From an uncultured Elusimicrobia bacterium (GTDB taxonomy: Bacteria > Elusimicrobiota > Elusimicrobia > Elusimicrobiales > UBA9959), in assembly GCA_903879915.1 (NCBI GenBank), contig CAIRNJ010000057.1:1-39666 (forward strand): DNA of 39,666 nucleotides, in the 5' to 3' direction. This document shows positions 1-39,666 of this stretch, piece by piece (position 1 is the stretch's first letter; each line of letters opens with the position of its first letter). Under the pieces are notes generated by a model. That model saw only the letters and a program-made list of their open reading frames with translations, had not been told where the DNA came from and made no database searches. The position numbers and the translations under genes were made by a program.

Positions 1-40
1 CTTGCGGCGGGCGGGGTTTTAAGCACTTCTTTTCTTTGGT

Positions 41-604
41 TCAGAACTTGTAGTCGAGCTTGAAACCGAGGTTGATAAAGTCGGTGTTCAGGTCCCCGCC
101 TACGGTGTGGTAGCGCATCTCCAGGCCGCCGGTCCAGTTCGTGCTGAGCTCATAGCCGGCGCCGAAGCCCACGTTCAAGCCGAAGTCCGAGCCGGAGTCG
201 GCAGGGACGCGGTTGACTATCTCGGCGGACTTCCAGTTATAGAAGCCGAGCCCGGCCACGGCGTAATAAGAGAGCTTTTCATTGGTCCCGAAGTATTTCA
301 CCGTCGGGCCAAAGTTAAAGACCTTTATGTCGTAGTCGCTGTCCCATAGCTTATATCTGCCTTTGGCATCGTAGCCGAAGGCATAGCCCATTTCAAGGCC
401 GAGCTTTATATTGTCCTGTACCACATATTCGCCGGATATATTGAGGCCCAGCGAGTTGTCCAGTACATCTCCCCTGTTTCCCTGGGGCATAGAATAAACA
501 GGCATCACTCCGAGCGTCAGCTTGCTCTTCTCAAAGGTGAAGGCAGAGGCGCTTGCCGAGAGACCAACGGCGGCCAACGCTGCAATTATCATTGTTTTTT
601 TCAT
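41..604 (-). CDS. Small outer-membrane beta-barrel protein
   Basis: The 187-aa product has a signal peptide (residues 1-21, ending ASASA before FTFEKS). The rest alternates polar and aromatic residues as short beta strands, with repeated GxGxGYEL-type hairpins, and ends in LDYKF, the C-terminal phenylalanine typical of barrels folded by the BAM complex. The size fits an 8-stranded OmpA/OmpW-like barrel in the outer membrane. A good Shine-Dalgarno (GGGAGGAG) lies 5-10 bases before the ATG. No catalytic motif is visible, and whether it is a pore, an adhesin or purely structural cannot be said. It is divergent from the methyltransferase at 999. Barrel call confident, function unknown. Confidence 0.8.
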   Translation of the reverse strand: MKKTMIIAALAAVGLSASASAFTFEKSKLTLGVMPVYSMPQGNRGDVLDNSLGLNISGEYVVQDNIKLGLEMGYAFGYDAKGRYKLWDSDYDIKVFNFGPTVKYFGTNEKLSYYAVAGLGFYNWKSAEIVNRVPADSGSDFGLNVGFGAGYELSTNWTGGLEMRYHTVGGDLNTDFINLGFKLDYKF

Positions 605-998
605 TAATGTACTCCTCCCTAGTGTTTTCGTAAGTCATTTCCGTGGCTTAGATACAACTGTCCAGGAAAAGCGCCTTTTAAGGCTGCGCTCCGCGCCCCT
701 CTTGTTATCCTCGGGGGGTGGCGACACCTTGGCGCAGCCGCTAGGGGGTCTCCTCCGCAAAGTTATTGTCGCACAAACATTTAAACGCCGTCTATCCGGA
801 GAATTACCCGGGTAGTATAACACGCAGGAGCGGGGACTTTTCTTGCGAAGTAATAGGCCCCGCCCCGGCTTTTGGTATTATAATGATCGACTGACGGTGA
901 ACGATTTTTTAAAAGTATTAGGCAGCTAAGAGCGGAACAAGGAAAGAGCATGTGGTAACAGGGCTTATGCTTACTACAGTTCTTTTCCGCCGGAAATT
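605..998. other. Non-coding region between divergent genes
   Basis: No credible gene is seen in these 394 bases. A GC-rich stretch at about 660-760 can form short hairpins (for example AGCGCC/GGCtGCGCT near 670-690). A TATAAT-like hexamer lies at 879-884 on the plus strand without an obvious -35 partner. It may hold the promoters of the barrel gene and the methyltransferase. I recognise no known RNA family. Confidence 0.5.
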
Positions 999-2081
999 AT
1001 GAAGGATATATTCCTGGATAAAATATTGGCCGCCCCAGGCAGGGCCGCGGCTGATCTTGAAGTTCTCAAGGTCAGCCGGCTGCCCATAGTGCTGTACGGG
1101 GACGGGTGGTATGCCCCTTATGTGCGGGAATACCTGGCGCGGGCCGGGCTGAAGGCGGCGGCGAGCTTCGCGGATGACGGGTTCACGGCCTCCGCCGGAA
1201 CGCTTACCTTTGCCGAGATCGACCGCAGGTTCGAAAAATTCAACATTGTGATAGCTTTCGCGGATTCCAGGCTCGCCGGCAGGAAGCTCGCGCAAAAGGA
1301 CCGCGCCCGCGCGGCCGGCATCTATTTCTTCGACGCGATAGGCGCGCTGCTGAACTACACTATCGACAGAGCATATGTGGAGCGCAATAAGGAGCGATTC
1401 GGCGCTGTTTACGGAATGCTGGGCGACGAGCTCTCAAAAAAAACCTATACCGCTTTCCTGAACGCGAAGCTGGGCGGCGGGGTGGACGGTCTGTACGAGG
1501 TTTGGGCCAGGGACCAGTATTTCCCGGAAGGGATAATCGGGCTGACGGAGCGCGAAGTGTTCGTGGACGGGGGGGCTTACTCCGGAGATACTTTGCTCGC
1601 TTTTATCAGGAAAGCGGATAATAAATACTCAAAGTGCTACGCCTTCGAGCCCGAGCCGGCGAACGCGGCCAAGCTGCGCGCGCTGGCCGGCAGGCAGCAG
1701 TGGCGCGGCGTGCGCGTTATCGGCAAGGGGCTGTGGAGCAAGGCGGACGCGCTGAGCTTTTACGCTTCGCAGGATCCATCCGCCGCCGCCATATCCAAAA
1801 CCGGGAGCGCGTCCGTGGAAGTGGAGGCCCTCGACAATGCGGCCCCCGACGCCACCTTCATCAAACTGGACATTGAGGGCGCCGAGCTGGAGGCTTTAAA
1901 AGGCGCGGCCGAAACCATAAAGCGCAACCGGCCCAAACTCGCCGTCTGTCTTTATCATAAGCCCGGCGACCTTTTCGAAATACCGCTGTTCCTTAAGTCG
2001 CTGGTTCCGGAGTACAGGTTTTACCTGCGCCAGCATCAGCCCGTGGCCTGCGAACTGGTGCTGTACGCGGTAATTCAGTAG
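999..2081 (+). CDS. FkbM-family methyltransferase
   Basis: The 360-aa protein has a C-terminal FkbM-type SAM-dependent methyltransferase domain (about 185-345). It shows the glycine-rich SAM loop VDGGAYSGDT (189-198), the acidic strand-2 end AFEPEP (215-220) and a LDIEGAELEAL motif near 290-300. These enzymes usually O-methylate sugars or small metabolites, often in glycan or surface-polymer pathways. The N-terminal 150 residues contain a Rossmann-like start (VLYGDGWYAPYVREYL) seen in FkbM fusions that act on sugar nucleotides. The start lacks a strong Shine-Dalgarno (only CCGGAAA upstream). The gene stands alone and is followed by a terminator at 2146. The substrate is unknown. Confidence 0.85.
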   Translation: MKDIFLDKILAAPGRAAADLEVLKVSRLPIVLYGDGWYAPYVREYLARAGLKAAASFADDGFTASAGTLTFAEIDRRFEKFNIVIAFADSRLAGRKLAQKDRARAAGIYFFDAIGALLNYTIDRAYVERNKERFGAVYGMLGDELSKKTYTAFLNAKLGGGVDGLYEVWARDQYFPEGIIGLTEREVFVDGGAYSGDTLLAFIRKADNKYSKCYAFEPEPANAAKLRALAGRQQWRGVRVIGKGLWSKADALSFYASQDPSAAAISKTGSASVEVEALDNAAPDATFIKLDIEGAELEALKGAAETIKRNRPKLAVCLYHKPGDLFEIPLFLKSLVPEYRFYLRQHQPVACELVLYAVIQ

Positions 2082-2145
2082 TACGGGGAACTTGGGGACG
2101 CTAAACGCTTAAGAGGCTATCTATAACCTGTAACGGTTTCAGAAC

Positions 2146-2175
2146 CGCCGCCCTGAAAAGGGCGGCGATTTTTTT
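2146..2175 (+). terminator. Rho-independent terminator after the FkbM gene
   Basis: A 9-bp perfect stem, CGCCGCCCT (2146-2154) with AGGGCGGCG (2159-2167), has a 4-base loop and is followed by seven T residues. Confidence 0.85.
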
Positions 2176-2386
2176 GTTGGCGGGAGATTGACAGGAGAAA
2201 AGCGGATACTATCCTGTAGCTATAAGCAGGGGATAAACTTTTGCTCAGTAACTTCCATAACGCTCACTTTAGCGCCTGCCGCTGAACGTGTCAGGTTTTT
2301 AAAGAGCATTTTGCCTATGAAAAGAGGATTCATGCGCAGCAAACCCGGAAGACCCTGTCTATGCCGCTATTCGCCGCAAACGCGGG
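2176..2386 (+). other. Non-coding gap; possible small-RNA unit
   Basis: No convincing protein gene is seen. A promoter-like pair, TTGACA (2188-2193) and TATCCT (2210-2215) with a 16-base spacer, faces right. A weak stem CGCCG (2372-2376)/CGGCG (2391-2395) followed by TTTTTAATTTTTT could end a transcript of about 180 bases, running into the end of the convergent FecR gene. This is only a candidate. Confidence 0.25.
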
Positions 2387-3130
2387 CTAACGGCGGTTTT
2401 TAATTTTTTCCGCACGCCGTGTTTCGAAGTCCGATATTTTTTTCTGCTGGCGGTTTATGTAGTCATCAATAAAATTGTCTCGCTCAGCCAGGCGTTTGCG
2501 CAGGCTTTCCACCCGGTTTTTCAGCCTTTCGTAGCGGCGCTTCTCGGCCTGCATGACGCCGGAGAGCTTCTCTTGAACCGTCACGCCGCCAGCTTCCGCA
2601 AAAGCCTCGTTGCCGGCCAGGACTTCCTTTTTCTGTTCCTTGCCCTCGGGAGAGGAAACCGTGACTCGGCCCTCGAAAAGTCCCAGGGTGGTGGCGCCTT
2701 TTGAAGAGACGATTATGGAAAAATCTGTTCCCCGCACCGCGCACACTGCGCTAGGGGTCAGGACCTCGAACTTTGATTCGATGGCGGATTTAAGTTTTGC
2801 GGCCATCCACAATGCTTTTCCCCGCAGTAGTCTGAAAGAACAGGAGCGGGAAACCGGAGCCAGCTTAAGTTCTTCGACCGATGCTTCAGTTTTAGCTTCC
2901 AGTTTTACAAAGGTGCCTTCCTTTAATAAAATTTCACACCACGCCTTTTCTCCTGTCCTAAGCTTGTCGCCCTCGCTTAATGGCTGGCCTTTGCTGACAG
3001 ATTGCCAGGAATCGCTCCCGGGTTTAAGTATTTGCGCCGTTCCAGAATACTCATATACGCAGCCGGCCTCGCCGGCAAGGACTGCAGCCGGCGCAAGGAG
3101 CAATCCCGTGAGTAAGATCAATATAGGCAT
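2387..3130 (-). CDS. Exported FecR-domain protein with C-terminal coiled coil
   Basis: The 247-aa product has a signal peptide (MPILILLTGLLLAPAAVLAG). A FecR-type beta domain (about 25-190) follows, with the typical pattern GDKLRTGEKAWCEILLKEG, LRGKALW, FEVLTPSAVCAVRGTDF and GLFEGRVTV. The last ~50 residues (KRRYERLKNRVESLRKRL onward) are charged and form a likely coiled coil. Classical FecR passes a TonB-receptor signal to an anti-sigma system. Exported soluble forms like this, without transmembrane helix or N-terminal anti-sigma segment, are common in deep-branching Gram-negatives and have no assigned partner. It lies divergent to the CDS at 3302; the two may share the intergenic control region, and both are envelope proteins. 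Confidence 0.8.
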   Translation of the reverse strand: MPILILLTGLLLAPAAVLAGEAGCVYEYSGTAQILKPGSDSWQSVSKGQPLSEGDKLRTGEKAWCEILLKEGTFVKLEAKTEASVEELKLAPVSRSCSFRLLRGKALWMAAKLKSAIESKFEVLTPSAVCAVRGTDFSIIVSSKGATTLGLFEGRVTVSSPEGKEQKKEVLAGNEAFAEAGGVTVQEKLSGVMQAEKRRYERLKNRVESLRKRLAERDNFIDDYINRQQKKISDFETRRAEKIKNRR

Positions 3131-3226
3131 AGAACCTCCAGGGAATATGTCTTAACTAATATACAATAATATGGCACAGAGGCTCAGGTGAAATTTGGCC
3201 TTGGACGCAATGTGTTCTTTTGATAA

Positions 3227-3255
3227 TTGACACCTATAGGGTGAAGTTGTATGCT
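3227..3255 (+). promoter_or_regulatory. Sigma70-type promoter for the Lys/Pro-rich protein
   Basis: A perfect TTGACA (3227-3232), a 17-base spacer and TATGCT (3250-3255) precede the gene. The -10 box overlaps an in-frame upstream ATG at 3251. That ATG would therefore not be transcribed, which supports the start at 3302. Confidence 0.65.
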
Positions 3256-3301
3256 TGCTTTGTTGGGGGCCTTTAGTTCCATTCGGATCCAAAACAAATT
3301 T

Positions 3302-4483
3302 ATGAATATTAATACATTGTATATATGTCTGCTTGCGTTGGCTTTTAGCCTGCCGGGTGCCTTATTTGCCAAAGACGCCACAGGGAAGGCTGTGGATAAA
3401 GCGCAGGAGTTGGTAAACTCAAAACCGCCTGCTGTTACTCCGTCCGGAACAAAACCCGCCGAGCCCGCCAATCCAGCTGAAAATCCCGCGAAGCCGGCTG
3501 AACCGGGCAACAAAAGTAAACCTGAAGCGCCATCAAAACAGGAAACACCGACTGAACCGTCAAAGCCCGATGATCCGCTGAAAAAAGGGAACCCCCCTGA
3601 AGAAACGCCATCCGGCACAAAGCCGGCCGAGCCTGCCAATCCCGGGGAAAATCCCGCTACCCCTGCCGAGCCGGGTGATAAGGAAAAGCCGGATACCGGC
3701 AAAGATGTAGATGATAAAAACAAACCGGATAACGCCGATAAAGGCGAGAAAGACAGTAAGGAGACAAAAGACAAGAAAGATAAAGCCGATAAAGGTTCCA
3801 AGGATAAAAAAAACAAGCCCGGGAAAGGCGGAAAATCCGGTGGCGGGAAGAGCGGCCTGTCCCTGCCGTCCGGAGTTCCAACCCCCTCGGGCGGCGGCGC
3901 GCTGCTTCCCGCGGCGGGCGCGCTGGGCGGGGGCATGCTTGGCGGTATTTTTTCCGGCGGGAAAAAGGACGCGGCGAAAGAGGAAAAAAAAGAAAAGCCG
4001 CCTAAGCCGGCGCCAAACGCGGCCGTAATTTTAAGTGAAACTGTAAAAGAGGTTGCACCTATCCAGGCTTCAACCCAGGCAGTTGCGGTTGAACCGCTTT
4101 ACTCCGCAGGAAAAGGCCCTGGAATAGCGGTTATTAATTTTGAGGGGGAACAGGACGCTGAATTTTCCGCGCTGCTCACTAAAGCTCTTAGCGCGGACCT
4201 GAAAGTTTATAACCCCAAGGAGCTTGCGGCTAAGAAGTATGACCCCGCAGCGATAAACAGAGTGTCAGTCAGGAAAATAGCCGCGGAAATAGATGTTGAA
4301 TATATCGTAACCGTAAAAGTGAGTAAAAAGAGCGAAACGCTTTCCATAGTCTCCGTCTTCCTGCGGGAAGGCAAAACCGGCGATATAAAAATGACGGATA
4401 ATTCCAACCTGCGGTCCCCCGAAGACTTGAAAGCAGCGGCCGAAACTGTCTCAGGGAAGATAAAAGAAAGGATAAAGCAGTAA
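3302..4483 (+). CDS. Exported Lys/Pro-rich protein with TolB-N/CsgG-like C-terminal domain
   Basis: The 393-aa product starts with signal peptide MNINTLYICLLALAFSLPGA. A long low-complexity stalk follows: Pro/Glu/Lys segments containing two copies of SGTKPAEPANP about 56 residues apart, then an Asp/Lys-rich stretch and a Gly-rich hinge. After that comes a compact C-terminal domain (about 270-393) beginning GIAVINFEGE. The IAV-x-F opening, SALLTKAL and VEYIVTVKV pattern resembles the nucleotide-free Rossmann-like domains of TolB-N, FlgO and CsgG proteins that measure or assemble envelope structures. The start at 3302 was chosen over 3251 because of the signal peptide and promoter position. No clear Shine-Dalgarno is visible. 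A terminator follows at 4525. Fold assignment is tentative. Confidence 0.7.
   Translation: MNINTLYICLLALAFSLPGALFAKDATGKAVDKAQELVNSKPPAVTPSGTKPAEPANPAENPAKPAEPGNKSKPEAPSKQETPTEPSKPDDPLKKGNPPEETPSGTKPAEPANPGENPATPAEPGDKEKPDTGKDVDDKNKPDNADKGEKDSKETKDKKDKADKGSKDKKNKPGKGGKSGGGKSGLSLPSGVPTPSGGGALLPAAGALGGGMLGGIFSGGKKDAAKEEKKEKPPKPAPNAAVILSETVKEVAPIQASTQAVAVEPLYSAGKGPGIAVINFEGEQDAEFSALLTKALSADLKVYNPKELAAKKYDPAAINRVSVRKIAAEIDVEYIVTVKVSKKSETLSIVSVFLREGKTGDIKMTDNSNLRSPEDLKAAAETVSGKIKERIKQ
3443..3680 (+). repeat. In-frame 168-bp-period repeat encoding a Pro/Lys stalk
   Basis: About 70 bases beginning TCCGGMACAAA recur at 3443 and 3611 and encode SGTKPAEPANP-type units. The copies differ mostly at third positions, so this is an old, protein-selected duplication. 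Confidence 0.75.
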
Positions 4484-4524
4484 GCGGAATAATGCTTAAG
4501 CAAAGCAAGCCGCAATAAAAAAAA

Positions 4525-4552
4525 GACAGCGGAAACTCCGCTGTCTTTTTTT
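4525..4552 (+). terminator. Rho-independent terminator
   Basis: The stem GACAGCGGA (4525-4533)/TCCGCTGTC (4537-4545) has an AAC loop and is flanked by an A-run and a T-run, so it may work in both directions. Confidence 0.85.
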
Positions 4553-4950
4553 GTTTGCCGCTGCCCGGCTATAAACAGAAGGGGAGTGGGTTTTTGAAAA
4601 ATTTTAGGCAGAGAAAAGAATAAAATCTGAAAAAGGCTTACGATAACAGGCCTTATCTTTGCCACAGTTCCCGGTCGGTAAAAAGTCTTTAGACCTATTG
4701 TTTTTTTTGAACCTATAAGGCACATGGGCCTGTCAATTCCTCATAAAAGAACGTCCTGTCCTGGGCGGCAAACGCGTGGAAACTGGTTTTCGGCCGATCC
4801 TGACGGCCGGGCTGAAAGGCCCAGGCGGGCCGGCCAAATGACGGCTAACCGGTAGGCCTTATTCCCTTAAGATCCCGGGTATTATGCCTCTCAACAGGCC
4901 AACCGGTTTTATCATATCCTACCTCTGCAGCCAAAATTACTGGAGGATAA
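4553..4950. other. Non-coding region before the first Cys-module gene
   Basis: No gene is seen in about 400 bases. Several GC-rich inverted stretches occur around 4795-4840 (for example GGGCTGAAAGGCCC-like). The copy of the conserved 107-bp element found before related genes is absent here. A Shine-Dalgarno (GGAGG) precedes the ATG at 4951. Confidence 0.5.
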
Positions 4951-5877
4951 ATGAAACTTATTTCAGCCATACTCTTAGCCGTATCCGTAGCCGCCCCCGT
5001 TACAGCAGCGGACTTCAGCGACCTGCAGTGCCTGAAAGCTTCGTCCATTTCCAAGGTGAACCCTTTTCCCGCGCCGGGAAATCCTGACAGCTGCTACCTT
5101 ACCGGCATGCAGGGCGACCTGTGCAGCTTCAAGTGCCGCAGCGGCGAGACCTTCCAGGCAAAACCGGTAAAGCCGCAGGCTTCCAGTATCTACGAGAAGT
5201 GCGGCGGCGGCGACTACAGGGCCGCCGGCAAGCAGCAGCTCCCGGACGCCGGCTCCATCCTGAACCAGATCAACAGCCAGCACAACAACCTGCCCCAGCC
5301 CCAGACCACGCTGGACTACTGCATCTTCACCGAATTCAAGAACAACAAGTGCCTCTTCAAATGTGAAAGCGGCGCCATCCTCACCGAACCGGCCGTGAAG
5401 CCCGACTTCTCCACCGGCGAACCGGCCGGCGCCTGCGCCACCCACATCATCCGCCCGATACCGGCCGGCTTCCATACCAAGGCCGCCGCGGACATGCTCA
5501 TCGCCAGGCCGCTGATGATGGCGAAGATGCAGTCCAATACCCTCAGGACCGTCGCCCTCTCACTTAAGGGCCTTGAGCAGCTCAACAGCCCGGACAAAGC
5601 CCCGGCCGACTACACCCGCGGCGTTGAAGAAGCGTCCGAAGCCGTAGCCGAGTCGCTGATAAGCATGGATGAAGCCATCCGGGACCGTGACTCCGCCATG
5701 CTCCGCATGGAAACCATCCGCCTGGAGCCGACCATAGAGAAGCTCGCCAAGCTCGCCCAGAGCATAGAAGGCGAGGCCAACTACTCCTACTGGGCCGGCA
5801 ACGACATCAAACGCATAGCGGCCGAACTCGGGAGGAACATAACCGAGATCCGCATGAACGCGCCTTTCGCGTTCTAA
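4951..5877 (+). CDS. Exported tagged protein with two four-Cys modules
   Basis: The 308-aa product has a signal peptide ending TAA before DFSDLQCLKASS, a variant of the post-signal tag shared with five other proteins here. Two Cys modules follow. Module 1 uses C48, C58, C62 and C84; module 2 uses C124, C134, C138 and C162. Both carry the pattern C-x-[FL]-T-x6-C-x-F-K-C-x2-G. Module 2 and its flanks (SILNQINSQH before, CATHI after) align closely with the protein at 24449. The C-terminal ~130 residues are mainly helical without cysteines and end in PFAF. I recognise no catalytic motif. The module is likely disulphide-bonded or metal-binding in the periplasm or outside the cell. The gene is monocistronic, with a terminator at 5898. 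Confidence 0.8.
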   Translation: MKLISAILLAVSVAAPVTAADFSDLQCLKASSISKVNPFPAPGNPDSCYLTGMQGDLCSFKCRSGETFQAKPVKPQASSIYEKCGGGDYRAAGKQQLPDAGSILNQINSQHNNLPQPQTTLDYCIFTEFKNNKCLFKCESGAILTEPAVKPDFSTGEPAGACATHIIRPIPAGFHTKAAADMLIARPLMMAKMQSNTLRTVALSLKGLEQLNSPDKAPADYTRGVEEASEAVAESLISMDEAIRDRDSAMLRMETIRLEPTIEKLAKLAQSIEGEANYSYWAGNDIKRIAAELGRNITEIRMNAPFAF

Positions 5878-5897
5878 GAGCCCCGAGCAAAAAAAAG

Positions 5898-5930
5898 AAC
5901 AGCCGGCCCGAAAGCCGGCTGTTTTTTTTG
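5898..5930. terminator. Bidirectional terminator between convergent genes
   Basis: A 10-bp perfect stem AACAGCCGGC (5898-5907)/GCCGGCTGTT (5914-5923) carries an A-run before and a T-run after, so it serves both the plus gene at 4951 and the minus gene at 5993. The same stem core recurs after the related gene at 24449. Confidence 0.85.
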
Positions 5931-5992
5931 AAGTTGTCGTCGGGAACCAGGATCCGGTTACGAGCTGCCTGCAGCGGGACCTGGCGGAACAA

Positions 5993-6472
5993 TTACCTTG
6001 TATTCCTTTCCGAGGCGGTGGCGACCTTCGATGTGGAATCCTTTCCAAGGACCCTGGCCGAGGCGCTGGCTGTTCTGGTGTAGGTGACGACTACCGAGCA
6101 AAACGCGCCATCCTTATCCGCCAGAGTGCTGTAAGCCCCGGGGGTGCTGCTTTTGGGATCGACCAGTATCCGCACCACCGTGAATTCTGTGCCGCTGCCC
6201 GTCACCTTTCCGCATATTTCTGCCAGGCGGGTGCTCGATTCGATCATATTGAAAGAGGTTATGTTCACGACCGGCTCTCCGGCCGCCGCAGCCGCGCCCT
6301 CCGGAGAAGGAACAGGGGCCGCTTTATTAAGATCGGTTACGGCCGCAACACTGCTCAGCTGCGTGATAGCCGCTGTCTTAGCCTGTACCGTCTCGGCCCA
6401 TGCCCCTCTTCCCAGGGTTGCGGCGAGAGCCAGCATTCCGATTATAAACGCTACTGTGCCATGTTTTTTCAT
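5993..6472 (-). CDS. Small exported protein of unknown function
   Basis: The 159-aa product starts at MKKHGTVAFI with a clear signal peptide ending GAWA. An earlier in-frame ATG at 6508 would place 12 charged residues before the signal and was rejected. A Ser/Ala/Pro-rich linker leads to a beta-rich domain (about 70-140) with two cysteines (EICGKV and GAFCSVV) roughly 40 residues apart, compatible with a small Ig-like disulphide sandwich. No family was recognised. It is convergent with the gene at 4951. Confidence 0.65.
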   Translation of the reverse strand: MKKHGTVAFIIGMLALAATLGRGAWAETVQAKTAAITQLSSVAAVTDLNKAAPVPSPEGAAAAAGEPVVNITSFNMIESSTRLAEICGKVTGSGTEFTVVRILVDPKSSTPGAYSTLADKDGAFCSVVVTYTRTASASARVLGKDSTSKVATASERNTR

Positions 6473-6820
6473 ATGTTTTTTCCCTTCGGGCCTCTCTAAG
6501 AGGGGCACCGGATTTCTCTCTGAATCACTGGGCCGAACTACGCGGCCCTGGAACGGGGGATATTGTTGATCGTTTGACTAGCTTTTCCCCAGCCCCTTAA
6601 AGATATTTTAGCATAAGAGAAAAGGTACACCGGCTTAAGTTCGCGCCGTTTTATCGTGCCACCTTAAAGAAGTTGCGGAACTGCTGCCCCTACGCCGGCC
6701 ACGGCCCCGGTTAAAGCGGCCCTGCTCGGGCATCCGGAGAAGTGGGTGAAGAAAGCCGACCGCGTTGAAAGGAAACGAGCGGCCGTCCGGATGTCGAAAG
6801 CCAAGCTGGTGATAAGACGC
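6473..6820. other. Non-coding part of a divergent intergenic region
   Basis: No gene is seen. On the minus strand, a segment around 6600-6660 contains GAACTTAAGCCGG and an AT-rich TTATGCTAAAATATC. It faintly resembles the core and 3' box of the conserved element, but it is too diverged to call a copy. It may hold the promoter of the 5993 gene. Confidence 0.4.
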
Positions 6821-6927
6821 TTCACTAAAAACATTCTTTAAGTGCAGCCGCCCGACCTGAGCCAAAAAACAGGGCGAAGGGAGCCTTTGCCTCAGGCGCC
6901 GGCCGGCGGGAAGCGGTAACATATATT
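6821..6927 (+). promoter_or_regulatory. Conserved 5' element, copy A
   Basis: It begins TTCACTAAAAA, has a first stem with CACT/AGTG ends, and a second stem CGCCC/GGGCG enclosing ACCTGAGCCAAAAAAC. A third hairpin GCC-TCA-GGC follows, then an AT box GTAACATATAT. It lies about 70 bases before the ATG at 6996. It matches copies B-E in order and spacing and is either a leader RNA or a promoter/operator. Confidence 0.75.
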
Positions 6928-6995
6928 TGCGGAGTTCGGGAGCGGCGCCGGGCGCCAGGCAGGCGGACCGGCCGCTTACCAGAGGAGACAAAAAC

Positions 6996-8093
6996 ATGAA
7001 AGTTCTAATGATAGCGGCGGTAATTGCGGGAATGTCCGGCGCGGCCGGCGCGGCGGAACTTGCGGACCTTCAGCGGCTGCGCGCTTCAGGTATAGCCGCG
7101 CTGGAAGCCCCGGCGCCTGCCAGCGGCCCCGCGGCCGCCGGCTGGGACCTGGACGCCATGCGCTTCAACCAAAACGAAAGCGTCAGCTGCCTGCGCAGCG
7201 AAGACCCGTTCGAGATACCGGCCTATCTTTTCGCGACTCCGCCGGCCGCCGGTAAACCAGAAACCATCACCGTCTTCGGCGGAACCACCACCGGCTTTCC
7301 GGCGGACGAGGGGAAATGCGTGAACACCGACAAGTTCCGCTCAGCGGTCAGGCTGTCCGATAAGCAGCGGGCCGCCTACAGCATGCCGGGGGCCCCGGAT
7401 ACGCTGGTGTACGCCAATGTGCGCCACCTGGACCGCTACTATGTGGCGGCCATCCCCGTAAGCGCTATCTCGGAGCTGTATTACCAGGTGGTGTATTATC
7501 CGGTGCCCTTTGTTGGCGTAAGAGGCGGGCACGTGCAGGTGCGCGCCCTGTTCTCCAGGCCGGTGCGCCTTACGCCGCAGTTCCCCGCCGATCCGACCGG
7601 GGCGCTGGAGGTTTCGTCGCTGATCTTTTCCGGGCAGGGCGTGGGGACCATCGCCGGCATAAATTTAGATCCCTTCCGCTCGATAGACGGCTCGATGCTG
7701 CTCGGGCTGGGCGTATATACGGACCAGGCAAAACTGATAGATCAGTATATTGAAATGAAAGGACGGGAAACCCGTCAGTACCGCCTGCGCCTTTCGGCGG
7801 AGCAGAAGCAGCGCTACGCGCGCGCCTACCTGGCGGACGCGGATTTCCGCCGCCTCTCCACTTACTTCCTACTGACCAGCAACAATTGCAGCACGAACCA
7901 GCTCCGCATTATCGACAGTATCTTGTCCTACACGCCGGCGCAGGCCGCGGAACTGGCGCGGACGAATTCATACGATCCGGACTCCGCGCTGGCCGCGCTG
8001 GCGGCCCGCGGCCTCGCCTCCGAAGCTGACCGCGTGATAGATTTCGAGAAAGAGGAAGCGTCTGCCGCGTTCCTGCGGAATTACAACAGATAG
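6996..8093 (+). CDS. Exported tagged DUF4105/Lnb-like protein
   Basis: The 365-aa product has a signal peptide MKVLMIAAVIAGMSGAAGAA, then the shared tag ELADLQRLRASG. The large C-terminal domain resembles DUF4105 (the periplasmic Lnb-type domain), whose members use a Cys/His pair for acyl or peptide transfer. Candidates here are H179 in RGGHVQVRAL and C298 in TSNNCSTNQL. Unlike true Lnb (lipoprotein transacylase), no transmembrane helices follow, so the protein is soluble in the periplasm or secreted. The start at 6996 has a Shine-Dalgarno (GAGGAG) and removes 23 non-signal residues of a longer frame. Copy A of the 107-bp element lies upstream. It appears to be in an operon with the VirK-like gene (23-bp gap). 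Domain assignment is moderately sure, activity inferred. Confidence 0.7.
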   Translation: MKVLMIAAVIAGMSGAAGAAELADLQRLRASGIAALEAPAPASGPAAAGWDLDAMRFNQNESVSCLRSEDPFEIPAYLFATPPAAGKPETITVFGGTTTGFPADEGKCVNTDKFRSAVRLSDKQRAAYSMPGAPDTLVYANVRHLDRYYVAAIPVSAISELYYQVVYYPVPFVGVRGGHVQVRALFSRPVRLTPQFPADPTGALEVSSLIFSGQGVGTIAGINLDPFRSIDGSMLLGLGVYTDQAKLIDQYIEMKGRETRQYRLRLSAEQKQRYARAYLADADFRRLSTYFLLTSNNCSTNQLRIIDSILSYTPAQAAELARTNSYDPDSALAALAARGLASEADRVIDFEKEEASAAFLRNYNR

Positions 8094-8116
8094 ACCGGCA
8101 GTATAGGGAGACTAAA

Positions 8117-8767
8117 ATGATAAAGCTTAATGCAGCCGTTCTTTTAACGCTCTTGCTTTGCGCCGTTCCCGCTTCGGCCGGCTCACCGCGCCGGCTGACC
8201 GACCTTGCCGGGATCCTGGACGCGCTCAGGTCAGGCCGTACCGTGCGGGCCGTCATCGACTACAAGCAGTGTAAATTGCTGTCGCTGAAAGAATTCAGCC
8301 AGACCCCCGCCGGCCCGGGCCAGACCAGTGACCCCGCCTGCGAACTGACGATACAGAACAAGCCGCAGACCTGCTACTATGAAGCGGCGGAATCCATGAA
8401 CGCAGTCGGCGGGATGCAGATAACTACCTGGGAATATTTCGGCCAGGGTTTTACCGGCCCCAGGGCTTACCTGGCCGCTTCCGACGCCAAACTTATCTCC
8501 ATCCGCGGCTTCGTGCTTAACTACGGCGGCCTGAAGATCTACGACGACAATACCGTGACGGTAAAAGTGAATTACCTGAAAACCGCCGACGAGATAGCTC
8601 CGGCCGCGCAGGCGGAAACCCCGCTCATGGTTAAAAAGGAGCCGGCGGGGATCAGCGGCAAGAAACTGGCGGCGCACGAGTACGTGATCGCCATGGACGA
8701 GCAGTTCTCCTGCTCCGTCAGCGGCAGCAAGGACGGCCACGGGGCTTCCTTTTTCGCTGTCCCGTAG
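8117..8767 (+). CDS. VirK-like exported protein
   Basis: The 216-aa product has a signal peptide MIKLNAAVLLTLLLCAVPASA. The sequence LTDLAGILDALRSGRTVRAV followed by IDYKQC is the characteristic opening of the VirK family (PF06903-type), first seen beside Agrobacterium virulence genes and common as a small secreted or periplasmic protein. The C-terminal part is beta-rich, with a FSCSVSGS segment near the end. Its biochemical role is unknown in the family. It sits between the DUF4105-like gene and the transglutaminase-like gene, 26 bp from the latter, and is probably co-transcribed with both. Confidence 0.75.
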   Translation: MIKLNAAVLLTLLLCAVPASAGSPRRLTDLAGILDALRSGRTVRAVIDYKQCKLLSLKEFSQTPAGPGQTSDPACELTIQNKPQTCYYEAAESMNAVGGMQITTWEYFGQGFTGPRAYLAASDAKLISIRGFVLNYGGLKIYDDNTVTVKVNYLKTADEIAPAAQAETPLMVKKEPAGISGKKLAAHEYVIAMDEQFSCSVSGSKDGHGASFFAVP

Positions 8768-8793
8768 GTCGCGGTTAAATTCAGGAGGTGTTT

Positions 8794-9585
8794 ATGACTT
8801 ATGGACTTTTGCTTTTTCTGCCGGTCGTTCTGATAGCGCCGGCCGCCAACGCCGGCGCCCCGGCCCTGAACTCACTGCGCGCGCAGGCGGCCGCCGGTTC
8901 CGAAGCCGCGCTGCCGGAACTGCCCCGGCCTTACCCGGCCGCAGCCAGAGCGCCGCTGCAGTCGGATATAGCGCTGGCGGCGGAGGCCGTCAGGGAGGTG
9001 CGTCTGCTGGGCCTGCGCTCCCCTTCCGAAATAAAAATGACGATGGACCGGATCCGGCCGGGCTCGCCGCAGGCGGAGCTTCTTCCCGCGCTGAAAGCGC
9101 AATACGAAGCGTCGCTGAAGGACCTTATCGCGCTGCGTGAGGAGTTCGACAGGGAATTTGTCTGGGGTTCGTCCAGCCCCGGTTTCGACCACCTGGCCGG
9201 CAGAATGCGCGAGCTGGTCCTGAAATATAAAGCCGGCAACTGCACCGAGCAAGCTTTCCTGGCGCAGGTCTATCTGCGTTCAAAAGGCGTAAAGGCCTCG
9301 ATGGTGGTGCTTCAGACCTTCGACTGGTGGACGATGCAGCTTGACCCCGACAAGAACCATGTTTTTACGGTGTTCGGCCTGCCGGAAGGCGCCAACCCGG
9401 CGATCCCGGCACAGTGGGGCCCGGACGCGGTGGTGGCCGACCCCTGGGGCAGGCTGGCCGGGCCGGCGCAGGAAAGCCTGCGTGTCATGCTCGACGAGCT
9501 TTTCCGGCTGGACCAGACGCACCAGAAGCCCCGTTATTCAGTGCTGGACTACGAACACCTCTCCAGAACCCGGGGGCTGCCCTGA
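8794..9585 (+). CDS. Exported transglutaminase-like cysteine enzyme
   Basis: The 263-aa product starts at ATG 8794, 5 bases after AGGAGG; a GTG at 8788 lies inside that Shine-Dalgarno. A signal peptide is followed by ALNSLRAQAAAG, a weak version of the shared tag. Residues 150-220 carry a papain/transglutaminase-fold triad in the right order: C150 in AGNCTEQAFL, H189 in KNHVFTVFG and D216 in VVADPWG. Such enzymes cleave or cross-link peptides, including peptidoglycan stems. The preceding ~120 residues are helical and could be a propeptide or binding part. It is the last gene of the 6996-9585 run. Fold inference is fairly strong, substrate unknown. Confidence 0.65.
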   Translation: MTYGLLLFLPVVLIAPAANAGAPALNSLRAQAAAGSEAALPELPRPYPAAARAPLQSDIALAAEAVREVRLLGLRSPSEIKMTMDRIRPGSPQAELLPALKAQYEASLKDLIALREEFDREFVWGSSSPGFDHLAGRMRELVLKYKAGNCTEQAFLAQVYLRSKGVKASMVVLQTFDWWTMQLDPDKNHVFTVFGLPEGANPAIPAQWGPDAVVADPWGRLAGPAQESLRVMLDELFRLDQTHQKPRYSVLDYEHLSRTRGLP

Positions 9586-9678
9586 GCGCCCTTGGGAGGG
9601 AACAGCGAATATCCGGCGCGGGCCGGGACGAACAGAGTATCTGTCAGGCAATTTATAGGCAGTGCGGTTACAAATAAT

Positions 9679-9703
9679 AAGGAGGTTCTTTCAAGAACTT
9701 ATG
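9679..9703 (+). promoter_or_regulatory. Distant Shine-Dalgarno with hairpin before the start
   Basis: AAGGAGG (9679-9685) is 15 bases from the ATG at 9701, too far for normal use. The gap contains a perfect inverted repeat GTTCTT-TC-AAGAAC (9685-9698). Folding it would bring the ribosome site close to the start codon, or could hide it. Confidence 0.45.
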
Positions 9704-10084
9704 AAAAAAACACTACTAATAACGGTCGCTATGCTGCTGGGCGCGGCGTCGGTTCACGCGGCTGACCCCGGGGCGGGCAAAGCGTGGCGGGTTTCGTCCC
9801 CAGAGCTTTATGCCCGCGTGCGGATAGAAAGCACCGGCGTGCGCTGGCTGGCGCGGGTGATAGGCATCGAGGCCGAAGAGGCGTCCTGTCTCGGCGGTAA
9901 TCCAAAATATCTCTTCCCGGCCGGCACCGGCGTCATGGAATTCTATCTGCCGGTCAGCGTTACGCAGATCGGCCTCTGCGGCCAGGCCACGGCGATAGGC
10001 ATGGATTACAAGCACATCCCCGTGCGGCTGAAGGCCGGAGAGACCACCATCATCCGCAACGACGAGGTCGTGAGCGCGCTGTAG
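9701..10084 (+). CDS. Small exported protein, unknown
   Basis: The 127-aa product starts at MKKTLLITVAMLLGAASVHA, a clear signal peptide (a longer frame from 9662 begins with basic non-signal residues). The mature part is about 107 residues and beta-rich. It contains two cysteines (EASCLGG and GLCGQA) that could form a disulphide, and an ETTIIRNDEVV end. No family was recognised. It is 115 bp after the transglutaminase-like gene and convergent with the gene at 10132. Confidence 0.6.
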   Translation: MKKTLLITVAMLLGAASVHAADPGAGKAWRVSSPELYARVRIESTGVRWLARVIGIEAEEASCLGGNPKYLFPAGTGVMEFYLPVSVTQIGLCGQATAIGMDYKHIPVRLKAGETTIIRNDEVVSAL

Positions 10085-10131
10085 CAGGCGCGCAGCAGGC
10101 TTTTACTTGTTACGCCGGCCGGGCCAGACTG

Positions 10132-10884
10132 CTATTGTTTGGTGTCGGGATTGTCCGTGGCCTGGAAGAAGAATACTATCCCGTTATCCGTGGCCGAAGG
10201 CTGCGCGGGGGCCTGGATATCGCGTATCTTCTGCGCGGGCTCCGTATTGTCGGTGGCCTGGAAGAAGAACACTATCCTGTTATCCGTGGCGGAAACCTGC
10301 ACGGGGGCGTCGATACTCCGGATCTTCTGAGCGCCGGCCGCGCCGGAAGGCTTGCGGCCTGCCTCCTTGCCTCCGAACACGGCGCACTTGCCGTCTATCA
10401 CCAGCATCCGGGTCTGCGGCGCGTCAGCGGCGCCGTCGGCGGGCAGGTAGAACCGGGCGGGTATGCCGGCCGCCGCAAGCTCGGCGAGCAGGGTTTTGTC
10501 GTAAAGGCGGGCCGTATTCTTGTCTATAAGCAGCAGCACGCTGCGCCCCGCCTTCTTCCCGGCTATCAGCAGGCCGGCCATGCGGCGCCCGGTCTCATCG
10601 CCGGGGAAAGCCAGCGTGGTCAGGTTAACGCTTTTTTTTGCCGCCCGGACAAGTTTCGAGATCCTGGCGAAGGAAGCGGCGGCCGGGGCATCGCTTTCCG
10701 GGGGAGCCGCCGGCACAGCTGACGCCGGCACGGCGGCGGCATTGAGGTTAGCCGGGGCCTTGAGCTGGCCGAGCGCCTGCTCACCGCGGCCAGGGCCGGC
10801 CAGGCAGGCCAGCAAAAAGAGAGCTAACGCAAGTCCGGCCGCGCCGAGCGTCCCTGGTTTATGATCCAAAGTTTTTCGCCCCAT
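10132..10884 (-). CDS. Exported degenerate phospholipase D-like protein
   Basis: The 250-aa product has a hydrophobic export segment (residues 14-32) containing LFLLAC, a possible lipobox. The central part (about 75-175) follows a single PLD-family half: VNLTTLAFPGDETGRRMAGL, RSVLLLIDKN and TRMLVIDGKCAVFGG. The last is where an active enzyme has HxKx4D...GS. Here His and Lys of HxK are replaced (Q-T-R), so hydrolase activity is doubtful. The C-terminus holds two tandem ~32-residue repeats with the core SATDNxIVFFFQATDN. The divergent neighbour across element copy B is the 11112 gene. It could be a binding or scaffold protein evolved from a PLD. Confidence 0.6.
   Translation of the reverse strand: MGRKTLDHKPGTLGAAGLALALFLLACLAGPGRGEQALGQLKAPANLNAAAVPASAVPAAPPESDAPAAASFARISKLVRAAKKSVNLTTLAFPGDETGRRMAGLLIAGKKAGRSVLLLIDKNTARLYDKTLLAELAAAGIPARFYLPADGAADAPQTRMLVIDGKCAVFGGKEAGRKPSGAAGAQKIRSIDAPVQVSATDNRIVFFFQATDNTEPAQKIRDIQAPAQPSATDNGIVFFFQATDNPDTKQ
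10150..10341 (-). repeat. 96-bp in-frame tandem duplication
   Basis: Two adjacent 96-bp units beginning ATTGTCCGTGG (10150) and ATTGTCGGTGG (10246) encode the 32-residue repeats at the end of the PLD-like protein. High nucleotide identity points to a recent duplication. Confidence 0.8.
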
Positions 10885-10963
10885 ATGACGAATAGTTTAC
10901 AGCCTGAAAATGCCGTAGTCAAGGGGGGGGCAGGGTCCCCTGTTCCCGCTGGTGATATGGCAC

Positions 10964-11071
10964 TTCACTAAAAACCGGTTTTAACGCAGTTGGGCGGCGT
11001 AAGCCGGAAAACAGAACGGAAGGAGCTTTCGCCTCAGGCGGATGGCGAGCGCATCCCGTAACATATATACG
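10964..11071 (+). promoter_or_regulatory. Conserved 5' element, copy B
   Basis: It begins TTCACTAAAAA with AAAACCGGTTTT as first hairpin, has the core GGCGTAAGCCGGAAAAC, a third hairpin CGCC-TCA-GGCG and the AT box GTAACATATAT. It lies about 41 bases before the ATG at 11112. The second stem is weaker here (GTT/AAC). Confidence 0.75.
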
Positions 11072-11111
11072 CAGCAGAAACCTGACGGACATTTAAAGGA
11101 GATTAACTGAT

Positions 11112-12218
11112 ATGAAATGGATAATGATCATGGCGGTAATGGCGGGGCTGTCCGGCGCGGCCGGCGCGGCGGAGTTCTCTGACCTTCAGCGCCTTGGCCC
11201 CGCCGGGGTGGCCGGGCTAGAGGCCCGGGTGGTGGAAGTCCCGGCGGTAAATAAATGGGCCGTGGGCTACGCGCTCGACGGTATGCTGAACATCCGCGAG
11301 GGGCGCATTATCCTTAATACGCCGGACGGCCGCCTGTTCAGGCTGGAGCTGGACCCCGCCCTGGCCCGCCGCTACGACGGCAGGACCGTGCAGGTGGAAG
11401 GCAAGGCCATGCAGGCCGACGACCTGGACGTGCTGAAGGTGGAGACCATCGCTCCTTACACCCCGCCCGTCAAGCCCGAGCAGGCCGTGCACGACCCCAT
11501 GCAGCGCCCCGCGGCCCTGGTTTCGGATTCGGATGCCGAGCTGACCGTTAACAACGTGCGCTGGCTTTACACGAGGAAACCCAGGCCCGGCGTCTTCGAC
11601 TGGGCCGCAGCCACGGTCAAGCCGGCCCTTATCAGGGATATTTACCTGATAAAGCAGCCTTTCCCTCCTGAGCAACTGGCCGCGCACTCTTTGCTGCTCA
11701 TGACCTTCGAGAAGGGCGGCCTTACCGACGCCGCCGGCAACGAGTCCTTCGGCCTGGTGCTTTCGGTGGAAGCCTATTTAAAGCAGGGGCAGGCTTATAA
11801 CCCCGTGACCGGCATGGGCAACGCGTTCAATATAGTCTGGGTGCTGGCCACCTGGGAGGACTACTCCTCCAGGTCCGTCCTGCTCAATAACAACCGCCTG
11901 ATCCCCTACAAGCTCAAGAATTTCTCCATGCCGCAGAAAACCTGGCTGGCGCGCGAGGCGGTGCGCCAGGCCGCGGTGAACCGGGCCGGCGAGTTCTACA
12001 ACACCGTTACCAACAACTGCACCAACAACCTGATAATACTGATGAACCGCGCGCTGCCCGAGGTACGCCGCATCCCGATGTGGGAAGTCCCGTATTCGGT
12101 CTACAATATAGAAGCCACCATGCCGGTGCTGGTGCCCCCTTATCTGCAGAGCAAAGGCCTGCTCGGCCCCGAGCTGCCCGTGATAAACGCTGCCAGCCTT
12201 TACGCGCCGCTGCCCTGA
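11112..12218 (+). CDS. Exported tagged DUF4105/Lnb-like protein with N-terminal beta domain
   Basis: The 368-aa product has signal peptide MKWIMIMAVMAGLSGAAGAA and tag EFSDLQRLGPAG. Residues ~45-115 form a small beta domain (GRTVQVEGKAM, OB-fold-like). The second half resembles DUF4105, with H192 in AAHSLLLMTF and C303 in VTNNCTNNLI as the likely catalytic pair. This is the second such protein in the cluster; the two share only the tag and the domain, so they are old paralogues or convergent fusions. A Shine-Dalgarno (AAAGGAG) and element copy B precede it, and a terminator follows at 12241. No membrane helices are predicted beyond the signal. Confidence 0.7.
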   Translation: MKWIMIMAVMAGLSGAAGAAEFSDLQRLGPAGVAGLEARVVEVPAVNKWAVGYALDGMLNIREGRIILNTPDGRLFRLELDPALARRYDGRTVQVEGKAMQADDLDVLKVETIAPYTPPVKPEQAVHDPMQRPAALVSDSDAELTVNNVRWLYTRKPRPGVFDWAAATVKPALIRDIYLIKQPFPPEQLAAHSLLLMTFEKGGLTDAAGNESFGLVLSVEAYLKQGQAYNPVTGMGNAFNIVWVLATWEDYSSRSVLLNNNRLIPYKLKNFSMPQKTWLAREAVRQAAVNRAGEFYNTVTNNCTNNLIILMNRALPEVRRIPMWEVPYSVYNIEATMPVLVPPYLQSKGLLGPELPVINAASLYAPLP

Positions 12219-12240
12219 GCCGGCAAGGCCCAAAAAAGCA

Positions 12241-12271
12241 AAAGACCGGAGGCCGCCCTCCGGTCTTTTTT
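12241..12271 (+). terminator. Rho-independent terminator
   Basis: A 12-bp perfect stem AAAGACCGGAGG (12241-12252)/CCTCCGGTCTTT (12257-12268) has a CCGC loop and runs into a T-tract. Confidence 0.9.
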
Positions 12272-12356
12272 CATGTGAAGGCGCCGGCCAGGTCCTGGCT
12301 CGGCGTTCTGCCTGCCTCTTCGGAAGAAGTTCCTTAATCCACTGGTGAAACACTGC

Positions 12357-12461
12357 TTCACTAAAAATCGTTTTTAGTGCAGCCGGCCGCCGTAAACCGA
12401 AAAACTTTCCGGCAAGGGCTTGCGCCTCAGGCGCCCGCCGCAGGCATGCTGTAGCATATAC
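12357..12461 (+). promoter_or_regulatory. Conserved 5' element, copy C
   Basis: The first hairpin is perfect (CACTAAAAA-TCG-TTTTTAGTG). The second stem is GCCGG/CCGGC around CGCCGTAAACCGAAAAACTT, and the third is GCGCC-TCA-GGCGC. The AT box is GTAGCATATAC. It lies between a terminator and the M23 gene, about 60 bases before its ATG. Confidence 0.8.
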
Positions 12462-12519
12462 ACAGAAGGGAATTAAGCGGCGCCGGTTTGCAAACCGCGC
12501 AATAGATCAAGGAAAAAAA

Positions 12520-13353
12520 ATGAAAAAGATAATGATGGTTCTGATGCTGGCGGGATTCGGCGGGGCGGCCAACGCGGCGGAGCCTGCCGGTTTCAGCCTT
12601 GACTCGGTGAGCGGCCGGGATATACCGAAGTTCCAGTTGGAGGTGCCCATGGCCTCCAAAGCCGTGGTGGCGGATAGTGGTTCCTCCTGCACCAAGGACG
12701 GGGCCTACCGCTCCGCCAGTCAGGACAATAACCCGCTGCTATGGCAGACCGGCGCCTGGCCCATCACCGGCTCCAACCAGTGGAAATGGGTGATGCCGGT
12801 GGATTACGCCCGCGCCAGTATGTGGGGCGTGCGCTATATCTGCAGCCCCGGGGTGGTATGCGACGAGTTCGGCGCCGGCAAGCACGAGGGTGTGGATTAT
12901 GTCCCCAGCCAGGCGGCCTGGAGCGACAAGAACAAAGGCTATGTCCTGGCGGCGGCCGACGGCGAGGTGGTGTACGCCCGCGTAGGCTGCCCGCAGACCA
13001 ATAACTACGGCCAGAACGGCACCAGGCGCCTGTGCTCGGACGGCTGGGGCAACCACGTGATAGTGCGGCACGGCAAAGTGAAGATGATGAAGAACGGCGC
13101 GGCCGAAGAGACCACGCTCTACTCCCGCTACGCCCACATGGTCCCCGGCGGTATCATCGTCAATATCGGCGACAAAGTGAAGGCCGGGCAGCGCCTGGGC
13201 CGCATGGGCAACTCCGGCTCGTCCAACGTGCCGCACCTGCACTTCGAAGTGGGCACGATGAAAAGCCGGACCTTCGAAAAGTGCAAGCCCTCCAAGGCCA
13301 TGGATTACGTGGTGAACCCTTACACGCTGAGCGGCTTCCCGAACAGCTTCTGA
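12520..13353 (+). CDS. Exported M23 (LytM-type) metallopeptidase
   Basis: The 277-aa product has signal peptide MKKIMMVLMLAGFGGAANAA. The peptidase domain (about 115-250) keeps all zinc and catalytic residues: H122 and D126 in KHEGVDY, H206 in RYAHM, and H239/H241 in PHLHFEVG. M23 enzymes cut peptide cross-links of peptidoglycan. Several extra cysteines (C57, C108, C114, C157, C172) suggest disulphides and an extracytoplasmic location. The shared tag is absent, although element copy C is upstream. It is followed after 38 bp by the CHAP/NlpC-like gene, so the two are probably co-transcribed. Confidence 0.9.
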   Translation: MKKIMMVLMLAGFGGAANAAEPAGFSLDSVSGRDIPKFQLEVPMASKAVVADSGSSCTKDGAYRSASQDNNPLLWQTGAWPITGSNQWKWVMPVDYARASMWGVRYICSPGVVCDEFGAGKHEGVDYVPSQAAWSDKNKGYVLAAADGEVVYARVGCPQTNNYGQNGTRRLCSDGWGNHVIVRHGKVKMMKNGAAEETTLYSRYAHMVPGGIIVNIGDKVKAGQRLGRMGNSGSSNVPHLHFEVGTMKSRTFEKCKPSKAMDYVVNPYTLSGFPNSF

Positions 13354-13391
13354 TATGACCGGTATGGAAAACAGGCACAAAAGGAGATCAT

Positions 13392-14291
13392 ATGAAAACT
13401 ATGGTACTGAAACTGACGCTGCTGGCGCTTACTTTAAACTGCTCCGCCGCCTACGCCCGCTCCTCGGACTATGCGGAGAACGGCTGGGTGAACGGGTTCT
13501 ACTTCGGCCAGGACGCCGCCCGGGAGACCGTGCCGCAACCCTCCGCGCCGGCGCCGGCCGTTGAAGCGGCGGGCCCTGACGCGGCCGCGCAGCTGGGCCC
13601 CGAACTGACCCTGCCGGCCCAGCCGGTCCTCCAGGCCGGCCCGGAGGAGGAGAAGACCGCCCCGCCGGACTACGACGAGGCCACGGCGCTGCGGCTGGCC
13701 CGCAGCGCGAAGAACCACAGCCTGGGCTCCTTCACCGGCTGGTGCTACTCCTACGTGGCCGACGCCATGGAGATGACCGGCCTGATCCGCCGCGACCAGT
13801 GGTATTCGCTGGGCATAGGCGTGAACGCGGCCGCCGACTTCGCGGCGTGGGCCAACCGCAATGCCGGTACGCTGCGCAGCCAGCTGAAGCTCGCCAAAAT
13901 GCCTACGCCTTCCGTAGCTGCCGAGCTGCCGCTGGGCGCCATAGTGGTCTATGACCGCGGCACCTGCGGCTTCAGCGGCCGCTCCGGCCACATAGAGGTA
14001 AAAGTAGCCCCCAACCTGCTCTGTTCCGACGGCTGCCAGCCGGCCTACCAGTCCTGCTTCGGCAGCGCCGGCGCGCGCGCCGGCATCAGCGTCTACGTGC
14101 CGGTAATAAAGAAGTCCGCCGCGAAGGACCGGCGCTTCTGCCGGCTGACAGGCAGCGGCGACGGCAAGTGCCGCTACAAATGCGACGACGGTTCCGGTTA
14201 CGAGAGCGCTATGAAGCGCCCCGACCCGTGGAACGAGAATTCCGCCGGGGAAACCATGGAACTGTGCCAGCAGGCCGTGTTCACTTTCTGA
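13392..14291 (+). CDS. Exported CHAP/NlpC-like protein ending in a four-Cys module
   Basis: The 299-aa product has a signal peptide (MKTMVLKLTLLALTLNCSAAYA) and a Pro/Ala-rich linker. A cysteine-peptidase-like domain follows (about 95-235), with C118 in TGWCYSYVADAM and H200 in RSGHIEVKV, in the order of CHAP/NlpC-P60 amidases or endopeptidases of peptidoglycan. The last 50 residues are the four-Cys module (C250, C260, C264, C292) ending AVFTF, closely similar to the end of the protein at 24449. A Shine-Dalgarno (AAGGAG) lies 5 bases before the ATG. The neighbours, M23 and a deacetylase, fit a cell-wall role. Confidence 0.7.
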   Translation: MKTMVLKLTLLALTLNCSAAYARSSDYAENGWVNGFYFGQDAARETVPQPSAPAPAVEAAGPDAAAQLGPELTLPAQPVLQAGPEEEKTAPPDYDEATALRLARSAKNHSLGSFTGWCYSYVADAMEMTGLIRRDQWYSLGIGVNAAADFAAWANRNAGTLRSQLKLAKMPTPSVAAELPLGAIVVYDRGTCGFSGRSGHIEVKVAPNLLCSDGCQPAYQSCFGSAGARAGISVYVPVIKKSAAKDRRFCRLTGSGDGKCRYKCDDGSGYESAMKRPDPWNENSAGETMELCQQAVFTF

Positions 14292-14311
14292 ACACGCGCA
14301 TTAAAAGGAGA

Positions 14312-15406
14312 ATGAACCTGAAACTGATGATCTTGACGGCGGTATTAGCGGGACTGTTCAGCCACGCGGCGGCGGGGGAGTTCGCCGACCTGCAGCGCCT
14401 GCGCGCTGCCGGGGTGCCCGCGGCGGCGGTCCCGGCCCCGGCGCAGGAACCGGCCTATTCCGGAGACCTTGCGCCGGCTTACGGCGAGTACTATTCGGCG
14501 CTTAAAGCTTATTCTGAAATAGCTTTCGTTTCACCGCAGGACAGCCCGCAGTACCTGGAGGCCGCGGCCGCCGGGCAGTACCTTAGGGCGCGGCTGGAGG
14601 CTCTGGGCGGCGGACCCGGGGAAGAGGCCGCGGCGCGGCTGCCGGGGGCCGTTTCTTTCCGCGTGGCTTCCGAGCTCGAAGACGTTTTCGGTTACGGCGG
14701 CCGCGGCGCGGCGGCGCGCGGCGTGCCGATAAAGGCCGGCTACTGCCAGATAAACTATGTAAAGAACAGCGTGCCGTTCCTGGTGCAGCACGACGGCTTC
14801 CTTAACAAGGGCGAGGTTATCCTGACCTTCGACGACGGCCCCGGCCCGCTTACCGAGGAGGTTTCGGCCGCCATGCGCGCCGGCAAGGCGCCGTCGCTTT
14901 TCTTCGTGCTGGGGGCCAGCCTGGGTGCCAGCGGCAAGGCCCGCATAAAGAAAGAGACCGAAGACGGGCACTTCGTGGGCGTACACGGCTATTACCACGC
15001 CACGCAGTCCAGCAAGCCGTTCACCGCGCTTTCCACCGGTGAGATACTCAAGCAGCTCGGCGGCGTAAAAAACTCGATAACCGCGGCCGCCGGCAGGCAG
15101 CCCGGTTTCTTCAGGCCGCCCTACGGCGTGATCACGCCTGAGGCGGTAAAAGCGATAGCCTCCGGCCTGGGGCTGGTGCCGGTGGGCTGGACCATAGACA
15201 CGCTGGACTGGTCCACCAAGGACCCCGACCTGCTTTTCAAGAAGACCGTAGCCATGATACAGCAGCGCGGCAAGGGCATTGTGCTGATGCACGACATACA
15301 CCCGCAGAGCCGCACCGCCGCCCTGCGTCTTGTGAAATGGCTGGGCGCGAACGGCTATAAAGCGGTTTCTCCGGAGCGCCTGACCGCGGCTTATGAGGGC
15401 AAGTAA
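14312..15406 (+). CDS. Exported tagged polysaccharide deacetylase (NodB domain)
   Basis: The 364-aa product starts at ATG 14312 after AAAAGGAG. A longer frame from 14168 overlaps the previous gene and lacks a signal. A signal peptide leads to the tag GEFADLQRLRAAG. The NodB domain (about 165-355) keeps every motif: TFDDGP (172-177), H225 and H229 in VHGYYH, RPPYG (268-272), DTLDW (296-300) and LMHDIH (325-330). Such enzymes remove N-acetyl groups from peptidoglycan, chitin or exopolysaccharide. The N-terminal ~110 residues between tag and domain are helical and of unknown role. It follows the CHAP-like gene by 20 bp, forming a three-gene wall-active run from 12520. Confidence 0.9.
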   Translation: MNLKLMILTAVLAGLFSHAAAGEFADLQRLRAAGVPAAAVPAPAQEPAYSGDLAPAYGEYYSALKAYSEIAFVSPQDSPQYLEAAAAGQYLRARLEALGGGPGEEAAARLPGAVSFRVASELEDVFGYGGRGAAARGVPIKAGYCQINYVKNSVPFLVQHDGFLNKGEVILTFDDGPGPLTEEVSAAMRAGKAPSLFFVLGASLGASGKARIKKETEDGHFVGVHGYYHATQSSKPFTALSTGEILKQLGGVKNSITAAAGRQPGFFRPPYGVITPEAVKAIASGLGLVPVGWTIDTLDWSTKDPDLLFKKTVAMIQQRGKGIVLMHDIHPQSRTAALRLVKWLGANGYKAVSPERLTAAYEGK

Positions 15407-15474
15407 AGCGCGGGACCTGGAACGACAAGAGCGGTAAATAATAATGCGGTAAGCAAAAATAAGGAGACAATAAT

Positions 15475-16083
15475 ATGAAATGGATGATGATAGCTGTGCT
15501 AATGGCGGGCCTGTCCGGGGCGGGCAATGCGGCGGAGTTCTCCGACCTTCAGCGGCTTCGCGCCGGTGAGATAGCTGAAGCCGGGCCGAGCCCGGACGCG
15601 GCGTTCGCGGATAGGTCCGTATCCCGTTTTGACACTTCGGGGTGCTCGGTCCATGAACAACGCCAGCAGCAAGGGCCTGTAGCGGCGCAGGTCACGTCCG
15701 TTCCCCGTAATAATTGCTGGAACCTGGGAACCGGCGGGGTGTTCCTCGAATACCAATGGACGCAGCTCAATGACGCTGCTCCGCAGAAAAACAATATTGG
15801 GTTCTGGCTCTCGCTTAATAATTCCGCGCAGTACCAGAAAGCGTCGGCCTACAGCTGCAAGGCGGCCCCGCTGGCGGGGTACAGCCCGGACACCAGCGGG
15901 AATATCTATTACGTCTGCACGGCGGCCGCCGCTTTCCAGTTCCGGTCCTATCCGCGCCTTCTGGATTTCGCTTACGATCAAAGCGGCGGCCGGAAAATAT
16001 GGGACATACAGGCGGCGGTTTCTCTCGATGACTCCGGGAATTGGGACAGTTTGAACGGAAGCAATTATTCTTTCCGGTTCTGA
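15475..16083 (+). CDS. Exported tagged protein of unknown function
   Basis: The 202-aa product has a signal peptide MKWMMIAVLMAGLSGAGNAA nearly identical to those at 11112 and 24449, then the tag EFSDLQRLRAGEI. The mature part is beta-rich and aromatic, with four cysteines (SGCSVH, NNCWNL, YSCKAA, YVCTAA) likely pairing as disulphides. It ends YSFRF. No known domain was recognised; a lectin-like sandwich is possible but unsupported. A Shine-Dalgarno (AAGGAG) precedes the ATG. The 68-bp gap after the deacetylase has no terminator, so it may be the last gene of that unit. Confidence 0.7.
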   Translation: MKWMMIAVLMAGLSGAGNAAEFSDLQRLRAGEIAEAGPSPDAAFADRSVSRFDTSGCSVHEQRQQQGPVAAQVTSVPRNNCWNLGTGGVFLEYQWTQLNDAAPQKNNIGFWLSLNNSAQYQKASAYSCKAAPLAGYSPDTSGNIYYVCTAAAAFQFRSYPRLLDFAYDQSGGRKIWDIQAAVSLDDSGNWDSLNGSNYSFRF

Positions 16084-16223
16084 GCCCGGGCCGCCAGGGC
16101 CTTCAGGGGACGCTTGCCGTTATGATCATTAACTCCGTCATCAGCGCCCCCTGGTGCCCGCTTCACGGACGAAACTGTTCCAACAGAAAGACGCGGCGGC
16201 TCCCGTCGCCGTTCAAGCCGATG

Positions 16224-16745
16224 TCACCAGCGGTTTTTATGGACCTGCAGCGGGTTGTATTTATCTTTGGCGCGCGGTTCACCCGCCGGGACGCCTAAAG
16301 GAATTAAATTCAGCGGGATAACATGCTCCGGCATGCCCAGGAGCTTTCGAACTACGGCAACGCGCTCCGCCACCGGGAATACTGCCGTCCAGACAGCGCC
16401 CAGCCCCAGCGCCTCGGCCGCCAGAAGGATATTCTCGGTGGCGGCGCTGCAATCCATCAGCCAGAACAAGGAATTCTCACCGCCGTGCTGCCGCCGCAGA
16501 TCGCCGGAGACAACAATCGCAGCGGCGGCCTGTGCCGTCATTTTTGCGTGCGGCAGATATTTGGCTAACTGTCCGAGCAGCGTTTTATCCGTGACCACTA
16601 TGAAATCCCAGGGCCGCGTATCCACGGCGCTGGGCGCCGCCATTCCCGCCTTTACCAGTTCCGTTAACTGCGCCTCGCTGACCGGGGCGTCCGTAAATGC
16701 GCGCACGCTCTTGCGCGTCATTATGTTTTTTAATGCTTCGTTCAT
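16224..16745 (-). CDS. Nitroreductase-family FMN oxidoreductase
   Basis: The 173-aa protein shows the family hallmarks: RKSVRAFTDAPVSEAQLTEL at the N-terminus, AAPSAVDTRPWDFIVV for FMN binding, AATENILLAAEALGLGAVWT in the middle and LIPLGVPAGEP near the end. These cytoplasmic enzymes use NAD(P)H to reduce nitro groups, quinones or flavins. The length is typical of the short nitroreductases. It is the only clearly cytoplasmic metabolic gene in this stretch and is not linked to its exported neighbours. Confidence 0.9.
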   Translation of the reverse strand: MNEALKNIMTRKSVRAFTDAPVSEAQLTELVKAGMAAPSAVDTRPWDFIVVTDKTLLGQLAKYLPHAKMTAQAAAAIVVSGDLRRQHGGENSLFWLMDCSAATENILLAAEALGLGAVWTAVFPVAERVAVVRKLLGMPEHVIPLNLIPLGVPAGEPRAKDKYNPLQVHKNRW

Positions 16746-16949
16746 GCTTATTCCCCCTGGCCGCCCTTGTCGATGCGGTACGCTCGATCTTTTGTACAGC
16801 TATTTTACCAAATAGACCTTTTTCGCCGAGGCCGCTTGTCTTTCGGGTTTAAAAGCCGGGAGTGTTTCGGGCTGGTAAAAAAGCCGCCGCCTTTTTCCGG
16901 TTCGGAAAGTCGGCAGGCATCCCGGATGTGTTACCTACGCTCCTGAGTA

Positions 16950-18362
16950 TCAAAACCCCTTGACCACATAGATTTGCGGCGGTTTTGATAGCGGCGAACC
17001 GACGCTGTTGTCGGTGCTGAACGCAAGCCCCTCGCGTCCGCGGAAAAAACCCAGCCGCGGCTGGCCCTGCGCGACCGGCCCCAGGTAACGGGTTTTGCAG
17101 AGAAAACGAGGCGTGCCCGCCCGGGTGTCCATCAGCCAGACAGCGCCGCCGGGGTCGGCCCGGTAGTCGGTGGCCACGGCCAGCAGCGAGCCGTCGGGCG
17201 AGTAGCTGGCGTAGAAGATGCCGGGATATTTCGCATCCCCCCGGCCGAACGGGCCGACGACCCGCTTCTCGACCGTACGATGGTCAGCGGCCGGCAGGAT
17301 GCGGCCCTCCCGGTCGGCCACGGTCCGCTCGACCCAGGCGCCCGCACCGGCTGGGCCCTCCCTGCCGGCTATTTTTGTCCCGTCCGGCGTCCAGAGCGCG
17401 TGGACGCTCAGCGTGGTCTCGTTGAAAAGGACGCTCGCCGGTTCGGGCGCCGTCCGGTCGAACACCCAATTATCCCTGGTTCCGTTGCGCCGGTAATAGA
17501 TCAGGTTCGGGAAGACCGGATTCAGCCTGGCCCGATGGAAGGAAGAGTCTTGTCCGGGGCGCTCAGGGCGTTCTTTGTTGTCCGTAAGCCCGACAAGCTC
17601 CGGCCCGGCGCCGCCGCTCTTTGGCGAGGTGCCGTCATGATAGATCACGTACATTTTGTCTGCGATAGTGAAAAGGCACAGGTACTTCCTGGTTTTCGGA
17701 TCAAAGGCGGCCGGTGAAGTCTTGATCTTCGGCGTTTTCGCCCGCGGCGTGTTCAGGCGGGTTATGCGCAGCTCATCTACCTTAACGCCGTCGCCGACGA
17801 AGAAGCCGTAAAGGTCCCAGCCTGTTTCGGGCGCGTCGTTCATCCGCGTGTAGCTGACGAACCGTCCGTCGGCGCTCATGTCCAGGCGGACCGCGGCAAT
17901 GCCCGGCGGCACGCGGGTCAGCAGCAGGCGGCCATCCGTGCCGTCCGGCTTGATGCTGGCCACGCCCCAGACGGCCTCTTTCGGGTAGCCGCCCGCAACA
18001 TCGCCCGGGGCGTCTTCATTGTCGTCATAGCCGCCCGCCGCGGCCGCGGCTTTCACGCTTTTCGGCCCCTTGAGGACTTTGACGACGGTGTTGTAGATGA
18101 ACCGGTCGGCCTGCGGGGCGTAGAAATTAATGTCGTAGTAGGACAACTGGCTGCCTTGCGGCGTGCTGGTGATCTGCGTGACCGTCAGTCCCGGTCCGGC
18201 CTGGAACTCTGCCGTCGCGTCCCGGGCGGCGCCCTGGGGGTACGGCCGTGACCCCTGCGGTTCCTGCCGCGCGCCGCCGACCAGCGGCCAGACAGCCAGT
18301 GCGGCGAGCGCTAACCGGGCGGCAAGCCCTGCCGCGGCGCGGGCAATGGTTGGTTTCTTCAT
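16950..18362 (-). CDS. Exported TolB-like beta-propeller protein
   Basis: The 470-aa product starts at MKKPTIARAA, which gives a signal-like helix; the longer frame to 18542 overlaps the upstream gene. It contains several PD40/WD40-like blades with the typical words SADGRFVSYTRM, WTPDGTKIAG and SYSPDGSLLAVATDY, as in TolB and other six-bladed periplasmic propellers. It probably acts as a periplasmic or secreted binding protein. It is the last gene of the minus-strand exported operon that begins with the protease at 22084. The partner is unknown. Confidence 0.7.
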   Translation of the reverse strand: MKKPTIARAAAGLAARLALAALAVWPLVGGARQEPQGSRPYPQGAARDATAEFQAGPGLTVTQITSTPQGSQLSYYDINFYAPQADRFIYNTVVKVLKGPKSVKAAAAAGGYDDNEDAPGDVAGGYPKEAVWGVASIKPDGTDGRLLLTRVPPGIAAVRLDMSADGRFVSYTRMNDAPETGWDLYGFFVGDGVKVDELRITRLNTPRAKTPKIKTSPAAFDPKTRKYLCLFTIADKMYVIYHDGTSPKSGGAGPELVGLTDNKERPERPGQDSSFHRARLNPVFPNLIYYRRNGTRDNWVFDRTAPEPASVLFNETTLSVHALWTPDGTKIAGREGPAGAGAWVERTVADREGRILPAADHRTVEKRVVGPFGRGDAKYPGIFYASYSPDGSLLAVATDYRADPGGAVWLMDTRAGTPRFLCKTRYLGPVAQGQPRLGFFRGREGLAFSTDNSVGSPLSKPPQIYVVKGF

Positions 18363-18415
18363 ATCGCAGTCCGTATAAGCGCGAAGTTCGGGGAATAAGT
18401 GGCCGTAAGCCGGGC

Positions 18416-18919
18416 TCAGCGGCTTTCCCTGACGGCCGCGGCCCGGTCGAAGCGGCCGGGGAAATATACGTCCAGCCAGTGGGCGTAGCCGCGGCTGAAA
18501 TCGTACATCCAGGCGGTGCCGTCGAACCTTTGCACCGACCACAGACTGTAGCCGCTGTCGCGCAGAAAAACGGGGTCAAGGCAGAGCGGGTCGCCGTACT
18601 TGCCCTTGCGCGTGGAGTCGGGGAGGTAGATAGCTTCCAGCTCTTTCAGCGTAGGTGTGCGCCAGCCGTCGCCCAGGCCGCGTATCCATTCCTGGGCCAT
18701 CTCCCAGCTGGAAGGGACGTCCGGCCCCTCAAGCCATTCCAGCCCCGTTGTCTTGTCGCTGATCACGCCGCCGGCGGTACGGGTGAACCTGGGCTCGCTC
18801 AGGGTGCTCCACGACCGAACGGCGGGCGCGCCGGCAAGGCGCGGGATAGTTCCGGCCTCCGCTGCGGGCGGCCGCGAAAAAAGCAGCGCGGAAAAAACAA
18901 GACAGACGAATAACCGCAT
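18416..18919 (-). CDS. Exported DUF1566-domain protein
   Basis: The 167-aa product has a signal peptide (MRLFVCLVFSALLFSRPPAAEA). The body matches the DUF1566/Lcl C-terminal pattern: RFTRTAGGVISDKTTGLEWL, a Trp-rich middle, GWRTPTLKELEAI and YSLWSVQ. Such domains occur in surface lectin-like proteins and often as single secreted modules. A strong Shine-Dalgarno (GGAGGT) precedes the start. It lies 53 bp from the propeller gene and 28 bp from the FG-GAP gene, inside the operon. Confidence 0.8.
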   Translation of the reverse strand: MRLFVCLVFSALLFSRPPAAEAGTIPRLAGAPAVRSWSTLSEPRFTRTAGGVISDKTTGLEWLEGPDVPSSWEMAQEWIRGLGDGWRTPTLKELEAIYLPDSTRKGKYGDPLCLDPVFLRDSGYSLWSVQRFDGTAWMYDFSRGYAHWLDVYFPGRFDRAAAVRESR

Positions 18920-18947
18920 GATAGAACACCTCCGTTCAATTTGTAAT

Positions 18948-20276
18948 TCATTTCCCGGCGGCAGGCAGCTTTTTGAGCAGGACCAGCCTGTTATTCTCGT
19001 AGCTGGAGACCGCTATCTCGGGGAGCCCGTCGCGTTCGGCGTCGCAGAAAACGGCCGCGCCCTGCGGCATGCCGCCGGCCAGCTCTTTGGTGCGGAACTT
19101 GCCGGGCGAAACCTGCTCCAGCAGGAAAACGCGGGGGTCGCCGTCGCCGTGCACCACTATGTCCAGGTCCCCGTCTCCGTCGGCGTCGGCCCAGTCGAAC
19201 GGGCCCGGAGCGCCCTGCGGGCCGCCGGCCGGCGATCTGCGCGACTTTATCCCTTCGGAGATTTTAACACCGGGCCACGGGCCGGCGGGGTCGGCCGGGA
19301 CGCCGAAAACGAAGACCGCCGATTCCGGGGCAGACTGGTCGTCGGTGGTATTGGTATGGTTGGCGGCCACGGCCCTGAGCCGGCCGTCGCCGTAAAGGTT
19401 CGGCACCAGCGCCATCTGTATGCCGCCGCCGCTGGAGGAATCTATGGCGTGCCGCCGCCAAACTCCGGCCCCCAGGTTCTCCAGCCAGGCGAAAGAGGCC
19501 GCCCGGCCGAAATATTCCGGGGAAACCAGGTCCTCGTCGCCGTCGCCGTCCACGTCGCCCGCGGAGAACAGGCCGCCGAGGCCTTTGGCCAGGAGTGCCG
19601 GCTTTGCGCTGAAAGAGCCGTTCCCGGCGCCCTTGAAAATATAGACCTCTGACGAGCCGTCGTCAAAAAGGCCTTTCTTTTCGCCCACCGCCATGAGGTC
19701 CTTTATTCCGTCGCCGTCGGCGTCCAGCAGTACGACGCGGTGGAAGAAACGTTCGTAGCCGGTTATCACCGTATGCCTTGTCCAGCCGCCGCCGGTGTTC
19801 TCCAGCCACTCTATGCCGCCGCAGCGCCCGGGCATGCAGGCCAGGAAGCCATAGGGCAGCAGTATATCCGGCCGGCCGTCGCCGTTAACGTCGGCGAGGG
19901 AAGGCATATTGGGGAACTTTATCTTGTCCGCCAGGCGCGTTTTGCGCCACTTGCGCGGATCGCCCGGTTTTTCCATGGCGTAAAGGTCAAGCATGCCGCT
20001 GCCCACCGGGCTGGAGCCGGCGAACTTGCTCACCAGCAGCTCCGGGTAGCCGTCCCCGCCGAAATCGGCGGCCAGGATGAAAGCGGGCCGTTCCGGGTCC
20101 GGGTCTATCTCTATGGCCTCGTAGCCGGATTCGGCGGCGGCGCGCGGCTCCGGCGGGAGAGCCCCTTCCGCGCTCAGCGAAACAAGGCCGCGCAAAGCTT
20201 CGCCGCGCCGGACTTCCTGCGCGGCTGCTGGAGCTGCCGCCGCGAGCGCGGCGCTAAGGAGCAATAATGTTTTCAT
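18948..20276 (-). CDS. Exported FG-GAP/VCBS-repeat protein
   Basis: The 442-aa product has signal peptide MKTLLLLSAALAAAAPAAAQ. At least six FG-GAP-like repeats with calcium-binding DxDxDGxxD-type loops are visible, such as DVNGDGRPDILLPY, DADGDGIKDLM, DVDGDGDEDLV and DADGDGDLDIVV. It is predicted to be an integrin-alpha-like beta propeller, secreted or surface bound, involved in adhesion or ligand binding. Its start lies inside the upstream gene (23-bp overlap) without a visible Shine-Dalgarno, so translation is probably coupled. Confidence 0.9.
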   Translation of the reverse strand: MKTLLLLSAALAAAAPAAAQEVRRGEALRGLVSLSAEGALPPEPRAAAESGYEAIEIDPDPERPAFILAADFGGDGYPELLVSKFAGSSPVGSGMLDLYAMEKPGDPRKWRKTRLADKIKFPNMPSLADVNGDGRPDILLPYGFLACMPGRCGGIEWLENTGGGWTRHTVITGYERFFHRVVLLDADGDGIKDLMAVGEKKGLFDDGSSEVYIFKGAGNGSFSAKPALLAKGLGGLFSAGDVDGDGDEDLVSPEYFGRAASFAWLENLGAGVWRRHAIDSSSGGGIQMALVPNLYGDGRLRAVAANHTNTTDDQSAPESAVFVFGVPADPAGPWPGVKISEGIKSRRSPAGGPQGAPGPFDWADADGDGDLDIVVHGDGDPRVFLLEQVSPGKFRTKELAGGMPQGAAVFCDAERDGLPEIAVSSYENNRLVLLKKLPAAGK

Positions 20277-21087
20277 AAATTGGTCTTGCCCGCGGTTCCA
20301 GCACTATGAAGTTGGAGACCGGCCTGTAGCAGCGCGGGTCGGCGTTGTCCCGGCGCAGGTGGCATTCGGGCACGTCAGCGCCGGCGCGCTCCCAGCCGAG
20401 GCTCCAGGCCTCGCCGCCGGAATCATAAGACATCTGCGTGGAGCCGCCCCCGTCCAGCGCCACTATGCTGGCGGGCTCGCAGCCTTCGGATCTCATGTAA
20501 TTGAAAAGCGCGGCCAGGGTGTTCAGCGGGTATACGGCCGCCAGCAGCACCTTGCCCGCGCGGGTAAAGCACAGCGCCGTGCGGTTGGTCGGGTCAGAGT
20601 GGCCCGGCCAGGCCGATTTGCCGGTCACGGCCGAGCGGGTCCAGAGAAGTTCAGCGTCGGTAAGTTTTTCCCGGCCGGCCAGCACGTCCACGCTGTCGTC
20701 GTAGCGCGCCACGAATATCCTGTCGAGGTTCTTGCCGGGAGCGTAGATTATGCGCCCGGGCCGGGCGCCGTCCTCCACGAACTCACCGATGGGCGCGCCG
20801 TCCTTAAGGCTGAAAAAGCCCGCGTTGACGATCAGCGCAGGGCCGGGCAGCAGGCGCCTGAGCTCGGGCAGGGCCGCTTTCTGTTTGCCGGCGGCTTTCA
20901 GCGCGCTTACCACGGAGAACCGGAAATAGGCCGGGTCAGCCTCCACCACGCAGGCGTGGGTTATGCCGGATCCCGGCACCGGTTCGAAACGCCGCAGCAC
21001 CCTGAGGCCGTCCGCCGGGCCCGCGGCCGCCGGCCCCCGGGCAAGGAGGAGCAGGGCGGCCGCTAAAGCGAGTTTCGAGCTGGTCAT
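20254..21087 (-). CDS. Exported phosphodiester glycosidase (NAGPA/DUF2233) domain protein
   Basis: The 277-aa product has a signal peptide (MTSSKLALAAALLLLARGPAAA). The domain shows VNAGFFSLKDGAPIGEFVE, NRTALCFTRAGKVLL and ALDGGGSTQMSY, the signature of the phosphodiester glycosidase family related to the enzyme that uncovers mannose-6-phosphate. In bacteria these domains act on wall or exopolysaccharide phosphodiester-linked sugars. It lies 28 bp after the protease gene and overlaps the FG-GAP gene. Confidence 0.88.
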   Translation of the reverse strand: MTSSKLALAAALLLLARGPAAAGPADGLRVLRRFEPVPGSGITHACVVEADPAYFRFSVVSALKAAGKQKAALPELRRLLPGPALIVNAGFFSLKDGAPIGEFVEDGARPGRIIYAPGKNLDRIFVARYDDSVDVLAGREKLTDAELLWTRSAVTGKSAWPGHSDPTNRTALCFTRAGKVLLAAVYPLNTLAALFNYMRSEGCEPASIVALDGGGSTQMSYDSGGEAWSLGWERAGADVPECHLRRDNADPRCYRPVSNFIVLEPRARPIYENIIAP

Positions 21088-21115
21088 AAATTATCCGGCG
21101 CCGCGCCGCGCGCGC

Positions 21116-22084
21116 TTAGTCCCATGAAATCCCGGCTGCCGTTCCGCCGTCGGAGGGGGCGGTGAGAACCGGGCCGTCCAGAGGGAGCGCCGCCGGGCCG
21201 GTCACGCTCTGCAGCCAGGCCGCGTAAGGGCGTACGTCGGTGAGTATGGTAACGCCGGCCTCGCAGCCGCCGCTTTTCGCGTCCGGGCCGCGGGCTATCA
21301 CGCCGGCCACGCGGTAGCCGGTGCCGGCGGGGAGATAGGCCGGGGCGCCGGAATCCCCGAAGCAGCCGCCTTTGGGGTCGGCCGTCAGCCCGGGGGCGGC
21401 AATGTCGCCGCTGCCGGCGAACAGGTCGCGGCCGTTGCGCAGCACGGCGCGGAAGGGCACCGCGACCCGGCGCATTTCAGGAATTTCCACGCTGGCCGCG
21501 TTCGAGGTTTTGCCGAAGCCGACCAGTATCAGCTCCTGCCCGGGGTTAAGCTGGCCGCCCGGCGCCGCCGGCGCGGCCGGCGACTTGAAAGAGGGGGCCG
21601 GGTCTTTCAGGAAGACCACCGCGATGTCGTTGACCGGCTTGTCGGGATTCCAGGCGTCCTTGACTTCCAGGAACCAGCGGTCCGAGAAGCCAGGGTGCCG
21701 CACATAGCGCTCGTGCGGCGAGCCGCTCGGCGAGTCTTCTTTTGAGTTGCGTTTGAAATAAGCCTCAACCGATCTTACCGAGACCGGCAGCCAGCCGCCG
21801 TCGTCGGGCAGATAGATCTCGGCGGGGAGGCAGTGGGCGGCGGTCAATATGGCTTTATCGGAGAGAAGGCTGCCGCTGCAGCGCGAGCTGAAAGTTCGCC
21901 CTTGAAGATTGGCCGGTACCGGCGGCGTTTTGGGGAATTCCAGCGTTACCAGCAGGCGTACCGTGTGTTTGAACTCGGGCGAGGCATAGTCCAGCACTTT
22001 CTCCCCGCCGACTATCCGCTGCACGGCGGCCGGCGCCGGCCAGGCCAGGCCGGTTATAAGTATAGGTATCAATATCAGCCGCAT
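21116..22084 (-). CDS. Exported trypsin-like serine protease (S1)
   Basis: The 322-aa product has a signal peptide followed almost at once by RIVGGEKV, the activation-type N-terminus of chymotrypsin-fold proteases. The triad is complete: His in LTAAHC, Asp in NDIAVVFLK and Ser in GCFGDSGAPAY. Cysteines flank the His (CSGSLL...AAHC) as in trypsins. The gene leads a five-gene run of exported proteins (22084 to 16950). Element copy E precedes it on the same strand. Because VQ-RIVGG follows the predicted signal cleavage directly, activation may need little or no propeptide removal. Confidence 0.92.
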   Translation of the reverse strand: MRLILIPILITGLAWPAPAAVQRIVGGEKVLDYASPEFKHTVRLLVTLEFPKTPPVPANLQGRTFSSRCSGSLLSDKAILTAAHCLPAEIYLPDDGGWLPVSVRSVEAYFKRNSKEDSPSGSPHERYVRHPGFSDRWFLEVKDAWNPDKPVNDIAVVFLKDPAPSFKSPAAPAAPGGQLNPGQELILVGFGKTSNAASVEIPEMRRVAVPFRAVLRNGRDLFAGSGDIAAPGLTADPKGGCFGDSGAPAYLPAGTGYRVAGVIARGPDAKSGGCEAGVTILTDVRPYAAWLQSVTGPAALPLDGPVLTAPSDGGTAAGISWD

Positions 22085-22124
22085 GCTGGTTGGTCCTCCC
22101 TGGAACGGCGCCGCCGCCCTTTCA

Positions 22125-22232
22125 GAGATATATTAACACCCTTGGACCTGACACACATGAGGCCTAAGGCCCCGCCGGCGGGACATTCGGCTTACGTCGG
22201 GCGATTTCATCGAAACCGCTATTTAGGTGAAA
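22125..22232 (-). promoter_or_regulatory. Conserved 5' element, copy E (minus strand)
   Basis: Read on the minus strand it begins TTTCACCTAAA, has TTTCA/TGAAA pairing, the core CGCCCGACGTAAGCCGAA, then CGGCGGGGC. A perfect third hairpin GGCC-TTA-GGCC follows, then the AT box GTTAATATATC. It is the most diverged copy, but its order and length match, and its changed stems still pair. It lies 41 bases before the protease ATG. Confidence 0.7.
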
Positions 22233-22258
22233 GAGAACTTCGCAGGCGCCGCCAGTTC

Positions 22259-23230
22259 TTACCGCGCGGCGTCGTCCCGCGCGTAAGCCCGGTCGCCCGC
22301 TCCCACGGAAACAGGCAGCTCACCGCGCCGGATGAACGAGGAAAAGTCCGGGTAGGGCGCGGCCTCGACCGAAACTGCGCCGCCGGGGTCTATCATAAGC
22401 CAGACGAAGCTTTGGGGGGAAATCTTCGTATCTCCTATGAGTTTCCTGGGGCCATCGCCAAGGCAGCCGGCGCCCGCATACCTGAGCGCGCCGCGGCGGC
22501 CGGGATAATATGCGTGATGATGCCCGCTGATCACTACTGAAACCCCGCGCCGGACGAGCAGCGTCTCAAGTTCCCCGTCGGCGGTGACCTCCGCCTCCCG
22601 GCCCTGGGTAAAAGGGAACAGCGGCACGTGGGCGATAACCACCTTCGCCTTGAACTCCGGCCGCGCCAGTATCCCGTCCAGCCAGGCCAGCCGCCCGGGC
22701 GTAAGCCCGCGCGTGGTGGTCTGGTCCAGTATCACGAACAGCGCCCCGCCGGCCGAGAAAGCGTATTCGAACGGGTAGCGCGCGGCGTCCAGGCAGTGCA
22801 GGGGCGGTTCGTTCTCCAGCCATTCCTTCTCATACAGCAGCCGCTCCCGTTCATGCCCGGGGTAGCCGGAGGCGTCGTGGTTGCCTGGCGCCGGAGCCAG
22901 CGGGATGTCCGCCATTTTCAGCGGCGCGCCCACCGTAGCGCGGAAAGCCGCCCACATCCGCCCGAGCTGCTCCGCGGGAATGGAAGCCTTGCCGCCGGCT
23001 ACCATATCCCCAGCCAGCAGTACAAGTCCCGGTTTCTCGCGCAGTATGGTTTTCACCGCGGCGCGGACCGGCTCGCCGTATTCGCAGGAACCGTAACCGC
23101 CGTTAAGGTCGGCCATTACGGCCACGCGGAAAGGGCCGGGTGTGGCGGCATAACCCGGCCCGCAGTGCGGCCAGGCGGCCAGCAGGAGGGCTGTTAAAAA
23201 CTTCGCGCGTCGTAAATTGACGATCGGCAT
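22259..23230 (-). CDS. Exported calcineurin-like metallophosphoesterase
   Basis: The 323-aa product has an N-terminal export segment (FLTALLLAAWPHCGPGYAA). The metallophosphoesterase motifs are LLAGDMV, APGNHD, VIAHVPLF and SGHHHAY. The first motif reads MADLNGG, where DxH is normal, so one metal ligand His appears to be replaced by Asn. It may still bind two metals through other residues. Family members hydrolyse phosphomonoesters or diesters, including extracellular nucleotides and phospholipid heads. It is separate from the operon downstream, being followed by element copy E. Confidence 0.88.
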   Translation of the reverse strand: MPIVNLRRAKFLTALLLAAWPHCGPGYAATPGPFRVAVMADLNGGYGSCEYGEPVRAAVKTILREKPGLVLLAGDMVAGGKASIPAEQLGRMWAAFRATVGAPLKMADIPLAPAPGNHDASGYPGHERERLLYEKEWLENEPPLHCLDAARYPFEYAFSAGGALFVILDQTTTRGLTPGRLAWLDGILARPEFKAKVVIAHVPLFPFTQGREAEVTADGELETLLVRRGVSVVISGHHHAYYPGRRGALRYAGAGCLGDGPRKLIGDTKISPQSFVWLMIDPGGAVSVEAAPYPDFSSFIRRGELPVSVGAGDRAYARDDAAR

Positions 23231-23304
23231 CTTTGCGATTATACCCCCCGGGAACGCCTGTCCGTAAACTTACCGGCTGAACTACGGATATACGGACGCC
23301 GGGC

Positions 23305-23378
23305 TATAACTCGATAATTTAATATATCTTGTAATTCCCGGGTGTTATTGCGCTGTAATGCCTGAATAATCGAGTTAT
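23305..23378. repeat. Spaced inverted repeat
   Basis: ATAACTCGATAATT (about 23306-23319) is mirrored by AATAATCGAGTTAT (23365-23378): a 10-bp exact inverted repeat extended to 14 with one mismatch, spaced by 45 bases. There is no T-run, so it is not a standard terminator. It lies upstream of the metallophosphoesterase gene and could be a paired operator. Confidence 0.55.
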
Positions 23379-23398
23379 CGTGCAGCGTCCTCAAGGTC

Positions 23399-24247
23399 CT
23401 AGAACTTGCAGAGCTTAAGTATCTTTCCTTCTATGAAGAAAAGGGCGGAATCCTCCGTCCGGTTCGTGGTGGAGTAAAGCTTCGACGCCGAAATGTTGTT
23501 GGCCATCAGCGGGGTGAGGTTGCGCAGGTCGCCTTCGTTAATGCGGATGATGCCGCCCCTGTGCCAGATAGTCGAGCCAGCCTTTAGCAGCTGCGCGTTG
23601 AAAGCCTCTATCTTCTTCAGCGATTCGTCCAAAGTGTTCAGCGGGGGGGCTTCCACCAGCGCCGTGGCCAGCGGGCAGCGCCAGCGGTCCGCCCCGGCTT
23701 TCTTCATCAGCCCCGCTTTTTCCAGCGCGGCCAGCGCTTTCGCCGTCACCGCCTTGCCCAGTTTGAGCGTTTCGGCCAGCGCGCCGGTTTCCCAGACGCC
23801 GGCGTCGTTGGACATGGCCAGGAAGCAAAGGTAGTTCTCGAAGCTCGCCACTATCACCTTGTAATGTTCCGGCGTTATGAAGAACTTTTTGTCGGAAATG
23901 GCCCGGTTGGCCGCTTTATCCATGGGTGACATAACGGGCTGCGGCTTTGCCGCGGCCAGCGCGTGCTTAAAAATGTTCTCGAAGGTCTCCTCGCCGGTCT
24001 GGGTCCGGAGCCAGGCTACTGCCAGCTCCGCGGCGGCGGCGCTCTTGGGGGTAAGGCGCAGGGCGTTGGTAAGCTTGTTCAGCCTTGACGCTTCGGGCAG
24101 GGACTTGCCCTGCTCTATCAGCAGGTAGTTGCGGTAGGACATCTTCAGCACGGCCTGGCCGCCGTTGTCGTGGTAGAAGCGGTAGGCCGTGGGGAAACCG
24201 GCCTCGCCGCGCAGCCTGCAGAGCATATCCGAAAAAACTGTAGCCAT
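23399..24247 (-). CDS. TIGR02147/DUF4423-like DNA-binding regulator
   Basis: The 282-aa product starts at MATVFSDMLCRLRGEAG after a GGAGG; an upstream ATG at 24355 would run through the conserved element. The N-terminal ~70 residues look like an XRE-type helix-turn-helix (SYRNYLLIEQGKSLPEASRL). The centre and C-terminus (EHYKVIVASFENYLCFLAMS, LAETLKLGKAVTAKALAALE) look like a second winged-helix region as in TIGR02147/DUF4423 proteins of Fibrobacter and Bdellovibrio. No signal peptide is present, so it is cytoplasmic. It is divergent from the tagged gene at 24449, with element copy D in the gap, which makes it a candidate regulator of that gene and perhaps of the element family. Confidence 0.6.
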   Translation of the reverse strand: MATVFSDMLCRLRGEAGFPTAYRFYHDNGGQAVLKMSYRNYLLIEQGKSLPEASRLNKLTNALRLTPKSAAAAELAVAWLRTQTGEETFENIFKHALAAAKPQPVMSPMDKAANRAISDKKFFITPEHYKVIVASFENYLCFLAMSNDAGVWETGALAETLKLGKAVTAKALAALEKAGLMKKAGADRWRCPLATALVEAPPLNTLDESLKKIEAFNAQLLKAGSTIWHRGGIIRINEGDLRNLTPLMANNISASKLYSTTNRTEDSALFFIEGKILKLCKF

Positions 24248-24281
24248 CTGGAACCTCCGTGTCCGCCTGATGATGCGCCGC

Positions 24282-24387
24282 TTCACTAAAAAACGCTTTT
24301 GGTGCAGCCGCCCGACGTGAGCCGAAAAACTTCGCGGCGGGAGCTTTTGCCCCATGCGCCGCGCGAAATCATGTTATAGCATATAGT
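24282..24387 (+). promoter_or_regulatory. Conserved 5' element, copy D
   Basis: The first hairpin CACTAAAA/TTTTGGTG is an 8-bp stem including one G-T pair. The second stem is CCGCC/GGCGG around CGACGTGAGCCGAAAAACTT, and the AT box is TTATAGCATATAG. The third hairpin is poorly kept. It lies 62 bases before the ATG at 24449 and only 35 bases from the divergent regulator start. Confidence 0.8.
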
Positions 24388-24448
24388 TGCGGCGTTTGGA
24401 ATTACCGCGGAATGCTCAGAACAGCAGGTAAAAGGAGACAGGAATAAT

Positions 24449-25432
24449 ATGAAATGGATAATGATGGCAGTAGTAATGGCGGGACTGGCCGGCGCGGCCG
24501 GTGCGGCAGAATTCAGCGATCTTCAGCGCCTCCGGGCTTCCGGGCTGACCGCCCAGGCCGCGGGGAATTGGCCGCCGCAGCCGCCGCCCATAGACGCGGG
24601 TTCCCTGTGGAACCAGATAAACAACCAGCACCCTTTCCCGCCTCTGCCTCCGGCGAACACGCTGGACACCTGCGTGTTCACGGAGCTGAGCGGCGGCAAA
24701 TGCTACTTCAAATGTAAAAGCGGCAATACCCTCGTGGAGCCGACGATAAAAACCAATACCGCAGCCGGAGAGCCGGTCGACTCCTGCGCCACGCACATTT
24801 TCCTGACGCGGCCGGCGCCCGGGCTGAAGGCGGCAAAGACGGTGGTCGACCTTTACAGCGTGGACCTGACGGCCGCGGACGGCACGCGGATCTTCGTGGA
24901 CTATACGCCGGTCAACCTGGGCGCCAGGGTGATCGCCTCCCCGGTCTGGGTAAGCGCGTACAACCCTAAATTCACCGGCGCCGAGACGGTCAAGGCGAAG
25001 TTGATGACCTACTACGAGGCTACGGATTACTCGGCCGAGGCCTTAAAAGAAACGGCGGAACTTCAGCTTCCTTATAACGGCTGGGATTTCCAGGTTAAAG
25101 CCCCCGATGTAAGCATTTATGAAGCGCACCCTTCCTGGCATCATACCTTCCGGCAGGAAGTAGCTGTGTCGGTGAACGGTGTCTGGCTGACCGACCGGGT
25201 CAGCGGGACCTCCGGCTTCAGGTTCAAGCTGGCCGAAAACCCCGCCGGTGACAGTTCCTCCGTTAAAGCCGCCGGTAAGACTGCGCGGGCCTGCCTGTTC
25301 AAGGAAACACAGGGCGAAACCTGCGCCTATAAATGCGAAGGCGGGACGAGTTACACGCGCCCGCTGAAAAAGCCCGGCCCCTGGAACGACGAGCCGGTGG
25401 TCCCCTGCCCTCAGGTCGTCTTCACTTTTTGA
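24449..25432 (+). CDS. Exported tagged protein with two four-Cys modules
   Basis: The 327-aa product has signal peptide MKWIMMAVVMAGLAGAAGAA and tag EFSDLQRLRASG. A Pro-rich linker leads to module 1 (C75, C85, C89, C113), then a beta-rich middle of about 150 residues without recognised family. Module 2 (C282, C292, C296, C320) ends VVFTF. Module 1 and its flanks align with module 2 of the protein at 4951, and module 2 aligns with the C-terminus of the CHAP-like protein at 13392. It is thus a link between those proteins. Element copy D and a Shine-Dalgarno (AAAGGAG) lie upstream, and a terminator follows. Confidence 0.8.
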   Translation: MKWIMMAVVMAGLAGAAGAAEFSDLQRLRASGLTAQAAGNWPPQPPPIDAGSLWNQINNQHPFPPLPPANTLDTCVFTELSGGKCYFKCKSGNTLVEPTIKTNTAAGEPVDSCATHIFLTRPAPGLKAAKTVVDLYSVDLTAADGTRIFVDYTPVNLGARVIASPVWVSAYNPKFTGAETVKAKLMTYYEATDYSAEALKETAELQLPYNGWDFQVKAPDVSIYEAHPSWHHTFRQEVAVSVNGVWLTDRVSGTSGFRFKLAENPAGDSSSVKAAGKTARACLFKETQGETCAYKCEGGTSYTRPLKKPGPWNDEPVVPCPQVVFTF

Positions 25433-25446
25433 GACCACGGGCGGAA

Positions 25447-25480
25447 ATAGAACAGCCGGCTTTTGCCGGCTGTTCTATCT
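25447..25480 (+). terminator. Hairpin terminator after the Cys-module gene
   Basis: A 14-bp perfect stem ATAGAACAGCCGGC (25447-25460)/GCCGGCTGTTCTAT (25465-25478) has a TTTT loop. The following T-run is poor (CTTAT). The core AACAGCCGGC is identical to the terminator after the related gene at 4951. Confidence 0.7.
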
Positions 25481-25504
25481 TATGCGGTGCGCTCGTCGGG
25501 GGGG

Positions 25505-25792
25505 TCAATCTTTGCGGCCGCGCTTATGCTCCCAGAACAGGTGGGTTACGCAGGCCAGCAGCGCCGCCACGGTGAGGGTTTTCCAGGCCAGCAGCCAGGT
25601 GGGGGCGGAGATAGCCACCACCACGAACTCCGCCACGCTGACGCAGCCGAGCAGCAGGAACAGCGCCCCGGTCAGCCTTACCGCGGTATGGTGGCGCGGC
25701 GCGAAATGCGAGGAGCAGGCCGCAAGTATGAATAATCCGGTCACGAACCACAGCAGTGCCTGCAGCAGATTGAATTTGTCGGCTATTCCCAT
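25505..25792 (-). CDS. Small three-helix membrane protein
   Basis: The 95-aa protein has three hydrophobic segments (LLQALLWFVTGLFILAA, TGALFLLLGCVSVAEFVVV, LTVAALLACVTHLFW) and a charged end HKRGRKD. It is an inner-membrane protein of unknown function. A Shine-Dalgarno-like AAGGGGGT precedes its start. It is convergent with the gene at 24449. Confidence 0.65.
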   Translation of the reverse strand: MGIADKFNLLQALLWFVTGLFILAACSSHFAPRHHTAVRLTGALFLLLGCVSVAEFVVVAISAPTWLLAWKTLTVAALLACVTHLFWEHKRGRKD

Positions 25793-25844
25793 GGTACCCC
25801 CTTGTTGCTTACGGGAATAATATACAAAATTGCGGGGGCGCGGG

Positions 25845-26297
25845 TCAGAAGCTGGTATTCGCCGCGGTGCTAACGGCCAGCGCGCGCACGCGCTTTACCC
25901 TGGCCGCGCGGCCGCCCGCTTTCAGGCGGCCCTTCGCGCTCCTGCAGGCGCGTACTTCCGCCGCGGTGCGCAGGCCGCGGCAATGCCGCCCTGTTTTCTG
26001 CGAGCAGGAGGAAAGGGTTTCTTTGGCTTTCTTGTCCGCGGGGGCGGCCTTGTGGAGCGCGTCCGCGGCGGGCGCGGCGGCGGGGGAGGCCGCGGCGTCG
26101 CGCAGGCCGCGGGTGAGCGGGGCGTTGTGGCGGGGGTTCAGGTAGCCGTAGGAGGTTTCAATGAAATCCTGGAAGCCGGGATCGGAGTAAACGGCCGAGC
26201 CGGCCAGCTTGGCTTCGTCGGCCGCGGTCTCCTGCGCCGGGGCGCTGGCGCCGCAGAGGAGGCCCAGCAGAACCGCGAACATGGTCTTTTTGAACAT
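25845..26297 (-). CDS. Small exported Ala/Lys/Arg-rich protein
   Basis: The 150-aa product has signal peptide MFKKTMFAVLLGLLCGASAPA. The mature part has a YSDPGFQDFIETSYGYLNPRH segment, then a low-complexity Ala/Pro/Lys stretch. A basic C-terminal third follows with three cysteines (SSCSQK, RHCRGL, RACRSA). No family was recognised. The high charge could suit binding of anionic wall polymers, but this is only a guess. It is divergent from the tetR gene, whose operator region may also affect it. Confidence 0.5.
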   Translation of the reverse strand: MFKKTMFAVLLGLLCGASAPAQETAADEAKLAGSAVYSDPGFQDFIETSYGYLNPRHNAPLTRGLRDAAASPAAAPAADALHKAAPADKKAKETLSSCSQKTGRHCRGLRTAAEVRACRSAKGRLKAGGRAARVKRVRALAVSTAANTSF

Positions 26298-26346
26298 TGT
26301 CTGTCTCCCTTTCCGCCCGCCCGCTCTTCTGGTCCCGCGTGGCGCT

Positions 26347-26376
26347 TTGCAAAAACAGTGTAATACATTGTATTAT
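26347..26376 (+). promoter_or_regulatory. Promoter with overlapping TetR-type operator
   Basis: TTGCAA (26347-26352) and TATTAT (26371-26376), 18 bases apart, form a promoter facing the tetR gene. A 15-base perfect palindrome TAATACA-T-TGTATTA (26361-26375) covers the spacer and -10, the usual layout for self-repression by a TetR protein. Confidence 0.65.
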
Positions 26377-26497
26377 GTGCGGGACGTCCTGTCACGGGCC
26401 CGGGGGCCCAGCGGGCCCTGGGCCCTTTGTACCCGGTGGCCGGGCGCGCCCGAAGAGCGGGGTTTACATGGCGGGGGGAGTAAGGTAGAATTTTATT

Positions 26498-27118
26498 ATG
26501 AATGAAAGGCCGGAAACCAGGAAGGGCGGCAATACCAGGCAGAAGATAGTGCTGGCGGCTATAAAGCTGGCGGCCAAGCACGGCTTCGCCGAGGCCAGCT
26601 TCCAGATGATAGCCGACGAGATCGGGCTGAGCCAGTCGGCCGTGATGTACCATTTTCCGGACAAGAACGCGCTGTTCGCGGAGCTGGTGCGGACCATCGT
26701 CCGCCACAACCACGAGGTGGTCAGCGAGCTTATCGAGATCACCGACGGCGCTGGCGCGAGGCTGCTGAAGCATTGCCTGGGCAACGTAACGTGGGCGCTG
26801 CGCTACCGCAAGCAGGACGCGCAGGTCCTCATACTGCTGTACTACCTGGCCGGGCGGGGCGAGAATTTCTCGAAGCTTTTCACCCGCATGATAGCCGGCG
26901 GGCGCGAACGGATACTGGAGCACCTGCTGGCGGGGACCAGGGAAGGCCTGTTCAGGCTGAAAGCCGACCCCGCCGTGACGGCAGAGCTGATACAGGACAA
27001 CCTTTTCGGCGCCATGCTGTACGCGGCTTCGGCCCCGGAAGGGAGCGCGGATAAAGCCGGGCTGGAAAAGAAATGGAAGAGCTTCCTGGCCGCCCTCACC
27101 GGCTGGAAGGCGGATTGA
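26498..27118 (+). CDS. TetR-family transcriptional regulator
   Basis: The 206-aa protein has the TetR N-terminal DNA-binding domain: TRQKIVLAAIKLAAKHGFAE, then QMIADEIGLSQSAVMYHFPD and KNALFAELV (about 13-60). The all-helical C-terminal ligand domain is unassignable by eye. It probably binds the palindrome at 26361 and represses itself and possibly the divergent gene at 26297. No efflux or metabolic target lies beside it; guaB, 76 bp downstream, has its own Shine-Dalgarno and might be read from the same transcript. Confidence 0.88.
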   Translation: MNERPETRKGGNTRQKIVLAAIKLAAKHGFAEASFQMIADEIGLSQSAVMYHFPDKNALFAELVRTIVRHNHEVVSELIEITDGAGARLLKHCLGNVTWALRYRKQDAQVLILLYYLAGRGENFSKLFTRMIAGGRERILEHLLAGTREGLFRLKADPAVTAELIQDNLFGAMLYAASAPEGSADKAGLEKKWKSFLAALTGWKAD

Positions 27119-27194
27119 CCTTTCGCGGCCCGCGCGCCGTCCGGCCCGGAAGCCCGCCGCAGTGACAGTTAAAACATAAGCAAGGAGGAAGCCA

Positions 27195-28652
27195 ATGCTT
27201 CAAAGAAATATCCCGTTAGGCCTCACCTTCGACGATGTTCTCCTGCTGCCCGCCAAGTCCTCCGTGCTCCCCAGGGCAACCTCCATCCATACCCGGCTGA
27301 CCGCCAAAATAGCCCTGAATATCCCGCTGATCTCGGCCGCCATGGACACGGTGACCGAATCCGCGCTGGCCATAGCCATGGCGCGCGAAGGCGGCCTGGG
27401 CATCATCCACCGCGCCATGCCGGCGCACCTGCAGGCGCTGGAGATAGCCAAGGTCAAGAAGCACGAAAGCGGCGTGATAACCAGCCCCATAACCATCTCG
27501 CCCGACGAAACGCTGCGCGCCGCGCTGGAGCTGATGCGCAAGCACCACATCTCCGGCCTGGTGGTGGTGGCGCAGGGCAAGCTCGCCGGCATCCTGACCA
27601 ACCGCGACCTGTGCTTCGCCCGCGACCTGGACAAAAAAGTTTCTTTCGCGATGACGAAAAAAGTGGTGACGGCCCCGGTAGGCACCACGCTGGAGCAGGC
27701 CGAGCGGATACTTTACGAGCACCGCATAGAGAAGCTGCCGCTGGTGGACAGGAATTACCGGCTGAAAGGCCTGATAACCACGCGGGATATGATGAACACC
27801 AAGGAATACCCCGACGCCTGCAAGGACAAGGCCGGGCGGCTGCGGGTGGGCGCGGCCATAGGCGCCGGCGAAGCGGCGGTGGAGCGCGCAGGCGAGCTGG
27901 TGAAGTCCGGCGCCGACGTGATCTCCCTGGATTCCGCGCACGGCCATTCCTCCAACGTGCTGAAGACCCTCAGGGAAGTGAAGCGCCGCTACGACGTGGA
28001 GATCATAGCCGGCAACGTGGCCACTTACGAGGGGGCGCGCGACCTGATAAGGGCCGGCGCCGACGCCATAAAGGTGGGCATAGGCCCGGGCTCCATCTGC
28101 ACCACGCGCATCATCTCCGGCGTAGGGGTGCCGCAGCTTACCGCGGTGAGCGAATGCCGCAGGGCGGCCGCGCCGCGCCGCATTCCCGTGATAGCGGACG
28201 GCGGTATAAAATTCTCGGGCGACATAACCAAGGCCATAGCGGCGGGGGCCGACTGCGTGATGCTGGGCACTTTGCTCGCCGGCACTAAAGAGGCGCCCGG
28301 CGACATCATCCTTTACCAGGGGCGCAGCTACAAGGCCTACCGCGGCATGGGCTCCGTGGGCGCCATGGAGGCCGGCTCCAAGGACCGCTACGGGCAGGCG
28401 GGCGTGGAAAAAGATAAGCTGGTGCCGGAGGGGATCGAAGGGCAGGTGCCGTACAAAGGCTCGGTGGCCGACATCGTGCACCAGCTCACCGGCGGCCTGC
28501 GCTCGGGGCTGGGCTATTGCGGGGCCGGGGACCTGGCGGCGCTAAGGAAAGGTGCCCGGTTCGTGCGCATCTCCAACGCGGGGTTAAAGGAAAGCCACGT
28601 GCACGACGTGAAGGTTACCAAGGAAACGCCGAATTACGCGCTGAACGACTGA
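27195..28652 (+). CDS. guaB: IMP dehydrogenase
   Basis: The 485-aa cytoplasmic enzyme oxidises IMP to XMP with NAD+, the committed step of GMP synthesis. Visible signatures are [16 protein letters not shown], the two CBS domains (about 95-205) inserted in the TIM barrel, LDSAHGHS, the catalytic loop [11 protein letters not shown] with C302, and the flap region [10 protein letters not shown]. The length is normal and all key residues are present. The Shine-Dalgarno is AAGGAGG. The clean core-genome gene next to the accessory region is a good anchor for phylogeny. Confidence 0.98.
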
Positions 28653-28673
28653 CGGCGCGGCGGAAAGCCCGGC

Positions 28674-29681
28674 TTACAGCAGGTCGATGGTCAGGTTCAG
28701 CCCCAGCACGGTCTTTTCGTACTTGTTCCCGAAGGACGACTTGTCGGAGTTCAAAGGGATAAGCAGCCTGGCGTTCAGGTTGACTATCTCCGAAAGTTTG
28801 TGTCCCAGGCCGAGCGTGAGGTAGAAGATGCGGAGCTTTTCATCCCCGCTGCTTGCAGTTCTGGCGCTGCCTGTCTCCGCCCCGAAGATGTCAAAGTTCT
28901 TTACAGTATGAAGCTTGTTGACGGTTTCCGTTATCACGTCATACCTGAGGCCGCCCAGCACGTTCCATCCCTCCCTGTTCCTTTTTGAAACTTCAAGCCC
29001 TAGCCTTCTTATCGAGGCGTCGAATTTATAGGAATCCGAGATCTCGTCGTAATTGCCGAAAGAATCGGCGGCGGTCCGCTCGAACGCCGACTGCGGGGAC
29101 TGATCCTTGCTGGCCAGTCCGAAAAATAACGTTCCGGCCCATTCTGTTCCTCTTAACCCGAGGCTTAATACCGGCACGGTCCCCTCCAGGCCGACGCCGG
29201 CCACCGGTATTTTCTTGTGGCGCCTCAGGTAGTCGGCGGCCGATTGCCGGGTGTCGTCGCTGGGCGTCGGCAGCGTGTCGGTGGAAGACGGCATGCTCAG
29301 TTCTTCCTGGACGGGAGCGGCAGGCGTGGAGATCGCCACCGGCTGGGGGGCGGCGGACCCGCTCATCGGCCTTACGTCCACCAGCGAGTTGCCGACGGTG
29401 TAGTATTCCTGGCTCCAGAGGTAGTCGAAATTTACCTGGTCCACGCCTCGGCTCACCCGTTTGGCCTTTACGAGCCGCTCCACCCCGGCGGGGTCGACCC
29501 AGCAGGGGCGCCCGTTCGTAATGGTGGCGCCGTCGGTGAAAAATCTTTTCCCGACCTTCGCGATACAGGTGTACCGGATCTCTGCCGCCAGCGCGGCGGG
29601 AGCTGAGCCCGCGAGGAGCAGCGCCCCGGCGAAAAATATTTTCAGGGAGTTCCCGGTCAGACTTTTAATGTTGGTCGTCAT
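28674..29681 (-). CDS. Outer-membrane beta-barrel protein of the ATPase operon
   Basis: The 335-aa product has a signal peptide ending PAALAA. An N-terminal soluble domain (about 35-110) with two cysteines and a Pro/Ser-rich linker leads to a C-terminal half. That half is rich in amphipathic strands (LGLEVSKRNREGWNVLGGLR, IFYLTLGLGHKLSE, VLGLNLTIDLL) typical of a barrel. It is the last gene of the operon, 15 bp after the ATPase gene. If it really is an outer-membrane barrel, the operon spans cytoplasm to outer membrane. Confidence 0.7.
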   Translation of the reverse strand: MTTNIKSLTGNSLKIFFAGALLLAGSAPAALAAEIRYTCIAKVGKRFFTDGATITNGRPCWVDPAGVERLVKAKRVSRGVDQVNFDYLWSQEYYTVGNSLVDVRPMSGSAAPQPVAISTPAAPVQEELSMPSSTDTLPTPSDDTRQSAADYLRRHKKIPVAGVGLEGTVPVLSLGLRGTEWAGTLFFGLASKDQSPQSAFERTAADSFGNYDEISDSYKFDASIRRLGLEVSKRNREGWNVLGGLRYDVITETVNKLHTVKNFDIFGAETGSARTASSGDEKLRIFYLTLGLGHKLSEIVNLNARLLIPLNSDKSSFGNKYEKTVLGLNLTIDLL

Positions 29682-29696
29682 TTTATTAAACGCACC

Positions 29697-31472
29697 CTAT
29701 AAGCCGAGCCTTTTCAGCCATCTTGTGCCGAAGCCTTCATGCTCCAGAACGTCCGTAGAGATATTCGCTTCAAAAAGCCTGTTCGCGGTCTGCAGCGCTA
29801 TGGTCCGTAGATTTATGGAAGACTCGCATTGGTCGTTGTACCGCACTATTGGGGTCCCCACTTTTATCGCCTTGATAAGTTCCGGGTCCCTGCATACCGT
29901 TCCGGACGATTCCAGGCGCTGCGGCGAGGTTTCCTCTACCATGCCTTTCATCAGGAAATACTGGTCTTTCCCCTCGGTCAGGGTGTCTGCCATGTTCACG
30001 AGGAGCCTGAGGGGGCCGTCGTTCCTGGCTTTTACGGCGCTTATTTCCGAGAAGGCCGAAGTATTAGCCCTGGACAGTTCGATAAGCCTGGCTATATCCG
30101 GGGTCTTGGCGGCCTTCATCGTGGCGTCTATGCTCTCAAGGTTCTGGAACATGGTAACGAAAGAGTCGAAGAACGGGTTCTGCCCCCTGATGGTCCGGTT
30201 GTAGTCCGGTTTCCTGGCGTAAAAAGCTATCGTTCCCTCCAGGTCGTATTTCTCGGCCTGCTGCTGGTCCATCAGCCAGTTCTCCGTGGAAGTGATCTTC
30301 GCGAGGCAGTCGGTTATTTCCTCGGCGGTGGGGATCAGGCGCGCGTGGAGGCCGAACAGGGCCCCGTTCATGTCCTCCAGCGTTTCCGCGGAGAATTTTT
30401 TCATCATGAGGAACGGGGTTATCTTGGAAAGCCCCGACTGCGTCAGGCCCACTTTAAAGAACGACATGGCGTCCCGCGGGCTGATGCCCAGCCTGTCGAT
30501 GCAATAGGCCGTAAGATTTTCCGCGTCGAAGCCGTGCGCCCTGCCTATCTCGGAGACTTTCCCGAAGACCTCGAGGTTCAGCTGGGTTATTTCCAGCGAC
30601 TGGAATTTGCAGGCCTCGTTGGCTATGCTGGCTATGAACGGCAGCGAATAGCTCATGCTCCAGAACGCCGTCAGCGATCTGTTTATGGACTCCCCGTTCT
30701 CCAGGCCGGCTTTCGCTACTGCTTTAAGGATGAACCTGTGGTAGTAGCTGCTTATTCCCTCCTCCGTGTCCGTCAGTTCTTCGAGGGGCTTGGCCAGCTG
30801 GGCCAGCGCGTAGTCCTTCCCGCCTTTTTCGAAATCCTCGCCGTATTTCTTTGTTATCACTTCGCTGAGCGGCCGTTTCAGCTGCAGGTAGGCCAGCACG
30901 GTATCCTCTATGCTGTGTTTCTGCAGGATCTCCTTCAGCGCTTTTTCCGTGTTCTTGGTGGTTATGGCGTTTATCAGCTTGAAGGAGTCGGACCGCGAGG
31001 GCGGCTCGGGGCAGGTCACTATTATGACCTCGTCGGCCATGCCCGCCATGGAGAGGACGTAATCGTTGAGGCCGGCCGGCGCGTCCAGGATGAAAAGGTC
31101 GTAGGACCTGTCGAGATTGTTCATCTGGCCGATTATCCGGTTCTGCCTCTCGGCGTAGCTCATCCGCTGCAGTTCCTCCATGTCGGAGGCGCCGGGGATG
31201 AAATCCACGCCGTAGCGCTGGTAGGTTATTTCTTTTATCGTCCGCTTCCCCCTGAGGACGTCGGTGAAATCGTAGCGCGGCTCGGGCGCGCCTATTATCT
31301 GGGAGACGTTGGCCAGGTTGGTGTCCCCGTCGAAGATTATAGGGAAATAGCCCAGGTCCTTGAAGATGATGGCCAGGTTGACGGAGACGTTGGATTTGCC
31401 GACGCCGCCCTTCCCGCCGGCGACGACGATCGTCTTCGATTTCCTTTTTGTCCTGTGCTCTGCGCCTTTCAT
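29697..31472 (-). CDS. MinD/FlhG-like ATPase with a large internal insertion
   Basis: The 591-aa protein starts at MKGAEHRTKR; its ATG overlaps the stop of the previous gene (ATGA). Residues 14-173 match the deviant Walker A P-loop family: GGKGGVGKS (19-27), FDGDTNLANV (47-56), LFILDAPAGLND (126-137) and VTCPEPPSRSDSF (152-164). The final part of that fold then appears only at about 480-570: LRLLVNMAD, GTVCRDPELIKAIKVGTPIV and SSINLRTIALQTANRLF. About 305 mostly helical residues lie between. MinD and FlhG are normally 260-300 residues and position division or flagellar machines on the membrane. The insertion is unusual. Confidence 0.85.
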   Translation of the reverse strand: MKGAEHRTKRKSKTIVVAGGKGGVGKSNVSVNLAIIFKDLGYFPIIFDGDTNLANVSQIIGAPEPRYDFTDVLRGKRTIKEITYQRYGVDFIPGASDMEELQRMSYAERQNRIIGQMNNLDRSYDLFILDAPAGLNDYVLSMAGMADEVIIVTCPEPPSRSDSFKLINAITTKNTEKALKEILQKHSIEDTVLAYLQLKRPLSEVITKKYGEDFEKGGKDYALAQLAKPLEELTDTEEGISSYYHRFILKAVAKAGLENGESINRSLTAFWSMSYSLPFIASIANEACKFQSLEITQLNLEVFGKVSEIGRAHGFDAENLTAYCIDRLGISPRDAMSFFKVGLTQSGLSKITPFLMMKKFSAETLEDMNGALFGLHARLIPTAEEITDCLAKITSTENWLMDQQQAEKYDLEGTIAFYARKPDYNRTIRGQNPFFDSFVTMFQNLESIDATMKAAKTPDIARLIELSRANTSAFSEISAVKARNDGPLRLLVNMADTLTEGKDQYFLMKGMVEETSPQRLESSGTVCRDPELIKAIKVGTPIVRYNDQCESSINLRTIALQTANRLFEANISTDVLEHEGFGTRWLKRLGL

Positions 31473-32581
31473 TTTTCGCCCATGACCCTCGCGGGGATCA
31501 GCGCGGGCGAGCCCGAGACCGGCTTTTCGCCGCTGTATCCCGCAAAGAACAGTTTGTAATCCCTGGCCAGGTCGGCCAGGGCCTTGCCGTCCCTGGGGAG
31601 CGTGCCCCACGGGAGCCAGTAGAAATCGGACATGGCCATATTCTTGTCTACGCGCCTCAGCCTTGCGGCCGTGAGCTTTTTGTCCAGCAGAACGTGCGCG
31701 GCCGTGAAGCTGACGATGCCCGGGCCTTCAGGCCAGAAGTTCTTGTCCTGCCAGCCGTCCTCCGTGAGCAGCGGCTTGGCCAGGTCGGCTTTCCCGAGAT
31801 CTATCCCGACGAAGGCGTTCTTCCAGCCCAGCTCGGCTATCCGCGTGAATTTCTCGGCCTCGCGTCCGGGCTGTCCGAAAAGCGAATTCTGGCAATAGGG
31901 GTGAAAAAAGATCACCTTCAGCTTGTCGGCATAGCCCGGCCGTTCTTTTATGAAACGCATCAAGATGCCGGCCGCGCAGTCCGGGTCCGTTCTTCTGTCC
32001 GGCAGCAGGTTGAAGAGTTCCCTGCCCGAGCCTATCAGCGCGATAATGGTGCCATTGCCTTTTTTTATCGACCGGAGTATGTCTTCCGAAAATTCCCGGG
32101 GATTTCTTGTGGCGGCTCTTACCGCGGGGTTGAAATGCCTGATGCCGGCGGGGTCGTAAGGGACTACTTTCCCGTTCAGCACCCTTCCCACCGAATGGTA
32201 GGCCAGGACGTCGGCCCCGTTCTTCACCAGCTCCTTTATCTGTTCCGCGTCCGCAGGGCCGGCATGCCCCCGCAGCGCCGCCGGTAAAGCGGCTTCAAGC
32301 CGGCCCAGGCCGCTTTTTCCGCCGTACAGCGCGGTATTGGAAAAGAACGCCCCCAGCTTTTTTTCGTCGGCTTCTTTCGACATGTCCGCCATGTCCTCGG
32401 GGGTCACTTCCAGCGACAGGCGGGGCGGGATGTACTGATAGCCGATGAATGCGAGCAGGGGCAGCCCCAGCAGCAGGGCTAGCATCGTGAGCGTCTTGCG
32501 TTTCCTGTCTACCGCGGCGGTGTAGCTCTTGCCGGTTTCCGTCCCTTTCTTGTAGAGCAGGGCGTAAATATCATTCTTCAT
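31469..32581 (-). CDS. Single-pass membrane protein with large periplasmic domain, unknown
   Basis: The 370-aa product has a short basic cytoplasmic start, one transmembrane helix (about 30-50, TLTMLALLLGLPLLAFIGYQ), then a ~315-residue periplasmic domain. Alternating alpha/beta signatures (ADVLAYHSV, NGTIIALIGSGREL, KLKVIFFHPYC, AFVGIDLG) suggest a TIM-barrel or flavodoxin-like fold, with no motif I can name. It overlaps the genes before and after by four bases each (ATGA), so equal expression is expected. It is a likely partner of the ATPase. Confidence 0.7.
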   Translation of the reverse strand: MKNDIYALLYKKGTETGKSYTAAVDRKRKTLTMLALLLGLPLLAFIGYQYIPPRLSLEVTPEDMADMSKEADEKKLGAFFSNTALYGGKSGLGRLEAALPAALRGHAGPADAEQIKELVKNGADVLAYHSVGRVLNGKVVPYDPAGIRHFNPAVRAATRNPREFSEDILRSIKKGNGTIIALIGSGRELFNLLPDRRTDPDCAAGILMRFIKERPGYADKLKVIFFHPYCQNSLFGQPGREAEKFTRIAELGWKNAFVGIDLGKADLAKPLLTEDGWQDKNFWPEGPGIVSFTAAHVLLDKKLTAARLRRVDKNMAMSDFYWLPWGTLPRDGKALADLARDYKLFFAGYSGEKPVSGSPALIPARVMGEK

Positions 32582-33459
32582 TTTCTGTCTGTTTTAGCTG
32601 CCGGTTTAACTGCCGGCCGGTTTATGTTTATCGGCAGCGTCAGCCGCATGCCCTTGACCAGCCGGCCCTGGTAGATTATCGAGTACTTCGGGCCGTTCGC
32701 GTTCCTGATCCTCAGCTCCGACACCTTCGCCCGCTTCGCTACGTTCTCCATCGTGTCCCCGGCCCGCACGACATAGAACTGCTTGAAATGCGCCTGGTCA
32801 TCCTTCGCGAGCTCAGCCTCTCTGGAGAGGTAGGCGCTCCTGTTGTTGAGCGGGTTTATCTTCGTGGCGCGGTCATACAGTTCCATGGCCTGGTCGTATT
32901 CTTTCTTGCTCCACAGTTCGTCGGCATCCGCGGTCATTTTCGTGGCCAGGTCGAGGTTCTCTTCAATGCCTTTCAGGGCGGAATCTATCCGCTCGTCCTT
33001 CAGTTCCTCCACCTGCGGGAAGATCTTCCTGTAAAGCGCGTAATTCCGCCTGTTTATGGCTTCAAGCGTGACCTCCAGCAATTTGTAGTTCTTGCTCAGC
33101 TGCTTTACCTCCAGCTTTCCTTCGTAGGCCAGCTTGGTGGGGTACCCGATGCTGACCGCTAAAAGCACGGCGAGTATCGTCAGCACGGTCGTCCTCGTGA
33201 CGTTCTTCTTCCCGGCTACTTTGTCCTGGACCTTGAAGATCTCCTGGGCGGCGTCGGGCTGCAGGCGGGCGGTTATGCCTTTTTTATCCGTGGCCAGGCC
33301 CCTTAATTTCTTGTCCAGGGCCTCCGCCGTATTGCCGCGGACGGCGTTTTGCTCGTCAAAAATGGATTTAGATTCCGGTTTAGACTTTTTGAGCCAGACC
33401 GCTTTTATGGCGTCCACTTCAGTCTTGAACGCGTCTTTTTCAGGATTGTTTTCAGTCAT
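32578..33459 (-). CDS. Membrane protein with cytoplasmic segment, TPR-like helices and LysM domain
   Basis: The 293-aa product starts at MTENNPEKDA after AAAGGGA; the frame to 33525 lacks a better start. Residues 1-88 are charged and probably cytoplasmic, and a transmembrane helix spans about 90-107. A helical region with a TPR-like repeat (ELWSKKEYDQAMELYDRATK, 181-200) follows, then a LysM-type module at about 228-277 (FYVVRAGDTMENVAKRAKVS). LysM binds peptidoglycan. It is the first gene of the four-gene operon and would tether the complex to the wall. Confidence 0.8.
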   Translation of the reverse strand: MTENNPEKDAFKTEVDAIKAVWLKKSKPESKSIFDEQNAVRGNTAEALDKKLRGLATDKKGITARLQPDAAQEIFKVQDKVAGKKNVTRTTVLTILAVLLAVSIGYPTKLAYEGKLEVKQLSKNYKLLEVTLEAINRRNYALYRKIFPQVEELKDERIDSALKGIEENLDLATKMTADADELWSKKEYDQAMELYDRATKINPLNNRSAYLSREAELAKDDQAHFKQFYVVRAGDTMENVAKRAKVSELRIRNANGPKYSIIYQGRLVKGMRLTLPININRPAVKPAAKTDRK

Positions 33460-33822
33460 ACCGTGTCCCTTTGGTTTTATTTTTACGTCCTGCCCGGCAA
33501 TTCGGTGGCCGTCCCCCGCCAACATTCGATTTATTATATATTTTATTCACAGACAATTATACATCACGAGTGCGCCAGAGTTATGTCAGTTTTTTTACAA
33601 GGTTATGTCATGGAACCGGCCCGGCCGGCATATGAGGTAACGGCAGGCTCTCTTAATACGCGCAACAGGACATAATCACAGCCGGAAAGTGAACCCTGCC
33701 GGGTAACGCGGGAACTTGCGTGAAATGCGCGGATATTCTATTATTCTGTACGGGCGCAACGCGCCTCAGGGGCGGTAATTTTGTAAACTATTGCTGGAAT
33801 TTGCGGGGCGACAGGAGGAATA
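33460..33822. other. Divergent intergenic region of operon and permease
   Basis: No gene is seen. On the minus strand a TATAAT (33556-33561) may start the ATPase operon, without a clear -35. A plus-strand promoter for the permease is listed separately. A short hairpin GGCGC-AAC-GCGCC lies near 33757. No known riboswitch class was recognised before the permease. Confidence 0.45.
33716..33744 (+). promoter_or_regulatory. Candidate promoter of the permease gene
   Basis: TTGCGT (33716-33721), a 17-base spacer and TATTAT (33739-33744) precede the gene by about 80 bases. Confidence 0.5.
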
Positions 33823-35436
33823 ATGGCGGAAAACGGCAACCAGGCTCCTTTTAAATACGAGTGGTTCACCATGGGCGACATCAACGGCTTCTTCGGCCTG
33901 ATGTTCGACAATATCACGGTGCTGAGCATCATGGCGAGCATCATGATCTTCGCCTTCGGCTTCCCCGCCGAGATCGTTTACACTAAAATGTTCCCCGGCA
34001 CCGCTTTCGGCGTGCTGTTCGGAGACATTATCTACACCATAATGGCTTTCCGCCTGGCCAAGCGCACTAATAATGCTACGGTGACCGCCATGCCGCTCGG
34101 GCTCGACACCCCGTCGAGCATAGGCATAGCGCTGGCCGTGCTCGGCCCGGCCTTCCTGGGCTTCAAGGCCAACGGCATGCCGGAGCACGAAGCGGCCATG
34201 ATGACCTGGTATCTCGGCATGGCCACCATGGTGCTTATCGGCGTCTTTAAGTTCGTTTTCTCCTTTATAGGCGGCTGGCTGCAGAAAATAATCCCGCAGG
34301 CCGGCCTGCTGGGGTCGCTGGCCGGCATAGGCCTTGCGCTCATCGGCTTCATTCCCCTGATCGAGGTCTTCAAGATGCCTATCGTAGGCCTCATCGCGCT
34401 GGGCCTGATAATGTACACGCTGGTGGCCGGCATCAAGCTGCCCAGGAACTTCCCCGGCGTGTTCGGCGCCGTGGTCATAGGCACCGTCCTGTATTATATT
34501 CTCGCCCCTTACGGCCTGGCCGGCGGACATTACCAGCCTTTCACGGCCCAGCTGCATTTCGGCCTGCCCATCCCCACCCTGGATTTCCTGAAAGGCATGA
34601 GCGAAGCCATAAAGTACCTGCCCATCGCCATCCCGTTTGCCATCCTTACGGTGGTGGGCGGCATCAACGTGACCGAAAGTGCGCGCGTGGCCGGGGACGA
34701 CTTCAAGACCCGGGACATCCTGCTCACCGAAGCCATAGCCACCCTGGTGGCCGGCATCTGCGGCGGCGTGGCGCAGTCCACCCCGTACATCGGCCAGCCC
34801 GCGTACAAGGCCATGGGCGCCCGCGCCGGCTACACGCTGCTCACCGGCATCTTCATCGGCCTGGGCGGTTTCCTCGGCTACGTCGGGTTCATCGTGGAGC
34901 TCATCCCGGCCGCGGTGATAGCCCCGATCCTTATCTTCGTGGCGCTGGACATCATGTGCCAGGCTTTCCACGCCTGCCCCGTAAGGCACGCGCCCGCGGT
35001 GGCCATGGCCTACTTCCCGACGGTGGCCCGCATGCTGCAGATAAAGCTCTCCAACCCCGGCATGGTCCCGACGGAGATCTTCGCCAAGCAGCTTATCGCC
35101 GTGGACAAAGGCCTGCCGGAGCTGCAGATAATAGTGGCGCTGGGCAACGGCTTCATCCTCACCGGCATGCTGTGGGGCGCTTTCATGGCCAAGCTCATAG
35201 ACCGGCAGATCCGCACGGCCGCGGTGTACGTGCTGGCCTGCGCGGTGCTGACCTTCTTCGGCATCATCCATTCGGCCATCCCCGACGGCAACATGTACCT
35301 GCCCTGGACGCTGGCCTACCCGGGCAACCAGGTGCCGTACCAGTTCACCGCCGGTTACCTGGCGCTGGCCGCGCTGCTGTTCGCGTTCTCCTTCTCCAAG
35401 GAAAGCAAAGAGGGCCACGCCCCGGAACATTACTGA
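33823..35436 (+). CDS. NCS2-like (xanthine/uracil-type) permease
   Basis: The 537-aa protein has 12-14 hydrophobic segments and family-like stretches such as MFDNITVLSIMASIM, TAMPLGLDTPSSIGIALAV, GGVAQSTPYIGQPAYKAMGARAG-type sequence around 310-330, and IELIPAAVIAPILIFVALDI-like sequence near 360-375. The layout fits the UraA/AzgA fold that imports nucleobases by proton symport. The substrate cannot be read from sequence. A good Shine-Dalgarno (AGGAGG) precedes the ATG. No purine gene is adjacent except guaB, 5 kb away. Confidence 0.75.
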   Translation: MAENGNQAPFKYEWFTMGDINGFFGLMFDNITVLSIMASIMIFAFGFPAEIVYTKMFPGTAFGVLFGDIIYTIMAFRLAKRTNNATVTAMPLGLDTPSSIGIALAVLGPAFLGFKANGMPEHEAAMMTWYLGMATMVLIGVFKFVFSFIGGWLQKIIPQAGLLGSLAGIGLALIGFIPLIEVFKMPIVGLIALGLIMYTLVAGIKLPRNFPGVFGAVVIGTVLYYILAPYGLAGGHYQPFTAQLHFGLPIPTLDFLKGMSEAIKYLPIAIPFAILTVVGGINVTESARVAGDDFKTRDILLTEAIATLVAGICGGVAQSTPYIGQPAYKAMGARAGYTLLTGIFIGLGGFLGYVGFIVELIPAAVIAPILIFVALDIMCQAFHACPVRHAPAVAMAYFPTVARMLQIKLSNPGMVPTEIFAKQLIAVDKGLPELQIIVALGNGFILTGMLWGAFMAKLIDRQIRTAAVYVLACAVLTFFGIIHSAIPDGNMYLPWTLAYPGNQVPYQFTAGYLALAALLFAFSFSKESKEGHAPEHY

Positions 35437-35505
35437 GCGGGCGTCTCGACCGCGGGCCGGCACCGGGAAACCGTGGCCGGCCCCGTCGTTTACAGGAACA
35501 TATTT

Positions 35506-36030
35506 ATGGATAAGAGCGAAGCCGAGCTGGTGGAGAAGGCCAAAGCAGGGGATATCCCCAGCTTCGAAGCGCTGGTAAAGCGGAACCAGGAGAAGCTCTA
35601 CGGCCTTGCTTTCCACGTCTGCGCCGGCCTCAGGTCGGAGGCGGAGGACGTATACCAGGATACGCTCATCTCCGCGTTCAAGAACATAAAGAATTTCAAG
35701 GGCAGCTCGGGCTTCGGCACCTGGGTTTACCGCATAGCGGCCAACAACTGCTGGATGAAGTTCCGCAAGAAGAAATCCGAGAAGCTGGTAAGCATGGAGG
35801 GCCTGCGGCTGGAGGATATCCCGCAGGCCGACGAAACGGCCAAGAAAGAATTGTCGGAGAGCGTGGCCAGGGCCCTCGAGAAACTTCCGGTGGACTTCCG
35901 CCTGGCCATTACGCTGGCCGACATAGAGGGCCTGAGCATGGCCGAGGCCGCCAGGGTCCTGAAAATATCGGTGCCCGCCTTCAAGACCCGCCTGTTCCGC
36001 GCGCGCGCCGCGCTCAAGAAAGATTTTTAA
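35506..36030 (+). CDS. ECF-type RNA polymerase sigma factor
   Basis: The 174-aa protein shows sigma region 2 (SFEALVKRNQEKLYGLAF, EAEDVYQDTLISAFKNI, FGTWVYRIAANNC) and region 4 (LPVDFRLAITLADIEGLSMA, FKTRLFRARAALKK). The start at MDKSEAELVE follows an AGGA; a longer frame from 35473 adds 11 residues. No anti-sigma gene lies beside it, so control must be encoded elsewhere or is at the transcriptional level. A terminator follows directly. Confidence 0.93.
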   Translation: MDKSEAELVEKAKAGDIPSFEALVKRNQEKLYGLAFHVCAGLRSEAEDVYQDTLISAFKNIKNFKGSSGFGTWVYRIAANNCWMKFRKKKSEKLVSMEGLRLEDIPQADETAKKELSESVARALEKLPVDFRLAITLADIEGLSMAEAARVLKISVPAFKTRLFRARAALKKDF

Positions 36031-36034
36031 GCAG

Positions 36035-36069
36035 GCCGCGCCCGGAACGCCCGGCGCGGCGTTTTTTTT
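36035..36069 (+). terminator. Rho-independent terminator
   Basis: The stem GCCGCGCC (36035-36042)/GGCGCGGC (36053-36060) has a 10-base loop and is followed by an eight-T run from 36062. Confidence 0.88.
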
Positions 36070-36077
36070 CGCGTTCG

Positions 36078-36105
36078 TTCATATTATTTTGTAAAATAGT
36101 ATGAA
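36078..36105 (+). promoter_or_regulatory. 28-bp palindrome over the NikR-like start codon
   Basis: TTCATA-N16-TATGAA, whose inner part TATTTT-GT-AAAATA also pairs, forms a near-perfect 28-bp palindrome. Its 6-16-6 layout equals that of the E. coli nik operator, although the half-sites differ. It overlaps the ATG at 36101, and no Shine-Dalgarno is visible. TAAAAT at 36092-36097 could be a -10, which would give a leaderless mRNA starting at the ATG at 36107. Confidence 0.65.
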
Positions 36106-36526
36106 TATGAAGAACGCTTCCCTCGACCGCTTCACCGTCTGCCTGGAGAAGGGCCTGCTGGCCCGGCTGGACGGGATCTCCGCGGAGCGCGGCTACCCCA
36201 GCCGCTCGCAGGCCGTGGCCGACTTCATCCGCCGGGCCATCGTAAAAAAGGACTGGCAGGGCGGCCGCGCCTGCGCCGGCACCGTTTCCATCGTGTACGA
36301 CCCCGCCGACCCCCGCCCGGGGCGCGGCCTGGAGAAGCTGCTGCGCGCCGGCGCCGGCAGCGTGCTTTCGGTGCAGACCAATCTGCTGCCAGGCGGGAAA
36401 ATGCTGGCTACGGCCTCCGTTACCGGGCGGCCTGCCGCGCTGCAGCGCCTGGCCGACGCCATGCGCGCGCTGAAAGGCGTCACTCACGGCTCGTTCTCGA
36501 TAATAGCGCCCCTTGGCGGAAAATAA
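36101..36526 (+). CDS. NikR-like ribbon-helix-helix regulator lacking nickel ligands
   Basis: The 141-aa protein has an N-terminal ribbon-helix-helix (DRFTVCLEKGLLARLDGISA, GYPSRSQAVADFIRRAI) and a C-terminal ACT-like domain (AGTVSIVYDP, LQRLADAMRALKGVTHGSFS), as in NikR. The positions of the nickel ligands are changed: the THVHLD stretch reads QTNLLP, the following Cys is Met (M101), and the LQHDYHD His is missing. It therefore cannot bind nickel in the known way. The ATG may be 36101 or 36107. Its stop shares a base with the start of the TonB receptor gene (TAATG), so the two are coupled, and it probably controls itself through the palindrome. Confidence 0.8.
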   Translation: MNMKNASLDRFTVCLEKGLLARLDGISAERGYPSRSQAVADFIRRAIVKKDWQGGRACAGTVSIVYDPADPRPGRGLEKLLRAGAGSVLSVQTNLLPGGKMLATASVTGRPAALQRLADAMRALKGVTHGSFSIIAPLGGK

Positions 36527-38553
36527 TGCAGAACAGCAAGCTGATAGCGCTGGCGCTGCTGGCTTCTCTCTCGGCGCCGCTCCTGGCAGCGGACGTCAAT
36601 ATTTCCGTAGTAACCCCCGCGCGGACCGCCCGCGCGATAGGCGACGTGCCGGGCGAAGTTGACGTGATAACCGGTTCGCAGCTGAAAAGCGCTCCGGGCG
36701 CCACGCTGGGCGACAAACTGGTGAACGCAATTCCGGGAGCCGCCAGCAGCCGGACCAACGGAATATATTCTTATACGTCCGTGGTGACCATGCGCGGCAT
36801 GCCCGGCAACGAGCAGGGCCGCACGCTGGTGCTGCTGGACGGCGCGCCTGTCAACACCGGCGCCACCGGTTCGGTGAACTGGAACCGGCTGGCTTCGGAG
36901 GATATAGAACGCATAGAGGTGTTCAAAGGGCCGGTCTCGTCGCTGTACGGCTCCAACGCCGCGGCCGGTGTGATAAACATAATAACCAAAAAAGCCGAGC
37001 CCGGCTGCCGGCTGGGCGCCGCGTACGGGACCTATAACACTTTGCGGGCCAACGCCGGGGCGGGCGTGAAAATAAAGAACTTTTCGCTGTCCGCGGACGG
37101 CAGCTATCTCGGCAGCGATGGTTATAACTCGACGCCGAAAAACCTGCGCGCCGCGCCGGACTATACCGTTAACAGGTACGTGCTGGAAAAGAACGCCTCG
37201 GCCGGGGCCGCGCTGGACCTCGGCGAAAAAGGCGTTGTCGACGCGCAGTATTCGCGCACGGAAGGCCAGCGCGGGGAAGGCGCGCGCTACAGGGCGGCCG
37301 ACGGCGTAAGCCGGCGGTACAATACCGATTCCGCCCGCGCCGCCTGGCACGGCGACAACGGCCATACGGCCTGGCAGACGCAGGCTTATTACCAGCTGGA
37401 GAACTATCTGCGGCTGAGCGAATCCGTCAAAAGCAATATTTACAGCCGCATCAATACGCAGGCCCTGCGCCAGGACGCCGGCGGTCAGGCCGCGGTCTCC
37501 CTGCCGCTGGGCGGCGTGCTGGCCACGTTCGGGGCCGACTATAAGCTGGGGGCCGTGGACGCCGTGGACCATAACCTGGCCGCGGGCTCGGCGCCGGCCT
37601 ACGACAGCCGGGACCGGGGGCGGACCAGCCAGTATGCGCCGTACGTTCAGGCCGAAAAAAAACTTGTTTCCGGCAGGCTGCGCCTGCTGGCCGCCCTGCG
37701 CTACGATAACGCCAGTTATTTCGACGGCTATTTCTATAACCCGTCCACTGTTGCGTACAACTCCGCTAACGGCCCCCAGAGCGGCCATTACTGGGACAGC
37801 TTCTCGCCCAAGCTCGCCGCCGGCTGGCAGTACGCGGCGGGCACCGAACAGTATGTTTCGTACGGCAAAGGTTTCAGGCCGCCGCCCCTCGAGGATATGT
37901 GCCTGACCATGCTGAAAGGGAAGACCGGCTCCAGCCAAAGGTTCAGCCGGGCGAATCCCGCTCTTAAGCCGGAAACGGTGTATACCGCGGAAACCGGCCT
38001 GAAACTGTCGCCCGCCCTCGGCCTGTATATCGAGCCCGCCGCCTATTATACCGTCGGCCGGGATTTCATGTATACCACCGACACCGGCGAAAGGGTGAAC
38101 GGCGTAATAGTTTCACTGAAATCAAATATCGGTAAAGTAAAAATATACGGCGCGGAGCTGCCGCTGAAATATTATTCGGGGAACTTTTCGCTGGCCGCGG
38201 CTTACGGCTGGTCGGAGAGCAGAATAGACCAGTACGCGGGCAATACCGCGCTGGAGGGCAACACCCTCACCTATTCCCCGCATCAGACCGCGTCCGTGGC
38301 GCTGGGGCTTAAAACCGCGTCCGCCGACCTTACGCTGGGCTGGTCGTATAAATCCAAACAATACACTTCTGACGACAACAGCGCCTGGGTGCGGCCGTAC
38401 CATCTGCTGGCAGCTGCCGCAGAGCGCGCCTTTACCAAGGCGGTCAGCGCGAAGCTCTCTGTGGAGAACATCTTCGACAAGCGCTACCAGGAAAGCCCGG
38501 CCGACCTGGCTCCCGGCAGGACCTTCACTGTTTCCGTGGAGGCTAAATTCTAA
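36526..38553 (+). CDS. TonB-dependent outer-membrane receptor
   Basis: The 675-aa protein has signal peptide MQNSKLIALALLASLSAPLLA. A plug domain follows (about 30-160) with VVTMRGMPGNEQGRTLVLLD, ERIEVFKGPVSSLYGSNAAA and GVINIITKKA. A 22-strand-type barrel (GWQYAAGTEQYVSYGKGFRP, SAKLSVENIFDKRYQ) ends in EAKF. The plug resembles BtuB/FepA types. It imports a metal chelate, corrinoid or metallophore across the outer membrane with TonB energy. Coupling to a NikR-like gene hints at a metal, but the substrate is unproven. No separate TonB box is identified with certainty. Confidence 0.93.
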   Translation: MQNSKLIALALLASLSAPLLAADVNISVVTPARTARAIGDVPGEVDVITGSQLKSAPGATLGDKLVNAIPGAASSRTNGIYSYTSVVTMRGMPGNEQGRTLVLLDGAPVNTGATGSVNWNRLASEDIERIEVFKGPVSSLYGSNAAAGVINIITKKAEPGCRLGAAYGTYNTLRANAGAGVKIKNFSLSADGSYLGSDGYNSTPKNLRAAPDYTVNRYVLEKNASAGAALDLGEKGVVDAQYSRTEGQRGEGARYRAADGVSRRYNTDSARAAWHGDNGHTAWQTQAYYQLENYLRLSESVKSNIYSRINTQALRQDAGGQAAVSLPLGGVLATFGADYKLGAVDAVDHNLAAGSAPAYDSRDRGRTSQYAPYVQAEKKLVSGRLRLLAALRYDNASYFDGYFYNPSTVAYNSANGPQSGHYWDSFSPKLAAGWQYAAGTEQYVSYGKGFRPPPLEDMCLTMLKGKTGSSQRFSRANPALKPETVYTAETGLKLSPALGLYIEPAAYYTVGRDFMYTTDTGERVNGVIVSLKSNIGKVKIYGAELPLKYYSGNFSLAAAYGWSESRIDQYAGNTALEGNTLTYSPHQTASVALGLKTASADLTLGWSYKSKQYTSDDNSAWVRPYHLLAAAAERAFTKAVSAKLSVENIFDKRYQESPADLAPGRTFTVSVEAKF

Positions 38554-38554
38554 A

Positions 38555-39622
38555 GTGAACACGAAAACCGGGGAAAAGAACGTGCTGGTCTGGCGCAAAG
38601 CGGCCGTGCTGGGCAGCCTCTGGGCCGCCTCGGAGATCGTGCTGGGCAGTTTCCTGCACAACGCGCGCGTGCCGTTCTCCGGCGAATTCCTGACGGCCGT
38701 GGGCATAGCCGTGCTGGTGGCCGGCCACCGGCTCTGGCCCGAGCGCGGCCTGCTGTGGCGCGCCGGGCTGGTCTGCGCCGCCATGAAGTCGGTGTCGCCC
38801 AGCGCCGTTATCTTCGGGCCGATGGCGGCCATAGCCGCCGAGGGCCTGCTGGCCGAGGCCGGCGTGAGCCTGCTGGGGGGCAACGCGGCCGGCTACCTGC
38901 TGGCCGGCGCCCTGGCCATGCTGGGCACGCTGGGCTATAAACTTATCAGGCTGTTCATGCTGTACGGCCCCGATACCATAAAGGTATATCTGCGCGGCGT
39001 AGAGTGGCTGAAGGGCCTGGGCCTGGCCGGCGCCAGCCCCTGGGCGCCGCTGATAGCGGTTGGTTGCGCGTATTTTATCGGCGGGGCGGCCGTGGCGCTG
39101 GCGGGCATGAGCGCCGGAGCGCGGCACGCGCCGGCGGACGGGGGGCAGGGCGCAAAAGTGGAATTCAAGCGGCCCGGCGCCGGGGGCCCCGCGCGTTCTT
39201 ACTCGGTGTGGGCGCTGCTGCTGCACGCGCTATTTGTGGCGGGCGTGATGGCGGCCGGGCGCGGCATCCCCGCCGCCGCGCTGCTGGCGACAGCGGTAAT
39301 TTACGGCTATCTTTGCGCGCGCTTTTATCCGCGCGCCCGGCGGCTGCTCAGGCATACCGGCGTCTGGACCGGAGTGGCCATAGCTTCCGTAGCGGCCGGT
39401 TTTATGCTGGGCAGTGTCGAGGCAGGCCTGTACATGGCGTTAAGAGCATTTCTCCTGACGCTGGCTTTCGCGGCCATCGGCTGCGAACTGCTGAACCCGG
39501 CCATACGCGGCCTGCTGGAACGGGTGGCGGGCCGGGTCTTTTTCGAAACTTTGGAATACGCTTTCAGCGCCCTGCCCGGCATCATAGCCGGGCTGCCCTC
39601 GGGCCGCGCTTTCGTGCGCCGG
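38555..39622 (+). CDS. ECF-transporter S-component-like membrane protein (3'-truncated)
   Basis: An open frame starts at GTG 38555, one base after the receptor stop, with GGAGG at 38538-38542, and runs off the contig; 356 codons precede the adapter. The N-terminal half has several membrane segments and the words LWAASEIVLGSFLHNARVPF, MKSVSPSAVIFGPMAAIAAE and LAGALAMLGTLGYKL. I associate these with S-component-like proteins found beside TonB receptors. A second hydrophobic half follows a soluble linker (about 190-215). It probably moves the receptor's substrate across the inner membrane. ATPase partners would lie beyond the contig. Confidence 0.65.
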
Positions 39623-39666
39623 AGATCGGAGAGCACACGTCTGAACTCCAGTCACTTCCTGCTATC
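39623..39666 (+). other. Illumina TruSeq adapter read-through (artefact)
   Basis: AGATCGGAGAGCACACGTC and the following bases match the TruSeq read-1 3' adapter (one A missing from GGAAGAG) up to CCAGTCAC. An 8-base index TTCCTGCT and ATC of the flow-cell primer follow. This is not genomic DNA; the true contig ends at about 39622. Confidence 0.97.

Follow-up and report, generated by a model that had tools for sequence, protein, structure and literature searches.

Switches of the MinD/ParA type place flagella, pili, carboxysomes and divisomes. FlhG (FleN) is the MinD-type ATPase of flagellar placement (PDB 5J1J, 4RZ2/4RZ3). On binding ATP, MinD and FlhG dimerize and associate with the membrane through a C-terminal helix, from which they are released on hydrolysis (PMC7226244). 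An N-terminal activator helix of FlhG, marked by the motif DQAxxLR, stimulates FlhF (PMC12826062), and FlhG binds the very N-terminus of FliY and FliM (PMC12327844, PMC12826062), the former of which has an EIDAL element (PMC12826062). The surface by which Geobacillus FlhG binds FliY/GpsB includes residues 177, 207 and F215, the second of which is printed as R277 in one passage of the source and as R207 in the next (PMC12327844). The landmark protein HubP, which combines a LysM domain with a transmembrane (TM) segment, tethers FlhG to the pole (PMC7226244, PMC12918733); HubP is a large protein with an N-terminal periplasmic LysM and a cytosolic C-terminal TPR/FimV domain. Outside motility, the MinD-superfamily ATPase BcsQ belongs to a trans-envelope cellulose-secretion complex that also includes TPR and outer-membrane parts (PMC7439463). 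Here, we describe a four-gene operon with a variant MinD/FlhG-type ATPase that is rare and probably transferable; the operon is real, and its description in a first-pass annotation as a trans-envelope machine over-reads it.

The operon lies on the minus strand of the window (i.e., the whole stretch of 39,666 nucleotides of DNA that was analysed) and, at about 4.8 kb, is small enough for whole-operon laboratory testing. Its members, in order of transcription, are gene 1 (P0004, 293 aa; 33459-32578), gene 2 (P0003, 370 aa; 32581-31469), gene 3 (P0002, 591 aa; 31472-29697) and gene 4 (P0001, 335 aa; 29681-28674). Genes 1/2 and genes 2/3 each overlap by four bases (-4) and genes 3/4 are separated by 15 bp, in agreement with the gene order, the two ATGA overlaps, the gap and the coordinates given in the first-pass annotation; the -4 overlap of genes 2/3 is present in all four carrier genomes. 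The operon is flanked on the gene 4 side by a convergent guaB (27195-28652) and on the gene 1 side by a divergent permease-like gene (33823-35436). The operon promoter likely falls within the intergenic region that the ORF layout leaves between the latter and gene 1 (33460..33822, minus strand for the operon), where a consensus scan returned no sigma-70-like site. Cross-genome comparison gave dN/dS values of 0.09-0.43 for all four genes, which are therefore real coding genes rather than spurious ORFs, and genes 1-3 are genuinely linked as a module that is subject to purifying selection. The annotation had stated that pilus, flagellum, type II/VI secretion and Tol-Pal genes are lacking and had known of no described system with this composition; correspondingly, the module holds no pilus, T2SS, flagellar or Tol-Pal gene, and none of the searches made returned a described system that matches the operon.

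Gene 3 encodes, as proposed, a genuine MinD/FlhG-type ATPase by profile. Among solved structures, FleN/FlhG come nearest to it (FleN 5J1J gives the best profile match in the PDB, at E 5e-28), with archaeal and bacterial MinD ranking behind. With FleN/FlhG it shares its core fold, as judged by profile, and its Walker motifs, together with a candidate C-terminal amphipathic helix. The Walker A, Walker A' and switch motifs are intact, and the sequences KGGVGKS, DGDTNLAN and DAPAGLND are invariant among the orthologs. The C-terminal helix (29700..29741, minus strand; EGFGTRWLKRLGL), with the consensus EGFGT(R/K)WLK(R/K)(L/F)G, ranks at the 92nd-99th percentile for hydrophobic moment among the windows of its own protein in four of four orthologs and is 64% invariant, against 36% for the preceding linker, which marks it as a putative MinD-like membrane-targeting sequence. 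The DQAxxLR activator motif is absent from all four orthologs, whose first strand is preceded by about 5-13 variable residues, and flhA (FHIPEP/FlhA) was found in 0 of 32 genus genomes by a search whose control was positive in flagellated species. Gene 3 is therefore FlhG-like and not a working flagellar FlhG, from which its setting in an envelope operon also separates it. As to the annotation's question of whether one member belongs to a well-known complex elsewhere, the answer is mixed: the ATPase core is of the FlhG/FleN type, yet it lacks the features diagnostic of a flagellar role.

A further departure from FleN is an extra segment of ~317 residues (residues 171-487; 30012..30962, minus strand), which was delimited by profile alignment. 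The alignment is collinear on either side of the break, residue 170 corresponding to FleN 172 and residue 488 to FleN 180, and the segment stands in place of about 7 residues of FleN. It is 57% invariant, compared to 87% and 80% for the two ATPase halves, and is predicted, at low confidence, to be mostly helical. Pfam, PDB profile, viral, plasmid/phage and phylum-genome searches returned no family or sequence relatives of the segment beyond the four orthologs. By a rough matching of residue numbers, the client-binding residues of Geobacillus FlhG are estimated to fall at or just after the break, which would put the segment at or near the client-binding face. AlphaFold2 run on the four-sequence alignment gave an unusable model of gene 3 (pLDDT 36.0). 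When the extra segment and gene 2 (whole and trimmed) were compared with the PDB, only chance matches were obtained, namely designed ankyrins (through a short ELVKNGADV stretch), ribosomal S11, MBP fusions and MqsA.

The product of gene 2 (31469..32581, minus strand) consists of a cytosolic peptide (residues 1-30), a TM segment (residues 31-51) and a periplasmic domain of about 260 aa. Its single-pass character, already recognized in the annotation, is borne out by one clear TM segment, as is also found in gene 1, and the charges around it (+4 before, -3 after) place the N-terminus in the cytosol. Neither Pfam, NCBIfam, PHROG, PADLOC nor the PDB yielded a match, and the orthologs number four, including the window's own copy. 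The first 20 residues (32522..32581, minus strand; MKNDIYALLYKKGTETGKSY), which begin MKNDIYALLY, show 75% invariance across three divergent orthologs, whereas the 10 residues that follow show 10%. A conserved peptide on a variable stalk is the pattern expected of a docking peptide, and this one is a putative ATPase docking site. The core of the peptide, D-(I/V)-Y-A-L-L, recalls the EIDAL(L) element of C-ring proteins, a short likeness noticed post hoc that we treat as a lead only. The EIDAL residues themselves make the FlhG contact in C-ring proteins. Among 45,841 aa of ORFs in the neighbourhood, the pattern [DE][IVL].ALL was counted three times: two of these lie where gene 2 orthologs begin (G152 and G167), and the third falls within an unrelated 660-aa protein; the other two gene 2 copies were masked in this count by longer overlapping ORFs. 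The periplasmic part is modelled, at low confidence, as alternating helices and strands, with many invariant polar residues (e.g., in GSGRE, FFHPY and FYWLPW) following predicted strands, a pattern that weakly suggests a possible enzyme-like alpha/beta domain. Here too, the AlphaFold2 model from four sequences was unusable (pLDDT 38.5), and a Foldseek search with it returned nothing at E <= 0.001, with low TM-scores.

Gene 1 (32578..33459, minus strand) is predicted to encode a short cytosolic N-terminus, one TM segment (about residues 92-112), a periplasmic TPR-like stretch and a LysM region (residues 229-275; 32635..32775, minus strand). The annotation's "LysM/TPR protein" stands as regards LysM (PF01476), which scores 22.1 bits against the Pfam cutoff of 20.9 (E 1.5e-4, residues 229-258 matched) and reaches 30.7 bits (E 3e-7) in the G167 ortholog, whereas the TPR match is weak and below the Pfam cutoff. 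The domain content points to a putative peptidoglycan anchor. The protein resembles HubP/FimV in combining LysM, a single TM segment and a TPR-like stretch, and in being paired with an FlhG-type ATPase; it differs in its size (about 290 aa), in an N-terminus predicted weakly, from charges only, to be cytosolic, in a LysM that is C-terminal of the TM segment, and in having LysM and the TPR-like stretch both in the periplasm. The charges in question are +3 before and +2 after the TM segment, making the orientation less certain than that of gene 2, and gene 1 has no FimV-domain match. Its orthologs occur, among the 32 genus genomes, only in G151, G152 and G167. Since the available contigs of G152 and G167 end within gene 1, its cytosolic N-terminal part is seen only in the window's genome (G000) and G151. 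The 5' part of gene 1 is replaced in G167 by four 22-base repeats and in G152 by an unrelated stretch. Among the plasmids that match the repeats, one annotated record has IS3- and IS21-type genes no more than 3 kb away. Read by eye, both breaks look like mobile-element junctions.

Gene 4 (28674..29681, minus strand) comprises a predicted signal peptide, a small secreted domain (about residues 36-106), a linker and a C-terminal domain that ends ...LTIDLL. The annotation had called it an outer-membrane barrel; the signal peptide is indeed present, but neither a family nor a PDB match was found, and the one barrel test, a count of amphipathic strand-like segments, gave 7 against a mean of 6.1 in shuffled sequence, hence no excess. 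A small beta-barrel is a plausible but unconfirmed form for the C-terminal domain. Consequently, the claim that every envelope layer is covered holds, by predicted topology, from the cytosol to the peptidoglycan and lapses at the outer membrane, where the barrel is unproven. The G167 homolog shares 46% identity and has an insertion; a match of this homolog to Pfam Diphtheria_C was below cutoff and was judged noise. A longer version of the N-domain occurs as standalone secreted paralogs, with two copies in G151 and one in G167. Gene 4 adjoins the module in the window's genome, G151 and G167, but not in G152, where the ATPase gene is followed at about 0.5 kb by prfA.

Of the 32 genus genomes, the same four (the window's genome, G151, G152 and G167) carry genes 1, 2 and 3, and in each the order is 1-2-3. 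Profile searches for gene 2 and for the C-terminal two thirds of gene 3 detected them in these 4 of the 341 genomes of the phylum, Elusimicrobiota, apart from two marginal short matches (each E about 3-4e-4 per genome over 341) that were judged to be chance, one of the gene 2 profile to a long protein unlike gene 2 in G078 and one of the ATPase C-half profile in G070. The module is thus missing from 337 of 341 phylum genomes and is therefore accessory. The annotation had looked to gene-neighbourhood conservation across the phylum: genes 1-3 do co-occur, gene 4 does so only in part, and across the phylum as a whole the check carries no information, since hardly any relative has even one of the genes. 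Searches of plasmid and phage collections and of viral contigs gave no match, nor did any other species among 84,980 genomes, as scanned with two short peptide patterns that distant relatives could escape.

Flanking genes differ across the three carrier lineages, and the operon genes are lower in GC than their surroundings, gene 3 standing at 45% against 61% for prfA and murA in G152, 52.5% against 60% for neighbours in G167, and 56.5% against 62-65% for guaB and the permease gene in the window. In a guaB tree, the single gene on which the carrier phylogeny was built, the carriers do not form one clade and three gains or losses are needed; a single gain or loss sufficed in 0 of 200 bootstrap trees. 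On account of the low GC relative to flanks, the unrelated neighbourhoods and the scattered carriers, the module was probably acquired horizontally, a simpler account than the less probable one of losses. A comparison with empty sites was not clean, as guaB neighbourhoods are scrambled across the genus, and a tie to pili or T2SS by co-occurrence was uninformative, PF00437 secretion ATPases being present in 32 of 32 genomes.

The module encodes the same kinds of part as the FlhG systems: an ATPase of FlhG type, a LysM protein with a TM segment, and a client whose cytosolic N-terminal peptide is conserved. We tentatively favour, at somewhat under an even chance, a horizontally acquired positioning switch of the MinD/FlhG type, by which a periplasmic protein is recruited to a site anchored in the peptidoglycan; the interactions and the positioning are what we infer. 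The ATP-bound gene 3 dimer would sit on the inner membrane and, by analogy with FlhG and the FliM/FliY N-terminus, would bind gene 2 by its N-terminal peptide. This might gather the gene 2 periplasmic domain at a spot that the gene 1 product, bound to peptidoglycan, marks out, much as the LysM landmark HubP serves FlhG; ATP hydrolysis would then release and recycle gene 3, and gene 4, where present, would act as an outer-envelope partner. Against this positioning reading stand the low pLDDT of the models, the short and post hoc character of the EIDAL likeness, the contigs of G152 and G167 that break off within gene 1 ahead of its cytosolic part, and a predicted gene 1 topology that is the reverse of HubP's, with no FimV-domain match; moreover, an ATPase with these features might equally have a role other than positioning, as BcsQ does. 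A bolder form of it, which we consider rather unlikely, is that the FlhG branch has found a use beyond motility, with an extra domain at or near the client face, a FliM-like peptide on a TM protein being gripped and a periplasmic activity being placed from the cytosol, all on a transferable cassette in flagellum-less bacteria. A transferable switch with an extra domain and a family-less membrane client would show how such switches acquire new cargo; should gene 3 prove an ordinary regulator, the gain would be a defined family for Elusimicrobiota proteins that are currently nameless.

The BcsQ precedent invites a different account, in which the ATPase governs how a surface polymer is exported or modified. 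It would do so by controlling the assembly of an inner-membrane complex, with the gene 2 product acting as a modifying enzyme in the periplasm and that of gene 4 providing the outer-membrane exit. Like BcsQ/BcsE, the operon associates a MinD-superfamily ATPase with envelope proteins, the trans-envelope cellulose complex (PMC7439463) offering the model; gene 3 also exceeds the Pfam CBP_BcsQ cutoff (23.0 versus 21.3), and the low-confidence alpha/beta pattern of gene 2 would suit an enzyme. However, generic ParA/MinD models score far higher, the BcsQ equivalog model gives only 27.2 bits against a cutoff of 157.85, no cellulose synthase accompanies the module, no other glycosyltransferase or polymer transporter lies in the operon or adjoins it in the neighbourhoods read, and G152 does without gene 4, all of which leaves this account with a small share of our confidence. 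Less probable still is the machine of the first-pass annotation, taken as self-contained, energised and spanning all envelope layers, which would move a substrate or force. The tight operon and the parts predicted for the cytosol, the inner membrane, the wall and possibly the outer membrane speak for it, but no channel, secretin or rotary/motor part was found in the module, each membrane protein (genes 1 and 2) has a single TM segment, and the barrel is both unproven and optional. MinD/FlhG ATPases are switches, not pumps, and the machine reading is disfavoured for that reason as well.

The sporadic, low-GC occurrence in differing neighbourhoods, the carriers that are not one clade and the apparent breakage of gene 1 by mobile-element-like ends in two genomes would fit a module of accessory use in fitness or conflict (for defence or competition, or as a cassette that is largely selfish) with envelope parts directed at phages, predators or neighbours. 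This we regard as improbable, given that no PADLOC defence model rose out of the noise (the lowest E was 8e-4, for a short match to the ATPase), that phage and plasmid collections gave no match and that purifying selection has been long. Finally, the similarity of gene 3 to FleN/FlhG and to MinD could mean that it is simply the lineage's flagellar-number regulator FlhG or its division regulator MinD. The lack of flhA throughout the genus, with a positive control, and of the DQAxxLR motif tells against the former. MinD of the Min system is likewise a deviant Walker A ATPase with a C-terminal membrane-targeting helix, but gene 3 is far below the MinD equivalog cutoff (74.4 bits versus 212.9), the operon contains no MinC/MinE partner, and the module is missing from 28 of 32 congeners and is therefore not the division MinD of the genus; we hold either identity to be very improbable indeed. 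A second ATPase match in the window's genome was traced to the chromosomal ParA/Soj, which adjoins ParB.

The small N-terminal domain of gene 4 (28674-29681, minus strand), the signal-peptide protein encoded last in the operon, was also found as standalone secreted proteins of 195-235 aa in two same-genus genomes, with two copies in the sister genome G151 and one in G167 (L072:9364-10062, L073:9481-10188, and L074:956-1543). The genes surrounding these proteins are unrelated, and no standalone version was found in the window's own genome. Gene 4 looks like a fusion of a standalone-type secreted domain, shortened in the window, and a second, C-terminal domain.

Gene 1, which encodes the LysM/TPR-like protein, is perhaps broken in two of the four genomes, since its 5′ end meets four 22-bp repeats in G167 (L044:15143-15226) and unrelated sequence, whose opposite strand reads as a possible transposase start, in a third relative, G152 (L043:1-135), and both contigs terminate there; mobile elements may have caused this breakage.

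Divergent from the operon lies a 537-aa membrane protein (33823-35436) that looks like a xanthine/uracil-type permease, although no Pfam model matched it at E <= 1e-5. It is followed by consecutive genes for an ECF-type sigma factor, a NikR-like regulator, and a TonB-dependent receptor (35509-38553), perhaps a nickel uptake unit. On the opposite side, a TetR-family regulator (26498-27118) immediately precedes guaB, an arrangement shared, among the genus members examined, by G151 alone, the other guaB flanks being without such a regulator. Across 28500-33900, 17 terminator-like hairpins were observed versus 8.9 expected, almost all on the plus strand within minus-strand genes; the antisense strand is T-rich, and its composition probably accounts for this excess.
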